From a virus: a stretch of 41,255 bases of DNA. A model generated the notes under the pieces. The model searched no databases and was not told where the DNA came from. It was given only the letters and a program-made list of their open reading frames with translations. The translations under genes were made by a program, and so were the position numbers. Where the stretch lies: IMG/VR virus record IMGVR_UViG_3300024265_000111, positions 1 through 41,255 of that record. The stretch is one strand, 5' to 3'. Within the stretch, counting starts at the first letter, position 1. The number at the start of each line of letters is the position of its first letter. Shown here in pieces: positions 1-41,255 of this stretch.

Positions 1-26
1 GGGGGGGGGGGGGGGGGGGGGGGGGG
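1..26. repeat. Poly-G tract at left contig end
   Basis: Twenty-six consecutive G. The right end (41247-41255) also ends in nine G on the same strand. Read 3' tailing artefacts would give C at a left end, so matching G on both ends suggests one genomic G tract in a circular molecule at which assembly stopped. The true length is unknown. Confidence 0.75.
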
Positions 27-93
27 TATTCCCCGTGCCAGTAAAGGCTGAGTGGCTACCTATAAAAAAATATAAAGCAGAAATAAACTTCAT
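1..93 (-). CDS. 5' end of poly-proline ORF reaching the contig edge (partial)
   Basis: The ATG at 93 follows a very strong GGAGGAGGAGG ribosome site. The product starts MKFISALYFFIGSHSAFTGT, a short signal-like hydrophobic segment, then GNT and proline codons made by the G tract, and stays open to base 1. If the genome is circular it continues at 41255. One reading frame there encodes a peptide resembling the mature start of the outer-membrane protein at 40075-41223, and another frame runs straight into that protein. It would then be a surface-protein gene whose frame depends on tract length. The start and ribosome site are seen; the circular continuation is inferred. Confidence 0.5.
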   Translation of the reverse strand, partial: MKFISALYFFIGSHSAFTGTGNTPPPPPPPP

Positions 94-120
94 CCTCCTC
101 CTCCTTCTTAAAGAAGTCAT

Positions 121-200
121 AAAAAAAGCCCCTCAAATATTAGGCGGATTAGGTCTGTGACAACCTACCGGGCTTACCGGCTTCCAATATTTGAAGGGCT
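121..200 (-). terminator. Decorated intrinsic terminator of the replication operon
   Basis: Outer arms AGCCC-TCAAATATT (127-141) and AATATTTGA-GGGCT (186-200) close on a T7 run on the minus strand (A 121-127 on plus). One mispair on plus (C132/A195) becomes a G.U wobble on minus, so the RNA is minus. Inside are two small hairpins, AGGT/ACCT (151-154/163-166) and CCGG/CCGG. It lies downstream of the nuclease gene and should end the 2899-306 transcript. The inner loop resembles that of 9926-9978. Confidence 0.8.
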
Positions 201-305
201 GTATTATATTTTTATTGTCGTCACAGTCTAACTTTATCCAGCTACAGAAAGAATGGTATCCCAATTAAACCCATAAGTCAATGGCACGGTCAAATACCCT
301 TAACA

Positions 306-614
306 TTATTTGAATATCCTTTCGATTTGGGTTATCGCGGTTCCATCCTTTACCTGTTTCCCGGTAAACTGTAAGACCTTTATTCCAAGCTCCTGGGCCG
401 CGTTGAGCTTTTCATAATCTTTCCACATCGAATCAGCGTTGCGGTTATGGCCGCCCCTCACCCATCCCCCGCCCTGTATTTCTACAGCCCAACCATTCTC
501 CCAATAAAAATCCAAACGCCATTTTCTCTGAGGATGGAATTTGTGTTCTCGTATAGGTTCCGGCAACCCATAGCCTTTAATCTGAAAAGCAAATGTTTCC
601 TCAAGTTGGCTCAA
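306..614 (-). CDS. PD-(D/E)XK endonuclease, DUF559/VSR-like
   Basis: A 102-residue protein if started at TTG 614, which sits 6 nt after AGGAG and overlaps the end of the upstream replication gene. An upstream TTG at 641 is possible. The motif order is RLDFYW (catalytic D), AVEIQGG (E-x-Q/K core), GGHNRN, a D..K.N.A helix, then KVLQFTGKQV. This is the arrangement of small phage nucleases of the restriction-endonuclease fold that sit beside replication genes. It probably resolves or trims branched replication or recombination DNA. It is the last gene of its operon, just before a terminator. Confidence 0.8.
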   Translation of the reverse strand: MSQLEETFAFQIKGYGLPEPIREHKFHPQRKWRLDFYWENGWAVEIQGGGWVRGGHNRNADSMWKDYEKLNAAQELGIKVLQFTGKQVKDGTAITQIERIFK

Positions 615-1536
615 GTTGCACTCCTGGTGGGGGGTTATCAATCCATGAATAATTATATAAAATCAGATGCGCGGCTTCTTTCTCAGCTTCAGGTAGTTCT
701 TCGATCGTGAATTCTGCGGCTTGAGAGCGCCCCAAGCCCTCATTAGCGGAAAATATGGCATCCGCCCTATCTAGGACCTTATCCACAAAATCACCCTTTG
801 AAGCCATAGCCTGGTCCATTGGCGTTAATTCTTTATTCCCATTTTTCCGAGACTTTACGGTATCGACCACCAAGGCTTTCCAGTTCTGGAAAAAGGTTTC
901 CCCATGCTTCAGGTATTCTAGATCAGTATTTTCGACATATAACTGCATTTTTGCCAAAAATTCTTTGCGCTTGTCTGGGTCTTTGCCAACTGTCTTGTGA
1001 TAACAAATCCGGGCTTTTACTTTGTTTCCCGCTTTTCGTGGGTATCGGTTCCAATCCTCTTCAAAATTATCACGCACTCTATGTGTGTTAAGGTTTAAAG
1101 AAGAAGATGAAGAAGAAGATAAAGACGAAGAGCTATTTTTTGCCATTGGCAAAACTATGGCACTGCTATTTGAAGGCTTCTTTTGATGGTTTTCCCACCG
1201 TTTTTGGGCTCCTCGCTTACCTGATTCGGATTTAACGTCCTTGAAGTCTGCTTGTTTTTGACGTTCTTTATCGAGTCGTGGATGCACCAAACGCTTAGAA
1301 TCACCCTCCATTTCCGTAAAGCATTCTAAGACCTGAGAAGGGATACCGCTTTCGTTCGAGTACCCGGGAAGTAATCGATTTAATTTTTCCGGATCCGCGG
1401 GAATTGAGCCTTGTATCCAGCAAGAGCAGAGCAGGGTAATATAAATTCCGCGCTCTTCAAATGTCATGGAGATAACATTCTCATCGGAGAGAAAGTCACC
1501 CGGATAAAATTGAAAGGCTGGGGATTTATTGTTCAT
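601..1536 (-). CDS. Phage replication protein, DUF1376-type N-terminus
   Basis: A 311-residue protein. Start ATG 1536 (MNNKSPAFQFYPGDF) is chosen because GGAG precedes it; an 87-nt in-frame extension upstream overlaps another gene. Residues about 5-100 match the DUF1376/replisome-organiser pattern (FYPGDFLSDENVISMTFEERG, LLCSCW), probably a winged helix. A serine-rich linker follows near residue 140. The C-terminal part (DWNRYPRKAGNKVKARICY, FFQNWKAL) resembles the C-terminal domain of lambda O/gp18-like initiators. No helicase or polymerase is encoded, so it likely recruits host machinery. The origin is possibly the repeat region 2915-3266 upstream of its operon. Confidence 0.75.
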   Translation of the reverse strand: MNNKSPAFQFYPGDFLSDENVISMTFEERGIYITLLCSCWIQGSIPADPEKLNRLLPGYSNESGIPSQVLECFTEMEGDSKRLVHPRLDKERQKQADFKDVKSESGKRGAQKRWENHQKKPSNSSAIVLPMAKNSSSSLSSSSSSSLNLNTHRVRDNFEEDWNRYPRKAGNKVKARICYHKTVGKDPDKRKEFLAKMQLYVENTDLEYLKHGETFFQNWKALVVDTVKSRKNGNKELTPMDQAMASKGDFVDKVLDRADAIFSANEGLGRSQAAEFTIEELPEAEKEAAHLILYNYSWIDNPPPGVQLEPT

Positions 1537-1537
1537 T

Positions 1538-1693
1538 CTATTTCTTCTCCAAACATTTCCGGCAAGTGACATCCCGCCAGGTATCGGTGGTGACGGTCGG
1601 ATATTCGGACCCGCACTCGACAATAGAAAACCTTAAATTCTTGGGTGGTTCATCTAATTTCTTGTGAATTTTTCTGCCTGTCATTCCTGGCAT
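1538..1693 (-). CDS. Small zinc-binding protein
   Basis: A 51-residue ORF (MPGMTGRKIHKKLDE... VTCRKCLEKK). Cysteines sit in an IVEC...TCRKC arrangement, the layout of small single-knuckle phage zinc proteins found near replication genes. The start ATG 1693 lies just after the stop of the 55-residue gene (TAATAATG). The stop TAG at 1538-1540 lies just before the ATG of the replication gene, so it is tightly coupled in the operon. The function is unknown. Confidence 0.65.
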   Translation of the reverse strand: MPGMTGRKIHKKLDEPPKNLRFSIVECGSEYPTVTTDTWRDVTCRKCLEKK

Positions 1694-1696
1694 TAT

Positions 1697-1864
1697 TTAA
1701 CTCCATTTTGACTTTCCCTTGTTACGCTTTTGATTCTGCAGTTCTGGCGTTGCGATTCTTCGAAGCTCCTTTTGTCTTGGGAAACTACTCAACGCATCGT
1801 TTGCATCCCGGGCAATCTGTTCACCAGGCTTTGCAGGTTTGACTCTGACGATTCTTAGGGGCAT
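1697..1864 (-). CDS. Small basic protein of unknown function
   Basis: A 55-residue ORF starting MPLRIVRVKPAKPGEQIARD and ending KRNKGKSKWS. It is rich in Lys/Arg at both ends and has no membrane segment. ATG 1864 lies 5 nt after the stop of the 205-residue gene, with AAGGAG 12 nt upstream. It fills the gap exactly between two operon members. I do not recognise a family; a nucleic-acid-binding role is only a guess from charge. Confidence 0.55.
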   Translation of the reverse strand: MPLRIVRVKPAKPGEQIARDANDALSSFPRQKELRRIATPELQNQKRNKGKSKWS

Positions 1865-1868
1865 ATTT

Positions 1869-2486
1869 CTAAATCTCCTTTACTAAAAGTTTCGACATCC
1901 AGGGCCAGTTTTTCTTTTCTTCAAAGACGTGATCGGGTAACTGTTCCACTCCCAGCACCTTGACCACCGTGAGTTGCTGACAGCCTGAGTCGAGTTCTAG
2001 TGGCATTATGGAGGCGGGTTGAATCTTTCCCGATTCTCTTATCATTTCAATTGTTCCCTCACTGCAAAGAAGATGCTTTACAAGTTTTGGAATAGTGCGA
2101 GGGTCGCAAGTTTCATAATTAATGGAATCATGTAACCACTCCTCCATCAATATCAGGGTGTCGTCTGGGTGGAAGGGGCAGAGTTTTATAATCTCAGGCA
2201 AGTGTTCCCGCACTTCTTTTGCGTCCAATCTAGCCGGCTCATGCTCCCGTTCTTCAATTTCCCAATGCGTAGATTGTAGATATTCAGTTTTGTAAGCATC
2301 TTTATGCTCAACCGGAACATAGATAATCTTATGAGGCTGGCTGTAGGTGAAGGGGAGTTTTCTTTCCCCATCACAACCGGGGGTAATATCGTCAACCCGC
2401 CTATCATCCTCCACAACAACCTGGTCGGCTGGTATGCGGTGAATCGTTTTAGTTTCCTCCAGCTCCATCTCTGACATTTTCTTCAT
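1869..2486 (-). CDS. Hypothetical protein of the replication operon
   Basis: 205 residues, starting MKKMSEMELEETKTIHRIPA with AAGGAG 7 nt upstream. It is soluble and acidic, with scattered cysteines (TPGCDGE, KLCPFHPDD, YETCDPR, HLLCSEG, DSGCQQ) that do not form an obvious zinc knuckle. The C-terminal stretch LTVVKVLGVEQLPDHVF looks like a beta-strand/helix unit. I do not recognise the family. Its place between an upstream zinc protein and the replication protein suggests an early role. Confidence 0.7.
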   Translation of the reverse strand: MKKMSEMELEETKTIHRIPADQVVVEDDRRVDDITPGCDGERKLPFTYSQPHKIIYVPVEHKDAYKTEYLQSTHWEIEEREHEPARLDAKEVREHLPEIIKLCPFHPDDTLILMEEWLHDSINYETCDPRTIPKLVKHLLCSEGTIEMIRESGKIQPASIMPLELDSGCQQLTVVKVLGVEQLPDHVFEEKKNWPWMSKLLVKEI

Positions 2487-2569
2487 TTCATTTCTCCTTA
2501 GTTAAGGCGCGGGGCTGGTGCGCTCCCTAGTTGGATGACATCCATGTTCAAATTTCGGGCCAACCCCTA

Positions 2570-2609
2570 CCGTTTGCCGGATTTGGCTGTACACGCTCTA
2601 CACAAACGG
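2570..2609. promoter_or_regulatory. Inverted repeat in a short intergenic gap
   Basis: Arms CCGTTTG (2570-2576) and CAAACGG (2603-2609) enclose a 26-nt loop in the 131-nt gap between two minus-strand genes. A perfect GGATG-A-CATCC lies nearby (2533-2543). There is no T run, so it is not a standard terminator. It could be an mRNA processing or regulatory hairpin. Only ORFs of 15-22 codons occur here. Confidence 0.35.
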
Positions 2610-2617
2610 CTGCCATT

Positions 2618-2899
2618 TCATTTCTTTGGCATCCTCATTTGGATATGCAACAAAGAATGATGGTTTCTTTCAAGGGTTATAATTTCCTGTTTTTTCATTA
2701 GAAACATTTCCTTGAATTCTTCTTTTTCTTTAATGCAAACCTCAATCTGAATTCCAACAGCTTGAACCCTTTCATTCACATATCGCTTAAATATTGCCAA
2801 GCTCATTTCTTTTGGTCTACCAATCGCCTCACTCACTTTTAGGCAGTGATGGCAATGCACATTAAATTTATGATGCTCAGTGCAAGAATCTATGCTCAT
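2618..2899 (-). CDS. Small Cys/His zinc-binding protein, first gene of the replication operon
   Basis: A 93-residue protein. The N-terminus has SCTEHHKFNVHCHHCLK, a dense Cys/His cluster able to bind one zinc. The rest is helical (KRYVNERVQAVGIQIE, KEKEEFKEMFLMKKQEI). ATG 2899 has TTGGAG 9 nt upstream. It begins the operon immediately downstream of the AGTTTGCTA repeats (2915-2934), so its promoter and the repeats overlap. It could be a regulator acting on them, but no family is recognised. Confidence 0.65.
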   Translation of the reverse strand: MSIDSCTEHHKFNVHCHHCLKVSEAIGRPKEMSLAIFKRYVNERVQAVGIQIEVCIKEKEEFKEMFLMKKQEIITLERNHHSLLHIQMRMPKK

Positions 2900-3274
2900 C
2901 CAATTTCTCCAAATAGTTTGCTAAAAGTTTGCTATTTATTTTTTAGACATCTTTTACAGGTAACATTTTTCCAATACCAAGAACCCAACCTTTTTGGTGT
3001 CGGGAAAAACGCACAAAAAGCCCAACTCATACATTTGATTGCCCGGAATCCCAAAACGTGATTTTCAAGTTTATGAACTTTCATAAGTTTGTCATAAGTT
3101 TGCTAGTAAAATGGGGGTGTCAAAAATCCCACATCGTTGTTTTATTAGGGCGTTACGCTCTATGTCAACAACTGCTCGTACTGTTAACTAAAATCCGCTG
3201 TCATTTTTACCCTTTAAAATTGGGCATTTAAATGGGTGTCAAAAAACCAACACCAATAGTTTGCTAGTTGTTTG
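2900..3274. promoter_or_regulatory. Gene-free AT-rich region with iteron-like repeats, candidate origin or control region
   Basis: No convincing gene. AGTTTGCTA occurs perfectly at 2915-2923, 2926-2934, 3097-3105 and 3258-3266, with partial copies near 3086 and 3271. A second repeat, GGGTGTCAAAAA followed by CC and ACA, occurs near 3116 and 3234; the latter forms GGTGT/ACACC. Clustered short direct repeats next to a replication operon are typical of iteron origins or of a repressor-bound promoter. The region separates two minus-strand operons and should contain the promoter of 2899-306. Confidence 0.6.
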
Positions 3275-3682
3275 TCAGGTTTTAATATTTGGGAAAATCC
3301 CCATTATTCTCTCAACCTCATAGCTAAGATTTTGATTTACGGCGATAGGATCCATATTGTCCCAGGGAAGTTTATAAATATCATTCTCGCAGATATCTGC
3401 CATTTCACCCTTTAAGGCTTCCTCATAAAGTCGATCCCCCTCCTTTGAATCGCAAGCGCCGGCGCTCAAACAACACGCCCGGAGAAAACAATCGCTTAAA
3501 TCTCGAAACGTGATTCCTTTAATTTCTGTTTTCCCCCGGTGGCCGGCATCTGTGTGAGCTTGTCCCATGTATGGCCTTCCCCTTAATAAAAGCAAACCTT
3601 CCCCAGCTCCCATCGCCTCTATTATTTCGGCAATCGTTTTAATTTCTTCACCCTCAGTTTCTTTGTCCTCACCCATCCTCAT
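3275..3682 (-). CDS. Hypothetical protein, conserved-looking phage family
   Basis: 135 residues if started at ATG 3682, whose A is shared with the stop of the upstream gene (TGATG). GTG 3685 and ATG 3676 are alternatives. The ribosome site is GGAGGAG. Notable segments are FRDLSDCFLRACCLSAGACD, NDIYKLPWDNMDPIAVNQNL and MGIFPNI; the C-terminal pattern looks like a conserved phage accessory protein. It has no membrane segment. The function is unknown. It is the last gene before the repeat region. Confidence 0.65.
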   Translation of the reverse strand: MRMGEDKETEGEEIKTIAEIIEAMGAGEGLLLLRGRPYMGQAHTDAGHRGKTEIKGITFRDLSDCFLRACCLSAGACDSKEGDRLYEEALKGEMADICENDIYKLPWDNMDPIAVNQNLSYEVERIMGIFPNIKT

Positions 3683-3945
3683 CACTCCTCCTTTTTAGTT
3701 GTCCCCACTTTGTCCACACCTTTCAATCGGGCTTGCAAAATCCCCTTGTCATTTATCTTTAATTCAAGCTGACTATCCTCGCAAGTGTAGAATCCGTGGT
3801 GGTTCAAAATATAGGTTCCCTTATACTCCCCCCTGATTTGAATATCAGGCGGGTGTTTCCCTGTGAATCGCCATTGCCCGTCACCGTCTGGCAGTTTAAA
3901 TCTTTCATCAGAATTAAATTCAAGGGATCTTGTTTTCCATTCCAT
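3682..3945 (-). CDS. Small hypothetical protein
   Basis: 87 residues starting MEWKTRSLEFNSDERFKLPD. ATG 3945 is preceded by AAAAAGGAGGACTGAGG, the same initiation cassette as neighbouring genes. It is probably a beta-rich soluble domain (QWRFTGKHPP, GTYILNHHGFYTC, LELKINDKG). Stop and next start overlap. No family is recognised. Confidence 0.6.
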   Translation of the reverse strand: MEWKTRSLEFNSDERFKLPDGDGQWRFTGKHPPDIQIRGEYKGTYILNHHGFYTCEDSQLELKINDKGILQARLKGVDKVGTTKKEE

Positions 3946-3947
3946 CC

Positions 3948-4109
3948 TCAGTCCTCCTTTTTAAGGATTTCACAAAGAAAAAAAACCATCATCCCCCAAA
4001 AAAAGAACCAACTAAAATCAACCTGCGTTTTATACAGGGCCATTTCAGGATTAAAGAAAACCCAAAATCCGAAAATTATAAACAATATCATTGGTATTTT
4101 TGCCAGCAT
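3948..4109 (-). CDS. Small two-helix membrane protein
   Basis: A 53-residue ORF (start at second ATG 4109 after AAAAAGGAGTA; first ATG 4112 also possible). It has two hydrophobic segments, IPMILFIIFGFWVFF and FSWFFFWGMMVFFLC, joined by a short polar loop, then a charged tail KKED. It fits exactly between the lipoprotein gene and the 87-residue gene. It could be a small inner-membrane accessory or a holin-like peptide, but it is far from the endolysin. The function is unknown. Confidence 0.6.
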   Translation of the reverse strand: MLAKIPMILFIIFGFWVFFNPEMALYKTQVDFSWFFFWGMMVFFLCEILKKED

Positions 4110-4121
4110 CATTACTCCTTT

Positions 4122-4658
4122 TTAGTTTGTCGGAATCAAGACGGTTGCAGCACCACTTCTTTTCACTTGATTGTTTGAATAATCCACTTTCACTGGCCCC
4201 GGATATACTGTCACCTTAGTTTCAACATAGACAGGTTCAACGGTCCCAGCCTCACCCAAACACATAACCCAGGTGGCTGCTGTATTCTTACTGGCAAATA
4301 TTCCATTGGGTTCTGGCTGTTCTATTGTAGCGAGAGACTGGTGCCCTCTTACTGTTGTTAGTGGGTTAGTCAGACTAGTGTCATAGGGAATGCCGTATCC
4401 ATAGGATGGGCAATCTCCCTCGATCCAGCCCCTATCCGATCTCCAGACTGAATGAGTGGCGGCCTTCGCATTCCTGACCTTGTAAAGCTCAATCACAAGG
4501 TTACGTTCAAGCGACCAGTCAAACGCTGGGACAGGTTGGCCTTTGGCATATTGCTCCTGCTGATTGTTTACCTGTTCAGCATCCCTCTTATTTGCTGATG
4601 TAGATAGGTCACACGCCGAAAATAAAAATATTGTAATCAATAAAAAAAGTACCCTCAT
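4122..4658 (-). CDS. Lipoprotein of unknown function
   Basis: 178 residues. A signal peptide MRVLFLLITIFLFSAC ends in a lipobox (LFSAC, Cys 16), so it should be a lipid-anchored envelope protein. The mature part is recognisable by ERNLVIELYKVRNAKAATHS and CPSYGYGIPYDTSLTNP, a pattern I associate with small lipoproteins found on phages and plasmids, usually beside a one-helix membrane protein as here. The start overlaps the stop of that gene (ATGA, 4655-4658). It may alter the lysogen envelope; the exact role is unknown. Confidence 0.7.
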   Translation of the reverse strand: MRVLFLLITIFLFSACDLSTSANKRDAEQVNNQQEQYAKGQPVPAFDWSLERNLVIELYKVRNAKAATHSVWRSDRGWIEGDCPSYGYGIPYDTSLTNPLTTVRGHQSLATIEQPEPNGIFASKNTAATWVMCLGEAGTVEPVYVETKVTVYPGPVKVDYSNNQVKRSGAATVLIPTN

Positions 4659-5002
4659 TTTTTCCCCTTTGCAGTTGCAACCCGGATAGTAGCAGCACTG
4701 AGTTGTGCCTTTAAATTAAAGCGAGTATTCGCATCCAGGTTTGGATTGAGTAACTTGTTTCCGATCTCATTTATTACTGCTTCGTTCATGGCAATTTCCG
4801 ACTTCAGTGACTCACTACGCTGAAAAGAATTTTCAAAAACTTTCCTTTCCACTATTGTCTTTCCTAACAATCCCATACTATTCATACCAAATCCGATAAT
4901 GGATAAAACAACAACAATAATTAGGAAAACAGGTAAAAACTTCCAGAATGTCCAATGCGTTTCTTTGACAACTTCTTTTGCATCTTTACGATAATCGCTC
5001 AT
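4655..5002 (-). CDS. Inner-membrane protein with periplasmic coiled coil
   Basis: 115 residues from the second ATG (5002), 7 nt after GGAGG in the cassette AAAAAGGAGGAATGAGG. It has a cytoplasmic N-terminus, a membrane segment FLPVFLIIVVVLSIIGFGM (about 24-42), then a helical region VERKVFENSFQRSESLKSEI and a Gln/Ala-rich tail. The topology resembles an i-spanin, but the adjacent lipoprotein is too large and globular for a typical o-spanin. The two genes are translationally coupled and probably form one envelope complex. Confidence 0.65.
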   Translation of the reverse strand: MSDYRKDAKEVVKETHWTFWKFLPVFLIIVVVLSIIGFGMNSMGLLGKTIVERKVFENSFQRSESLKSEIAMNEAVINEIGNKLLNPNLDANTRFNLKAQLSAATIRVATAKGKK

Positions 5003-5034
5003 CCTCATTCCTCCTTTTTGGTTTCTGGTTTAAG

Positions 5035-5214
5035 TTAAATTAAAAATGCGAAACATATCCCGAATAAAGAACGCCAGAATATAAAGAACCAATTGCAAAA
5101 CGTAGCATTCTGCTCATAAAACTTTTGTTGGGTGGGGCTAAGTTTAAGATAGGATTTTTGCGTCAAAAACATGCAAATGGTATATCCTATAAACCATTGA
5201 GCAAAATTCTCCAT
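5035..5214 (-). CDS. Small membrane protein
   Basis: 59 residues from the second ATG (5214), which is better spaced from GGAGG than the first (5220). Hydrophobic segments are WFIGYTICMFL near the N-terminus and FCNWFFIFWRSLFGICFAFLI at the C-terminus, so it is probably a two-helix hairpin. It uses the same initiation cassette as 5002 and 3945. The function is unknown. Confidence 0.6.
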   Translation of the reverse strand: MENFAQWFIGYTICMFLTQKSYLKLSPTQQKFYEQNATFCNWFFIFWRSLFGICFAFLI

Positions 5215-5226
5215 CCTCATTCCTCC

Positions 5227-5313
5227 TTATTTCCTCAGTAAATAAAGAACAAATTCATAACTGCAAATCACTCCAATCGCATAAAGGACATTAAAAATAA
5301 AATCATTTAACAT
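5227..5313 (-). CDS. Tiny membrane peptide overlapping the recombinase 3' end
   Basis: A 28-codon ORF (MLNDFIFNVLYAIGVICSYE, then FVLYLLRK). ATG 5313 lies inside the last codons of the recombinase gene, 10 nt after GAGGGGGTGAG. The stop sits just before the GGAGG of the next gene, so it fills the gap perfectly. It has a single predicted membrane helix. Its length makes chance possible. Confidence 0.4.
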   Translation of the reverse strand: MLNDFIFNVLYAIGVICSYEFVLYLLRK

Positions 5314-6271
5314 CGAATTTTCTCACCCCCTCTTTCAGGGTTTCCCGATCCGTCCTGGCATAGATCAAAGTGGTCTTGAAATCTGAATGCCCCATCAGTT
5401 CCTGGATGGTGGTCAATGCCACCCCCTGCTTTATCAGGTAACAGGCTCCGAAATGCCGGAAGTTGTGCATAGCCCTGCCATGAACCCAGCCACAAGCCTT
5501 AAATGCCCTGCCAACTGACGAACAGACAGCTTCATGCCTCATTCCAGGGAACCACCGGCCGTCATCCTTTAATGGTATAGGTATCCCCCTGAATGCCTCT
5601 CTCAGCTTATTGGTCATGGGTACGAATAAGGGGGGTTTGTTCTTATAGCGGGTTTTGCGGCGGGTATAGGTGATTCCTGCATCGGGACCATTGAAAACAA
5701 CCTGGCCTTTGGTGAGATGCAATAAGTCTGAGAGAGGCATAGTGGAATACATGGCCACATGGGCAATACCTTTATATATTTTCCTTCTGGATCCGCAGGC
5801 CAGATTTTGAATGACAGCGTTTGCCATTTCTTCAGAGACTATCTGGGATCCGTCAAACTTTTTGCCGGGTCGCAGGACAAGGCTTTTGTAGTCGATTTGC
5901 AAACCAAGCTCCACAGGAACCCGCATTATTGATAGAGCGGTGGATTCAACATATTTTTCCGAGAGCCTGACAGCCCACGCCTGAATATCTATTTCTGATA
6001 ATCGCTTGCCGGTGAACTCCGGAACCAAATGGTTTTTTAAATTCATAAGTTTGTTTTTGCGGTCTACTTGTGGATCATACTTCTGCACAAGATCATCGAA
6101 CTTGATAAGATAAAATTGGTAGCGCCCTTCCCGTATCAACATGAATATTTCCGCCAACCGTTCAACCGCAATTTGCTGGTCAGTAGTTTTTAACGATTGC
6201 CTCAAAAGGATTTTCATATAAGTACAATTGCAGTACCAATATTTTCCTTTCTTAATAATCAAATCTGCCAT
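5303..6271 (-). CDS. int: Tyrosine recombinase (integrase), with an apparent change at catalytic Arg I
   Basis: 322 residues from ATG 6271 (MADLIIKKGKYWY), 7 nt after AGGAGGGG. An upstream in-frame extension has no ribosome site. The C-terminal catalytic domain shows the beta-hairpin Lys (TRRKTRYKNK), HNFR (H-x-x-R), LMGH and the nucleophile Tyr in TTLIYAR. The segment aligning with the usual TGLRxSELL reads STMPLSDLL, so the first catalytic arginine appears to be proline (codon CCT; CGT would be Arg). It may be inactive, or Arg I may come from elsewhere. The N-terminal half is helical, as in core-binding domains. It is the last large gene of the early operon. No att site was recognised. Confidence 0.85.
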   Translation of the reverse strand: MADLIIKKGKYWYCNCTYMKILLRQSLKTTDQQIAVERLAEIFMLIREGRYQFYLIKFDDLVQKYDPQVDRKNKLMNLKNHLVPEFTGKRLSEIDIQAWAVRLSEKYVESTALSIMRVPVELGLQIDYKSLVLRPGKKFDGSQIVSEEMANAVIQNLACGSRRKIYKGIAHVAMYSTMPLSDLLHLTKGQVVFNGPDAGITYTRRKTRYKNKPPLFVPMTNKLREAFRGIPIPLKDDGRWFPGMRHEAVCSSVGRAFKACGWVHGRAMHNFRHFGACYLIKQGVALTTIQELMGHSDFKTTLIYARTDRETLKEGVRKFDVK

Positions 6272-6416
6272 AGGTATCCCCTCCTGTTTATAACGGTGAC
6301 TATTCACCATCCAAGGAGGTAAAGATACCATATTCAGATTTTTAGTTATTCCGAGCATTGTTTCCTTAAAGTTTTCGCGGACGGCCCCTGAAGGAGGGGG
6401 ACAAGGGCCACCGGGA

Positions 6417-6641
6417 TTAACCGGATTTGTCCGCACTTGTCCGCATTTCTCTTGCTCTCAATCTGGATGCCCTCAACTGCACGTCATATTCAGGGACATA
6501 TATTTTGTCGCCGTTAACCTGGTCGCACATCCAGAGATAGGCTTCCCCGCCAAACTTCTTAACAAATTGTTTCCAAATCTCTTGGTCGGGAGAGATGCCC
6601 TTGATATCCTCAATCCTGAAATCCTGTTCAATTTTATCCAT
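6417..6641 (-). CDS. Small Mor-like protein, possibly truncated
   Basis: 74 residues starting MDKIEQDFRIEDIKGISPDQ after GAGGGAAT. The segment KKFGGEAYLWMCDQVNGDKIYVPEYDV resembles the N-terminal dimerisation part of Mor/Mga-type transcription activators (an iG.ea...fGG..iYVP pattern). The usual C-terminal helix-turn-helix is missing and the protein stops soon after RLRAREMRT. It may be an early regulator or excisionase substitute next to the recombinase. Family assignment is tentative. Confidence 0.5.
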   Translation of the reverse strand: MDKIEQDFRIEDIKGISPDQEIWKQFVKKFGGEAYLWMCDQVNGDKIYVPEYDVQLRASRLRAREMRTSADKSG

Positions 6642-6660
6642 ATTCCCTCTTATAAATTTA

Positions 6661-6758
6661 GCAGGCGGCCCCTGGCTTTATCGCTCTGATGAACGTGCCA
6701 GGAGCGAAGCCACTAGGCTCCTTGGACTCGGTGGGCTCCTGATTAGAGACACCGCCGC
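6661..6758 (-). ncRNA. Structured intergenic RNA with competing helices
   Basis: Gap between the ATPase gene and the Mor-like gene. An outer stem pairs GGCGG (6664-6668) with CCGCC (6752-6756). Inside, GCCCCTGGC (6668-6676) can pair with GCCAGGAGC (6697-6705), or GGCTT/AAGCC (6674-6678/6707-6711) plus CGCTC/GAGCG (6682-6686/6702-6706) can form instead. GGAGC can also pair with GCTCC (6701-6705/6717-6721). The single mismatch of the 9-bp helix is C/A on plus and U.G on minus, so the RNA should be minus, i.e. the leader of the Mor-like/int genes. It may act as a switch or processing element. Confidence 0.5.
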
Positions 6759-6766
6759 AGAATTAA

Positions 6767-8047
6767 TCATTTTAAATTCAAACCTTCCTCGTCACTAACT
6801 CGCGTGACAAAGAATTGCATATCGGTTTTCTCAGCTTCCTCTTTGAAGATTTTGAAAACTTCCTCGTCCAGGGCTTCCAGACCATCCACACAAACCAATG
6901 GCAGTTTCGTTTTCCGGAGTCCCGCTATCATCAGGCAGAATCGAATTTTCGCGGCCTCATTCAAGGTATCGAAAGGAATATCCTCAATATAAATATCCCC
7001 ATCAAATACCTTTAAATCTTTGACAGGAAGATTCTCCATTAACTCGCCCTTGAGTTTATCGAGATCCCTAATTTGGTCGGTCTTTCCTTGGGCATCCTTT
7101 TCCAGCATTTTAATTTCCGCGCCCTTCTTTTCAACGAACTCAACTGCCCCGGAAATCTTGTGTTGGTTTTTGGAATTCTGGTCAGCCTCCATGATTTTTT
7201 CTATAAGCGGGTGGGCCTCTTCATCATATTCCAACCGTCTGCGGTCAAGAAATTCTTGATATTCGCTTCTTGCTTTTTCAATATTCTCCGCTAGAGTTTC
7301 CTTTAGAACGCTTATTTCTTCATTTGCGGATTTTTCCAATTTGCAAATTAAATCATAGGTGTCGGTCTTGGTTTTAGTAACATCCTCGTCATGCGATTTA
7401 ACGAGCTTTTCCTTTTGAGTCCGAAGCGTTCCAACCTCGACCGCCCAATCCTTTTTATCTTCCTGGAAGGGGATGGTCTTTCGCATTTCATCAACCACCG
7501 ATTCAAGGTTGGCCGCTTCCTTGTTCACGAAAGCGCGTTCCTCAAAAATATCTTTCCGGATAACCTCGATCACGGTGAGTGGGTGTCCGTCTTTGTCGGT
7601 ACGATCCAAGCCAGAAATGAATTTGATTTCATCAACTGGCATTTCCATCGGGACGGAATTAAGGAGCATTTTGATTCTTGCCTTTGGATCCGCCGTTAAT
7701 ATTTGGATAGGATTTAAACCAACCGGGTCAATGATGTCTTTGAGGTAGGTTGCGCCTATTTTCATCTTTTTACCCTCGGCATCCTCAAACGTCATTTTCG
7801 ATTTGTCGGCGGTCATTTTCTTGGAGAGCTTTTCCCCATTATCGAAAACCAGAACAATCTCCCCCTCATCTGCACCGTTCCGGAGCAACTTCCCATCATG
7901 GCCGCCACCAACCGCCCCTTTAAGGGCTTCGAGGAATGAAGTTTTCCCGGCTTTGTTTTTTCCGGAGATAACAGTTATTTTTCCGGGTTTAAATTCAAGG
8001 GTCTTTATTCCCAGGATATTTCGTATTTGAATGTTAGCTACTTGCAT
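6767..8047 (-). CDS. SMC/Rad50/RecF-like ATPase
   Basis: 426 residues from ATG 8047 (MQVANIQIRNILGI), after AAAGGAG. Walker A is GKNKAGKTS (about residues 28-36). A long coiled-coil middle (about 170-340; KLEKSANEEISVLKETLAE, RRRLEYDEE) follows. The C-terminal lobe has NEAAKIRFCLMIAGL as signature helix and PLVCVDGLEALD as Walker B, where the residue after the Asp is Gly rather than the usual Glu. No CxxC zinc hook is seen. It lies next to RecT in place of the usual RecE/YqaJ exonuclease, so a role in recombination or end protection is likely. No SbcD-like nuclease is encoded. Confidence 0.8.
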   Translation of the reverse strand: MQVANIQIRNILGIKTLEFKPGKITVISGKNKAGKTSFLEALKGAVGGGHDGKLLRNGADEGEIVLVFDNGEKLSKKMTADKSKMTFEDAEGKKMKIGATYLKDIIDPVGLNPIQILTADPKARIKMLLNSVPMEMPVDEIKFISGLDRTDKDGHPLTVIEVIRKDIFEERAFVNKEAANLESVVDEMRKTIPFQEDKKDWAVEVGTLRTQKEKLVKSHDEDVTKTKTDTYDLICKLEKSANEEISVLKETLAENIEKARSEYQEFLDRRRLEYDEEAHPLIEKIMEADQNSKNQHKISGAVEFVEKKGAEIKMLEKDAQGKTDQIRDLDKLKGELMENLPVKDLKVFDGDIYIEDIPFDTLNEAAKIRFCLMIAGLRKTKLPLVCVDGLEALDEEVFKIFKEEAEKTDMQFFVTRVSDEEGLNLK

Positions 8048-8069
8048 TTTTTTCTCCTTTAAAAAATTC

Positions 8070-8143
8070 GGGGCTTGCCGGTACCACAAGGCACCGGAAG
8101 GCCTGAGAACAGTGGTTATTTAAGACCTCTTAAATCAAGCCCC
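8070..8143 (-). ncRNA. Three-way-junction RNA with terminator-like tail
   Basis: Between RecT and the ATPase. P1 GGGGCTTG/CAAGCCCC (8070-8077/8136-8143) is closed directly onto P2 CCGGTACC/GGCACCGG (8078-8085/8090-8097) and onto P3 ATTTAAG/CTTAAAT (8118-8124/8129-8135), both with 4-nt loops. A 20-nt linker joins P2 and P3. P2 contains an A/C mismatch on plus that is G.U on minus, so the RNA is minus. A T6 run follows P1 on minus (8061-8066). It may terminate, attenuate or process the RecT-ATPase message. Confidence 0.6.
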
Positions 8144-8149
8144 TTAAAT

Positions 8150-9193
8150 TTATTTAGCTTTTTCCTCCAACCCCAGCATCAACACCTCATATTTTTCTTT
8201 GGTGATAACCGAAGTGTCACTGAACCCGTTATCCTTTAAAAGTTTGATAACTGTTTTTGTTGGGAGTTTTAATTCTCTAGCCCTATCCATAAAAACGGTT
8301 GCCTGATCCTGAGTGATTAATTCCGTTTTGGTTTCGGTGCTGTCAATAGGAAGATCATCGCCTGAACCCGCAGGATCCCCCCCCTCCTCAAGAGCAGCTC
8401 CCGCATTTTTCAAAGCGTCAAGGTTTGGCTCTTGATCATCGAGAATCTTTTTTGATGCGGCCAATTTTTCCTGATTGATTTCCTTGAATTCGGTATCCGC
8501 CAAATCCAAATCAATCCCATCTTCAATAGCGTTGACTCTGGAAATATCCTCGATAGACTTCGGAAGGACTTTAGTAATAGAACGGAGGACGGTTTTTGTA
8601 ATCATAGCCTCCTCATTCGTGCGCCAGGGCGAGGTATAATTGTTGCTTCTATCTTTCCTATCGAGCCCCTTGGAGAACTTGATTTTGTGGTCCATCAATT
8701 TTTTATACGGCCAGAACTCAAACCCCTTTACACCGTCCGACATTTCAAAAGTCGCATAAGCCCCGCGAATTTCGCCGGGTTCCTCCTCGGTGGGGATATG
8801 CTTGCAAGCCTCGTTCATACCGTACTCATAGCTGAATAGATCGTTTTTATAGACGATTCGAGCGCCGATCTTTTTAACGAGTTTGGAGCGCAAGCAGAGT
8901 TGGATAAGCCCCTTGTACCCGGGAATGAGCGTTGCTGTCTTTCCGTATGGCACAATGTAGGCTTCGCCTAAAACCCCATCTGGAATCAGCCTGAGTTGCG
9001 AGGCATCCAAAACGGCTTTAATCAGGGAAGCCTCGGTACAATCTGCCAAGGCCGGGTTTTTCTCAATACTGGTGAGGAAAGCGGAGCAAAAATACTCCCA
9101 TTTGATCATCCCCCCCAATTTGGCGGTGATTCGCTTTTCGTTCTTTGCCAAAGCGTTTCCAATTTTCGTCAAACTTTGCGTGATTTCTGCCAT
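8150..9193 (-). CDS. recT: RecT-family single-strand annealing protein
   Basis: 347 residues, starting MAEITQSLTKIGNALAKNEK after GGGAGA. It has the hallmark RecT segments: FLTSIEKNPALADC, AVLDASQLRLIPDGVLGEAY, IVPYGKTATLIPGYKGLIQL, GAYATFEMSDG and SPWRTNEEAMITKTVLR. The C-terminal third is acidic and variable. It anneals complementary single strands during phage recombination and replication. Its start overlaps the stop of a small membrane gene (TAATG). It would normally pair with an exonuclease, but here the neighbour is an SMC-like ATPase. Confidence 0.93.
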   Translation of the reverse strand: MAEITQSLTKIGNALAKNEKRITAKLGGMIKWEYFCSAFLTSIEKNPALADCTEASLIKAVLDASQLRLIPDGVLGEAYIVPYGKTATLIPGYKGLIQLCLRSKLVKKIGARIVYKNDLFSYEYGMNEACKHIPTEEEPGEIRGAYATFEMSDGVKGFEFWPYKKLMDHKIKFSKGLDRKDRSNNYTSPWRTNEEAMITKTVLRSITKVLPKSIEDISRVNAIEDGIDLDLADTEFKEINQEKLAASKKILDDQEPNLDALKNAGAALEEGGDPAGSGDDLPIDSTETKTELITQDQATVFMDRARELKLPTKTVIKLLKDNGFSDTSVITKEKYEVLMLGLEEKAK

Positions 9194-9324
9194 TATTTAT
9201 CTCCCTTTTCTTTAACATATCCGATTAATACCGCGACCAAACCCAAGAGCATTAACCCCTGCAAGAATCTGGTAGCCAGTATCCTGTTTTCTTCTGTGAA
9301 AAATGGATGGAGTTCAGTAAACAT
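9193..9324 (-). CDS. Small membrane protein upstream of recT
   Basis: A 43-residue ORF: MFTELHPFFTEENRILATRF, membrane segment LQGLMLLGLVAVLIGYV, then KEKGDK. Its TAA shares bases with the recT ATG (TAATG), implying coupling. A GGAG lies 12 nt before the ATG inside the preceding gene. It fills an otherwise empty gap. The function is unknown. Confidence 0.6.
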   Translation of the reverse strand: MFTELHPFFTEENRILATRFLQGLMLLGLVAVLIGYVKEKGDK

Positions 9325-9326
9325 TA

Positions 9327-9560
9327 TTAGTGAGACTCCTTATCGTCAAAGTGATTACAGCCGAATGGTTCATCAGTTGGTAAATTTTTTTCTACAAACT
9401 CTTGTATACGGCATTCCTCATTTTCGCTACACTCCCCACAGGGGCCGATAACGTGGAGATTCTTAATTGATCCCGTCAATATATCTTCCTGACCAATAGT
9501 TAAATCAAAACAGTCTGATTTGCCGTTGTCATTTTTCTTTAACCATAATTCAAGTTTCAT
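9327..9560 (-). CDS. Small cysteine-containing hypothetical protein
   Basis: 77 residues, starting MKLELWLKKNDNGKSDCFDL. Cysteines in GPCGECSENEECRIQEF suggest a metal-binding knuckle, with GCNHF near the C-terminus. Its ATG overlaps the stop of the 105-residue gene (9557-9560, ATGA). It belongs to the early operon; the function is unknown. Confidence 0.65.
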   Translation of the reverse strand: MKLELWLKKNDNGKSDCFDLTIGQEDILTGSIKNLHVIGPCGECSENEECRIQEFVEKNLPTDEPFGCNHFDDKESH

Positions 9561-9874
9561 TGCCCAACCCCAAAGCCCTGAAACAAAGGCTCACATTTAA
9601 GCGGACATTCCCCCACTTCATTGAGCAACTCAAAAAGCTCATCAAATTCCGATTCGAATTCACCGCTATCATCAATCTGCTTCAAGACAATCCACGCATT
9701 GTTGAGCAATTCACGCTGTTTATCCCCGGGAGTCGTCACAATAAGGCCCGGAAAGGTTTCTCTGTCTTTTGGGGATGGGCTTATAATCTTCTGGGCCTCC
9801 GTAAACGCCTTAATAAGCACACTTAATGTATCCTGCAGGTCAGACACCTTCTCGTAATAGCTCGATTCATTCAT
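9557..9874 (-). CDS. Early-operon hypothetical protein
   Basis: 105 residues, starting MNESSYYEKVSDLQDTLSVL. It is helical and acidic (SGEFESEFDELFELLNEVGE), with CPLKC near the C-terminus, and has no membrane segment. AGGAGAAATT precedes ATG 9874, and that ATG overlaps the TGA of a possible 58-codon leader ORF. The family is not recognised. Confidence 0.65.
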   Translation of the reverse strand: MNESSYYEKVSDLQDTLSVLIKAFTEAQKIISPSPKDRETFPGLIVTTPGDKQRELLNNAWIVLKQIDDSGEFESEFDELFELLNEVGECPLKCEPLFQGFGVGQ

Positions 9875-10047
9875 AATTTCTCCTGGGGTAAAGTAAACAT
9901 TGACATTCCGATAAAGATATGAGACAAAAAAAAGGCCACTTGGCGAGAATCTGGTGAGAGACTACCTAGTGGCCTTTTAGTTGAAGCAAAAGATTTGGTT
10001 TCCCAAACCCCTTCGCTTTTTCTATTTAATTTAATAATTCTCTTCAT
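9871..10047 (-). CDS. Possible leader ORF of the early operon, spanning a terminator
   Basis: A 58-codon ORF (MKRIIKLNRKSEGVWETKSF...FTLPQEKL). GGTGAG lies 5 nt before ATG 10047, and the stop overlaps the next ATG as ATGA (9871-9874). The intrinsic terminator at 9926-9978 lies inside it, so ribosome passage would disrupt the hairpin. Either this is a real first gene, or a leader whose translation controls read-through. The protein resembles nothing I know, and the ORF could be fortuitous. Confidence 0.4.
   Translation of the reverse strand: MKRIIKLNRKSEGVWETKSFASTKRPLGSLSPDSRQVAFFLSHIFIGMSMFTLPQEKL
9926..9978 (-). terminator. Terminator/attenuator hairpin in the early leader
   Basis: Arms GGCCACT (9934-9940) and AGTGGCC (9968-9974), extended by AAAA/TTTT, with T8 on the minus strand. 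The loop contains TGGT/ACC with GAGAGACT between. The order GGCG, GA, GGT, N4, GAC, N, ACC is shared with the terminator at 121-200. It sits downstream of the putative early promoter (10075-10103) and upstream of the first early genes, so it should need read-through or antitermination. Confidence 0.7.
9994..10009. promoter_or_regulatory. Secondary operator-like site
   Basis: TTTGGTT (9994-10000) followed by AAACC (10005-10009); the perfect core is GGTTT-CCC-AAACC. The half-site equals that of the operator at 10088-10109, but the spacing differs. It lies inside the early leader. Confidence 0.3.
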
Positions 10048-10074
10048 AGCCTCTCACCTTAAATCTTAATCTAC

Positions 10075-10103
10075 AAGATACACCCAATTTGGTTGGATTG
10101 CAA
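10075..10103 (-). promoter_or_regulatory. Early leftward promoter, sigma70-like
   Basis: On minus, TTGCAA (10098-10103), 17-nt spacer, TATCTT (10075-10080). Each hexamer matches the consensus at 4 of 6 positions. The -35 lies inside the palindrome 10088-10109, so binding there would block it. It should drive the early operon 10047-5303. Confidence 0.55.
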
Positions 10104-10109
10104 ACCAAA
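10088..10109. promoter_or_regulatory. Operator palindrome for the XRE repressor
   Basis: Perfect arms TTTGGTT (10088-10094) and AACCAAA (10103-10109) separated by 8 nt. It overlaps the early -35 and lies 40 nt before the repressor start. A site with the same half-sites and spacing lies at the endolysin promoter (38015-38036). Confidence 0.6.
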
Positions 10110-10148
10110 ATGGCGGTATTTCCGGATTATTTTTCTAGGAGTAAGTCA

Positions 10149-10580
10149 GTGACCTATGGAATTGGAAGTAGAATCAATGGTTTACGGAATGAATTGGGGC
10201 TCTCAAGGACTGAATTTGGCAATAAACTAGATTTAACAGGTGAACAGGTCCGGAGAATAGAAGTTGAGGAAAGAAAACCCACTGAGGAAACATATATAGG
10301 GCTTAACCGTGAGTTCGGGGCTTCTCTGGATGTTATTTTTACTGGCAAAGCGTGGATTTCTGTAGAGAACATGAATATGAATCTACATACAATCACCGCT
10401 AAAAAGGCAATCAACGATTTAAACCAGGTTGCAAAGGCTGTGAGGCAATTGGATGAGAAGGCCAAGGTGGGGATTGACTTCCTTGAAAAAGAACTGCGGG
10501 AATTGGCTATAGACCCACAAGTTGAAAAAAATATACTCTCGGTCAGAGAAGATAGCCAGCTCAAGTTGGTGAACCAATGA
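10149..10580 (+). CDS. XRE-family transcriptional regulator, likely repressor
   Basis: 143 residues from GTG 10149, 7 nt after AGGAG; an upstream in-frame ATG (10110) lacks a ribosome site and abuts the operator. The N-terminal helix-turn-helix is INGLRNELGLSRTEFGNKLD, then LTGEQVRRIEVEERKPTEET and GASLDVIFTG. The C-terminus is helical (ITAKKAINDLNQVAKAVRQL) and without a LexA-type peptidase, so it is probably a dimeric repressor not cleaved by RecA. It is divergent from the early operon, the classic immunity layout. Confidence 0.82.
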   Translation: MTYGIGSRINGLRNELGLSRTEFGNKLDLTGEQVRRIEVEERKPTEETYIGLNREFGASLDVIFTGKAWISVENMNMNLHTITAKKAINDLNQVAKAVRQLDEKAKVGIDFLEKELRELAIDPQVEKNILSVREDSQLKLVNQ

Positions 10581-10792
10581 GTGAAGATATTATTGAGTTG
10601 CTTAAAATTCAGCATGAAGAAACAATGGAAGTTGCGCTTGAACAGAAGCGATTGATGGAGCTTTGGACAGCAGAAGAGCGCGTTAATAATGTGCGCCTGG
10701 GAATGATTGAAGAAGTTTTAAAAAAAATGCTGGATACGGGTGCCGGACTCTCAGAAACCTGCCAGAATTTATTGAATGAATTAAAAAGGTGA
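10577..10792 (+). CDS. Small helical protein coupled to the repressor
   Basis: 71 residues, starting MSEDIIELLKIQHEETMEVA; all-helical and acidic. The start overlaps the repressor stop (ATGA, 10577-10580). It has no helix-turn-helix or membrane segment. It could be a repressor partner or anti-repressor, but no family is recognised. Confidence 0.6.
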   Translation: MSEDIIELLKIQHEETMEVALEQKRLMELWTAEERVNNVRLGMIEEVLKKMLDTGAGLSETCQNLLNELKR

Positions 10793-10890
10793 AAAACAAT
10801 AATTCAAGCATCTTCTTTTATTTTGTTTTGACCCTAATTGTCATGTTTCTTTGTTTTATAATTTATGATGCTATTGGAGGGGGGAGATAA
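10789..10890 (+). CDS. Tiny membrane peptide
   Basis: A 33-codon ORF from GTG 10789, which overlaps the previous stop (GTGA). The stop TAA shares its last base with the next ATG (TAATG, 10888-10892). One helix: IFFYFVLTLIVMFLCFIIY. Both junctions are coupled overlaps, which supports a real gene despite its size and weak ribosome site. Confidence 0.45.
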   Translation: MKNNNSSIFFYFVLTLIVMFLCFIIYDAIGGGR

Positions 10891-11276
10891 TGAAAAAATT
10901 GATTTTAGCTTTTGCAATGCTGTTTATTTTAGGGGGGTGCGCTTCTATTGTGAGCGACTCTTCCCAAACCATGACCGTTAGGACTCCGAACTGTCCTGAG
11001 GCTACATGCGATCTTTTAAATAGTAAGGGATCATATCATATCAAGGAAACACCCCAGACAATTCCAGTAAATAAGTCCTATGGTGATTTGACTGTCACAT
11101 GCTCGAAAGGTAAAGACTCAATGACTCAAAAATATGAATCTTCTGCAACAGGCTCCATTTGGGGGAATATCTTTTTGGGGGGAATTATAGGGGGCGCAAT
11201 AGATGCTGGGACCGGGAAAGGATTTGAATATGAAGACACGTTAATTCATCCCTTAAAATGTGATAAGAATGAATAA
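10890..11276 (+). CDS. Lipoprotein, possible lysogenic-conversion gene
   Basis: 128 residues. The signal peptide MKKLILAFAMLFILGGC carries a clear lipobox (LGGC, Cys 17). The mature part CASIVSDSSQTMTVRTPNCP and a C-terminal glycine-rich hydrophobic segment (IWGNIFLGGIIGGAIDAGTG) match a bacterial lipoprotein family I know only as uncharacterised. GGAGGGGGGAG precedes the ATG. It lies downstream of the repressor, where genes expressed in the lysogen are common. Confidence 0.72.
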   Translation: MKKLILAFAMLFILGGCASIVSDSSQTMTVRTPNCPEATCDLLNSKGSYHIKETPQTIPVNKSYGDLTVTCSKGKDSMTQKYESSATGSIWGNIFLGGIIGGAIDAGTGKGFEYEDTLIHPLKCDKNE

Positions 11277-11279
11277 AAA

Positions 11280-11348
11280 GGAACTTGTATGGGCACAATA
11301 AGGCGCTAAAAACACGCCCTCCCCAGCCTAGTGGCTGGGGCAAGTTCC
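11280..11348 (-). ncRNA. Cloverleaf-like stem-loop element
   Basis: Outer stem GGAACTTG/CAAGTTCC (11280-11287/11341-11348). A perfect 8-bp hairpin CCCCAGCC-TAGT-GGCTGGGG (11321-11340) abuts the outer 3' strand, and a GGCG/CGCC hairpin (11302-11305/11315-11318) lies before it. Flanking A5 (11275-11279) gives a T5 on minus, so it could stop antisense late transcription coming from 12388. It follows the lipoprotein stop by 3 nt and could also end the plus transcript. Outer stem and layout parallel 8070-8143. Confidence 0.55.
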
Positions 11349-11403
11349 GTTATTGGCATTGGAGAGAAATAAAAATGGAAACGAAAGGGCTTGAGGAGAA
11401 ATC

Positions 11404-11481
11404 ATGGATAATAAAATAAAGTGTCCAGACTGCTTGAAAGAGAGAAGATTGGTTAAATATTTAAGGGACCTCCCAAGGTAA
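11404..11481 (+). CDS. Tiny CxxC peptide
   Basis: A 25-codon ORF (MDNKIKCPDCLKERRLVKYL, then RDLPR) with GAGGAG 5 nt upstream of the ATG. It has one CxxC pair and a basic tail. It fits between the structured element and the secreted repeat protein. It is short enough to be chance. Confidence 0.35.
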   Translation: MDNKIKCPDCLKERRLVKYLRDLPR

Positions 11482-11503
11482 TTTTCAAAGAGGAAACATT
11501 GAT

Positions 11504-11914
11504 ATGAAAAAAATGATTTTTACCGCAATTCTGTTACATCTTTTTATCGCGTCTGCCTTTGCACAAACATACTTGGGCGACCTGAACAGTAATAAATATG
11601 ACACCAATTCACTATCTAATCCTTATGGTGCGGGGAGCCCTTACAAACCCAACTCGCCAAATAACTCCTATGGCAAATATGGAAGTGCCTATGGCAACAA
11701 ATCTGCCAAGAATCCTTATGCCACCGATGCACCAAAAATATATGATGAAAGTGGCAATTACAGAGGGCGATTAAGCAATAACCCTTATGCCCCGGATTCT
11801 ACAGGCAATCCATACGGTAGATACGGCAACCCTTATTCGTCTGATAGCTTGAATAATCCGTACGGTGCGGGGAACCCCTATAGCAGAGAGAAGTTAAAAG
11901 TTTTTGGTCAGTAG
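11504..11914 (+). CDS. Secreted NPYG-repeat protein
   Basis: 136 residues. Signal peptide MKKMIFTAILLHLFIASAFA, cut before QTYLGDLNSN. The mature chain is built of short Asn/Pro/Tyr/Gly repeats (NPYGAG, NPYATD, NPYGRYG, NPYSSDSLNN). It matches a widespread family of uncharacterised bacterial exported proteins with the same YLG-N start and NPYG repeats. It is probably periplasmic or surface located. It belongs to the repressor-side plus-strand cluster, so a lysogen-expressed cargo gene is likely. Confidence 0.72.
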   Translation: MKKMIFTAILLHLFIASAFAQTYLGDLNSNKYDTNSLSNPYGAGSPYKPNSPNNSYGKYGSAYGNKSAKNPYATDAPKIYDESGNYRGRLSNNPYAPDSTGNPYGRYGNPYSSDSLNNPYGAGNPYSREKLKVFGQ

Positions 11915-11934
11915 ATTGAGGAACTGAGGAACTG

Positions 11935-12369
11935 ATGAAAAGGAACATAATACTTTTTACTCTTATTTTATTTTTGTTTTCGGGGTGCGGTAAAACCGAT
12001 TCAATCACAGGGCCTAGCCCTGCGCCGAGTTCCCCATCACCGGCATCAGCAGCGACCGTTCCCGATCCGGGCTCGGAGCCTCCGCCTGCCACGCCCATAG
12101 TCTATACATGGTTAACTGCTCGTTCCCATTTCATGCAGTCAGATGTCCCTATAGAGGTTAAATGGGAAGGCAGACCGGTAGCGGGATTTATAACGCTTTA
12201 CGTGGACAACGTACACAGACATACGCTGGTTTTAAGTATTCCCAGCCATTTGGTAACGGAGGCGAGGCAGGTTGACTATCTAGGACTTGTATTTAAATTT
12301 AGGGCTCAAATCACAAAATGGGATGACTCCGGCTATTTTGAGGGCAACTTGCTTGAATTTCTTGATTAG
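11935..12369 (+). CDS. Lipoprotein with Pro/Ser-rich linker
   Basis: 144 residues. The signal peptide MKRNIILFTLILFLFSGC ends in a lipobox (FSGC, Cys 18). A linker of Pro, Ser and Ala (about 27-58) precedes a small probable beta domain (IEVKWEGRPVAGFITLYVDN, QVDYLGLVFKFRAQI). It is likely anchored in the outer or inner membrane, reaching into the periplasm. It is the last plus-strand gene of the block and converges on 12388. The family is not recognised. Confidence 0.65.
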   Translation: MKRNIILFTLILFLFSGCGKTDSITGPSPAPSSPSPASAATVPDPGSEPPPATPIVYTWLTARSHFMQSDVPIEVKWEGRPVAGFITLYVDNVHRHTLVLSIPSHLVTEARQVDYLGLVFKFRAQITKWDDSGYFEGNLLEFLD

Positions 12370-12387
12370 GGGCAAGCTGATATTAAA

Positions 12388-12624
12388 CTATCTCCTTGGC
12401 GAACCACCTCTATAACGATTCAACTCATTTTTAATGTCTGTTAGGGAAATCATAATATGCTTATTGGATTCATCATATTGGGCCTTAGAAACCAAGTTAG
12501 ATATTTTGTTGTCCATATATAAAAACATGGTCATTAAAACTACACCTCCAACAGACAAGGCACTGCCTATGGTTAACAAAAACCCTTTCCACCGGACATA
12601 ACCGTTTTCTTTAATCGAGTCCAT
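12388..12624 (-). CDS. Small membrane protein with helical tail, holin-like candidate
   Basis: 78 residues from ATG 12624 (MDSIKENGYVRWKGF), after AAAGGAA. An upstream in-frame ATG (12651) lacks a site. One membrane helix, FLLTIGSALSVGGVVLMTMF, then a polar helical tail. The shape resembles the product at 38221-38460 and class III-like holins, but it lies after the tailspike gene. It is preceded by repeat copy 1. Confidence 0.55.
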   Translation of the reverse strand: MDSIKENGYVRWKGFLLTIGSALSVGGVVLMTMFLYMDNKISNLVSKAQYDESNKHIMISLTDIKNELNRYRGGSPRR

Positions 12625-12663
12625 TAAAATTCCTTTTGTGTTATGGACCACTGAAACCCCTTT

Positions 12664-12733
12664 CGTGGGTAGCTGGTTATCCAGTGGCGCGTTAAACCCG
12701 CGTCGTGCCGGGGTTCCAGCCCCGGTGCTGCTC
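12664..12733. repeat. Three-hairpin tRNA-like repeat, copy 1
   Basis: 70 nt, identical to 29158-29228 except for one missing T in the first loop. Three hairpins in a row on plus: CTGG-TTAT-CCAG, CGCG-TTAAACC-CGCG (7-nt loop) and CCGGGG-TTCCAG-CCCCGG. The segment GGGGTTCCAGCCCC resembles a tRNA T-arm, but the ends do not pair as an acceptor stem. It lies between a stop codon and the ribosome site of the next minus-strand gene. Confidence 0.85.
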
Positions 12734-12736
12734 TAT

Positions 12737-14065
12737 TTACGCTCCAATCCTCCATATTTTAAATACCGTAAAAACCTCTGTGTCTCCGAAACTAGTAGCA
12801 ACCCCGAAACCTTCGGTTCCTTTAGTTAGTTGGCATCTATGCAAAATTCTTAAATTAGTAGTCACTGAAACACTAAATTGACCGGATACAAAGGATCGGG
12901 TTACACTGTCGTCAGCGGCTGATGCACGTTCACTACTGCCTATCTTCAAATCAACTACCGCCGTATTATCCTGTAACTTTATCTTGTGATCATTTACTTG
13001 AAATGCGGGGGCACTAGCCTCTATATAATAAATCCCTGCGGGAACCGAAACCACACTTGCCGACAGAGAAGACCCTTCTATCTGATTGGTTATAACAGTA
13101 TTTAAGTCCCTGAGCCTGTATGCGCCTTGAGTGAAAGTTCCCCCTGAAGTACCTGAGCTTTTGTGGTCTTCCACATGAAGAAGTTGTTTAGCAAAAGAAC
13201 TTGGAGGAACATTTCTTGTAAAAATACCACTGAACGCATCCAGCGCATCGGCATAGACTTCAAACCTGTCTCCGGGAGCAGTTAGAATATCTGCGCCACC
13301 TTGCAATGTTATTCCCAAACCATCTTTCAAGCGCAGAGCAGCATCAAAAATAAGAGTGACTTTAGCACCTATCCTAGGTGCATCGGTGAAAGTATTAATC
13401 TGGTTCGGCCCGGTGATGTGAAGAGTATTACCATCCCCAGCCCATATATTGGGTTGAGCGCTGGAAGCTACTGATGCGCCTTGCCGGGGTCGTAATTCAT
13501 CTCCTCCACCACTTATCAATTCAAAAACAGGGCCAATAATATTAAAAGCCACAATAATTATCCCATTTGCAGGCAATTGATTTGGTGTGATATCAATACC
13601 CTTATTTTTTATTGGAACTGCACCGACACCATCAATATTTAAAGTCGTAGCTCCTGTAGGTTCATTGACTAGTGTTAGAGCAAATTGAGCTTTATCCAGA
13701 TAAGCCGCAAGCGTGGGGTCGGCTTCTGCTGTAATAGTATTTATTCCAGCCACATTCAATAATCCAGTTGTCCCCTGAGCAGATTCGGCTGCGCCCTTAT
13801 CCAAATCCTGTTCGACTTGTGCCCCTTCCGAATCTTCCAACTTAAACGAATAACGACCCGCAACATAAATTTTGTTTTCCGTTTGGCCCCGACTATTCAA
13901 TAACTGAGGATTGGCCAGGGGAACGGACAACCCGCGATCCGCGAAAATAGGTTCAAGGTTTAGTTTAGGGTCTTGATTAGCAACGCCTATAAATACGTTG
14001 CCCCCGGCAAGTGGCTTGCCGCCGATATCTACATATTGAGTGCGTTCATTTATGATTACTGGCAT
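12737..14065 (-). CDS. Tailspike/tail fibre with P22-type head-binding domain
   Basis: 442 residues. The N-terminus (YVDIGGKPLAGGNVFIG, NPQLLNSRGQ, KIYVAGRYSFKLEDSEG) follows the P22 tailspike head-binding domain. The middle is glycine-rich and probably beta. The C-terminus (LRILHRCQLTKGTEGFGVAT, EVFTVFKIWRI) resembles a C1q/TNF-like trimeric tip domain seen in phage fibres. No beta-helix depolymerase motif was recognised. It probably binds the host surface as a trimer. It ends the late operon proper. Confidence 0.75.
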   Translation of the reverse strand: MPVIINERTQYVDIGGKPLAGGNVFIGVANQDPKLNLEPIFADRGLSVPLANPQLLNSRGQTENKIYVAGRYSFKLEDSEGAQVEQDLDKGAAESAQGTTGLLNVAGINTITAEADPTLAAYLDKAQFALTLVNEPTGATTLNIDGVGAVPIKNKGIDITPNQLPANGIIIVAFNIIGPVFELISGGGDELRPRQGASVASSAQPNIWAGDGNTLHITGPNQINTFTDAPRIGAKVTLIFDAALRLKDGLGITLQGGADILTAPGDRFEVYADALDAFSGIFTRNVPPSSFAKQLLHVEDHKSSGTSGGTFTQGAYRLRDLNTVITNQIEGSSLSASVVSVPAGIYYIEASAPAFQVNDHKIKLQDNTAVVDLKIGSSERASAADDSVTRSFVSGQFSVSVTTNLRILHRCQLTKGTEGFGVATSFGDTEVFTVFKIWRIGA

Positions 14066-14142
14066 AATTTATTTCCTTTAATTTTTATTCAAGTCATGTG
14101 ATATTATCAATATATCCATATCAACCCTTTTGAGGTCGGAAA

Positions 14143-14283
14143 ATGATAATTTCCATGTTTCTTTTAGCTGCATTCTTCCTACTCACAGGTTTAATTTATG
14201 GTTCATCGGTACTTTGCATTTTTAGTGCAATGACAGTCTGGTTAATACCCTCTATCCATGAAATGAATGAAGACAACTATTGA
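14143..14283 (+). CDS. Small membrane protein on the plus strand inside the late region
   Basis: A 46-residue ORF, MIISMFLLAAFFLLTGLIYG then SSVLCIFSAMTVWLIPSI and a polar tail. GAGG lies 7-8 nt before the ATG. Probably two membrane helices. It is the only plus-strand gene in the minus-strand virion block, and its stop overlaps the 3' end of the ejection gene by 7 nt. It may be a moron expressed separately, or a coincidence. No strong promoter was found. Confidence 0.45.
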   Translation: MIISMFLLAAFFLLTGLIYGSSVLCIFSAMTVWLIPSIHEMNEDNY

Positions 14284-15944
14284 TTATTTTCATCTTCCGC
14301 TAATGATAATTCCAGATTAAGTCTTGGGTCTTTTATGACCTCGGCTCCAGTCACTCCCCTTGTAATCGCCCTTTTATTTTCAGCCGCAATTTCGGCGGCT
14401 TCATTCACGAATTTGCTTTTAGGTAATCTTGACAAATCTACACCTTCACCTATCAGCAACGCCGCCAAATCTGATGAACTTCGTTTTCCTTTCGGAGTGT
14501 TCTCTATATAGGCTCTGGTTATCCTTCTACCATTCCGACCAGCCCTGAGAAGATCATTAAACAAATTGGCCCTGCCTTCTGTGATAATTCTGGAAACGAA
14601 TCTTCCACTCGACCCCAAAGTAACAGCTGCGGCTGCACCAGCACCACCACCAATAGCAAAACCAGCCCCAAGACCTAAAGAACCGCCAATAACATTTTTA
14701 GCTTGGCCTTCCGAAAAACCAAATTTACCTAATAGTTTGAAGAAATTAGAGGTTTTATCCCCCCGAACCACTTTTTTCATATCTAATATTTCGGATTCGG
14801 TGAAAAACCTTTTTTGCTTTTTATTATTTATGATGCTTCTGAATTGATTTCTTATACCATTCTCGAAACCTGTTGCTTGGTTTTCGGCCTTTTCAAGAGC
14901 ATCCGTTATTAATTCAGATTTTCTACCGCGTCCCCATAATTCCCGGGCCGCCTGGAAACGCTTTGAGACAGGGACATCAAGCCCTGTAGGTTTATTAAAG
15001 ATTTGTTCTCCTGAAAAACTGAGAAATTCATCAATATTGTCAATGATTATATTTCCAAGCAATGCTTCCTGCGGTGAATTCACATCATTGGCCGCACCCT
15101 TAGCTACACTTCTCAGGGTGTCCAGTTCTGTCAATGTAATTTCATCCCCAACCCTTTCTTTAAGGCGATTGAATGCCTTGGAACTTTTAGGTGTGACATC
15201 TTTATCAATTCCATTTTTAATTAATTGAGACTGAATTCTACTAGTCAAGCCTGTAAATCGGTCTGGTTTAATTTTGACTCCAAGATTATTCAATTCATCA
15301 TAAATTCCACGCGATACATCAAATAATTGTTCTGGTTCTGGGGCCGCCTTTTTGAGTGTTCCCTTGATCTCCCTTTCTTTTATTATTTTCGCCGCGCCTC
15401 TGCCCGTTTTTGCAAGACCTTTGAACAGTCCCACGCCAATCAATTCACCTGCTATGGTTGGGACGGTTGTTGCTATTGAAGCCAGGAAAGGGCTATCTGT
15501 TTTCTCGAAAACCGCATCACCAAAACTCTGTTCAGCGTCCGAAATAAATTCACTAACAGGGGCCAGGAATTGACCTACTGACTCAAGACTTTCTTTCCCT
15601 GCTTCTGTTCTGGGTTGGAATGAAAAGAATTGACGGGTACTATCTATGATTTCGCTGGCCCTTTCAGAACCGACAATAGGGGCTGTGATGAGGCCGGCCA
15701 AACCCGCAACAGGTTCAGCCACTATTCCGCTGGCAATAGTCGCCCCTGTTTCAAGGGCACCAACTCCACTTTCAAGGGCACCTGGTTGTTCTTGAGTAAC
15801 AGGTGGGGCCTGTTGAGTAAGGGTTATTGCCGGCTGTTGGATGCTGGCTATCAAATCCAGGACTTCCTGTTGCGTAGGCGGTCGATCGCCCTCAATCTCA
15901 AAAACCTCACCTGTCTTGTCGTCTACAGCCTCGAAAATTGCCAT
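14277..15944 (-). CDS. DNA ejection protein, gp16-like
   Basis: 555 residues. The N-terminus MAIFEAVDDKTGEVFEIEGD and PTQQEVLDLIASI is typical of phage internal virion proteins. Helical regions and two hydrophobic glycine/alanine segments (VAGLAGLITAPIVG, SLGLGAGFAIGGGAGAAAAV) could insert in membrane. It is third in the gp7-gp20-gp16 order of P22-like phages. It should leave the virion with DNA and help form the trans-envelope channel. The assignment rests mainly on position and composition. Confidence 0.65.
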   Translation of the reverse strand: MAIFEAVDDKTGEVFEIEGDRPPTQQEVLDLIASIQQPAITLTQQAPPVTQEQPGALESGVGALETGATIASGIVAEPVAGLAGLITAPIVGSERASEIIDSTRQFFSFQPRTEAGKESLESVGQFLAPVSEFISDAEQSFGDAVFEKTDSPFLASIATTVPTIAGELIGVGLFKGLAKTGRGAAKIIKEREIKGTLKKAAPEPEQLFDVSRGIYDELNNLGVKIKPDRFTGLTSRIQSQLIKNGIDKDVTPKSSKAFNRLKERVGDEITLTELDTLRSVAKGAANDVNSPQEALLGNIIIDNIDEFLSFSGEQIFNKPTGLDVPVSKRFQAARELWGRGRKSELITDALEKAENQATGFENGIRNQFRSIINNKKQKRFFTESEILDMKKVVRGDKTSNFFKLLGKFGFSEGQAKNVIGGSLGLGAGFAIGGGAGAAAAVTLGSSGRFVSRIITEGRANLFNDLLRAGRNGRRITRAYIENTPKGKRSSSDLAALLIGEGVDLSRLPKSKFVNEAAEIAAENKRAITRGVTGAEVIKDPRLNLELSLAEDENNQ

Positions 15945-17398
15945 TATTGTTTCCTTCTAATGGTGAATGTTCTTTTGGCAGGAGTTTGGGGCTGTGGCGT
16001 GACACCTTTAAGTTTTTCCTGTTGTTCAACAAATTTAGAAATTGTATTTCCGGGTTTCCCAAGAAATATAGCCGCCTCGGTGGCAACACGTATTTTTTCT
16101 CTCATCACCCTTTTTTTATTTGCAAGCCATGTTTTTAATGTAGCTTCATCAAAATTTAATGGAAGGGCACTCCTTAAAGCAAATGCCCTTTCTGCATCGG
16201 ATAAATTACCAAATGATGTAGCACCAAGAACATCTAATCCTAATTGATTTTGAACATCTTCAAGACGCTTAGACGCTTCATCAATGCTTGTAAGCCGACT
16301 AGCCACCACTCCTGTTCTGGCCCCATCATCCAAGGCTTGTATTGCATCCTCAATATTGAGAATGTTTTTATTAAGTTCAGGCAATTGCCCAAAAAATTTT
16401 GAAGATGCTTTCGCCGATTCTCCTCCTGAAACCTGTGCTTGTTTTTTTGCCCCAGCCACATCAATTTCGCTTTGTTGAGCCGCATCTAATACCTCGATTC
16501 TCTTATCTCCTGCAACAGGATTGCCTGCCCTATCTTTTACGGTGGACTTCCCGTCTGGTGAAATAAGGACAGTAGTTCCATTCGGGAAAATTTTAGATTT
16601 AGCAGAAAACAAACCGACATCACCTTTAGTCAAGTTTTTGAGTTCAGCTTCAATGCTCTTATTAGCCTCCTCTGTAGTGATAAACTTGTTTTCTAAATCT
16701 CCTCGGATTTTAGCAAGTTTTGTGCTTCGGGTTTGTACCGCCCTGCCTTCCTTCCGCTTGGCAAGCTCATCATCAATAAGGATTTTTTCTGGTTCAGTAT
16801 CACTAATGCCTTTTTCTATCGTCAAGTTCACAAGATCGGGGTTCTGTTGACCGGATAATTGCACTAACTTTTCACTTTCTTTTTCAGAATACAAACCACT
16901 TTCCACAAGCTGTTTAATTCCTTCTTGAAGTTGAAGTGGTCCTTTTTTGTTTTGTTCCTGTAAAAATCTCCAACCCCTGAAACGCCTGTCTGTTTGCCTG
17001 GCTTTCTGCTCTAACTGGAAATCGCTGGACTTGGAAAGAAAATTCAGGATAGGTGCCGCTAAACTCGGGTTAATAGCAACCGCCTCAGCAAATTTTTTCC
17101 TTGACCTGTCAGTTGCAAAAACAAAACCATCAACCCGCCCTCGCCCTCTTTTTTCGCCGGGTTCTCCGGGTTCCCCTGCGCCACTAATATCAACGCCAAT
17201 GGCACCTTCAGTAGCCAAGGCCGCAGCTTCCCTATCATCAAGTTCCTGTTGTCGTTTGAGTTCGGCCGCGTTAATGATCTCCTGCTTTTCTTGCCGTTTC
17301 AATTGGATAAGCTCTTCTTGCCTTTGCCTGGTCTGGGCGGCATTAAAAGCGGAAAAGAAATTCTGTGCTGCTGATGTCAATGGTCCCTGCTGTGCCAT
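15944..17398 (-). CDS. DNA ejection protein, gp20-like
   Basis: 484 residues, strongly helical and Gln/Lys/Glu-rich (QTRQRQEELIQLKRQEKQEI, AKRKEGRAVQTRSTKLAKIR). The start overlaps the stop of the gp7-like gene at 17398, and its own stop overlaps the next start. The C-terminal half (LTSIDEASKRLEDVQNQLG, WLANKKRVMREKIRV) is a common internal virion-protein pattern. It probably forms the periplasmic part of the ejection tube with its neighbours. Confidence 0.65.
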   Translation of the reverse strand: MAQQGPLTSAAQNFFSAFNAAQTRQRQEELIQLKRQEKQEIINAAELKRQQELDDREAAALATEGAIGVDISGAGEPGEPGEKRGRGRVDGFVFATDRSRKKFAEAVAINPSLAAPILNFLSKSSDFQLEQKARQTDRRFRGWRFLQEQNKKGPLQLQEGIKQLVESGLYSEKESEKLVQLSGQQNPDLVNLTIEKGISDTEPEKILIDDELAKRKEGRAVQTRSTKLAKIRGDLENKFITTEEANKSIEAELKNLTKGDVGLFSAKSKIFPNGTTVLISPDGKSTVKDRAGNPVAGDKRIEVLDAAQQSEIDVAGAKKQAQVSGGESAKASSKFFGQLPELNKNILNIEDAIQALDDGARTGVVASRLTSIDEASKRLEDVQNQLGLDVLGATSFGNLSDAERAFALRSALPLNFDEATLKTWLANKKRVMREKIRVATEAAIFLGKPGNTISKFVEQQEKLKGVTPQPQTPAKRTFTIRRKQ

Positions 17399-18378
17399 TA
17401 TGCTGCTCCTTCCAAAACTAGGCCGCCCTCAATCCGATCAAGCAGGTCTATATAGTTCACAGCATCAAACCCGCAAATATTTTTAACGAATTCAGGAAAA
17501 TATTGTTTAACCTCATCAGCGACAAAACCCATTGTCGGGAATTTACTGATAATCATGTCTTTTGTTTCTGGTATCCAATCCCATTGATAAAGGGTTATTG
17601 GTCCAATTTTCCCGATCGGCTCAATGTTTTCTTTTAAGCCTCGGTCAGAGGAAAAGAATTGACCCCCTGGACCTCTAAGTGATGACCCTATCCCTGAAAT
17701 TTCAGGGCTTAAATCATCGACAGATATTCCGCCCCCTTTTGTAAATCCGCCACCGCCGCCACCGCCGCCACCTCCTCCGCCAAAGCTAAAGTCATCGAAA
17801 AAGCCGCCCCCAGCAAGGCTACCGCCAATAGTCGTTGCCGCGCCCAGGACATCACCAAAAAGACCCTTATCTGCTGCATCTTGAGCCGCCCCACCAATAA
17901 TATTTTGACCCTGTTGGCCTAATATCCCGGAAATAGCCGCAGCATTTTGACCGCTTAATTGACCCAACCCAAGTGCTGCGCCCTGTCCTCTTCCTGCTAG
18001 TTGAGAAGAACGTCCAGTAAGAAGTTGTTCGATCATAAGTCCAATATCTTGAGGGATTGCCGATATTTCTTGAAGCGCCGTTCCTGAGCGTGTAAGCCCT
18101 CCGGCCGACAACGCTGTTTGTGCTCCCCTTGTTCTTTGCTCTATCAACGGGTCCAAGGCCCCACCGCTAAAGATACGGGCCAATCTATTGCCAAATCCTT
18201 CAATCGAGGCCCCTTCCTCTAAACCAGGCAATTGACCAGCCCCGGCTTGGATAAATGGGTCAACATTCCCCCGCGTGACATCGAATTGTCGGCGTAATTC
18301 CTCTATTCCTTGCTGAGATAATAGATTTGCTTGTTCTGCCGCTTCTGCGCCTTCATCACCACCAAAAAAGTCACCCAT
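17398..18378 (-). CDS. DNA ejection protein, gp7-like, with C-terminal S74-type domain
   Basis: 326 residues. The N-terminal half has the LSQQGIEELRRQFDVTRGNV, GGLTRSGTALQEIS, LGQLSGQNAAAISGILGQQG pattern of P22 gp7-like injection proteins. A 12-Gly run (about 203-214) separates it from SDRGLKENIEPIG, a Peptidase_S74 intramolecular chaperone motif, followed by TLYQWDW, GFVADEV, FPEFV and the AVNYIDLL end. S74 modules usually cap trimeric fibres, so its use here suggests self-processing or trimer assembly of an ejection protein. The poly-Gly codons are a GGN repeat on DNA. Confidence 0.75.
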   Translation of the reverse strand: MGDFFGGDEGAEAAEQANLLSQQGIEELRRQFDVTRGNVDPFIQAGAGQLPGLEEGASIEGFGNRLARIFSGGALDPLIEQRTRGAQTALSAGGLTRSGTALQEISAIPQDIGLMIEQLLTGRSSQLAGRGQGAALGLGQLSGQNAAAISGILGQQGQNIIGGAAQDAADKGLFGDVLGAATTIGGSLAGGGFFDDFSFGGGGGGGGGGGGFTKGGGISVDDLSPEISGIGSSLRGPGGQFFSSDRGLKENIEPIGKIGPITLYQWDWIPETKDMIISKFPTMGFVADEVKQYFPEFVKNICGFDAVNYIDLLDRIEGGLVLEGAA

Positions 18379-18388
18379 AACTCACTCC

Positions 18389-18742
18389 TCACATTTGTTT
18401 TTTGTACCACCGGTTATTATTTGTGGTGTGTGTATATTCCATACCAGACCAACTCGCCACATAACAGGCCGGTTTTCTATCATCCGGAATACGCGCATAA
18501 ATATTTCGCAATCCCGTATTATCTACAATCCATTTGAAGGCCCGTTTTGCGCTGTCAACTGCCTTTCTTCCCCTGCATTCAACGCTCATCTGAGCATGAA
18601 TCATCCAACCATCCAGGTACCGTTCAAAGGCCCACAGATTGATTTTATCGTCCAGTAGATAGATGGCATTCTCGCTGGAAATAAGAGGCTTCCAGGGTGC
18701 CATTCGAACAATCTTTCTATAGTCAAGAGTTCTTTCAATCAT
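18389..18742 (-). CDS. DUF2824/P22 gp14-like protein, GNAT-like fold
   Basis: 117 residues from ATG 18742, which overlaps the stop of the previous gene (ATGA). It reads MIERTLDYRKIVRMAPWKPL, DGWMIHAQMSVECRGRKAVD, NIYARIPDDRKPACYVAS and GMEYTHT, resembling the acetyltransferase-like DUF2824 proteins at the P22 gene 14 position. P22 gp14 is needed for virion maturation. The role here is inferred from family and position. Confidence 0.7.
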   Translation of the reverse strand: MIERTLDYRKIVRMAPWKPLISSENAIYLLDDKINLWAFERYLDGWMIHAQMSVECRGRKAVDSAKRAFKWIVDNTGLRNIYARIPDDRKPACYVASWSGMEYTHTTNNNRWYKKQM

Positions 18743-19044
18743 GAAATAATTGCCCCATCTGAAAACCTTCGCCAATTCGTGCCATCTGACCAAGCAGGAA
18801 TCTTTGGAATTGGGCCAGCCTCATCAGTTACAAAAATAATACCGCCCTCATTTTCGGTTGCATCAGGAACCGTTGCGACTGTGTAAGACGTTAATTTAAA
18901 ACTGTCCCCCAATAATTCATTCACGGAAAAATCCAGATCATCAAAGAACAAGTTATATTCCTCTGATGTCTCAATTCCCCCCTCGTCATTAACGGTACCT
19001 AAAGAATCACTATGGCGCGGTCTGCTTGCAAATTTCTCTGTCAT
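18739..19044 (-). CDS. Small virion protein near the tail machine
   Basis: 101 residues. The N-terminus SRPRHSDSLGTVNDEGGIET is followed by a typical phage structural motif, SYTVATVPDATENEGGIIFV...WSDGTNWRRFSDGAIIS, common in fibre and head decoration proteins. The start overlaps the gp10-like stop (ATGA, 19041-19044). Position fits a minor tail or needle-associated protein. No needle (gp26) motif is visible. Confidence 0.6.
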   Translation of the reverse strand: MTEKFASRPRHSDSLGTVNDEGGIETSEEYNLFFDDLDFSVNELLGDSFKLTSYTVATVPDATENEGGIIFVTDEAGPIPKIPAWSDGTNWRRFSDGAIIS

Positions 19045-20429
19045 GCCTGCAATTGTCCTCTAGCATTTACAGTTATAAAATCCTCAGAAAAAATAATATC
19101 TTCTGTGGTTAAAATACGGCCACCCATGAAACCCTGATAGGTACCTAGCCCCCCAGGATATCTCCATTTCACCCTGTCAGAATACCTGCCTATCGCAGAA
19201 AGATTTATAGTCAATGGGTCACCATACAAAACATTGTCCCTGCTCAAAAATAATGATACAGACCCGTCACTTGAATTAAATCCCTGTGAAATTCCTAATT
19301 CTATATCTTGTACTGCGAAAAATTTCGCGTCAGGTTGTTCAACTCCAAAATCAATAATTCGGGTAATGCGTTCACCATAATCCGTATTAACTTTTGAAAA
19401 TTTACCTATCCTTTCCTCAAAAGCTGTAAAATATTCACCTTCAAACTGAGCTATAAAACCAGCGCCCCAAGGTCTGGAAACACCAGCAAAGACAGTATCC
19501 AGTTTGAACCAATTGCCCCTCAGAAACCCAAAGGAATCCCGTCTTAAGGTGAATGTCGCTATATCGTGACCCCGCCAAATAATGCGCCCGGGGATAGCTT
19601 CTGCCAATTCCTCAAGAGTATGATTGGCTAGGATCAAATCAATGGCTTCATTGGAAATTTTAGGGGCTATTCCCTGACCAATAGCAAAAATGCCAGGGTC
19701 TTGATTCTTCTTTCTTCCTATAAAAAGAAAGGTTTGGTCATATTCCAACAACCCACCTATAAATCCGTTATCTATCGCACCACCACCACGCCTCACAAAT
19801 GGAACGGGGCTTATTCCTCTGTTTATAAATAATTCAATGGAGTCAGTCCCCATAATATAAAGAGTATTCTTTAAAGCGAAAACAGCATTATTTCTATCCG
19901 GCAATACCTGTGCATCGAAAAAACTTAATACCTGAACGCTACCAGCATCCCCAACATCAGAAAAAATAGCGGGATCGCCATCTGACGGGATATAAATAAA
20001 CCTATCGTCAATATGAACCACATCCACAAAAGGGCCCTCATCTGTAATTACAGGATTCCCCGAGATGTCTACCAAGTTATCCGATTTATCAAGAGTGTAA
20101 ATTGCACCGCCCTTAACAACAATTACAGCTTCATTGAAACCCACCGCAGTTTCTATAACTTGCGGCCCTGCAATGGTGTCAATAACAGAAAACGCGCCAG
20201 TTTCCTTGTCGGTAATCTTAATCAATTGTTCAGAAAACACCATGTACAGAGCATCATTCCAAACAAACGCCCCTCTTGCCACTGCGTCAGGGATTGTATT
20301 CAAGCCTTGGATCCCTGGCCTGTAAAGCAATCGCCCTTCTTTGTTTTTGAAACAGTTTTGCAAAGCCCTTCTGGTTCTTGGTAAATCCTCAGAACCTTGC
20401 AAACCATCTGGGAAAGGTATTCTAGCCAC
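19041..20429 (-). CDS. DNA stabilisation / tail hub protein, P22 gp10-like
   Basis: 462 residues starting MARIPFPDGLQGSEDLPRTR, with the LQNCFKNKEGRLLYRPGIQG opening of P22 gp10 family proteins. Beta-propeller-like repeats follow (GAFVWNDALYMVFSEQLIKI, DVVHIDDRFIYIPSDGD, NTLYIMGTDSIELFIN, YDQTFLFIGR). gp10 closes the portal channel beneath gp4 and holds packaged DNA. It overlaps the gp4-like gene by 8 nt. Length matches the family well. Confidence 0.88.
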   Translation of the reverse strand: MARIPFPDGLQGSEDLPRTRRALQNCFKNKEGRLLYRPGIQGLNTIPDAVARGAFVWNDALYMVFSEQLIKITDKETGAFSVIDTIAGPQVIETAVGFNEAVIVVKGGAIYTLDKSDNLVDISGNPVITDEGPFVDVVHIDDRFIYIPSDGDPAIFSDVGDAGSVQVLSFFDAQVLPDRNNAVFALKNTLYIMGTDSIELFINRGISPVPFVRRGGGAIDNGFIGGLLEYDQTFLFIGRKKNQDPGIFAIGQGIAPKISNEAIDLILANHTLEELAEAIPGRIIWRGHDIATFTLRRDSFGFLRGNWFKLDTVFAGVSRPWGAGFIAQFEGEYFTAFEERIGKFSKVNTDYGERITRIIDFGVEQPDAKFFAVQDIELGISQGFNSSDGSVSLFLSRDNVLYGDPLTINLSAIGRYSDRVKWRYPGGLGTYQGFMGGRILTTEDIIFSEDFITVNARGQLQA

Positions 20430-20868
20430 TTACTTCTTCTCCATCGTCAAAGAAAATGCGGGAATGCACACCATTAATATTGCCCATTCCGCGTGGTGTT
20501 GTGCTGGATAATCTTCTATTCGGGGCATTAAATTTTCGGTATTGTTGTTTGACCAAAGCAAATCCAACCCGCGCATTTGCCTTTAGTTGCGGCGAAATAA
20601 TATTTTCCCCATTGTCGAAATCAGCGGATAGCATTAACGCCAAGTTGTCGATGATTGCGTTTCTGGTATCTAGCGGTTCACCCAGTTCATCCCCAGGCTT
20701 ATCTAAAGGAACAATGCCGAGTTTGATCCCCTGGGTTCTCCATAATTGGAGCATGGAATTTAAAACGTTTTTGCCTTCTGCAATCGTTTCAGGAAGGGCG
20801 GCCTGTGCAACAGAATGACCCCCAATTCTTTTTAACGCTGATTGAATTATAAAAGTTCCTGAACTCAT
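20422..20868 (-). CDS. Head-to-tail adaptor, P22 gp4-like
   Basis: 148 residues, starting MSSGTFIIQSALKRIGGHSV. The helical signature ALPETIAEGKNVLNSMLQLW, NAIIDNLALMLSADFDNGEN and VGFALVKQQYRKFNAPNRRL is that of gp4/tail accessory factors that bind the portal. It lies directly upstream of the gp10-like gene, the conserved order. No lysozyme motif is seen. Confidence 0.85.
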   Translation of the reverse strand: MSSGTFIIQSALKRIGGHSVAQAALPETIAEGKNVLNSMLQLWRTQGIKLGIVPLDKPGDELGEPLDTRNAIIDNLALMLSADFDNGENIISPQLKANARVGFALVKQQYRKFNAPNRRLSSTTPRGMGNINGVHSRIFFDDGEEVSG

Positions 20869-20888
20869 GATTATGCCTCTAAAGAAAG

Positions 20889-21314
20889 TTATCCAACGTA
20901 ACCAGGAGATTCTTGATGTCCACTCCGGGATTCCGTCATTTCATCGGGTGCAACAAACGCCCTGGCGGGTTCCGTCAGTTCATCGTCGTCGGGTTCCGTC
21001 GTGTCATCGGCGTCGGGTTCCGTCAGTTCATCGGCGAGGGAGCTTGTTGCATCGTCAACATCTTTATACCAGCCATCCTTTAATGCCTGGTCAACATCTT
21101 TATTGGCGAAAATTTCTTCCTGAATAGTCCCCTTTTTCACCCCTTTATAAAGAATGGTGGTGTCATCAGTTGAATCTGTGGCCGGTTTTAGTTTTGTGGG
21201 CAGTTTTGGTTGCTTTTTTTTTGTGCGTTTATATGTCCAACCTTTTGCCAATAATTCAGGAACTGCATCTTCGCTAAAAACATTTGCATCATCATCTTTA
21301 AATAACCAGATCAT
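20889..21314 (-). CDS. Acidic repeat-containing virion-region protein
   Basis: 141 residues. Two short similar modules (EDAVPELLAKGWTYKR and KDVDQALKDGWYKDVDD) share the A..L..GW pattern seen in small head-region proteins of many phages. The C-terminal third is an 8-residue acidic repeat (DDELTEP / DDTTEPD) encoded by 24-bp tandem repeats. It lies between coat and gp4-like genes. Function unknown; possibly head completion. Confidence 0.6.
   Translation of the reverse strand: MIWLFKDDDANVFSEDAVPELLAKGWTYKRTKKKQPKLPTKLKPATDSTDDTTILYKGVKKGTIQEEIFANKDVDQALKDGWYKDVDDATSSLADELTEPDADDTTEPDDDELTEPARAFVAPDEMTESRSGHQESPGYVG
20964..21035. repeat. 24-bp tandem repeat, three units
   Basis: GGGTTCCGTC recurs at 20967, 20991 and 21015 with constant 24-nt spacing, and a degenerate fourth unit lies near 20930. 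It encodes the acidic (D)ELTEP/TTEP repeats. Copy number may vary by slippage without changing frame. Confidence 0.75.
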
Positions 21315-21334
21315 AATATTTCTCCAAAAAGTTT

Positions 21335-21368
21335 AAAAAAAGAAGGGAGGCCCGAAGGCCTCACTCCC
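21335..21368 (-). terminator. Intrinsic terminator after the coat gene
   Basis: On minus, GAGGCC-TTCG-GGCCTC (21347-21362) with flanking GG/CC pairs, then T-rich tail (T7, 21335-21341). It sits 10 nt after the coat stop and should leave coat mRNA more abundant than downstream tail genes. Confidence 0.85.
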
Positions 21369-21378
21369 AGGTTAAAGG

Positions 21379-22680
21379 TTAAGTTTGATTACCAATTACC
21401 ACGCCACACATTTCAGGCTCAAGGACATTGCCCCGGGCCCACATAAGAATGCGGTATTTGGTATCGAGGGTATTGATGCTAGAGCTCTTCATCAACACCA
21501 ACTCAATTCCTGAATCTGTAGCTCGGCGCATACTAGAAACACCGCCGCTATTCATGTCTGCCATTGCAAGCGAACCATGAACGATTTCCACAGCCTCATT
21601 GACAAAAAAGATATTGGTCAATGCGTCAACGGTATTCAAGAACGTGATTACCGCAGTGTCATTCGCCTCATCACTACAATTGGCATATTCCAATTCCGCG
21701 CCTACAGGAGTTGGACTTGCTGTTAAATTGTTGGTGATAATGGGCGGTGTAATCTCCCATTCGGTTGCAGAATTCACCTTGACAATTCTGAACGTTTGCG
21801 GCCGCAAGGAGTTTTTCTTATTGATCTTACCCAATGCGTTGATTCCGGCGATTGAGAAAGCATCACCGGGCGCGCCACCTGTGCCGGTTTGAACGGTCAG
21901 GAGCATGGTACGGTTATCAATATTCCGGCCATTGGCATCTTTGGCTCTGGGAATAAACTTCTGGTTCCCGTTCACCGTATAGCCGGTTGCCGTTGTAGCA
22001 GCCAGGGAAGGTGCAAAGTTTGCCTTGAATGAATCAAAGGTTGCAATCCGGGGAATCATTGAACGCTCGAAAGCAGTCAATGAAACACCTGTAGGAGGTG
22101 CATCCCTGTTGGCAAGGTTCCCTGATATGCCATTCCAGTCAATCGCGTTCATGATCACAGTACGCGGATCCGTAAGAGGAACACCACGAATGGTCATGAG
22201 TGATTCAGCAGTCACCATCTGACTGTAATTGGTGATAGCCGCTGAATCTGCGACGAAGATTGAACCCTTAAACGCGATTTCTTCCGCCATTATCACATCC
22301 AAATCGGATGAAAGTTTTTGGATTGTACTGTCGATAATCCTATCCCTTTGCTGTGCATCATTGAGTTCGACCGCATTCATGGTGAACGCATTTGAAATCA
22401 AATCCGAAGGGTCAGAATCATTGAAATCCAAGGTTGATGGAACAGCCAATTGCGTTCGGGTTGTAAAATCCGCGTCCTGCAACACCCGCCCTTTTACGCT
22501 TTTACCGCGATAAGGCAGAGGCCTCCAAAGCTCCTGCGTGGTATTGTTACCGGTCCTGGCACCTGTCAGTTCCGGCATTTTGAATTTATGTGCCTGTTTT
22601 GCAGTGATGTTATTATCGTTGAACTTTGCAATCAGTTCGTCGAACATCACCCTTTCTTCTGTTACAAAATCACTAGCCAT
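21379..22680 (-). CDS. Major coat protein, P22 gp5-like
   Basis: 433 residues, starting MASDFVTEERVMFDELIAKF. Features of the P22 coat family: LWRPLPYRGKSV, LAVPSTLDFND, AFTMNAVELNDAQQRDRI, SMVTAESLMTIRGVPLTDPR and the IPRIATFDSFK segment; HK97-like fold. Length is close to P22 gp5. It follows the scaffold and precedes a strong terminator, as expected for the most expressed virion gene. Confidence 0.9.
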   Translation of the reverse strand: MASDFVTEERVMFDELIAKFNDNNITAKQAHKFKMPELTGARTGNNTTQELWRPLPYRGKSVKGRVLQDADFTTRTQLAVPSTLDFNDSDPSDLISNAFTMNAVELNDAQQRDRIIDSTIQKLSSDLDVIMAEEIAFKGSIFVADSAAITNYSQMVTAESLMTIRGVPLTDPRTVIMNAIDWNGISGNLANRDAPPTGVSLTAFERSMIPRIATFDSFKANFAPSLAATTATGYTVNGNQKFIPRAKDANGRNIDNRTMLLTVQTGTGGAPGDAFSIAGINALGKINKKNSLRPQTFRIVKVNSATEWEITPPIITNNLTASPTPVGAELEYANCSDEANDTAVITFLNTVDALTNIFFVNEAVEIVHGSLAMADMNSGGVSSMRRATDSGIELVLMKSSSINTLDTKYRILMWARGNVLEPEMCGVVIGNQT

Positions 22681-22714
22681 AATATTAATTCCTTAAATTA
22701 AAATCCCTCCCCAT

Positions 22715-23716
22715 CTACCAAGGCAAATGCTTTGCCTTTTCCTTTTGCAATTCCTTTCTGTGATCATCCATGAAATCAGAATAGATGGACTGGTCGCCCA
22801 CCTTCTGTGACTTTTCCAGCACCTTGAGTCGTTTTGCCTCAAAGCCTGTGGCCGCAGCAGGTGAACCCCCTGGCAATGGTGTATCCGGGTTGGGAGTTGT
22901 TTTTGGTTTTGGTTTATTTTTAGAACCTGGTTTACTTGCACGTTCCAGCAATCGAATTGCTTTAATATCTTTTTTTGATTCCAGCGCATCAGCAAGCTCA
23001 AACGCCAAATCTTCATCAGCACCAAGTCGGTAAATTATTTCATGGGAATCTTCGCAACCATTAATGATTGCCTTAACACCCGCCGACCCAATGATATTGA
23101 TGAGAGCATCCTCTTTTTCTTCATAATCGCTGTTGATTGTTAAGGCCTTGCGATAATGTTCCTTCTGCTTGCGCTCGGTATCACGCTGCAGATTATCGGT
23201 GGATGCTGTGTCCTGATGGGTCTTTGTTTGCCTTGATACTTCCTGTTTGATTTCTTCTTTGTTCTGATCCCTCAAATACTCCTGAAACTTCTTTACGTAT
23301 TTAGGATCTTGAACACCATCTTCGAAATCATCAGGACTCGGTTCTACCGGTTTTTTCTCAGCGCCATTCCTATTGCTTGCGAGTTGCATAATCTCAATTC
23401 GCTGATTCGCAATGGCAAGCTGGTTTTGAAGCTCCTGGTTGCCTGATTCAAGCTGGCTTTTATCGCCGTTCAGCTTTCTAATTCGATTGCTGACTCTGTG
23501 TTGTGCAGACCGGTTGTTTGATTCTTTTTTGTCTGCCTCTTGTCCACCGTCACCACCGGATTCTGACTCTCCATCTTCTGAGCCTTCCGCTTCTGAACCT
23601 TCTGCCTCCGTTCCTTCCGATTCCTCGCCCGCCTCATCGGCGTTATTCTCATCAGCTTGAACTTCGTTTTCTTGTTCATTGGTTTCGTTTTCAAGGTCTT
23701 TGATTTCTGTGGTCAT
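22715..23716 (-). CDS. Scaffolding protein
   Basis: 333 residues. The N-terminal 60 residues are almost only Glu, Asp, Ala, Ser and Gly (ADEAGEESEGTEAEGSEAEG). Then a coiled coil (NRIRKLNGDKSQLESGNQEL), helical middle and a basic C-terminus (MDDHRKELQKEKAKHLPW), the part that binds coat in P22 gp8. Position between portal and coat agrees. It should direct procapsid assembly and exit. Confidence 0.8.
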   Translation of the reverse strand: MTTEIKDLENETNEQENEVQADENNADEAGEESEGTEAEGSEAEGSEDGESESGGDGGQEADKKESNNRSAQHRVSNRIRKLNGDKSQLESGNQELQNQLAIANQRIEIMQLASNRNGAEKKPVEPSPDDFEDGVQDPKYVKKFQEYLRDQNKEEIKQEVSRQTKTHQDTASTDNLQRDTERKQKEHYRKALTINSDYEEKEDALINIIGSAGVKAIINGCEDSHEIIYRLGADEDLAFELADALESKKDIKAIRLLERASKPGSKNKPKPKTTPNPDTPLPGGSPAAATGFEAKRLKVLEKSQKVGDQSIYSDFMDDHRKELQKEKAKHLPW

Positions 23717-23743
23717 GATTAAATCCTCTTTAAATTGTTGGCA

Positions 23744-23755
23744 ATATTGCCCTCG
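23744..23755. promoter_or_regulatory. 12-bp perfect palindrome before the scaffold gene
   Basis: GGCAATATTGCC lies about 28-39 bp upstream of the scaffold ATG (23716). It could be a regulator site or a small RNA hairpin near the scaffold ribosome site. No other copy was noticed. Confidence 0.3.
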
Positions 23756-23784
23756 TATTTAACGTTCCGGCAAACGGGCTGGTT

Positions 23785-23955
23785 TTATGATCCAGCAATC
23801 CTTTTGTGTTGCTCATAACCTGACAAAATATCAACAATGGTGAATCCCTGGCTGTATGCCTTGTTGATAATCCTGTTAACTTTATTCTTATTCTTCATTT
23901 TAAAGGCTCTCCTTAGCCATCTTGGCAAGGGTCGTGATACATCTGATTCAGCCAT
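23785..23955 (-). CDS. Small basic protein upstream of scaffold
   Basis: A 56-residue ORF, MAESDVSRPLPRWLRRAFKM, then KNKNKVNRIINKAYSQGFTI and VDILSGYEQH. AGGAG lies 6 nt before ATG 23955, and this site overlaps the stop of the previous gene. It is very basic in the middle. No family is recognised. Confidence 0.6.
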   Translation of the reverse strand: MAESDVSRPLPRWLRRAFKMKNKNKVNRIINKAYSQGFTIVDILSGYEQHKRIAGS

Positions 23956-23964
23956 ATCAATCTC

Positions 23965-24153
23965 CTAAAATGGGTCAATGCCCAACTGTTGTTTCAGTTT
24001 CCTTTGTTTGACAAATAATTTTTCACTAGTCTTTGAGCGTTCTTCAAGCGTCTTGGTAACGCTCTGCAACTCTTTCAACTTTTTCATCTGGCCCGGATTT
24101 CCGGAAACCTTTTTAGCTTTCTTTGTTCGTCTTGGAGATATTGCCTGCGCCAT
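23965..24153 (-). CDS. Small basic coiled-coil protein
   Basis: 62 residues, starting MAQAISPRRTKKAKKVSGNP, then a coiled coil (KKLKELQSVTKTLEERSKTS). AAGGAAAATT precedes the ATG. It lies between portal and scaffold genes, so may help head assembly. Function unknown. Confidence 0.6.
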   Translation of the reverse strand: MAQAISPRRTKKAKKVSGNPGQMKKLKELQSVTKTLEERSKTSEKLFVKQRKLKQQLGIDPF

Positions 24154-24164
24154 AATTTTCCTTT

Positions 24165-26321
24165 CTATTGGCTACCAACTGGTAATTGACCCAATGGCCT
24201 GAATATTGATTCTCTGATTTCCTTGAGAGTCTTGGCTTCATTCACCCGTATATCAGAAGCGGTTTTTGCCTGGTTAATCTGAATATCAGATAAGGTTTTC
24301 CGAGTCTGTGCGTCCTTCAACTCAGCACTCTTGATTTTCTCGGCACTCGCCGCATCCAGGTTCCGGGCTTCTGATAACTGCTGCTGAGTAGCGGCTTCAA
24401 TCAATTCCTGTTGAGGATCTTCCTGCTGCTGTTGCTGTTGCTGCTCAATCAGAAATTGTTTTTCTTCATCGGTTTCAGGCTCCACCGTGCGCTGCAGTAA
24501 CCTCATTCGGCGGTTGAGTTTCTTGATAGATTCCAAGCCAGTACCCGCCATATTTTCAATGACAACACCACCCAATTCCGGCATGAATTGTTGCATGGCC
24601 GGGATATTGGCAAAGGTTTCCATCATTTTCAAAGCTGTGTCTGTGGTTTCCTGCCGTTGAGTCTCATACTGTGGCCCGACATCAGCATAAGCCTTGAACC
24701 TCTTGCCGCTAATGTTATTGACTTCGACAAAACGGCCAGTCTGACGGTCTTGCTCCATCTTCATAAGTTGAATGGTGCTTTCGGAACCATCGGCCCCAAT
24801 AATCGTCATAGTTCTTTTGGTTGTGTATAACTCTGAGGCCTTCGACTCATAAACCACGCCCAATCTCTCAATGCCTGTGCTGATGTTCTCCATCACCGGC
24901 TGAGTCGTTAGATTCTGAATCTTCCTGGCCTCTATTATGCCCTTGCCTGACGCATCTGGGTCCTTGGCCTCAACCGGGTTTATGCCGGTAAAACTCTGAA
25001 TCATGGCCGGAATAGCACCCATTAAGGCGGCTGTGTTCTGGTCCAATTGGCCCGGTTCTATATAACCAATCGGGCCACCGCCGGCAATCGGGTTGCCGTC
25101 TGAATCCTTCAAGACATTTGCCAAGCCATAGGCCTTGCTCGAGATGTTTGCCCAGATATCATCAAACCCCTCACCAATCACCTGATCCGGGTCAAAGATG
25201 GGTTTCCTGTCCGAACTCGAAGCTGAACCCTCAGATAGTTTGGAAAGCAATTGATTCAGTAACCGGGAAATATCCTTTAAATCCCTGACAAAGCCATTCC
25301 ACCATTCAACGCCACTGACAAAGATTCGCTCACCATAAAAAGGCACAACAGGAATGAGCTTGCCTGAAATCCTTCGTGGTTCCTCAAAGAACTTGACACC
25401 ACTGAATACTGATTTCATTATCTGTTCGCTGACAATCTCCCGTTTTCTGCGAAGTTTCAGGCCCCGGGCCTTGATATCATCTGCCATTTCCTCGTTCTGC
25501 TTTTCGTTGAATGTCTCAATCTCACCGGTACTGAAATTGTCATAAATGAAAATCGTTTCCTTTTCCTCAACCTTGTCATACCTGGTCGCAACAAATACCG
25601 CATCTTGCTGGCTCGTTATATTGTTATCCAGCGCCCTATTGTGTGGCTGATACGCGGATACTGGGTCTTCACCAGGGAATTCCAGAAGGAATCCTTTGCG
25701 CGAATATCTCTTTAATACCGTGCATCGGGTAGCATCGGCCTTATCTATTTCCTGGGCACCCTCATTCCAAAACACTGAATTGTAGGCATTAAACAACGAT
25801 CGCAGCTCAATCCTTTGTAAGTCGTTTTCCGGGTCGCCTTTATCCTCAAACCGTTCGGCCATCAGCACCGCACCATAGCCGCAGTGCATGACCTCTAAAA
25901 CAGCGTTATCAATGGCTTTCTTACCTGTGCTTTCGCTCCTGAAATCAGCGCGCCACAACCCATTTAAGAGCTTGGCGTCCTTATCTGAGGTTTTTTCATC
26001 GTTCCCGGGCTTGTATTCGACCCCAACCCGGTTCATGTTCCATTCGGCTATCACATCCCTTAAAAACTTAGCGATCATCGGGAACTGCAGTTTGACCTTG
26101 TTCTGCAATTTCTTTTCGAAGAACCCATCCCACATACCGTTAATGACATTCAAGAACCTCAAATCATCCTCTGACTGGTCACTTTGAACATCGACAGCAT
26201 CGGCATCGTTGTTGATGTCACGCCTGAACCTTTCAAGCATATCTTGGGTGGTTTCACCAATTTGCTCAACCGGTTTCTTTTTAAGCGTTGCTTTCTTGTT
26301 TTTCTTATTCTTTCTCGCCAT
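24165..26321 (-). CDS. Portal protein, P22 gp1-like
   Basis: 718 residues, in the size range of P22 portal. It reads FRRDINNDADAVDVQSDQSE, FRSESTGKKAIDNAVLEVMH, GYGAVLMAERFED, RISGKLIPVVPFYGERIFVS, WWNGFVRDLKDISRLLNQLL, and GYIEPGQ, all typical of P22-like portals. The C-terminus is helical with a poly-Gln run (about 639-645) and QTRKTLSDIQINQAKTASDI heptad repeats, matching the P22 barrel. It forms the dodecameric DNA channel. Confidence 0.93.
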   Translation of the reverse strand: MARKNKKNKKATLKKKPVEQIGETTQDMLERFRRDINNDADAVDVQSDQSEDDLRFLNVINGMWDGFFEKKLQNKVKLQFPMIAKFLRDVIAEWNMNRVGVEYKPGNDEKTSDKDAKLLNGLWRADFRSESTGKKAIDNAVLEVMHCGYGAVLMAERFEDKGDPENDLQRIELRSLFNAYNSVFWNEGAQEIDKADATRCTVLKRYSRKGFLLEFPGEDPVSAYQPHNRALDNNITSQQDAVFVATRYDKVEEKETIFIYDNFSTGEIETFNEKQNEEMADDIKARGLKLRRKREIVSEQIMKSVFSGVKFFEEPRRISGKLIPVVPFYGERIFVSGVEWWNGFVRDLKDISRLLNQLLSKLSEGSASSSDRKPIFDPDQVIGEGFDDIWANISSKAYGLANVLKDSDGNPIAGGGPIGYIEPGQLDQNTAALMGAIPAMIQSFTGINPVEAKDPDASGKGIIEARKIQNLTTQPVMENISTGIERLGVVYESKASELYTTKRTMTIIGADGSESTIQLMKMEQDRQTGRFVEVNNISGKRFKAYADVGPQYETQRQETTDTALKMMETFANIPAMQQFMPELGGVVIENMAGTGLESIKKLNRRMRLLQRTVEPETDEEKQFLIEQQQQQQQEDPQQELIEAATQQQLSEARNLDAASAEKIKSAELKDAQTRKTLSDIQINQAKTASDIRVNEAKTLKEIRESIFRPLGQLPVGSQ

Positions 26322-26333
26322 GATTTCCTTTAT

Positions 26334-27707
26334 CTAGCCGTCATATCCAAGGCCCTGTAGATCCGGGGCAGTGAATTTCTTTTTGGTATCTCGCTCTGGT
26401 TTTGTCAGACCAGGAAATAACTCATAAGCCCCCCATACCAGCCAATCAGCTCTATTTGGGGACTTGCTTCCACTGTATCCAGTAGTCGTAAAAGCTAACA
26501 ATTCGTCCTCTAAATCATCGAAGCGGCCTATAAACTTGATTTTCCCCGTTTCATGCAAAGCACTGACAGGTTCAGCCCTGATTGCCTTACCTCTTGAAGC
26601 ACTCACAGACTTGTAGGAAACAATAATCTTGGCCTTGGCGGCAGCCGTTTGAACCACAAACTTGACCATTTCTCCACCATAATTGTTTTCCCCTACCACC
26701 CTGTCGGCATCATGCCTCTGATAAGCCTGGACAACCACACCGCCCCACTTGGCAGGACCGGCATGAAGGGTCAAATCCTCAAACACATAAGCGTTGCCAT
26801 CGGATCCTAAACCCATCACCCCAATGCCGATATCATCATTGCTCTCTTCAGGGTCGTCACTGGCTCCTGACGGGTCCACAGGCACAATCATGCGAATCAT
26901 GGTTACATTCTCAGGGACACCATCAACCCTGTTGTCATTGATGATTTTCTCAGTCCATAGGGCGTTTTCAGTCTCATCGGTGAATAGGCCTAAATAGAAC
27001 CTATCGCGCTGTCTTTTTGGTAAATCGTTTAATTCGTCAAGATATTCTTCTGAAAGGTTCTCTTTGTTGTCCACCGGGTTCATTAACAAGCTGGCATATT
27101 TCTCTGGATTCTTTAATGCCAGGCGAGTAACAGGGTCTTTCTTTTCAAGAAATAACTTGTGGCTCCAATGTCCTTTAGTGGGTGGGTTCTCGTCATAAAA
27201 CATCTTTAAACGCAGTATCTTAGTCACCCCATCCACGACATAAGGACACTTCTGTGCCAGCCTGGTGATCAGAAGCAGCCTGTTTGAATAAGATATCTGC
27301 GAACATTCGTTCAACGTGATGGTGGCGTACTCGTTACCGAGAATCTTTTCAGCCCTTTCCTTGTCATCCAGGCCACCGAACCATAGCTCTGAGCCATTCT
27401 GGAACTTGGCATAAAAGTCCACGTTGTCCTGATGCCACTTCATTCCCGGCCAGCAAAGCCTCATTACCTTGGGGAACGTATCGAGCATGACTGACTTCTT
27501 GACGCTGTTGAACCTGAACCTGGCAATCAAATGCCTTGAACTGGGAACGGCCAGAGCTCTAATCACTTTGGACCGAACCAATGTGAAGGTCTTGGTAGAG
27601 CGCGACCCGCCGTACAACAGGATATGCTTGGCAGGGCTACTGATTAGATCAATGGCCTCTTCCTGCTTGCTGGTCAGGGTGAATTCTTGTTCAAGCGTTG
27701 CTGTCAT
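26334..27707 (-). CDS. terL: Terminase large subunit
   Basis: 457 residues. Walker A is LLYGGSRSTKT (about 31-41), the Walker B region is ATITLNECSQISY with the catalytic Glu, and the nuclease domain has VDPSGASDD, VVGENNYGGEMV and a C-terminal acidic region (NRADWLVWGAYEL). AGAGG precedes the ATG. The ATPase pumps DNA into the procapsid through the portal, and the RNase H-like domain cuts it. P22 relatives package headfuls, which fits a circular assembly. Confidence 0.93.
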   Translation of the reverse strand: MTATLEQEFTLTSKQEEAIDLISSPAKHILLYGGSRSTKTFTLVRSKVIRALAVPSSRHLIARFRFNSVKKSVMLDTFPKVMRLCWPGMKWHQDNVDFYAKFQNGSELWFGGLDDKERAEKILGNEYATITLNECSQISYSNRLLLITRLAQKCPYVVDGVTKILRLKMFYDENPPTKGHWSHKLFLEKKDPVTRLALKNPEKYASLLMNPVDNKENLSEEYLDELNDLPKRQRDRFYLGLFTDETENALWTEKIINDNRVDGVPENVTMIRMIVPVDPSGASDDPEESNDDIGIGVMGLGSDGNAYVFEDLTLHAGPAKWGGVVVQAYQRHDADRVVGENNYGGEMVKFVVQTAAAKAKIIVSYKSVSASRGKAIRAEPVSALHETGKIKFIGRFDDLEDELLAFTTTGYSGSKSPNRADWLVWGAYELFPGLTKPERDTKKKFTAPDLQGLGYDG

Positions 27708-27716
27708 TCAAAGCCT

Positions 27717-28271
27717 CTAAAGGTTGCCAGCATCCTTACTACTTATATTCACAGTAAATCCTTGTGGAAGGTCCACTTCATGTTTATTCGGGAACAACCC
27801 CAAATGCTTGCCATAATCAGTCAACGCGCCTTTTTTGTCGTGTAATTTGATCTTATTGACCCGCGTCGCAATATGCTTAATGCCTGCCTCCCCGCCTATT
27901 TCAGCACCACCGGCCAACTCCTGGATATCTATGCATTGAATGGTCTTTGCAACTTCATCTGGTAAAGAATGAACAGGTAATAAGTTTCCATCCTCGCCAT
28001 AAAGATTCTTGATGTTTTGAAAGGCAATCAAACTCAACTCACTCAAAACCCTGTCTTGTGAGTTTTGGGCGCGCTTGATTTTGTCTTGGGTTCCTTCCTC
28101 GATAGCCTTTTGTATATCCGGGTTCTTTAATAATTTCGGTCCATTGGTATTGGCTGTATCCTCCGAACAACCCTTGTAAACCCGTGAATATGCTTGGGTT
28201 GCATTAAAATCCACAAGATATTCTTGAACAAACTGTTCGTGTTCGTATTTGAGTTTGAGTTCTTCAATCAT
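27717..28271 (-). CDS. terS: Terminase small subunit
   Basis: 184 residues. The N-terminal helix-turn-helix (HEQFVQEYLVDFNATQAYSR, NTNGPKLLKNPDIQKAIEEG) is the Terminase_2/TerS pattern. The middle (QNSQDRVLSELSLIAFQNIK) is an oligomerisation region and the C-terminus is basic. It recognises the packaging site. Its ATG directly follows the stop of the zinc-ribbon gene (TAAATG). Confidence 0.88.
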   Translation of the reverse strand: MIEELKLKYEHEQFVQEYLVDFNATQAYSRVYKGCSEDTANTNGPKLLKNPDIQKAIEEGTQDKIKRAQNSQDRVLSELSLIAFQNIKNLYGEDGNLLPVHSLPDEVAKTIQCIDIQELAGGAEIGGEAGIKHIATRVNKIKLHDKKGALTDYGKHLGLFPNKHEVDLPQGFTVNISSKDAGNL

Positions 28272-28433
28272 TTATTGCTCAACTTCCCAAGTCATAATTC
28301 CATCACTCTTGTGTCCACAATCATCACACTCTAAACCAGGGGGCAGTTCCATATTTGAAACCAAAATTATTTCCTGTTCTCCATGGCAATCAGGGCAAGT
28401 CCAGTAAGCTAATTCGGTTTCAGTGGGATACAT
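28272..28433 (-). CDS. Small zinc-ribbon protein
   Basis: A 53-residue ORF with TCPDCHGEQEIILVS and LECDDCGHKSD, two CxxC knuckles forming a zinc ribbon. The start shares bases with the previous stop (TAATG, 28433) and its stop abuts the TerS ATG. It may be a late regulator or an HNH-less packaging helper; function unknown. Confidence 0.65.
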   Translation of the reverse strand: MYPTETELAYWTCPDCHGEQEIILVSNMELPPGLECDDCGHKSDGIMTWEVEQ

Positions 28434-28546
28434 TATTTCCTTGGCTTCCTTGGTTTCCGGCGTGTCCCGTTCGGCCTGGTGGGTCTGGTGCCATTACCTT
28501 TTGTGCCCTTCCTGGACTTGCGCGTTCCGTTCTGAGGTTTAGGCAT
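28433..28546 (-). CDS. Very basic small peptide
   Basis: A 37-codon ORF, MPKPQNGTRKSRKGTKGNGT then RPTRPNGTRRKPRKPRK, with three NGTR/GNGTR repeats and about 40 percent Lys/Arg. AAAAGGAAATATT precedes the ATG. It is likely to bind nucleic acid. It is translationally coupled to the zinc-ribbon gene. Confidence 0.55.
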   Translation of the reverse strand: MPKPQNGTRKSRKGTKGNGTRPTRPNGTRRKPRKPRK

Positions 28547-28557
28547 AATATTTCCTT

Positions 28558-28869
28558 TTAGCCCCACGCCGGGGCAACATGAAACCTTTCCGGTATCTGC
28601 CGTTCCTGGTCTAAGGTTGCGTTCCTCAATATTCCAGTCAAATAATAGGGCGAATCAGAGCTGATAGCCAAAGCCGCTGTCTCGGTCGATGTCAAGAAAC
28701 CTTCCCATGCGTTGCCTGTGGGCGGAATAATTCTCGATATCAATGCAACGTCATCTGGAAAAACCTTGACTTCCATCAAAGCAATCCAGCCAGTGATATC
28801 TTCCCCGCCATCTAACTCAAAGCTAAATGGATGGTCCTCCCCCTGCCTGATTATGTCAATTTTAGACAC
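28558..28869 (-). CDS. Hypothetical virion-associated protein
   Basis: 103 residues, MSKIDIIRQGEDHPFSFELD, then WIALMEVKVFPDDVALISRI and YYLTGILRN. The beta-rich N-terminal pattern resembles N-terminal domains of phage fibre/baseplate attachment proteins (RG-D-x-P-F...DL-G...I). Downstream of the giant fibre in the same operon. Function unknown. Confidence 0.55.
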   Translation of the reverse strand: MSKIDIIRQGEDHPFSFELDGGEDITGWIALMEVKVFPDDVALISRIIPPTGNAWEGFLTSTETAALAISSDSPYYLTGILRNATLDQERQIPERFHVAPAWG

Positions 28870-28886
28870 TTGAACAATATCCCTAT

Positions 28887-29144
28887 TCAGACTGTTTCGT
28901 TATAATATGCAATACCCCTGGCCACCTTTGACCTCACCCATACAGGTGATGTCTCTTTGACAATCGTGGCCGTATCAGAAGGTTTCAACCTTTTCCCTAT
29001 TTCCCTAATGCCCGGCTGGTTCGGCACCTGCTGAAGAAACAAATCCTCAGAATTAACATTTTGGAAAGAATACGAGGCAGCCAATGTTAAGCCCGTAATC
29101 TCACTCCATTCATTAGTAAATTGCTCCTTTACTGTATCGCCCAT
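28887..29144 (-). CDS. Hypothetical virion-associated protein
   Basis: 85 residues, MGDTVKEQFTNEWSEITGLT, then SYSFQNVNSEDLFLQQVPNQ and a RLKPSDTATIVKETSPVWVR segment. It looks like a small beta-sandwich adaptor (NVNSEDLF / VWVRS). It starts right after repeat copy 2, with GGAGAAGGAA as ribosome site. Function unknown. Confidence 0.55.
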   Translation of the reverse strand: MGDTVKEQFTNEWSEITGLTLAASYSFQNVNSEDLFLQQVPNQPGIREIGKRLKPSDTATIVKETSPVWVRSKVARGIAYYNETV

Positions 29145-29157
29145 TTCCTTCTCCGAT

Positions 29158-29228
29158 CGTGGGTAGCTGGTTTATCCAGTGGCGCGTTAAACCCGCGTCG
29201 TGCCGGGGTTCCAGCCCCGGTGCTGCTC
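29158..29228. repeat. Three-hairpin tRNA-like repeat, copy 2
   Basis: 71 nt, same orientation and sequence as 12664-12733 except for one extra T in the first loop (TTTAT for TTAT). It again lies between a stop codon and the ribosome site of a minus-strand late gene. Confidence 0.85.
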
Positions 29229-29254
29229 CAATTAAAAATAAATTTTTATCTTCT

Positions 29255-29431
29255 TTACAAATCCGGGCAATTGCCAGGATGATTGGCACAAATCACCTTT
29301 TCAAAACGTTCTAATTTCTCTATATGCCCACTTATCTGGTCAGTGATACCGGAATAGAGCATTTCCAACGACCACCCCAATAGACCAATGAGGGCTACAG
29401 AAAGACCTGTAATTATGATTTTTTCAATCAT
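29255..29431 (-). CDS. Small membrane protein, holin- or spanin-like candidate
   Basis: A 58-residue ORF, MIEKIIITGLSVALIGLLGW with one membrane helix, then a polar helix SGITDQISGHIEKLERFEKV and ICANHPGNCPDL. The start overlaps the stop of the 80-residue gene (ATGA, 29428-29431). The topology suits a small membrane-anchored coiled coil. Function unknown. Confidence 0.55.
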   Translation of the reverse strand: MIEKIIITGLSVALIGLLGWSLEMLYSGITDQISGHIEKLERFEKVICANHPGNCPDL

Positions 29432-29670
29432 CTTCTCTTTTTTATACGTCTGTTAAGCTCTCTCATAGCGGTTAAATTCCCAGTTTTTCTGCCTGCTATT
29501 TTCCCAATAACTACGCGCCGATCCACAACTGTGATTCTCCTGTTAGCTGTAATCTGAGTCTGGGTTAGTTTGTTCATGGATTCACAAAACACGCGCAACT
29601 CTCTAAAGATTCCGACAATAAAATCCCCCGCCTCTTTTAAGACCTTTGACACTGATTCAAGTACATGCAT
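29428..29670 (-). CDS. Small basic protein downstream of the giant fibre
   Basis: 80 residues, MHVLESVSKVLKEAGDFIVG then a strongly basic C-terminus (NRRITVVDRRVVIGKIAGRK, LNRRIKKRR). AAAGGAAAGC precedes the ATG. The N-terminal amphipathic helix may touch membrane. Coupled to the next gene. Family unknown. Confidence 0.55.
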   Translation of the reverse strand: MHVLESVSKVLKEAGDFIVGIFRELRVFCESMNKLTQTQITANRRITVVDRRVVIGKIAGRKTGNLTAMRELNRRIKKRR

Positions 29671-29712
29671 TTTTGCTTTCCTTTTTCTGTTTAAAATTTA
29701 TCTTACTCTTCC

Positions 29713-32700
29713 TCACACTAATTGATCAGAGTGGCGCAGACGTTTTGCGTTTTTAAATATAATCCGACCAGCAACCAACCACATATCCCTGGCCGATGTA
29801 TTATCGGCAAAAATACCGGCTATCAACTCTTCTGTTGCCCCGGTAGCTCCGGCTTCGTTGGCACCAAGGGCGCGGCGCAACACAAGGCTATTTTGTCCAA
29901 AAATACTATCGCCCTGTCTTGTAACAAGGCTAAGATTCACATTGCCAGTAGTATTAATTAATTCCGCAGCTCTTGTACCGTCTCCGAACTTGAAAGCACC
30001 TGCTCCCAAAATATGGGGTCCACCATCAGCATCCTGCATAGAATCATCCCGAAATGAGGCATACCCAAATACTCGACTTTCCGGAACGGCGTTTACGTCT
30101 TGCGCTCCATCACCAGCAACAAATAGTAATAACGCATCACCAAAACTTGCCGCGTCCTCATCACCATAAAAACTACTGACACCCGCACTATCAAAAAAGA
30201 CACTAGTTCCGGCTGCAATTTTAATGGGGCTGCCATCGTTACCATTTTCGGTCAAAAAGTTCCAAACAAGGCCCTCGAAACTCTCCACAAAATCTTTGTT
30301 TGCAACCTCAATGCCGGCAGTTGGTGCCCTGGAATAAGTGGCCCCTTCTTCTGTTTTGAAGTTTTTATATATGGTGCTGATATCAGCGAGCTTAAAAGAA
30401 CCATTGGGGCCAGTTCCAATCTGTGAACCAACCCCCCGGGTATCATCGAAAGCCCATACACGCATAGAAATATCAGGGCCCAGGAAAGTGCCTGGAGGAG
30501 CCTGACCATTTAAGGCAGATACATTAATCTGACCAAGGGCAGATTCAGTACCCGCCCAAAATGGAATAACGGTCCCGTTAAAAATTTGTGTGGGAATAGA
30601 TGGTAGTGCGTAGGGCGTATCTCCTACCGCTTTATCAAAACAAATAGTCACATTTGCAACGGTAGGACTAAATCCTTCATGGAAATAAAGTAGCGTGTAT
30701 CTGGTATTTGCCTCAACAGCCACATTAAAACCTAAGCCAAGGACTAGGGTGTCAAACCATCCTTCTAAAATTCCATTCTCGAAAAATATGGAAGTCCCAG
30801 AAGCTCCCGAGCCACCATCAAAGATTTGCTGATATGTGGTTACATCAGCCCCCGTTTCAAAGGAGAATGCAAAAGCTACCTTGCCATCCTCAAAAAGAGA
30901 TAAATTTGTGTTAATTGTATGATCCCAAAGGAGGTTCTGAATACCTCTATATGACCCTGTGACATTAAAGCCAAACGTTGTATTTTCTGTAAGAAGTGTC
31001 GATACCTCATCAACAAGCAAAATATCTGATTGCACAATATTCTTGTCATCAGAATACTTTTTAGTAGCTGCTTGTTGGTCTTTTAATGGGTCGCTCACAT
31101 TATCAAGAATCTTTGGGTCATCTTTAATCGCTACCCTGTCAGGACCAAGAGGGACAGCTTCATATTGGGCAAGGGTAGTATCTCCAAATATGTTCAACTT
31201 CCCACCCGTACCTAAGAACGGTGCTGCTCCTGACACAATTGTAAATGATGGCCCAAAGGTATCTAGGAATCCCCGTTGGTCTGCGTTGTTAAAGAACAGG
31301 GGAGATGCTGCTAATATGAAGGTGAGAACCTGATTAACCGCTCGAGGCCGCGAACCATCCTCTGTGCGATACGCATTGACTCTAATATTTCCCCCACCTA
31401 CATCTAACAACTCAAAGACCATCCTATAAAACTTATTTGCCTCTACAAAAATAGCATCTCTAAAGATGGGATTTGAGTCATCAGCAAATCGCATAGCCAG
31501 AAGTTCATTTTGGATAAAGAAAGATACTCCTGGGGCATCATCACCCAAGGCTAGTATTACCTGCGTTGTGGTGATGTCTACGCCAGTTGTGAACTCAACT
31601 TCATAAATAGAAGAGCTATCGTTCCCCAAATCAAATGTTTCAACCGCAATGTTCCTGACCCCTTCTATCTGGTAGGTCGGGGAAGGAGGAAGGAGTTCAA
31701 ATAAAGACTGCTCCTCTGGGAGGATCCACTTTTGAGTTGCGTACTCCTCAACTTGATTGATCTCATCTGCAGTTAAAATGCGATCATACACAATCACTTC
31801 TGCAATTTTACCCTTCCAAAATCGACTTGAGAAATCCTGTGACACCTGAGGAATGAAGGCACCCGGGGCAAGAGCAAGGGCGGTCAAAACAAAAGGCTGG
31901 TTTAGCTCCACTCTTTCTTCCACCGCCCCGTCAATACGCATTGATCCGTCGAATGTAAAATCTTCTGAGGAAGGGATAGGAGGGAAAACAGGATTACCAA
32001 AAAATCTTTGGAACGCTGCGTCCATTTTTATATTTTCATCATTAGCCCCAGCCTCATTAAAAAGACCGGCAAGGTCAACAAACCCGGGGTCAAGTTCTGC
32101 AATTATAAAGATAGTCCCGGCAGTAATAGATGTGGAAGCCGGCATAAACTGGTTGGTACCGTCAAAACCAAGTACATTCCTACTATTGATTTTATCTACA
32201 CCCGTTTCCGGTTGAGCTGGCGCACTTGCTTGAGCGAAATCAACTCCATTTCCGCTTTTATCATTCCATGCACTAACAGCTCCAAGAGCCTCAGTGATTG
32301 TATTGACATCACTAGCATCCAGCCATAAAGACAATCCCGTGAGTTGGGTTGGATTGAAAGGAAGAACCGCATCCAGCGTCCTTTTATTAACCCCATCCTT
32401 TTCATCAACAGGATCCTCCATGTTGATCGCTTTCATTCCACGCAGATCATGGTTGAACGGATTATTAGAAGGTTGAGCAAGCGTTTCATCCCCGTCATTC
32501 GCGCCATCTTCACCATCCCACTGGAACACAACCCCAACAGGCACAGTTGTAATCATGTATGTACCTTCAATTGTGGTAGTCCCTTGTGTAGAAACCGCGG
32601 CGAAAATACCGTTACCGGTTTCTGCCACTTGGATTGTTTCTATAAGCGTATCGTCCGGACCGAACCATTTAATTTCGCCAGGACCATCACCGAACGCCGT

Positions 32701-35700
32701 CCATTCAGGGTTGCTTGAATCTTCGGTATTTGGCGGCGATATAAAAAATGTGCCTAGCTCAAGTCCGAAGGCGGCATCAACCGCGCCGCTACCCTGACCG
32801 TCACCAACCGATATCGCGGACACAAGCCCGTCGGCTTGAACTCGAAATACTTTCGCGGCTGTTCTTCCAGCACCACCGAGCGTATCCGCGCCAAAGTTGG
32901 ATATATCTAAAAACTGAAAGGGTGTGAGCGCGCCAACTTGATCGCCCGATTGTGTTTTAAGATTAAAATTAACGGTAGTGTCGGTATGGTTGAGTAACAA
33001 CGTTATTCCTGCACCAGAGCCCAATATCTCCGTGCTTCCTTGCTTAATCGGAATGGTATCAAAACCCGCATCGCCTCTGGAAATTCCGGACAACTTCGCA
33101 CCATTTCGTGCTTTGATTAAGAAAGTTCTATTGATAAATCCAATTGGAAGGAAGACAGCCGTTGAACCATCAAACTCCACAGTATTAGCGGGAACAGTTG
33201 TGCTAATCGTTGTATCGAAAACGTCTATTGTGTCCGGCTTATCTGCAACAACAACGAAACCCGCAGAACCTCCGCCGTTTCTTGTCAGGTTTCTAGCAAA
33301 ACTAAACGCGGTTATGGACGGATTGATAAGCGGCTGAATACCAAAATCAGTTCCACCCTGATAAACCGCGTGGAACGGATGGTGCGTTAAATTTTGTGTA
33401 CAAAAAACATCCCCTGCATTTACAGTTCCCGCCGATACCTCAAAATGTTTTATGGAATCCGAGGTAACAAATAACAGATTCCCATTCTGAAAGAACTCAG
33501 TGCCGACCACAGGGGAAGCCATAATTATCTTCTTATTGCCTGTGTGGGCGATCAATGGTTGTTGATTAAAATTAAATGGTGAAATATCAAACAAAGCAGG
33601 AGGGATTGCCGCCTTGGTTATGCTAACCGCTTGGTCTAAGGATACGGTGTTATCTTTTAAAAATTTCAGGTTAACGGCTTCGTCATCTAAAAGCGGTTCC
33701 CTAATACTTCCGAGAAAAACATCCTCATCTCTTGACGTATATTTAACGCCTGCTGCTAAAGTGATATCTTCAATTAAAAAGTTACTGAAATCCGACCCGG
33801 TACCAATCAACGAGCCGGTAGTAGGCTCAACATTGAAAGCACTCCTTCCACCAGCCGCCCATATTTTCAACCGTAAATTAGTGCCTAAAAAATCGCCTAC
33901 TATATCGGACACAGAGCTTGAATTAAATGTTCCAAGTGCGGATGTATCACCACCCCACCAACCGCGTACCGAAACGTCCACAACCGCCGGAGTATTAAAC
34001 GCATCCGTGGTTAAAAAGAAATCTCCTTTAGAAAAATGGATCGTTTCAACCGCGTCCGCCAAAGCAACGCCTTTGCCATTGTTATGTAAAATAACAACTG
34101 TATAAGTTGTGTTCGGTTCAATCGCTTGGATCCAGTCTGCATTGGCAACATTACCACCCGCATCTAAAGTGGAGTAGAGTTCTAATTGCCCGTTTCTGAT
34201 AATAAGATTTACGCCGTCGGTGTTGACTAAAAACTCCAACACATTCTGATCGGTCGTTATATCCGAACCCGTTGTAAAGGATGTGGCAATAGCCGCATGA
34301 CCTCGTTCAAAGGTATCTCGGGTAACGGTCGATCCATGAAACCAACCCAAATCAAAAATAGGACCAGCGGATGCGTCATACTCACCATTTACTTTTTGTC
34401 CTAGAGTAGCTAGGTCATCAGCTATTTCAGGTGCTATAGCTAGCGGAAAGCCCACTGCTTTTGTGAACAAACCTGCCTCTATCCACTTGCGTTTTGCGTA
34501 TCCTTCAAGGTCTTCCATTTCGGCCGTTGTCAATAGGCGATCATAAGCAAATATCTCCGCCACTTTTCCTTTCCAGAAACGACCCAAGAGGCCTTGCGAT
34601 ATTTGCGGAGTGAAAGTTTTCGCTGTCGGGGAGATGGCGGTTAAAACGAAAGGTTGATTTAATTCGACCCGTTCTCCTAACGCTCCATCAATACGCATAG
34701 AACCGCCAAAGGTAAAGTCGTCCACAGTTGGGAGTGGGGATTCGGTAGCATTGCCAAGGAACCGCTGACTGCTTGCTTCAATTCGTATATTTTCAGAACT
34801 TACCGCCCGTTGTGTGAAAACACCGGCCAAGTCCGGAAAACCCGGATCAACTTCCGCGACTATAAATATAGTTTGCATAGTCATGGTATCTTCATCAGCA
34901 TGGGTGAAATCACCAACACCATCAAAACTGATTACGTTTCTACCATTTAGTTTATCTATGCCCGTTGAAGGTTCGTTGCCAGGATTTGGAGTGCTGAAAT
35001 CATTTCCATTTGCACTTTTGCAACGCCATTCCATAAGTTTGTTTGCAGTTGCATCAATTGTGCTGGGATCATCCGCATCTAACCATAAAGACAAACCTGC
35101 TATCTGGCTTGGATTAAAAGGGAGGGCTTCCTCCAATGCGGCCTTATTCACAACCTGGTTAGCTTCCCGAGGCGCGGCGACACCTTCAATTATAACATCG
35201 GCATCTTTGGCTATATATTTAACCGGAGTCTCTGGTTCAGTCACGAAAGTAGTTTCAGGCAACCAGGGACTTGTGCTGCTGTTGCCCGCTGTTCCTAGCA
35301 TCCGATAAAACTTGAACGGTTCAGTTACGGTAATATCCCAAGTTGTAAAGAGTGGAGCCCAAGCCACAGCAGAGGAGACATCTACCCAAATAACACCATC
35401 AGCCGATGATTGAATTTTCCATGTTCCTACATTAACGGTATTACTTTTATCCTGTATCAACTTTTGCAAACGAACAGGAGTATTAAATTCGTATTGAATG
35501 AATTTATCCAATACGGCAATGCTATTGCCAAAGGCCCACGCATCTATTGCGTTACCACCAATTAACCCGTTCACCAAATGTTCTGGCAACGTGCCAGCAA
35601 AGTTTGTAAATGCAGGGTCTTTTGTTACGGTGATAATAGAAATCCTATCACCACTGTCAAAGGCTGAGTTATCCGGAATAGCTTCTACCTTTGTGAAGAA

Positions 35701-36882
35701 ATCACCCTCATCTACATATCTTTTGTTTGCAGCCTCATCTTCTAAGAGAGGATTATCAATACTCCCAAGAAAAACATCACTATCATCAGACGTATATTTA
35801 AACTTTGGCGTTAGCGTGAAAACAGTTTCAGGCAAAAACGGGGTGGTGCTACTATTTCCGCCTTGACCGAGCATCCGATAAAAAGGAAAGGCTTCGGTAA
35901 CTGTGATAGGCCATTCGGTAACTATTGGAATCCAAGCCACTGTGGGGGAAACATCCACCCAAATAACACCATCAAGTGACGCTTGAATTTTCCATGTCCC
36001 CACATCGGTCAGATCACTTTTAGCCTGTCTAAAAGTTTCCAAGCGAACAGGGACATTAAATTCGTACTGGATGAATTTATTAAAAACCGCGATAGCATTT
36101 CCGAAAGCCCATGCGGCGGTTGCATTGGAACCGGTCAATCCATTCACAAGATGTTCCGGTAATGTACCTGCGAAATTTGTAAAGGCGGGGTCCTTTGTTA
36201 CTGTGATGATTGAGATTCTATTGCCACTCTCAAAAACAGAATGAACATCTGATCTCGTAAATAACCCGCTAACTATTACCCAATCTTGGAAGTTAGGAGG
36301 TAAAGGATCGGTAACATTAAGATACGCAGTTCCATCATTCACATTAAAAACACTATCAGGAATAGGGGTTACAGGGCTATCTACTGAGCCCACACCTGCA
36401 GTGTAGGTAACTTTTGAAATTCTGTTATCACGCAAAACAGTATAAGCAAGAGTAGTCGGGCCATCGGGAATACTAAAGGCCGTTTGCATTCCTGAGAGAG
36501 CTAAAGCCTCAGTATCAAAATTCACTATACTTAAAAACTTAACGACCGATGTGGTATCGGTGGCATCTATAACAGTCCAGGACGATGTTCCATTAGCATA
36601 ATGATGCCCCTCATCGAGATTCAACACAGAGCTAGGCAATGGGGGTGGAGTTAACGAAGAGCCTGTTGGGGCACCGCTAGCATAAGTAACATCTGCTATT
36701 CGATTTTCGCCAAGAACTGTATAGGCAAGCTTGCTGATTCCATCGTCTGGGATAGCAAACTTTGCCTTCATTCCAACAAACGCCGCGTTATCTGATGCGT
36801 AGTCAACGGTATCTAAAAATTCAACAACGGATTCAGAACCAACACCAAATCCTATATCAGGGCCCCCTACTTCGATTGACAT
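29713..36882 (-). CDS. Giant lectin-repeat fibre/adhesin-like virion protein
   Basis: 2389 residues, 17 percent of the window. N-terminus (about 18-200): two repeats (FLDTVDYASDNAAFVGM, FLSIVNFDTEALALSGM) each ending YTVLxxNRIxxVTY. Then two discoidin-like repeats (about 213-360, 405-565; ISIITVTKDPAFTNFAGTLP). Two LamG/ConA-like domains (LPFNPSQIAGLSLWLDADDP; LPFNPTQLTGLSLWLDASDV), further ConA-like folds and a non-repeated C-terminus. Domains are joined by fibre linkers of the form D-P-L-x-D-x-A-A-x-K-x-Y. It probably binds glycans on the host. The S74 domain and depolymerase motifs are absent. Confidence 0.75.
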   Translation of the reverse strand: MSIEVGGPDIGFGVGSESVVEFLDTVDYASDNAAFVGMKAKFAIPDDGISKLAYTVLGENRIADVTYASGAPTGSSLTPPPLPSSVLNLDEGHHYANGTSSWTVIDATDTTSVVKFLSIVNFDTEALALSGMQTAFSIPDGPTTLAYTVLRDNRISKVTYTAGVGSVDSPVTPIPDSVFNVNDGTAYLNVTDPLPPNFQDWVIVSGLFTRSDVHSVFESGNRISIITVTKDPAFTNFAGTLPEHLVNGLTGSNATAAWAFGNAIAVFNKFIQYEFNVPVRLETFRQAKSDLTDVGTWKIQASLDGVIWVDVSPTVAWIPIVTEWPITVTEAFPFYRMLGQGGNSSTTPFLPETVFTLTPKFKYTSDDSDVFLGSIDNPLLEDEAANKRYVDEGDFFTKVEAIPDNSAFDSGDRISIITVTKDPAFTNFAGTLPEHLVNGLIGGNAIDAWAFGNSIAVLDKFIQYEFNTPVRLQKLIQDKSNTVNVGTWKIQSSADGVIWVDVSSAVAWAPLFTTWDITVTEPFKFYRMLGTAGNSSTSPWLPETTFVTEPETPVKYIAKDADVIIEGVAAPREANQVVNKAALEEALPFNPSQIAGLSLWLDADDPSTIDATANKLMEWRCKSANGNDFSTPNPGNEPSTGIDKLNGRNVISFDGVGDFTHADEDTMTMQTIFIVAEVDPGFPDLAGVFTQRAVSSENIRIEASSQRFLGNATESPLPTVDDFTFGGSMRIDGALGERVELNQPFVLTAISPTAKTFTPQISQGLLGRFWKGKVAEIFAYDRLLTTAEMEDLEGYAKRKWIEAGLFTKAVGFPLAIAPEIADDLATLGQKVNGEYDASAGPIFDLGWFHGSTVTRDTFERGHAAIATSFTTGSDITTDQNVLEFLVNTDGVNLIIRNGQLELYSTLDAGGNVANADWIQAIEPNTTYTVVILHNNGKGVALADAVETIHFSKGDFFLTTDAFNTPAVVDVSVRGWWGGDTSALGTFNSSSVSDIVGDFLGTNLRLKIWAAGGRSAFNVEPTTGSLIGTGSDFSNFLIEDITLAAGVKYTSRDEDVFLGSIREPLLDDEAVNLKFLKDNTVSLDQAVSITKAAIPPALFDISPFNFNQQPLIAHTGNKKIIMASPVVGTEFFQNGNLLFVTSDSIKHFEVSAGTVNAGDVFCTQNLTHHPFHAVYQGGTDFGIQPLINPSITAFSFARNLTRNGGGSAGFVVVADKPDTIDVFDTTISTTVPANTVEFDGSTAVFLPIGFINRTFLIKARNGAKLSGISRGDAGFDTIPIKQGSTEILGSGAGITLLLNHTDTTVNFNLKTQSGDQVGALTPFQFLDISNFGADTLGGAGRTAAKVFRVQADGLVSAISVGDGQGSGAVDAAFGLELGTFFISPPNTEDSSNPEWTAFGDGPGEIKWFGPDDTLIETIQVAETGNGIFAAVSTQGTTTIEGTYMITTVPVGVVFQWDGEDGANDGDETLAQPSNNPFNHDLRGMKAINMEDPVDEKDGVNKRTLDAVLPFNPTQLTGLSLWLDASDVNTITEALGAVSAWNDKSGNGVDFAQASAPAQPETGVDKINSRNVLGFDGTNQFMPASTSITAGTIFIIAELDPGFVDLAGLFNEAGANDENIKMDAAFQRFFGNPVFPPIPSSEDFTFDGSMRIDGAVEERVELNQPFVLTALALAPGAFIPQVSQDFSSRFWKGKIAEVIVYDRILTADEINQVEEYATQKWILPEEQSLFELLPPSPTYQIEGVRNIAVETFDLGNDSSSIYEVEFTTGVDITTTQVILALGDDAPGVSFFIQNELLAMRFADDSNPIFRDAIFVEANKFYRMVFELLDVGGGNIRVNAYRTEDGSRPRAVNQVLTFILAASPLFFNNADQRGFLDTFGPSFTIVSGAAPFLGTGGKLNIFGDTTLAQYEAVPLGPDRVAIKDDPKILDNVSDPLKDQQAATKKYSDDKNIVQSDILLVDEVSTLLTENTTFGFNVTGSYRGIQNLLWDHTINTNLSLFEDGKVAFAFSFETGADVTTYQQIFDGGSGASGTSIFFENGILEGWFDTLVLGLGFNVAVEANTRYTLLYFHEGFSPTVANVTICFDKAVGDTPYALPSIPTQIFNGTVIPFWAGTESALGQINVSALNGQAPPGTFLGPDISMRVWAFDDTRGVGSQIGTGPNGSFKLADISTIYKNFKTEEGATYSRAPTAGIEVANKDFVESFEGLVWNFLTENGNDGSPIKIAAGTSVFFDSAGVSSFYGDEDAASFGDALLLFVAGDGAQDVNAVPESRVFGYASFRDDSMQDADGGPHILGAGAFKFGDGTRAAELINTTGNVNLSLVTRQGDSIFGQNSLVLRRALGANEAGATGATEELIAGIFADNTSARDMWLVAGRIIFKNAKRLRHSDQLV

Positions 36883-36905
36883 TATTCTTTATTCCTTATT
36901 TATGG

Positions 36906-37151
36906 TTACTTGGTAATTCCTTTTACGATTCCCTTTGCTACAGACTCCACAGTCTTCGAAGAGTTTGCATCGCTGGCCATGACTTTGACGGTCTTCCCGT
37001 CAAAGGTGCCCTGGATATAACCGTGGTCTTTCCCCAGGGAGAGATACGAAGCACAAGTCCCTTTCTGATTGCAGAACTTGATGGAGGTACAACCTGACAA
37101 TAAAACGAGAGCTATCAATAGAGTTATCAATAATATTTTCAATGTTTTCAT
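36906..37151 (-). CDS. Small lipoprotein of the lysis cassette
   Basis: 81 residues from ATG 37151 (MKTLKILLITLLIALVLLSG), lipobox LSGC (Cys 21), then a short Ser/Lys-rich mature part with TVKVMASDANSSKTVESVAK. The ATG overlaps the stop of the DUF1353 gene (ATGA). GGAAGGAA lies 12 nt upstream. An o-spanin-like role is possible, but no i-spanin is adjacent. Confidence 0.6.
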   Translation of the reverse strand: MKTLKILLITLLIALVLLSGCTSIKFCNQKGTCASYLSLGKDHGYIQGTFDGKTVKVMASDANSSKTVESVAKGIVKGITK

Positions 37152-37588
37152 GGTGCGCAATATTCCTTCCTTTTCTTTGAACCTTTCGGATCTCCGAGCA
37201 TCCGGACAGCGCGGTACACCCAACGCCGCCGGGGCCACCACATTCCATCTTGGTCGCACAGTTTAATTAAAAAGTTATCTGTCCACAATTTCCAAGGATT
37301 GGCCGACAATTTCCCCAGCCCAATCAATTCAAGCAGAGCATCATGACAAGCCGATCCCCTTCTAAAGTTCTTAGAATCCAGAGCCCAGGTAGCACCATCC
37401 CAGCCATAATATTTTTCCAAGGTGAGCCGTACATCATTCCCAACCTTTTTGAGGTAAGCAAACGGCATTGAGATTCGATTGTTTTCGTCCCATGCTGCAG
37501 TAGGAATCCAAGGACAGTCAAAAAGCTCAACTGAAAAGGTGCGACTGACTCGATATTTGTATGAAGTGGTGTAATAGATTTTATCCAT
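37148..37588 (-). CDS. DUF1353-family protein
   Basis: 146 residues, MDKIYYTTSYKYRVSRTFSV, with the family hallmark YGWDGATWALDSKNFRRGSA followed by CHDALLELIGLG. C-terminus FLIKLCDQDGMWWPRRRWVY. DUF1353 proteins often sit in phage lysis cassettes; the biochemical role is unknown. It lies directly downstream of the endolysin, 2 nt apart. Confidence 0.75.
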   Translation of the reverse strand: MDKIYYTTSYKYRVSRTFSVELFDCPWIPTAAWDENNRISMPFAYLKKVGNDVRLTLEKYYGWDGATWALDSKNFRRGSACHDALLELIGLGKLSANPWKLWTDNFLIKLCDQDGMWWPRRRWVYRAVRMLGDPKGSKKRKEYCAP

Positions 37589-37590
37589 TT

Positions 37591-37989
37591 TCAGCCCTCT
37601 ACTATTTCGAAGTGGACATAATCGTTAAATGTCTGGTCATTCAGATCCATGTCGCCATCCCAATCCCGGCCCCAGCGCAGCTTGATGCCGCGCTTATGGG
37701 CTATGGCCAGGACGATGCCGGCGAACACACATATTTTTTCTAGGTCTTTATTCCAATCAGGATTGATTGGGAACGGGATGGCATCAATGGCCAGGGATGG
37801 TTTAGTTTGGTGTTTGCCCAGGCGGACCTTTGTTTTCTTTTCGAGGAACAAAGCAAGCTGCTCGGACTCTGTGCGATATCCACAGATTATGGAATGGTCC
37901 ATGACCTGCAGGGCTTCGGTGAATATCCTCTGCAGGCGGAGGTCGCAGGTTTCTAAATTGGTCTGGGAACTGGCAGAGTAATGATTCAT
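37591..37989 (-). CDS. Endolysin, M15 L-alanyl-D-glutamate/VanY-like peptidase
   Basis: 132 residues; starts MNHYSASSQTNLETCDLRLQ. Motifs: IICGYRTESEQ, GKHQTKPSLAID (zinc His and Asp), LRWGRDWDGD and DYVHFEIVEG (second zinc His), as in Peptidase_M15_4 phage endolysins. It cleaves peptidoglycan stem peptides. No signal peptide, so a holin is needed. There is no good ribosome site before ATG 37989, so expression may be low or coupled. Its promoter carries an operator. Confidence 0.85.
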   Translation of the reverse strand: MNHYSASSQTNLETCDLRLQRIFTEALQVMDHSIICGYRTESEQLALFLEKKTKVRLGKHQTKPSLAIDAIPFPINPDWNKDLEKICVFAGIVLAIAHKRGIKLRWGRDWDGDMDLNDQTFNDYVHFEIVEG

Positions 37990-38014
37990 AAAGGCTATGA
38001 CATTTTACGTCACT

Positions 38015-38036
38015 CATGGTTAAAGGATTAACCAAA
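38015..38036. promoter_or_regulatory. Operator-like palindrome at the endolysin promoter
   Basis: On minus, TTTGGTT then 8 nt then AACCATG; the perfect core is TGGTTAA-AGGA-TTAACCA (38017-38034). Half-sites and spacing match the repressor operator 10088-10109. It lies about 16-37 nt downstream of the -10 of the endolysin promoter, where bound protein would block elongation. Confidence 0.55.
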
Positions 38037-38051
38037 CTGCTCTAGCCTTTA

Positions 38052-38080
38052 AATATAGTCTACTTTATTTCGGAATGCAA
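38052..38080 (-). promoter_or_regulatory. Sigma70-like promoter of the endolysin operon
   Basis: On minus, TTGCAT (38075-38080), 17-nt spacer, TATATT (38052-38057): 4/6 and 5/6 matches with optimal spacing. It should drive endolysin, DUF1353, lipoprotein and possibly the giant fibre gene. Confidence 0.6.
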
Positions 38081-38149
38081 CAATTTTTGTCAGTGACAAT
38101 TTTTGGGAAGGTGTCCACTTTTGTTTCACGTGGAACAAATTTTGTCAGT
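38080..38149. repeat. Direct repeats around the parS site
   Basis: ACAATTTTTGTCAGT (38080-38094) and ACAAATTTTGTCAGT (38135-38149) match at 14 of 15 positions, with a partial copy ACAATTTTTG (38096-38105). The outer copies flank parS on both sides. They may be accessory protein-binding sites. Confidence 0.55.
38122..38137. promoter_or_regulatory. parS: Bacterial parS centromere site (ParB-binding)
   Basis: TGTTTCACGTGGAACA is, read on the minus strand, TGTTCCACGTGAAACA, the exact chromosomal parS consensus established in Bacillus subtilis and conserved widely across bacteria. It lies in a non-coding gap upstream of the endolysin promoter. No ParA or ParB gene is in the window, so it could recruit host ParB (CTP-dependent clamp) to the phage genome. 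Confidence 0.8.
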
Positions 38150-38164
38150 CGGTGGGGTTTGGGC

Positions 38165-38204
38165 AAAAAAAAGGCCGACACCCTGAATCAACAGAATGCC
38201 GGCC
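38165..38204 (-). terminator. Intrinsic terminator after the holin-like gene
   Basis: On minus, GGCCGGCA / TGTCGGCC (38197-38204 / 38173-38180) with one G.U pair, followed by T8 (38165-38172). It ends the 41223-38221 transcript and insulates the endolysin promoter downstream. Confidence 0.88.
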
Positions 38205-38220
38205 AACGAATGTTCCTGGA

Positions 38221-38460
38221 TTATTTTGCGGGGACTCTTTGAAGCAATTCCTTTATATCCTTCCTAATATCATTTTGGGTATTCTCGATTCTTCCAATAT
38301 CCTCCCTAATGTTTTCTATGTGTGTCGAGACTACTCCCTTCCAATTCCCGTCATCTGATATCAATTCAAAGGTTTTATACCCGCCACCGCCAATCATGCC
38401 AACAAAAGCAACCATAGCGCCAAGTTTCCCAATTGACATTTCAGTTAAGCCATTCATCAT
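38221..38460 (-). CDS. Small membrane protein, candidate holin
   Basis: 79 residues from ATG 38460 (MMNGLTEMSIGKLGAMVAFV), 5 nt after GGAGG. One membrane segment (IGKLGAMVAFVGMIGGGGY, about 10-28) followed by a helical polar tail (HIENIREDIGRIENTQNDIR). The topology fits single-helix holins or holin-like tail proteins. The endolysin gene lies 230 nt downstream but in a separate transcription unit. Confidence 0.55.
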   Translation of the reverse strand: MMNGLTEMSIGKLGAMVAFVGMIGGGGYKTFELISDDGNWKGVVSTHIENIREDIGRIENTQNDIRKDIKELLQRVPAK

Positions 38461-38594
38461 AGTCTCCTCCAAGTCCACGTTTATACATCTGTCCGGTATA
38501 AATCAACTGTCTACACCAGGACAGAACCTACACATAATATATACCCAAATAGGCAGATGTCCACTATCCAATGTCAAGTCAAATGCTTCTCGGT

Positions 38595-39185
38595 TCACCT
38601 GAGGTCCGGTGAAGGAAAGGCACGGATGTCGTTATTAACTAAAAACCTCCTTCTTTCAAGGTCTTTCGGCGTGTTCTTGTCGTGCTTCACCATATAAAAG
38701 AACCTTTTGAGGTCGTAATTCTCCCTGTATGCTCGGATCCAGGAAGCACAGCCCGGGCCACCATCTCTATGGCTTGATTTCCGTCCACCACAATGACCGC
38801 ATATACTATTAGGGGATGCCTCCGGCCCACCCACAACCCCATAGGCTGCTGCTGGGCCCGTCAAACCACCACGGCCATAATATGCACCCAAGTCCGCTTG
38901 ACGTTGCGCTTGCGCTCTGAGCCTGTCACGCTGGGCATCAATAGATTGCCTGCTAAGCGCGTCTATCTGTTCTGGTGTTCTTCTAATTGCCTCCATCATA
39001 TCTTGATAATAGCTAAGATTCTCCATGGCTAGGTCTACGGTCCTGTTCATGTCCGCCTCCATAAACGATGGTTCGGCCTCTTCTACTGTTACCACTCGGC
39101 GAGCTCTGACACCTGCGGCCAGGTCGGATAAATCCATATTTAACAGCTTTAAAAGATTGTTAAGTCTTTTTGTTAACATTGGCAT
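38595..39185 (-). CDS. Hypothetical protein with zinc knuckle
   Basis: 196 residues. A helical region (YYQDMMEAIRRTPEQIDALS, QRDRLRAQAQRQADLGAYYG), a Gly-rich stretch, then ICGHCGGRKSSHRDGGPGCA, a C-x2-C-x5-H-x5-C pattern able to bind zinc. The C-terminus is basic. It overlaps the upstream gene by 26 nt. The start is uncertain (ATG 39185 has a distant GAGG). Function unknown. Confidence 0.55.
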   Translation of the reverse strand: MPMLTKRLNNLLKLLNMDLSDLAAGVRARRVVTVEEAEPSFMEADMNRTVDLAMENLSYYQDMMEAIRRTPEQIDALSRQSIDAQRDRLRAQAQRQADLGAYYGRGGLTGPAAAYGVVGGPEASPNSICGHCGGRKSSHRDGGPGCASWIRAYRENYDLKRFFYMVKHDKNTPKDLERRRFLVNNDIRAFPSPDLR

Positions 39186-39600
39186 CGTTTTTGATTTCCT
39201 CTAGTTTGTAGTTCCAGCACCATTTTTTCTCTAAATGGATGTGTTTAGCTAGCATAGGAGGATATTCTGGTTTCATCACGTTTACCATTTCAGTCTTTAA
39301 ATCTTCCCTCAACTCAACCTCAATTCCCACCACCTTGTAGGTCTTCTCTGCCCGTTCAATAGGCATTGTTTCAGGTGACTTCCAAGAATGACGAATAGCA
39401 TCCGTTCGAAATAAGCACTCCCTCCCCTGGTAAACAGTGTCACCGATGGCTATTGGGGCATATTCAGATTCTAAGGCAGCGAGAGAGCAAATAATATTTC
39501 CATAATGAAAGTAATTATCTGTTATAGCCTTTGGCTCCGGCTCTACCTCAACACACAACAAACAGTCCAGGAGTATCTCTTTGACAGCGTGAGTCTTCAT
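39160..39600 (-). CDS. Hypothetical protein
   Basis: 146 residues, MKTHAVKEILLDCLLCVEVE, with AALESEYAPIAIGDTVYQGR and a beta-rich ERAEKTYKVVGIEVELREDL segment. It has no membrane helix and no recognised motif. A GGGGCA ribosome-like site precedes the ATG. Function unknown. Confidence 0.55.
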   Translation of the reverse strand: MKTHAVKEILLDCLLCVEVEPEPKAITDNYFHYGNIICSLAALESEYAPIAIGDTVYQGRECLFRTDAIRHSWKSPETMPIERAEKTYKVVGIEVELREDLKTEMVNVMKPEYPPMLAKHIHLEKKWCWNYKLEEIKNDANVNKKT

Positions 39601-39764
39601 TTCATTGCCCCAACTAGACTAACCTTTACAAACACAAGCATCCATGCTAAAGGTCGTATGACCTATTAGTTATACACCGCGTTCAACTTCTTCTTGTTTT
39701 CTTACAAGTATTTACAAGTAATTTAAAAAAACTCGCTATCATTTAGTGGTAAGGTTTAACGTTA
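39601..39764 (-). promoter_or_regulatory. Gene-free gap, probable regulatory region
   Basis: 164 nt with no convincing gene. It contains direct repeats ACTTGTAA (39707-39723 region), T-rich runs and possible TTGAAC/TATAAC promoter elements on the minus strand, none well spaced. It probably carries a promoter or leader for the gene at 39600. Confidence 0.3.
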
Positions 39765-39905
39765 TCAAGCCCATGTATTTATCGACTTGATTCGCACCTT
39801 TGGTGAAATCCCCCCTTTTACATAGCTATTCCACATTAAATCAATAAGATAGAATAGTGTAACGTTCAGAGCTACATACAATATAAATCTATAGGCATAA
39901 ACCAT
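39765..39905 (-). CDS. Small membrane protein
   Basis: A 46-residue ORF, MVYAYRFILYVALNVTLFYL, then IDLMWNSYVKGGISPKVRIK. AAGGAAA lies 6 nt before ATG 39905, which follows the stop of the DUF4177-like gene by 3 nt. One membrane helix and a basic tail. Function unknown. Confidence 0.5.
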   Translation of the reverse strand: MVYAYRFILYVALNVTLFYLIDLMWNSYVKGGISPKVRIKSINTWA

Positions 39906-39908
39906 TCG

Positions 39909-40052
39909 CTATTTCCTTTTTTTGCTGAAAATAGTGAAGGTCGTACCTCCAAACATTGTGATTTGAAATACCTCCCAGCCCTCTTGGCCTAATGCGTTAA
40001 TAAACCCAACAATAGGTGCTTCCATGGTGTCAATTCGATATTCCCAAGTCAT
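39909..40052 (-). CDS. DUF4177-like small protein
   Basis: 47 residues from ATG 40052 (MTWEYRIDTMEAPIVGFINA), after AAAGGAG; the longer frame upstream overlaps the outer-membrane gene. The pattern WEY..., L...LGQEGWEVFQITM matches small DUF4177-type proteins, common in phages, of unknown function. Confidence 0.65.
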   Translation of the reverse strand: MTWEYRIDTMEAPIVGFINALGQEGWEVFQITMFGGTTFTIFSKKRK

Positions 40053-40074
40053 TTTTTCTCCTTTTTTAAGTGGG

Positions 40075-41223
40075 TTAAAACAAAATCTTATATTCGATGT
40101 TTGCACCATAGCTATAGGTATTGGTGAAGTCCAACCTTGCTGGTTCATAATCAACTCTAGCAATGTCGGCCACCGCAGCTTTAGTAACCGTCCCCCTCGA
40201 AATATAATTTACTAAAGGCACTTTGCTTAAATATCGTGCCTCACCTGAAACCCCGATTATGCCATAGCCCGTATCGTATTCTAGCCCTGCCTCTACCTCA
40301 GAAGCATAACTAATCACAGCATGATGATCCCAGACAGCGCGATTATCAACCTCCCGCCAAGAAAAATCCATGTGTTGGTCGCCCTCATAGTTGGCATCCA
40401 AAAGATATCCGCCAACATTAGCTCCTATCAGGAATGTAAAATCTTCGCTCAAAGGCAAAGCCAAATCAGCGCCTACCTTTAACCCATAATAATTAGCATC
40501 AACACGCTCAGTCATGTCCCCTATGTCTTTATTTTTATAATCAGGGTTTGAACTTTGCCTAGTGATAGCAGTCTCCCGGTCTTCATTGTCATAGGCAAAC
40601 ATTTTAGTTCTTTGAGTCATTCTAAAAAACGAGGGGCCAGCCATCAGTTGCAGTTCCCCAGATTCTAATGAAACTTTCTTTTTGGCAATTAAGTCTAATC
40701 CCCAATCTGTTACTTTTCTTGAAACACTTGTAAAAATTATATCTACGGGCAATAAAAATGCACTTGTATGCGCTGTATTCACTCCATCAACATAGGACCA
40801 ACCTCTTCTGCGTTTATCCTCATCAGTAACCCGCCCAAATTCCTTGGAAGTAAACCGGGACTTATAAGAATTGTAGTAACCTACAATGCCCAATTGAATG
40901 GGAATGCGTTTGCCGATGTAAAAACTTTCGGCCTTAACTCCGCCACCATAAAACCACTCACCCGGCCCAGCATCAAGTACTGCCTCCTTAGCTCTCACAG
41001 TTGCCGTTGTAGTTGTATTTGCCGTTATAGCAAACGGGCCTACCCAGGGCATCCGCAAAGCCTTGGCTTGCCCCTTGATACTTACTTCCCAATCAGATCC
41101 GCTCTCATCCGCAAAGGCAGGACCGCAAGCCATAAGGAATATCAGGCCAGCTATAAAAAAACCCGGCTGACAAAACAAACGGCCTTTCCCGTGGCACTCG
41201 TAAGGCCTTAGCTTGCCCTTCAA
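40075..41223 (-). CDS. Beta-barrel outer-membrane protein
   Basis: Up to 382 residues; the start is uncertain (TTG 41223, or a later TTG at 41178 after GGGAAAGG). A signal peptide GFFIAGLIFLMACGPAFA precedes DESGSDWEVSIKGQAKAL. The mature part has alternating strands (KRIPIQLGIVGYYNSYKSRF, FTFLIGANVGGYLLDANY, EARYLSKVPLVNY) and ends in Phe (YGANIEYKILF), the barrel-assembly signal. It is probably Lom-like: a phage-encoded barrel that could change the lysogen surface. Upstream, frame c stays open to the contig edge and the poly-G tract. Confidence 0.7.
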   Translation of the reverse strand: MKGKLRPYECHGKGRLFCQPGFFIAGLIFLMACGPAFADESGSDWEVSIKGQAKALRMPWVGPFAITANTTTTATVRAKEAVLDAGPGEWFYGGGVKAESFYIGKRIPIQLGIVGYYNSYKSRFTSKEFGRVTDEDKRRRGWSYVDGVNTAHTSAFLLPVDIIFTSVSRKVTDWGLDLIAKKKVSLESGELQLMAGPSFFRMTQRTKMFAYDNEDRETAITRQSSNPDYKNKDIGDMTERVDANYYGLKVGADLALPLSEDFTFLIGANVGGYLLDANYEGDQHMDFSWREVDNRAVWDHHAVISYASEVEAGLEYDTGYGIIGVSGEARYLSKVPLVNYISRGTVTKAAVADIARVDYEPARLDFTNTYSYGANIEYKILF

Positions 41224-41255
41224 TGCTCGTTTCCCATGCGGGAGTAGGGGGGGGG
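41105..41255 (-). pseudogene. Frame-shifted fragment duplicating the outer-membrane protein N-terminus
   Basis: From the contig edge, one frame reads PTPAWETSIEGQAKALRVPR. This matches the mature start of the downstream protein (WEVSIKGQAKALRMP) at 12 of 15 positions, in a different frame from it, then runs out-of-frame through the signal peptide to TGA at 41105. It is either the remnant of a tandem paralogue or an alternative product reached at certain poly-G lengths. Confidence 0.5.
41247..41255. repeat. Poly-G tract at right contig end
   Basis: Nine consecutive G, to be joined with the 26 G at the left end if the molecule is circular. Confidence 0.75.

Follow-up and report, generated by a model that had tools for sequence, protein, structure and literature searches.

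The window analysed here, a linear IMG/VR contig of 41,255 bp that may be incomplete, carries the genes of a tailed phage, among them those for terminase, portal, head and tail proteins, as well as for a RecT-type annealing protein and a tyrosine integrase (5303–6436, minus strand; PF00589 at 39.3 bits against a cut-off of 27.1, and phrog_1), by which the phage should be able to integrate. The contig ends in a G run (41245–41255), preceded by a diverged copy of the sequence around 41060; the run is possibly an assembly artefact. A palindrome of the parS type sits in a 231-bp gap, bounded on one side by a terminator and on the other by an M15-type endolysin gene. Along the minus strand, on which all of these features are read, the order is an 85-aa ORF, the terminator, two 37-bp repeat units, a structured leader and the endolysin gene.

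The 85-aa ORF 5' of the terminator (38221–38478) has no family match and is possibly holin-like, judging by position alone. The hairpin that follows (38173–38204) resembles an intrinsic terminator, with a 13-bp stem containing 8 GC pairs and a T8 tail, and would end the upstream transcript. Repeat unit 1 (38113–38149; ACTGACAAAATTTGTTCCACGTGAAACAAAAGTGGAC) includes the parS palindrome, while unit 2 (38058–38094; ACTGACAAAAATTGTTGCATTCCGAAATAAAGTAGAC), recovered by a repeat search, lies 55 bp away, is 73% identical to unit 1 and has no parS match. An origin of the two units in an IS element or in terminal repeats was rejected after a BLAST search with 161 bp returned no plasmid match and a single 31-bp partial match among phages. 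Unit 2 overlaps a weak candidate endolysin promoter located just downstream of parS (38052–38080), consisting of TTGCAT (38080–38075), a 17-bp spacer and TATATT (38057–38052); this candidate was read by eye and falls under the scan threshold, with 3/6 matches in the first hexamer and 5/6 in the second. The endolysin 5' leader (37989–38051) contains an inverted repeat and is predicted to form a branched hairpin extending to the start codon (MFE −20.1 kcal/mol, z −2.1), a possible means of translational control of the endolysin. The endolysin gene itself (37591–37989, 132 aa), the first gene 3' of parS, was assigned by phrog_465 (E = 6e-28), with Peptidase_M15_4 below its cut-off. Downstream of it, a 2389-aa ORF (29713–36882, minus strand) probably encodes a large tail or structural protein.

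The palindrome at 38122–38137, TGTTTCACGTGGAACA on the plus strand and TGTTCCACGTGAAACA on the minus strand, has 0 mismatches to the parS consensus TGTTNCACGTGNAACA, confirming the 16/16 match reported in the first-pass annotation. It occurs in single copy, being the sole match with up to two mismatches in the window and the sole exact match in the record. On the minus strand it extends to a 20-bp near-palindrome, TTTGTTCCACGTGAAACAAA, with one mismatched pair. Markov models of first to third order built from the window gave an expectation of 3e-5 to 1e-4 exact matches in 41 kb, in agreement with the earlier statement that such a site is very unlikely to arise by chance in a sequence of this length. 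The pattern of parS together with its flank was found in no other viral contig.

Searches of the 41,255-bp record for ParB_N (PF02195) at E ≤ 10 and for the ParA-type AAA_31 domain (PF13614) at E ≤ 1 returned no match, and matches were obtained in control genomes. The absence of parA and parB, which had also been claimed before, thus holds for the sequenced part of a possibly incomplete phage genome. TerL relatives of the phage, retrieved with its terminase large subunit (26334–27707, minus strand; phrog_979, E = 3e-60), were present in bins of Alpha-, Beta- and Gammaproteobacteria, Lentisphaerota and Planctomycetes, several of them in long chromosomal contigs. Because the phage has an integrase and such relatives lie in chromosomal contigs, partitioning as a plasmid prophage is a less likely reading of the site; the original suggestion that host ParA segregates the phage as a low-copy plasmid prophage is weakened by these findings and by the lack of ParA and ParB matches. 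The likely hosts would be expected to possess a ParB that reads the window's parS sequence, since 18 of 20 genomes with TerL relatives have sites that depart from this consensus at one position at most.

Among viral contigs, TerL relatives showed 50–87% identity. One of them, G003 (TerL 68%), has an endolysin gene of the Peptidase_M15_3 type that is preceded at 38 bp by a 15/16 parS with one mismatch (TGTTCCACCTGAAACA / TGTTTCAGGTGGAACA); the product of this gene gave no BLASTP alignment with the window's endolysin. Sites with at most one mismatch are expected 0.009 times in the 58-kb G003 record and about 1e-5 times in its gap of ~72 bp. Its sister G002 encodes an endolysin 65% identical to that of G003 and has a 13/16 site, TGTTCCACAACAAACA, at the homologous position. 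The spot before the lysis enzyme is thus occupied in three phages, by a 16/16 (window), a 15/16 (G003) and a 13/16 (G002) match; G003 and G002 share related structural genes with the window, and none of the relatives found has a gap identical to the window's. Among 80 M15_3 endolysin relatives, a site within 250 bp upstream was present in G003 and G002 alone, and the 13/16 match taken by itself is within chance (0.9 expected at up to three mismatches across these loci). Conservation of parS in the window's own lineage is for these reasons suggestive, not strong.

Other, more distant TerL relatives contained no parS site in the portions examined, and a search with the window's endolysin recovered a single distant relative, whose 130-kb record has no parS site. 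Several matches were set aside: the gene for the major head protein in L278 contains TGTTGCACGTGAAACA, which was taken as chance, TGTTCCACCTGAAACA recurs inside an ordinary chromosomal membrane-protein gene (G096:C305), and TGTTTCACGTGGAACA lies within chromosomal housekeeping genes (G089:C40). In a Rhodoferax MAG, on a contig that also encodes a TerL relative, TGTTTCACGTGGAACG (L283:8053-8068) lies just 5' of a gene that, judged by eye, resembles the ParB_N/Srx type, and the next gene resembles a C5 DNA methyltransferase.

Across IMG/VR, the exact parS pattern occurred at no fewer than 120 loci. A control palindrome with a CAGCTG core also occurred at no fewer than 120 and a reversed-palindrome control at 2, and raw counts were dropped as evidence of enrichment. 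As these counts are uninformative against the CAGCTG-core control, coding context and multiplicity were compared instead. Among the matches listed, with one site taken per locus, no ORF of at least 100 aa covered parS in 45% of cases, versus 17% for random positions in the same loci, whereas the corresponding values for the control palindrome, again among the matches listed, were 7% and 9%; the noncoding excess of parS over the control gave a Fisher p of 5e-12. Multicopy loci were likewise confined to parS among the matches listed (17/120 versus 0/120; Fisher p = 8e-6). Some of the parS-bearing contigs may be plasmid or host DNA, and the genes found flanking parS are phage genes, among them terL (four), the terminase small subunit, portal and endolysin. 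The TIGR00180 cut-off for partition ParB was exceeded in 0 of 50 parS-bearing records, many of which are fragments.

The same 16-mer recurs in unrelated phages. An endolysin gene in an unrelated contig (L129) is preceded by an exact parS at a distance of 22 bp, with an imperfect copy ~30 bp further upstream. Two viral contigs have multiple exact copies, five at L065:2657-3444 and three at L048:5525-12145, several of them just 5' of a likely ribosome-binding site. No usable named isolate relatives of the other parS-bearing contigs were obtained.

That phages lacking ParB can be under selection to keep a ParB-type site is well supported by the pattern of sequence conservation in a family of marine phages, unrelated to the window's phage, that carry the site before terL. 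This family (L339-L418) was gathered by TerL protein similarity alone, with the TerL of one parS-bearing locus as seed, and 77 loci with enough upstream sequence were counted. An exact parS was located 43–77 bp before the terL start in 64 of the 77 loci, 23 of which have two exact copies; this fraction is biased towards near relatives (86–100% identity) because the seed carried parS. No further site with up to one mismatch was found elsewhere in the terL-family loci, and records as long as 54 kb had parS sites only before terL. ParB_N matches were found in 0 of 22 records of the family.

The 47 exact copies in the 47 distinct leaders vary only at positions 5 and 12, which are the degenerate positions of bacterial parS. 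Changes at these two positions are often matched on both arms, the spacers vary, and copy number is 0, 1 or 2; in leaders that lack parS, the whole block is missing. A TATAAT or TATATT box lies 8–54 bp upstream of the site in all 36 distinct leaders with parS, placing parS between the −10-like box and terL. A role as a packaging site is unlikely in the window because terL is ~10 kb from parS, and such a role is possible for the terL family. The nearest cultured relatives of the family are Pelagibacter phages (TerL 64% and 55%), of which HTVC027P (L419, MN698241.1) has a single one-mismatch site, CGTTTCACGTGAAACA, at 16412–16427 in an intergenic gap near terS. Retention of the site while the flanking sequence diverges is strong in the terL family, and in the window's lineage it amounts to a 15/16 copy in one relative and a 13/16 copy in another.

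Taken together, the noncoding placement, the multiplicity and the terL-family conservation indicate that the orphan parS is a selected element in some phages. The window's own site is probably a selected ParB-type site as well. The proposal that it is a functional ParB-loading site in a phage without parAB gains support from the exact consensus, the near-copy in G003 and the conservation in the terL family. If the site is of this kind, the balance tips slightly towards its acting on the adjacent gene. In the window, the terL family and the L129 endolysin locus, a noncoding parS stands directly 5' of a late gene in DNA without a ParB match, and an effect of host ParB on late genes is favoured because the sites adjoin late genes and are not randomly placed. 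These observations suggest that phages exploit host ParB, probably for late-gene control.

We therefore favour an explanation, to which we assign a rough probability of 0.42 as a whole, in which the chromosomal ParB of the host would load on the phage parS, and ParB-CTP clamps would spread across the endolysin promoter and leader, so as to damp or time late endolysin expression. In the prophage state, the single parS copy would remain covered by ParB. During replication, the phage parS copies would come to exceed the fixed host ParB pool, the clamps would be diluted and the late gene would be released. Host ParB binding, the transcriptional effect and the dosage timer are the parts of this explanation that we infer. 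That dilution of ParB by replicating phage parS serves as a natural timer is speculation, and on the unlikely side. An equally speculative extension, no more probable, is that several unrelated lineages captured the host parS to regulate genes or sense copy number and that ParB restrains both terL and endolysin until replication dilutes it, linking replication to late-gene expression.

Control of the endolysin promoter by ParB fits the anatomy of the gap and the gene-proximal placement of parS in other phages, and the weakness of that promoter by consensus speaks against it. ParB-fold clamps are known to act in both directions, KorB repressing genes (PMC11790492) and VirB activating them (PMC10770331). 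Chromosomal ParB alone represses neighbouring genes weakly, and RNA polymerase can traverse ParB-DNA complexes (PMC11790492). Activation, antisilencing or a slight shift in timing is therefore also possible.

The main rival holds that parS recruits host ParB for segregation or positioning: in a carrier, pre-integration or replicating state, host ParA would tether the phage genomes or spread them, or SMC would be loaded onto them. An exact host-type parS without parAB fits such a role, partition sites require no particular neighbouring gene, and there is a precedent in SGI1, which has parS sites and no Par system and uses the sites for its own stability (PMC10954446). We nonetheless consider it rather unlikely, given the integrase, the relatives in chromosomal contigs and the position of the sites in other phages, which adjoin late-gene promoters and are not random, a placement that segregation alone does not need. 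The site could also have arisen by chance in the window's phage, unrelated to the conserved orphan parS elsewhere. It is present in one copy, is poorly conserved in more distant relatives and comes from one of many windows scanned, and some parS matches in relatives are plainly coding coincidences, as in the head protein gene of L278. This account seems quite improbable against an expectation of at most 1e-4, a noncoding position and a 15/16 version in the same place relative to the endolysin gene in G003. Least probable, in our estimation, is an operator whose sequence coincides with parS by accident and which is bound by another regulator, encoded by the phage or the host, with no part for ParB: the overlap with a promoter-region repeat, the second repeat unit without the palindrome and the 15/16 and 13/16 versions in relatives are as an operator might show, but variation in the terL family is confined to the two degenerate parS positions, a ParB-type signature, and the same 16-mer appears in unrelated phages.

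ParB is one of the most widespread bacterial DNA-binding proteins and its site is nearly universal. A phage without Par proteins that carries parS would therefore gain a regulator or positioning system in most possible hosts. If the favoured reading, control of late genes through host ParB, is correct, ParB joins the host factors exploited by phages. The cultured Pelagibacter phages related to the terL family make the orphan parS testable. An integrated prophage of this kind would also place a ParB/SMC loading site far from oriC, which bears on ectopic chromosomal parS. A literature search that omits most subscription journals and preprints returned no account of orphan parS sites of the chromosomal type in phages, and their novelty is provisional.

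Among known systems, the closest in outline is SGI1 with the IncC ParABS system (PMC10954446), where the parS of a mobile element whose own Par system is incomplete is read by the ParB of another replicon; the window likewise has parS and, within a possibly incomplete record, no Par system of its own. SGI1 differs in that its parS is of the plasmid type and serves its own stability and the expulsion of the helper, whereas the window's site is of the chromosomal type and adjoins a phage late gene. P1, N15 and the extrachromosomal mycobacteriophages (PMC7157519) are also phages with a centromere-like site, but they encode parA and/or parB and do not integrate, while in the window's record an integrase gene is present and the ParA and ParB searches gave no match. 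In the KorB-operator system of RK2 (PMC11790492) and in VirB-virS antisilencing (PMC10770331), a ParB-fold clamp at a palindrome near promoters alters transcription, as proposed here; KorB and VirB are encoded by the same element, whereas the proposed regulator in the window is the ParB of the host. Bacterial chromosomal parS has the identical 16-bp consensus and lies near oriC and parAB, in contrast to the window's site, which a phage carries next to its endolysin gene.
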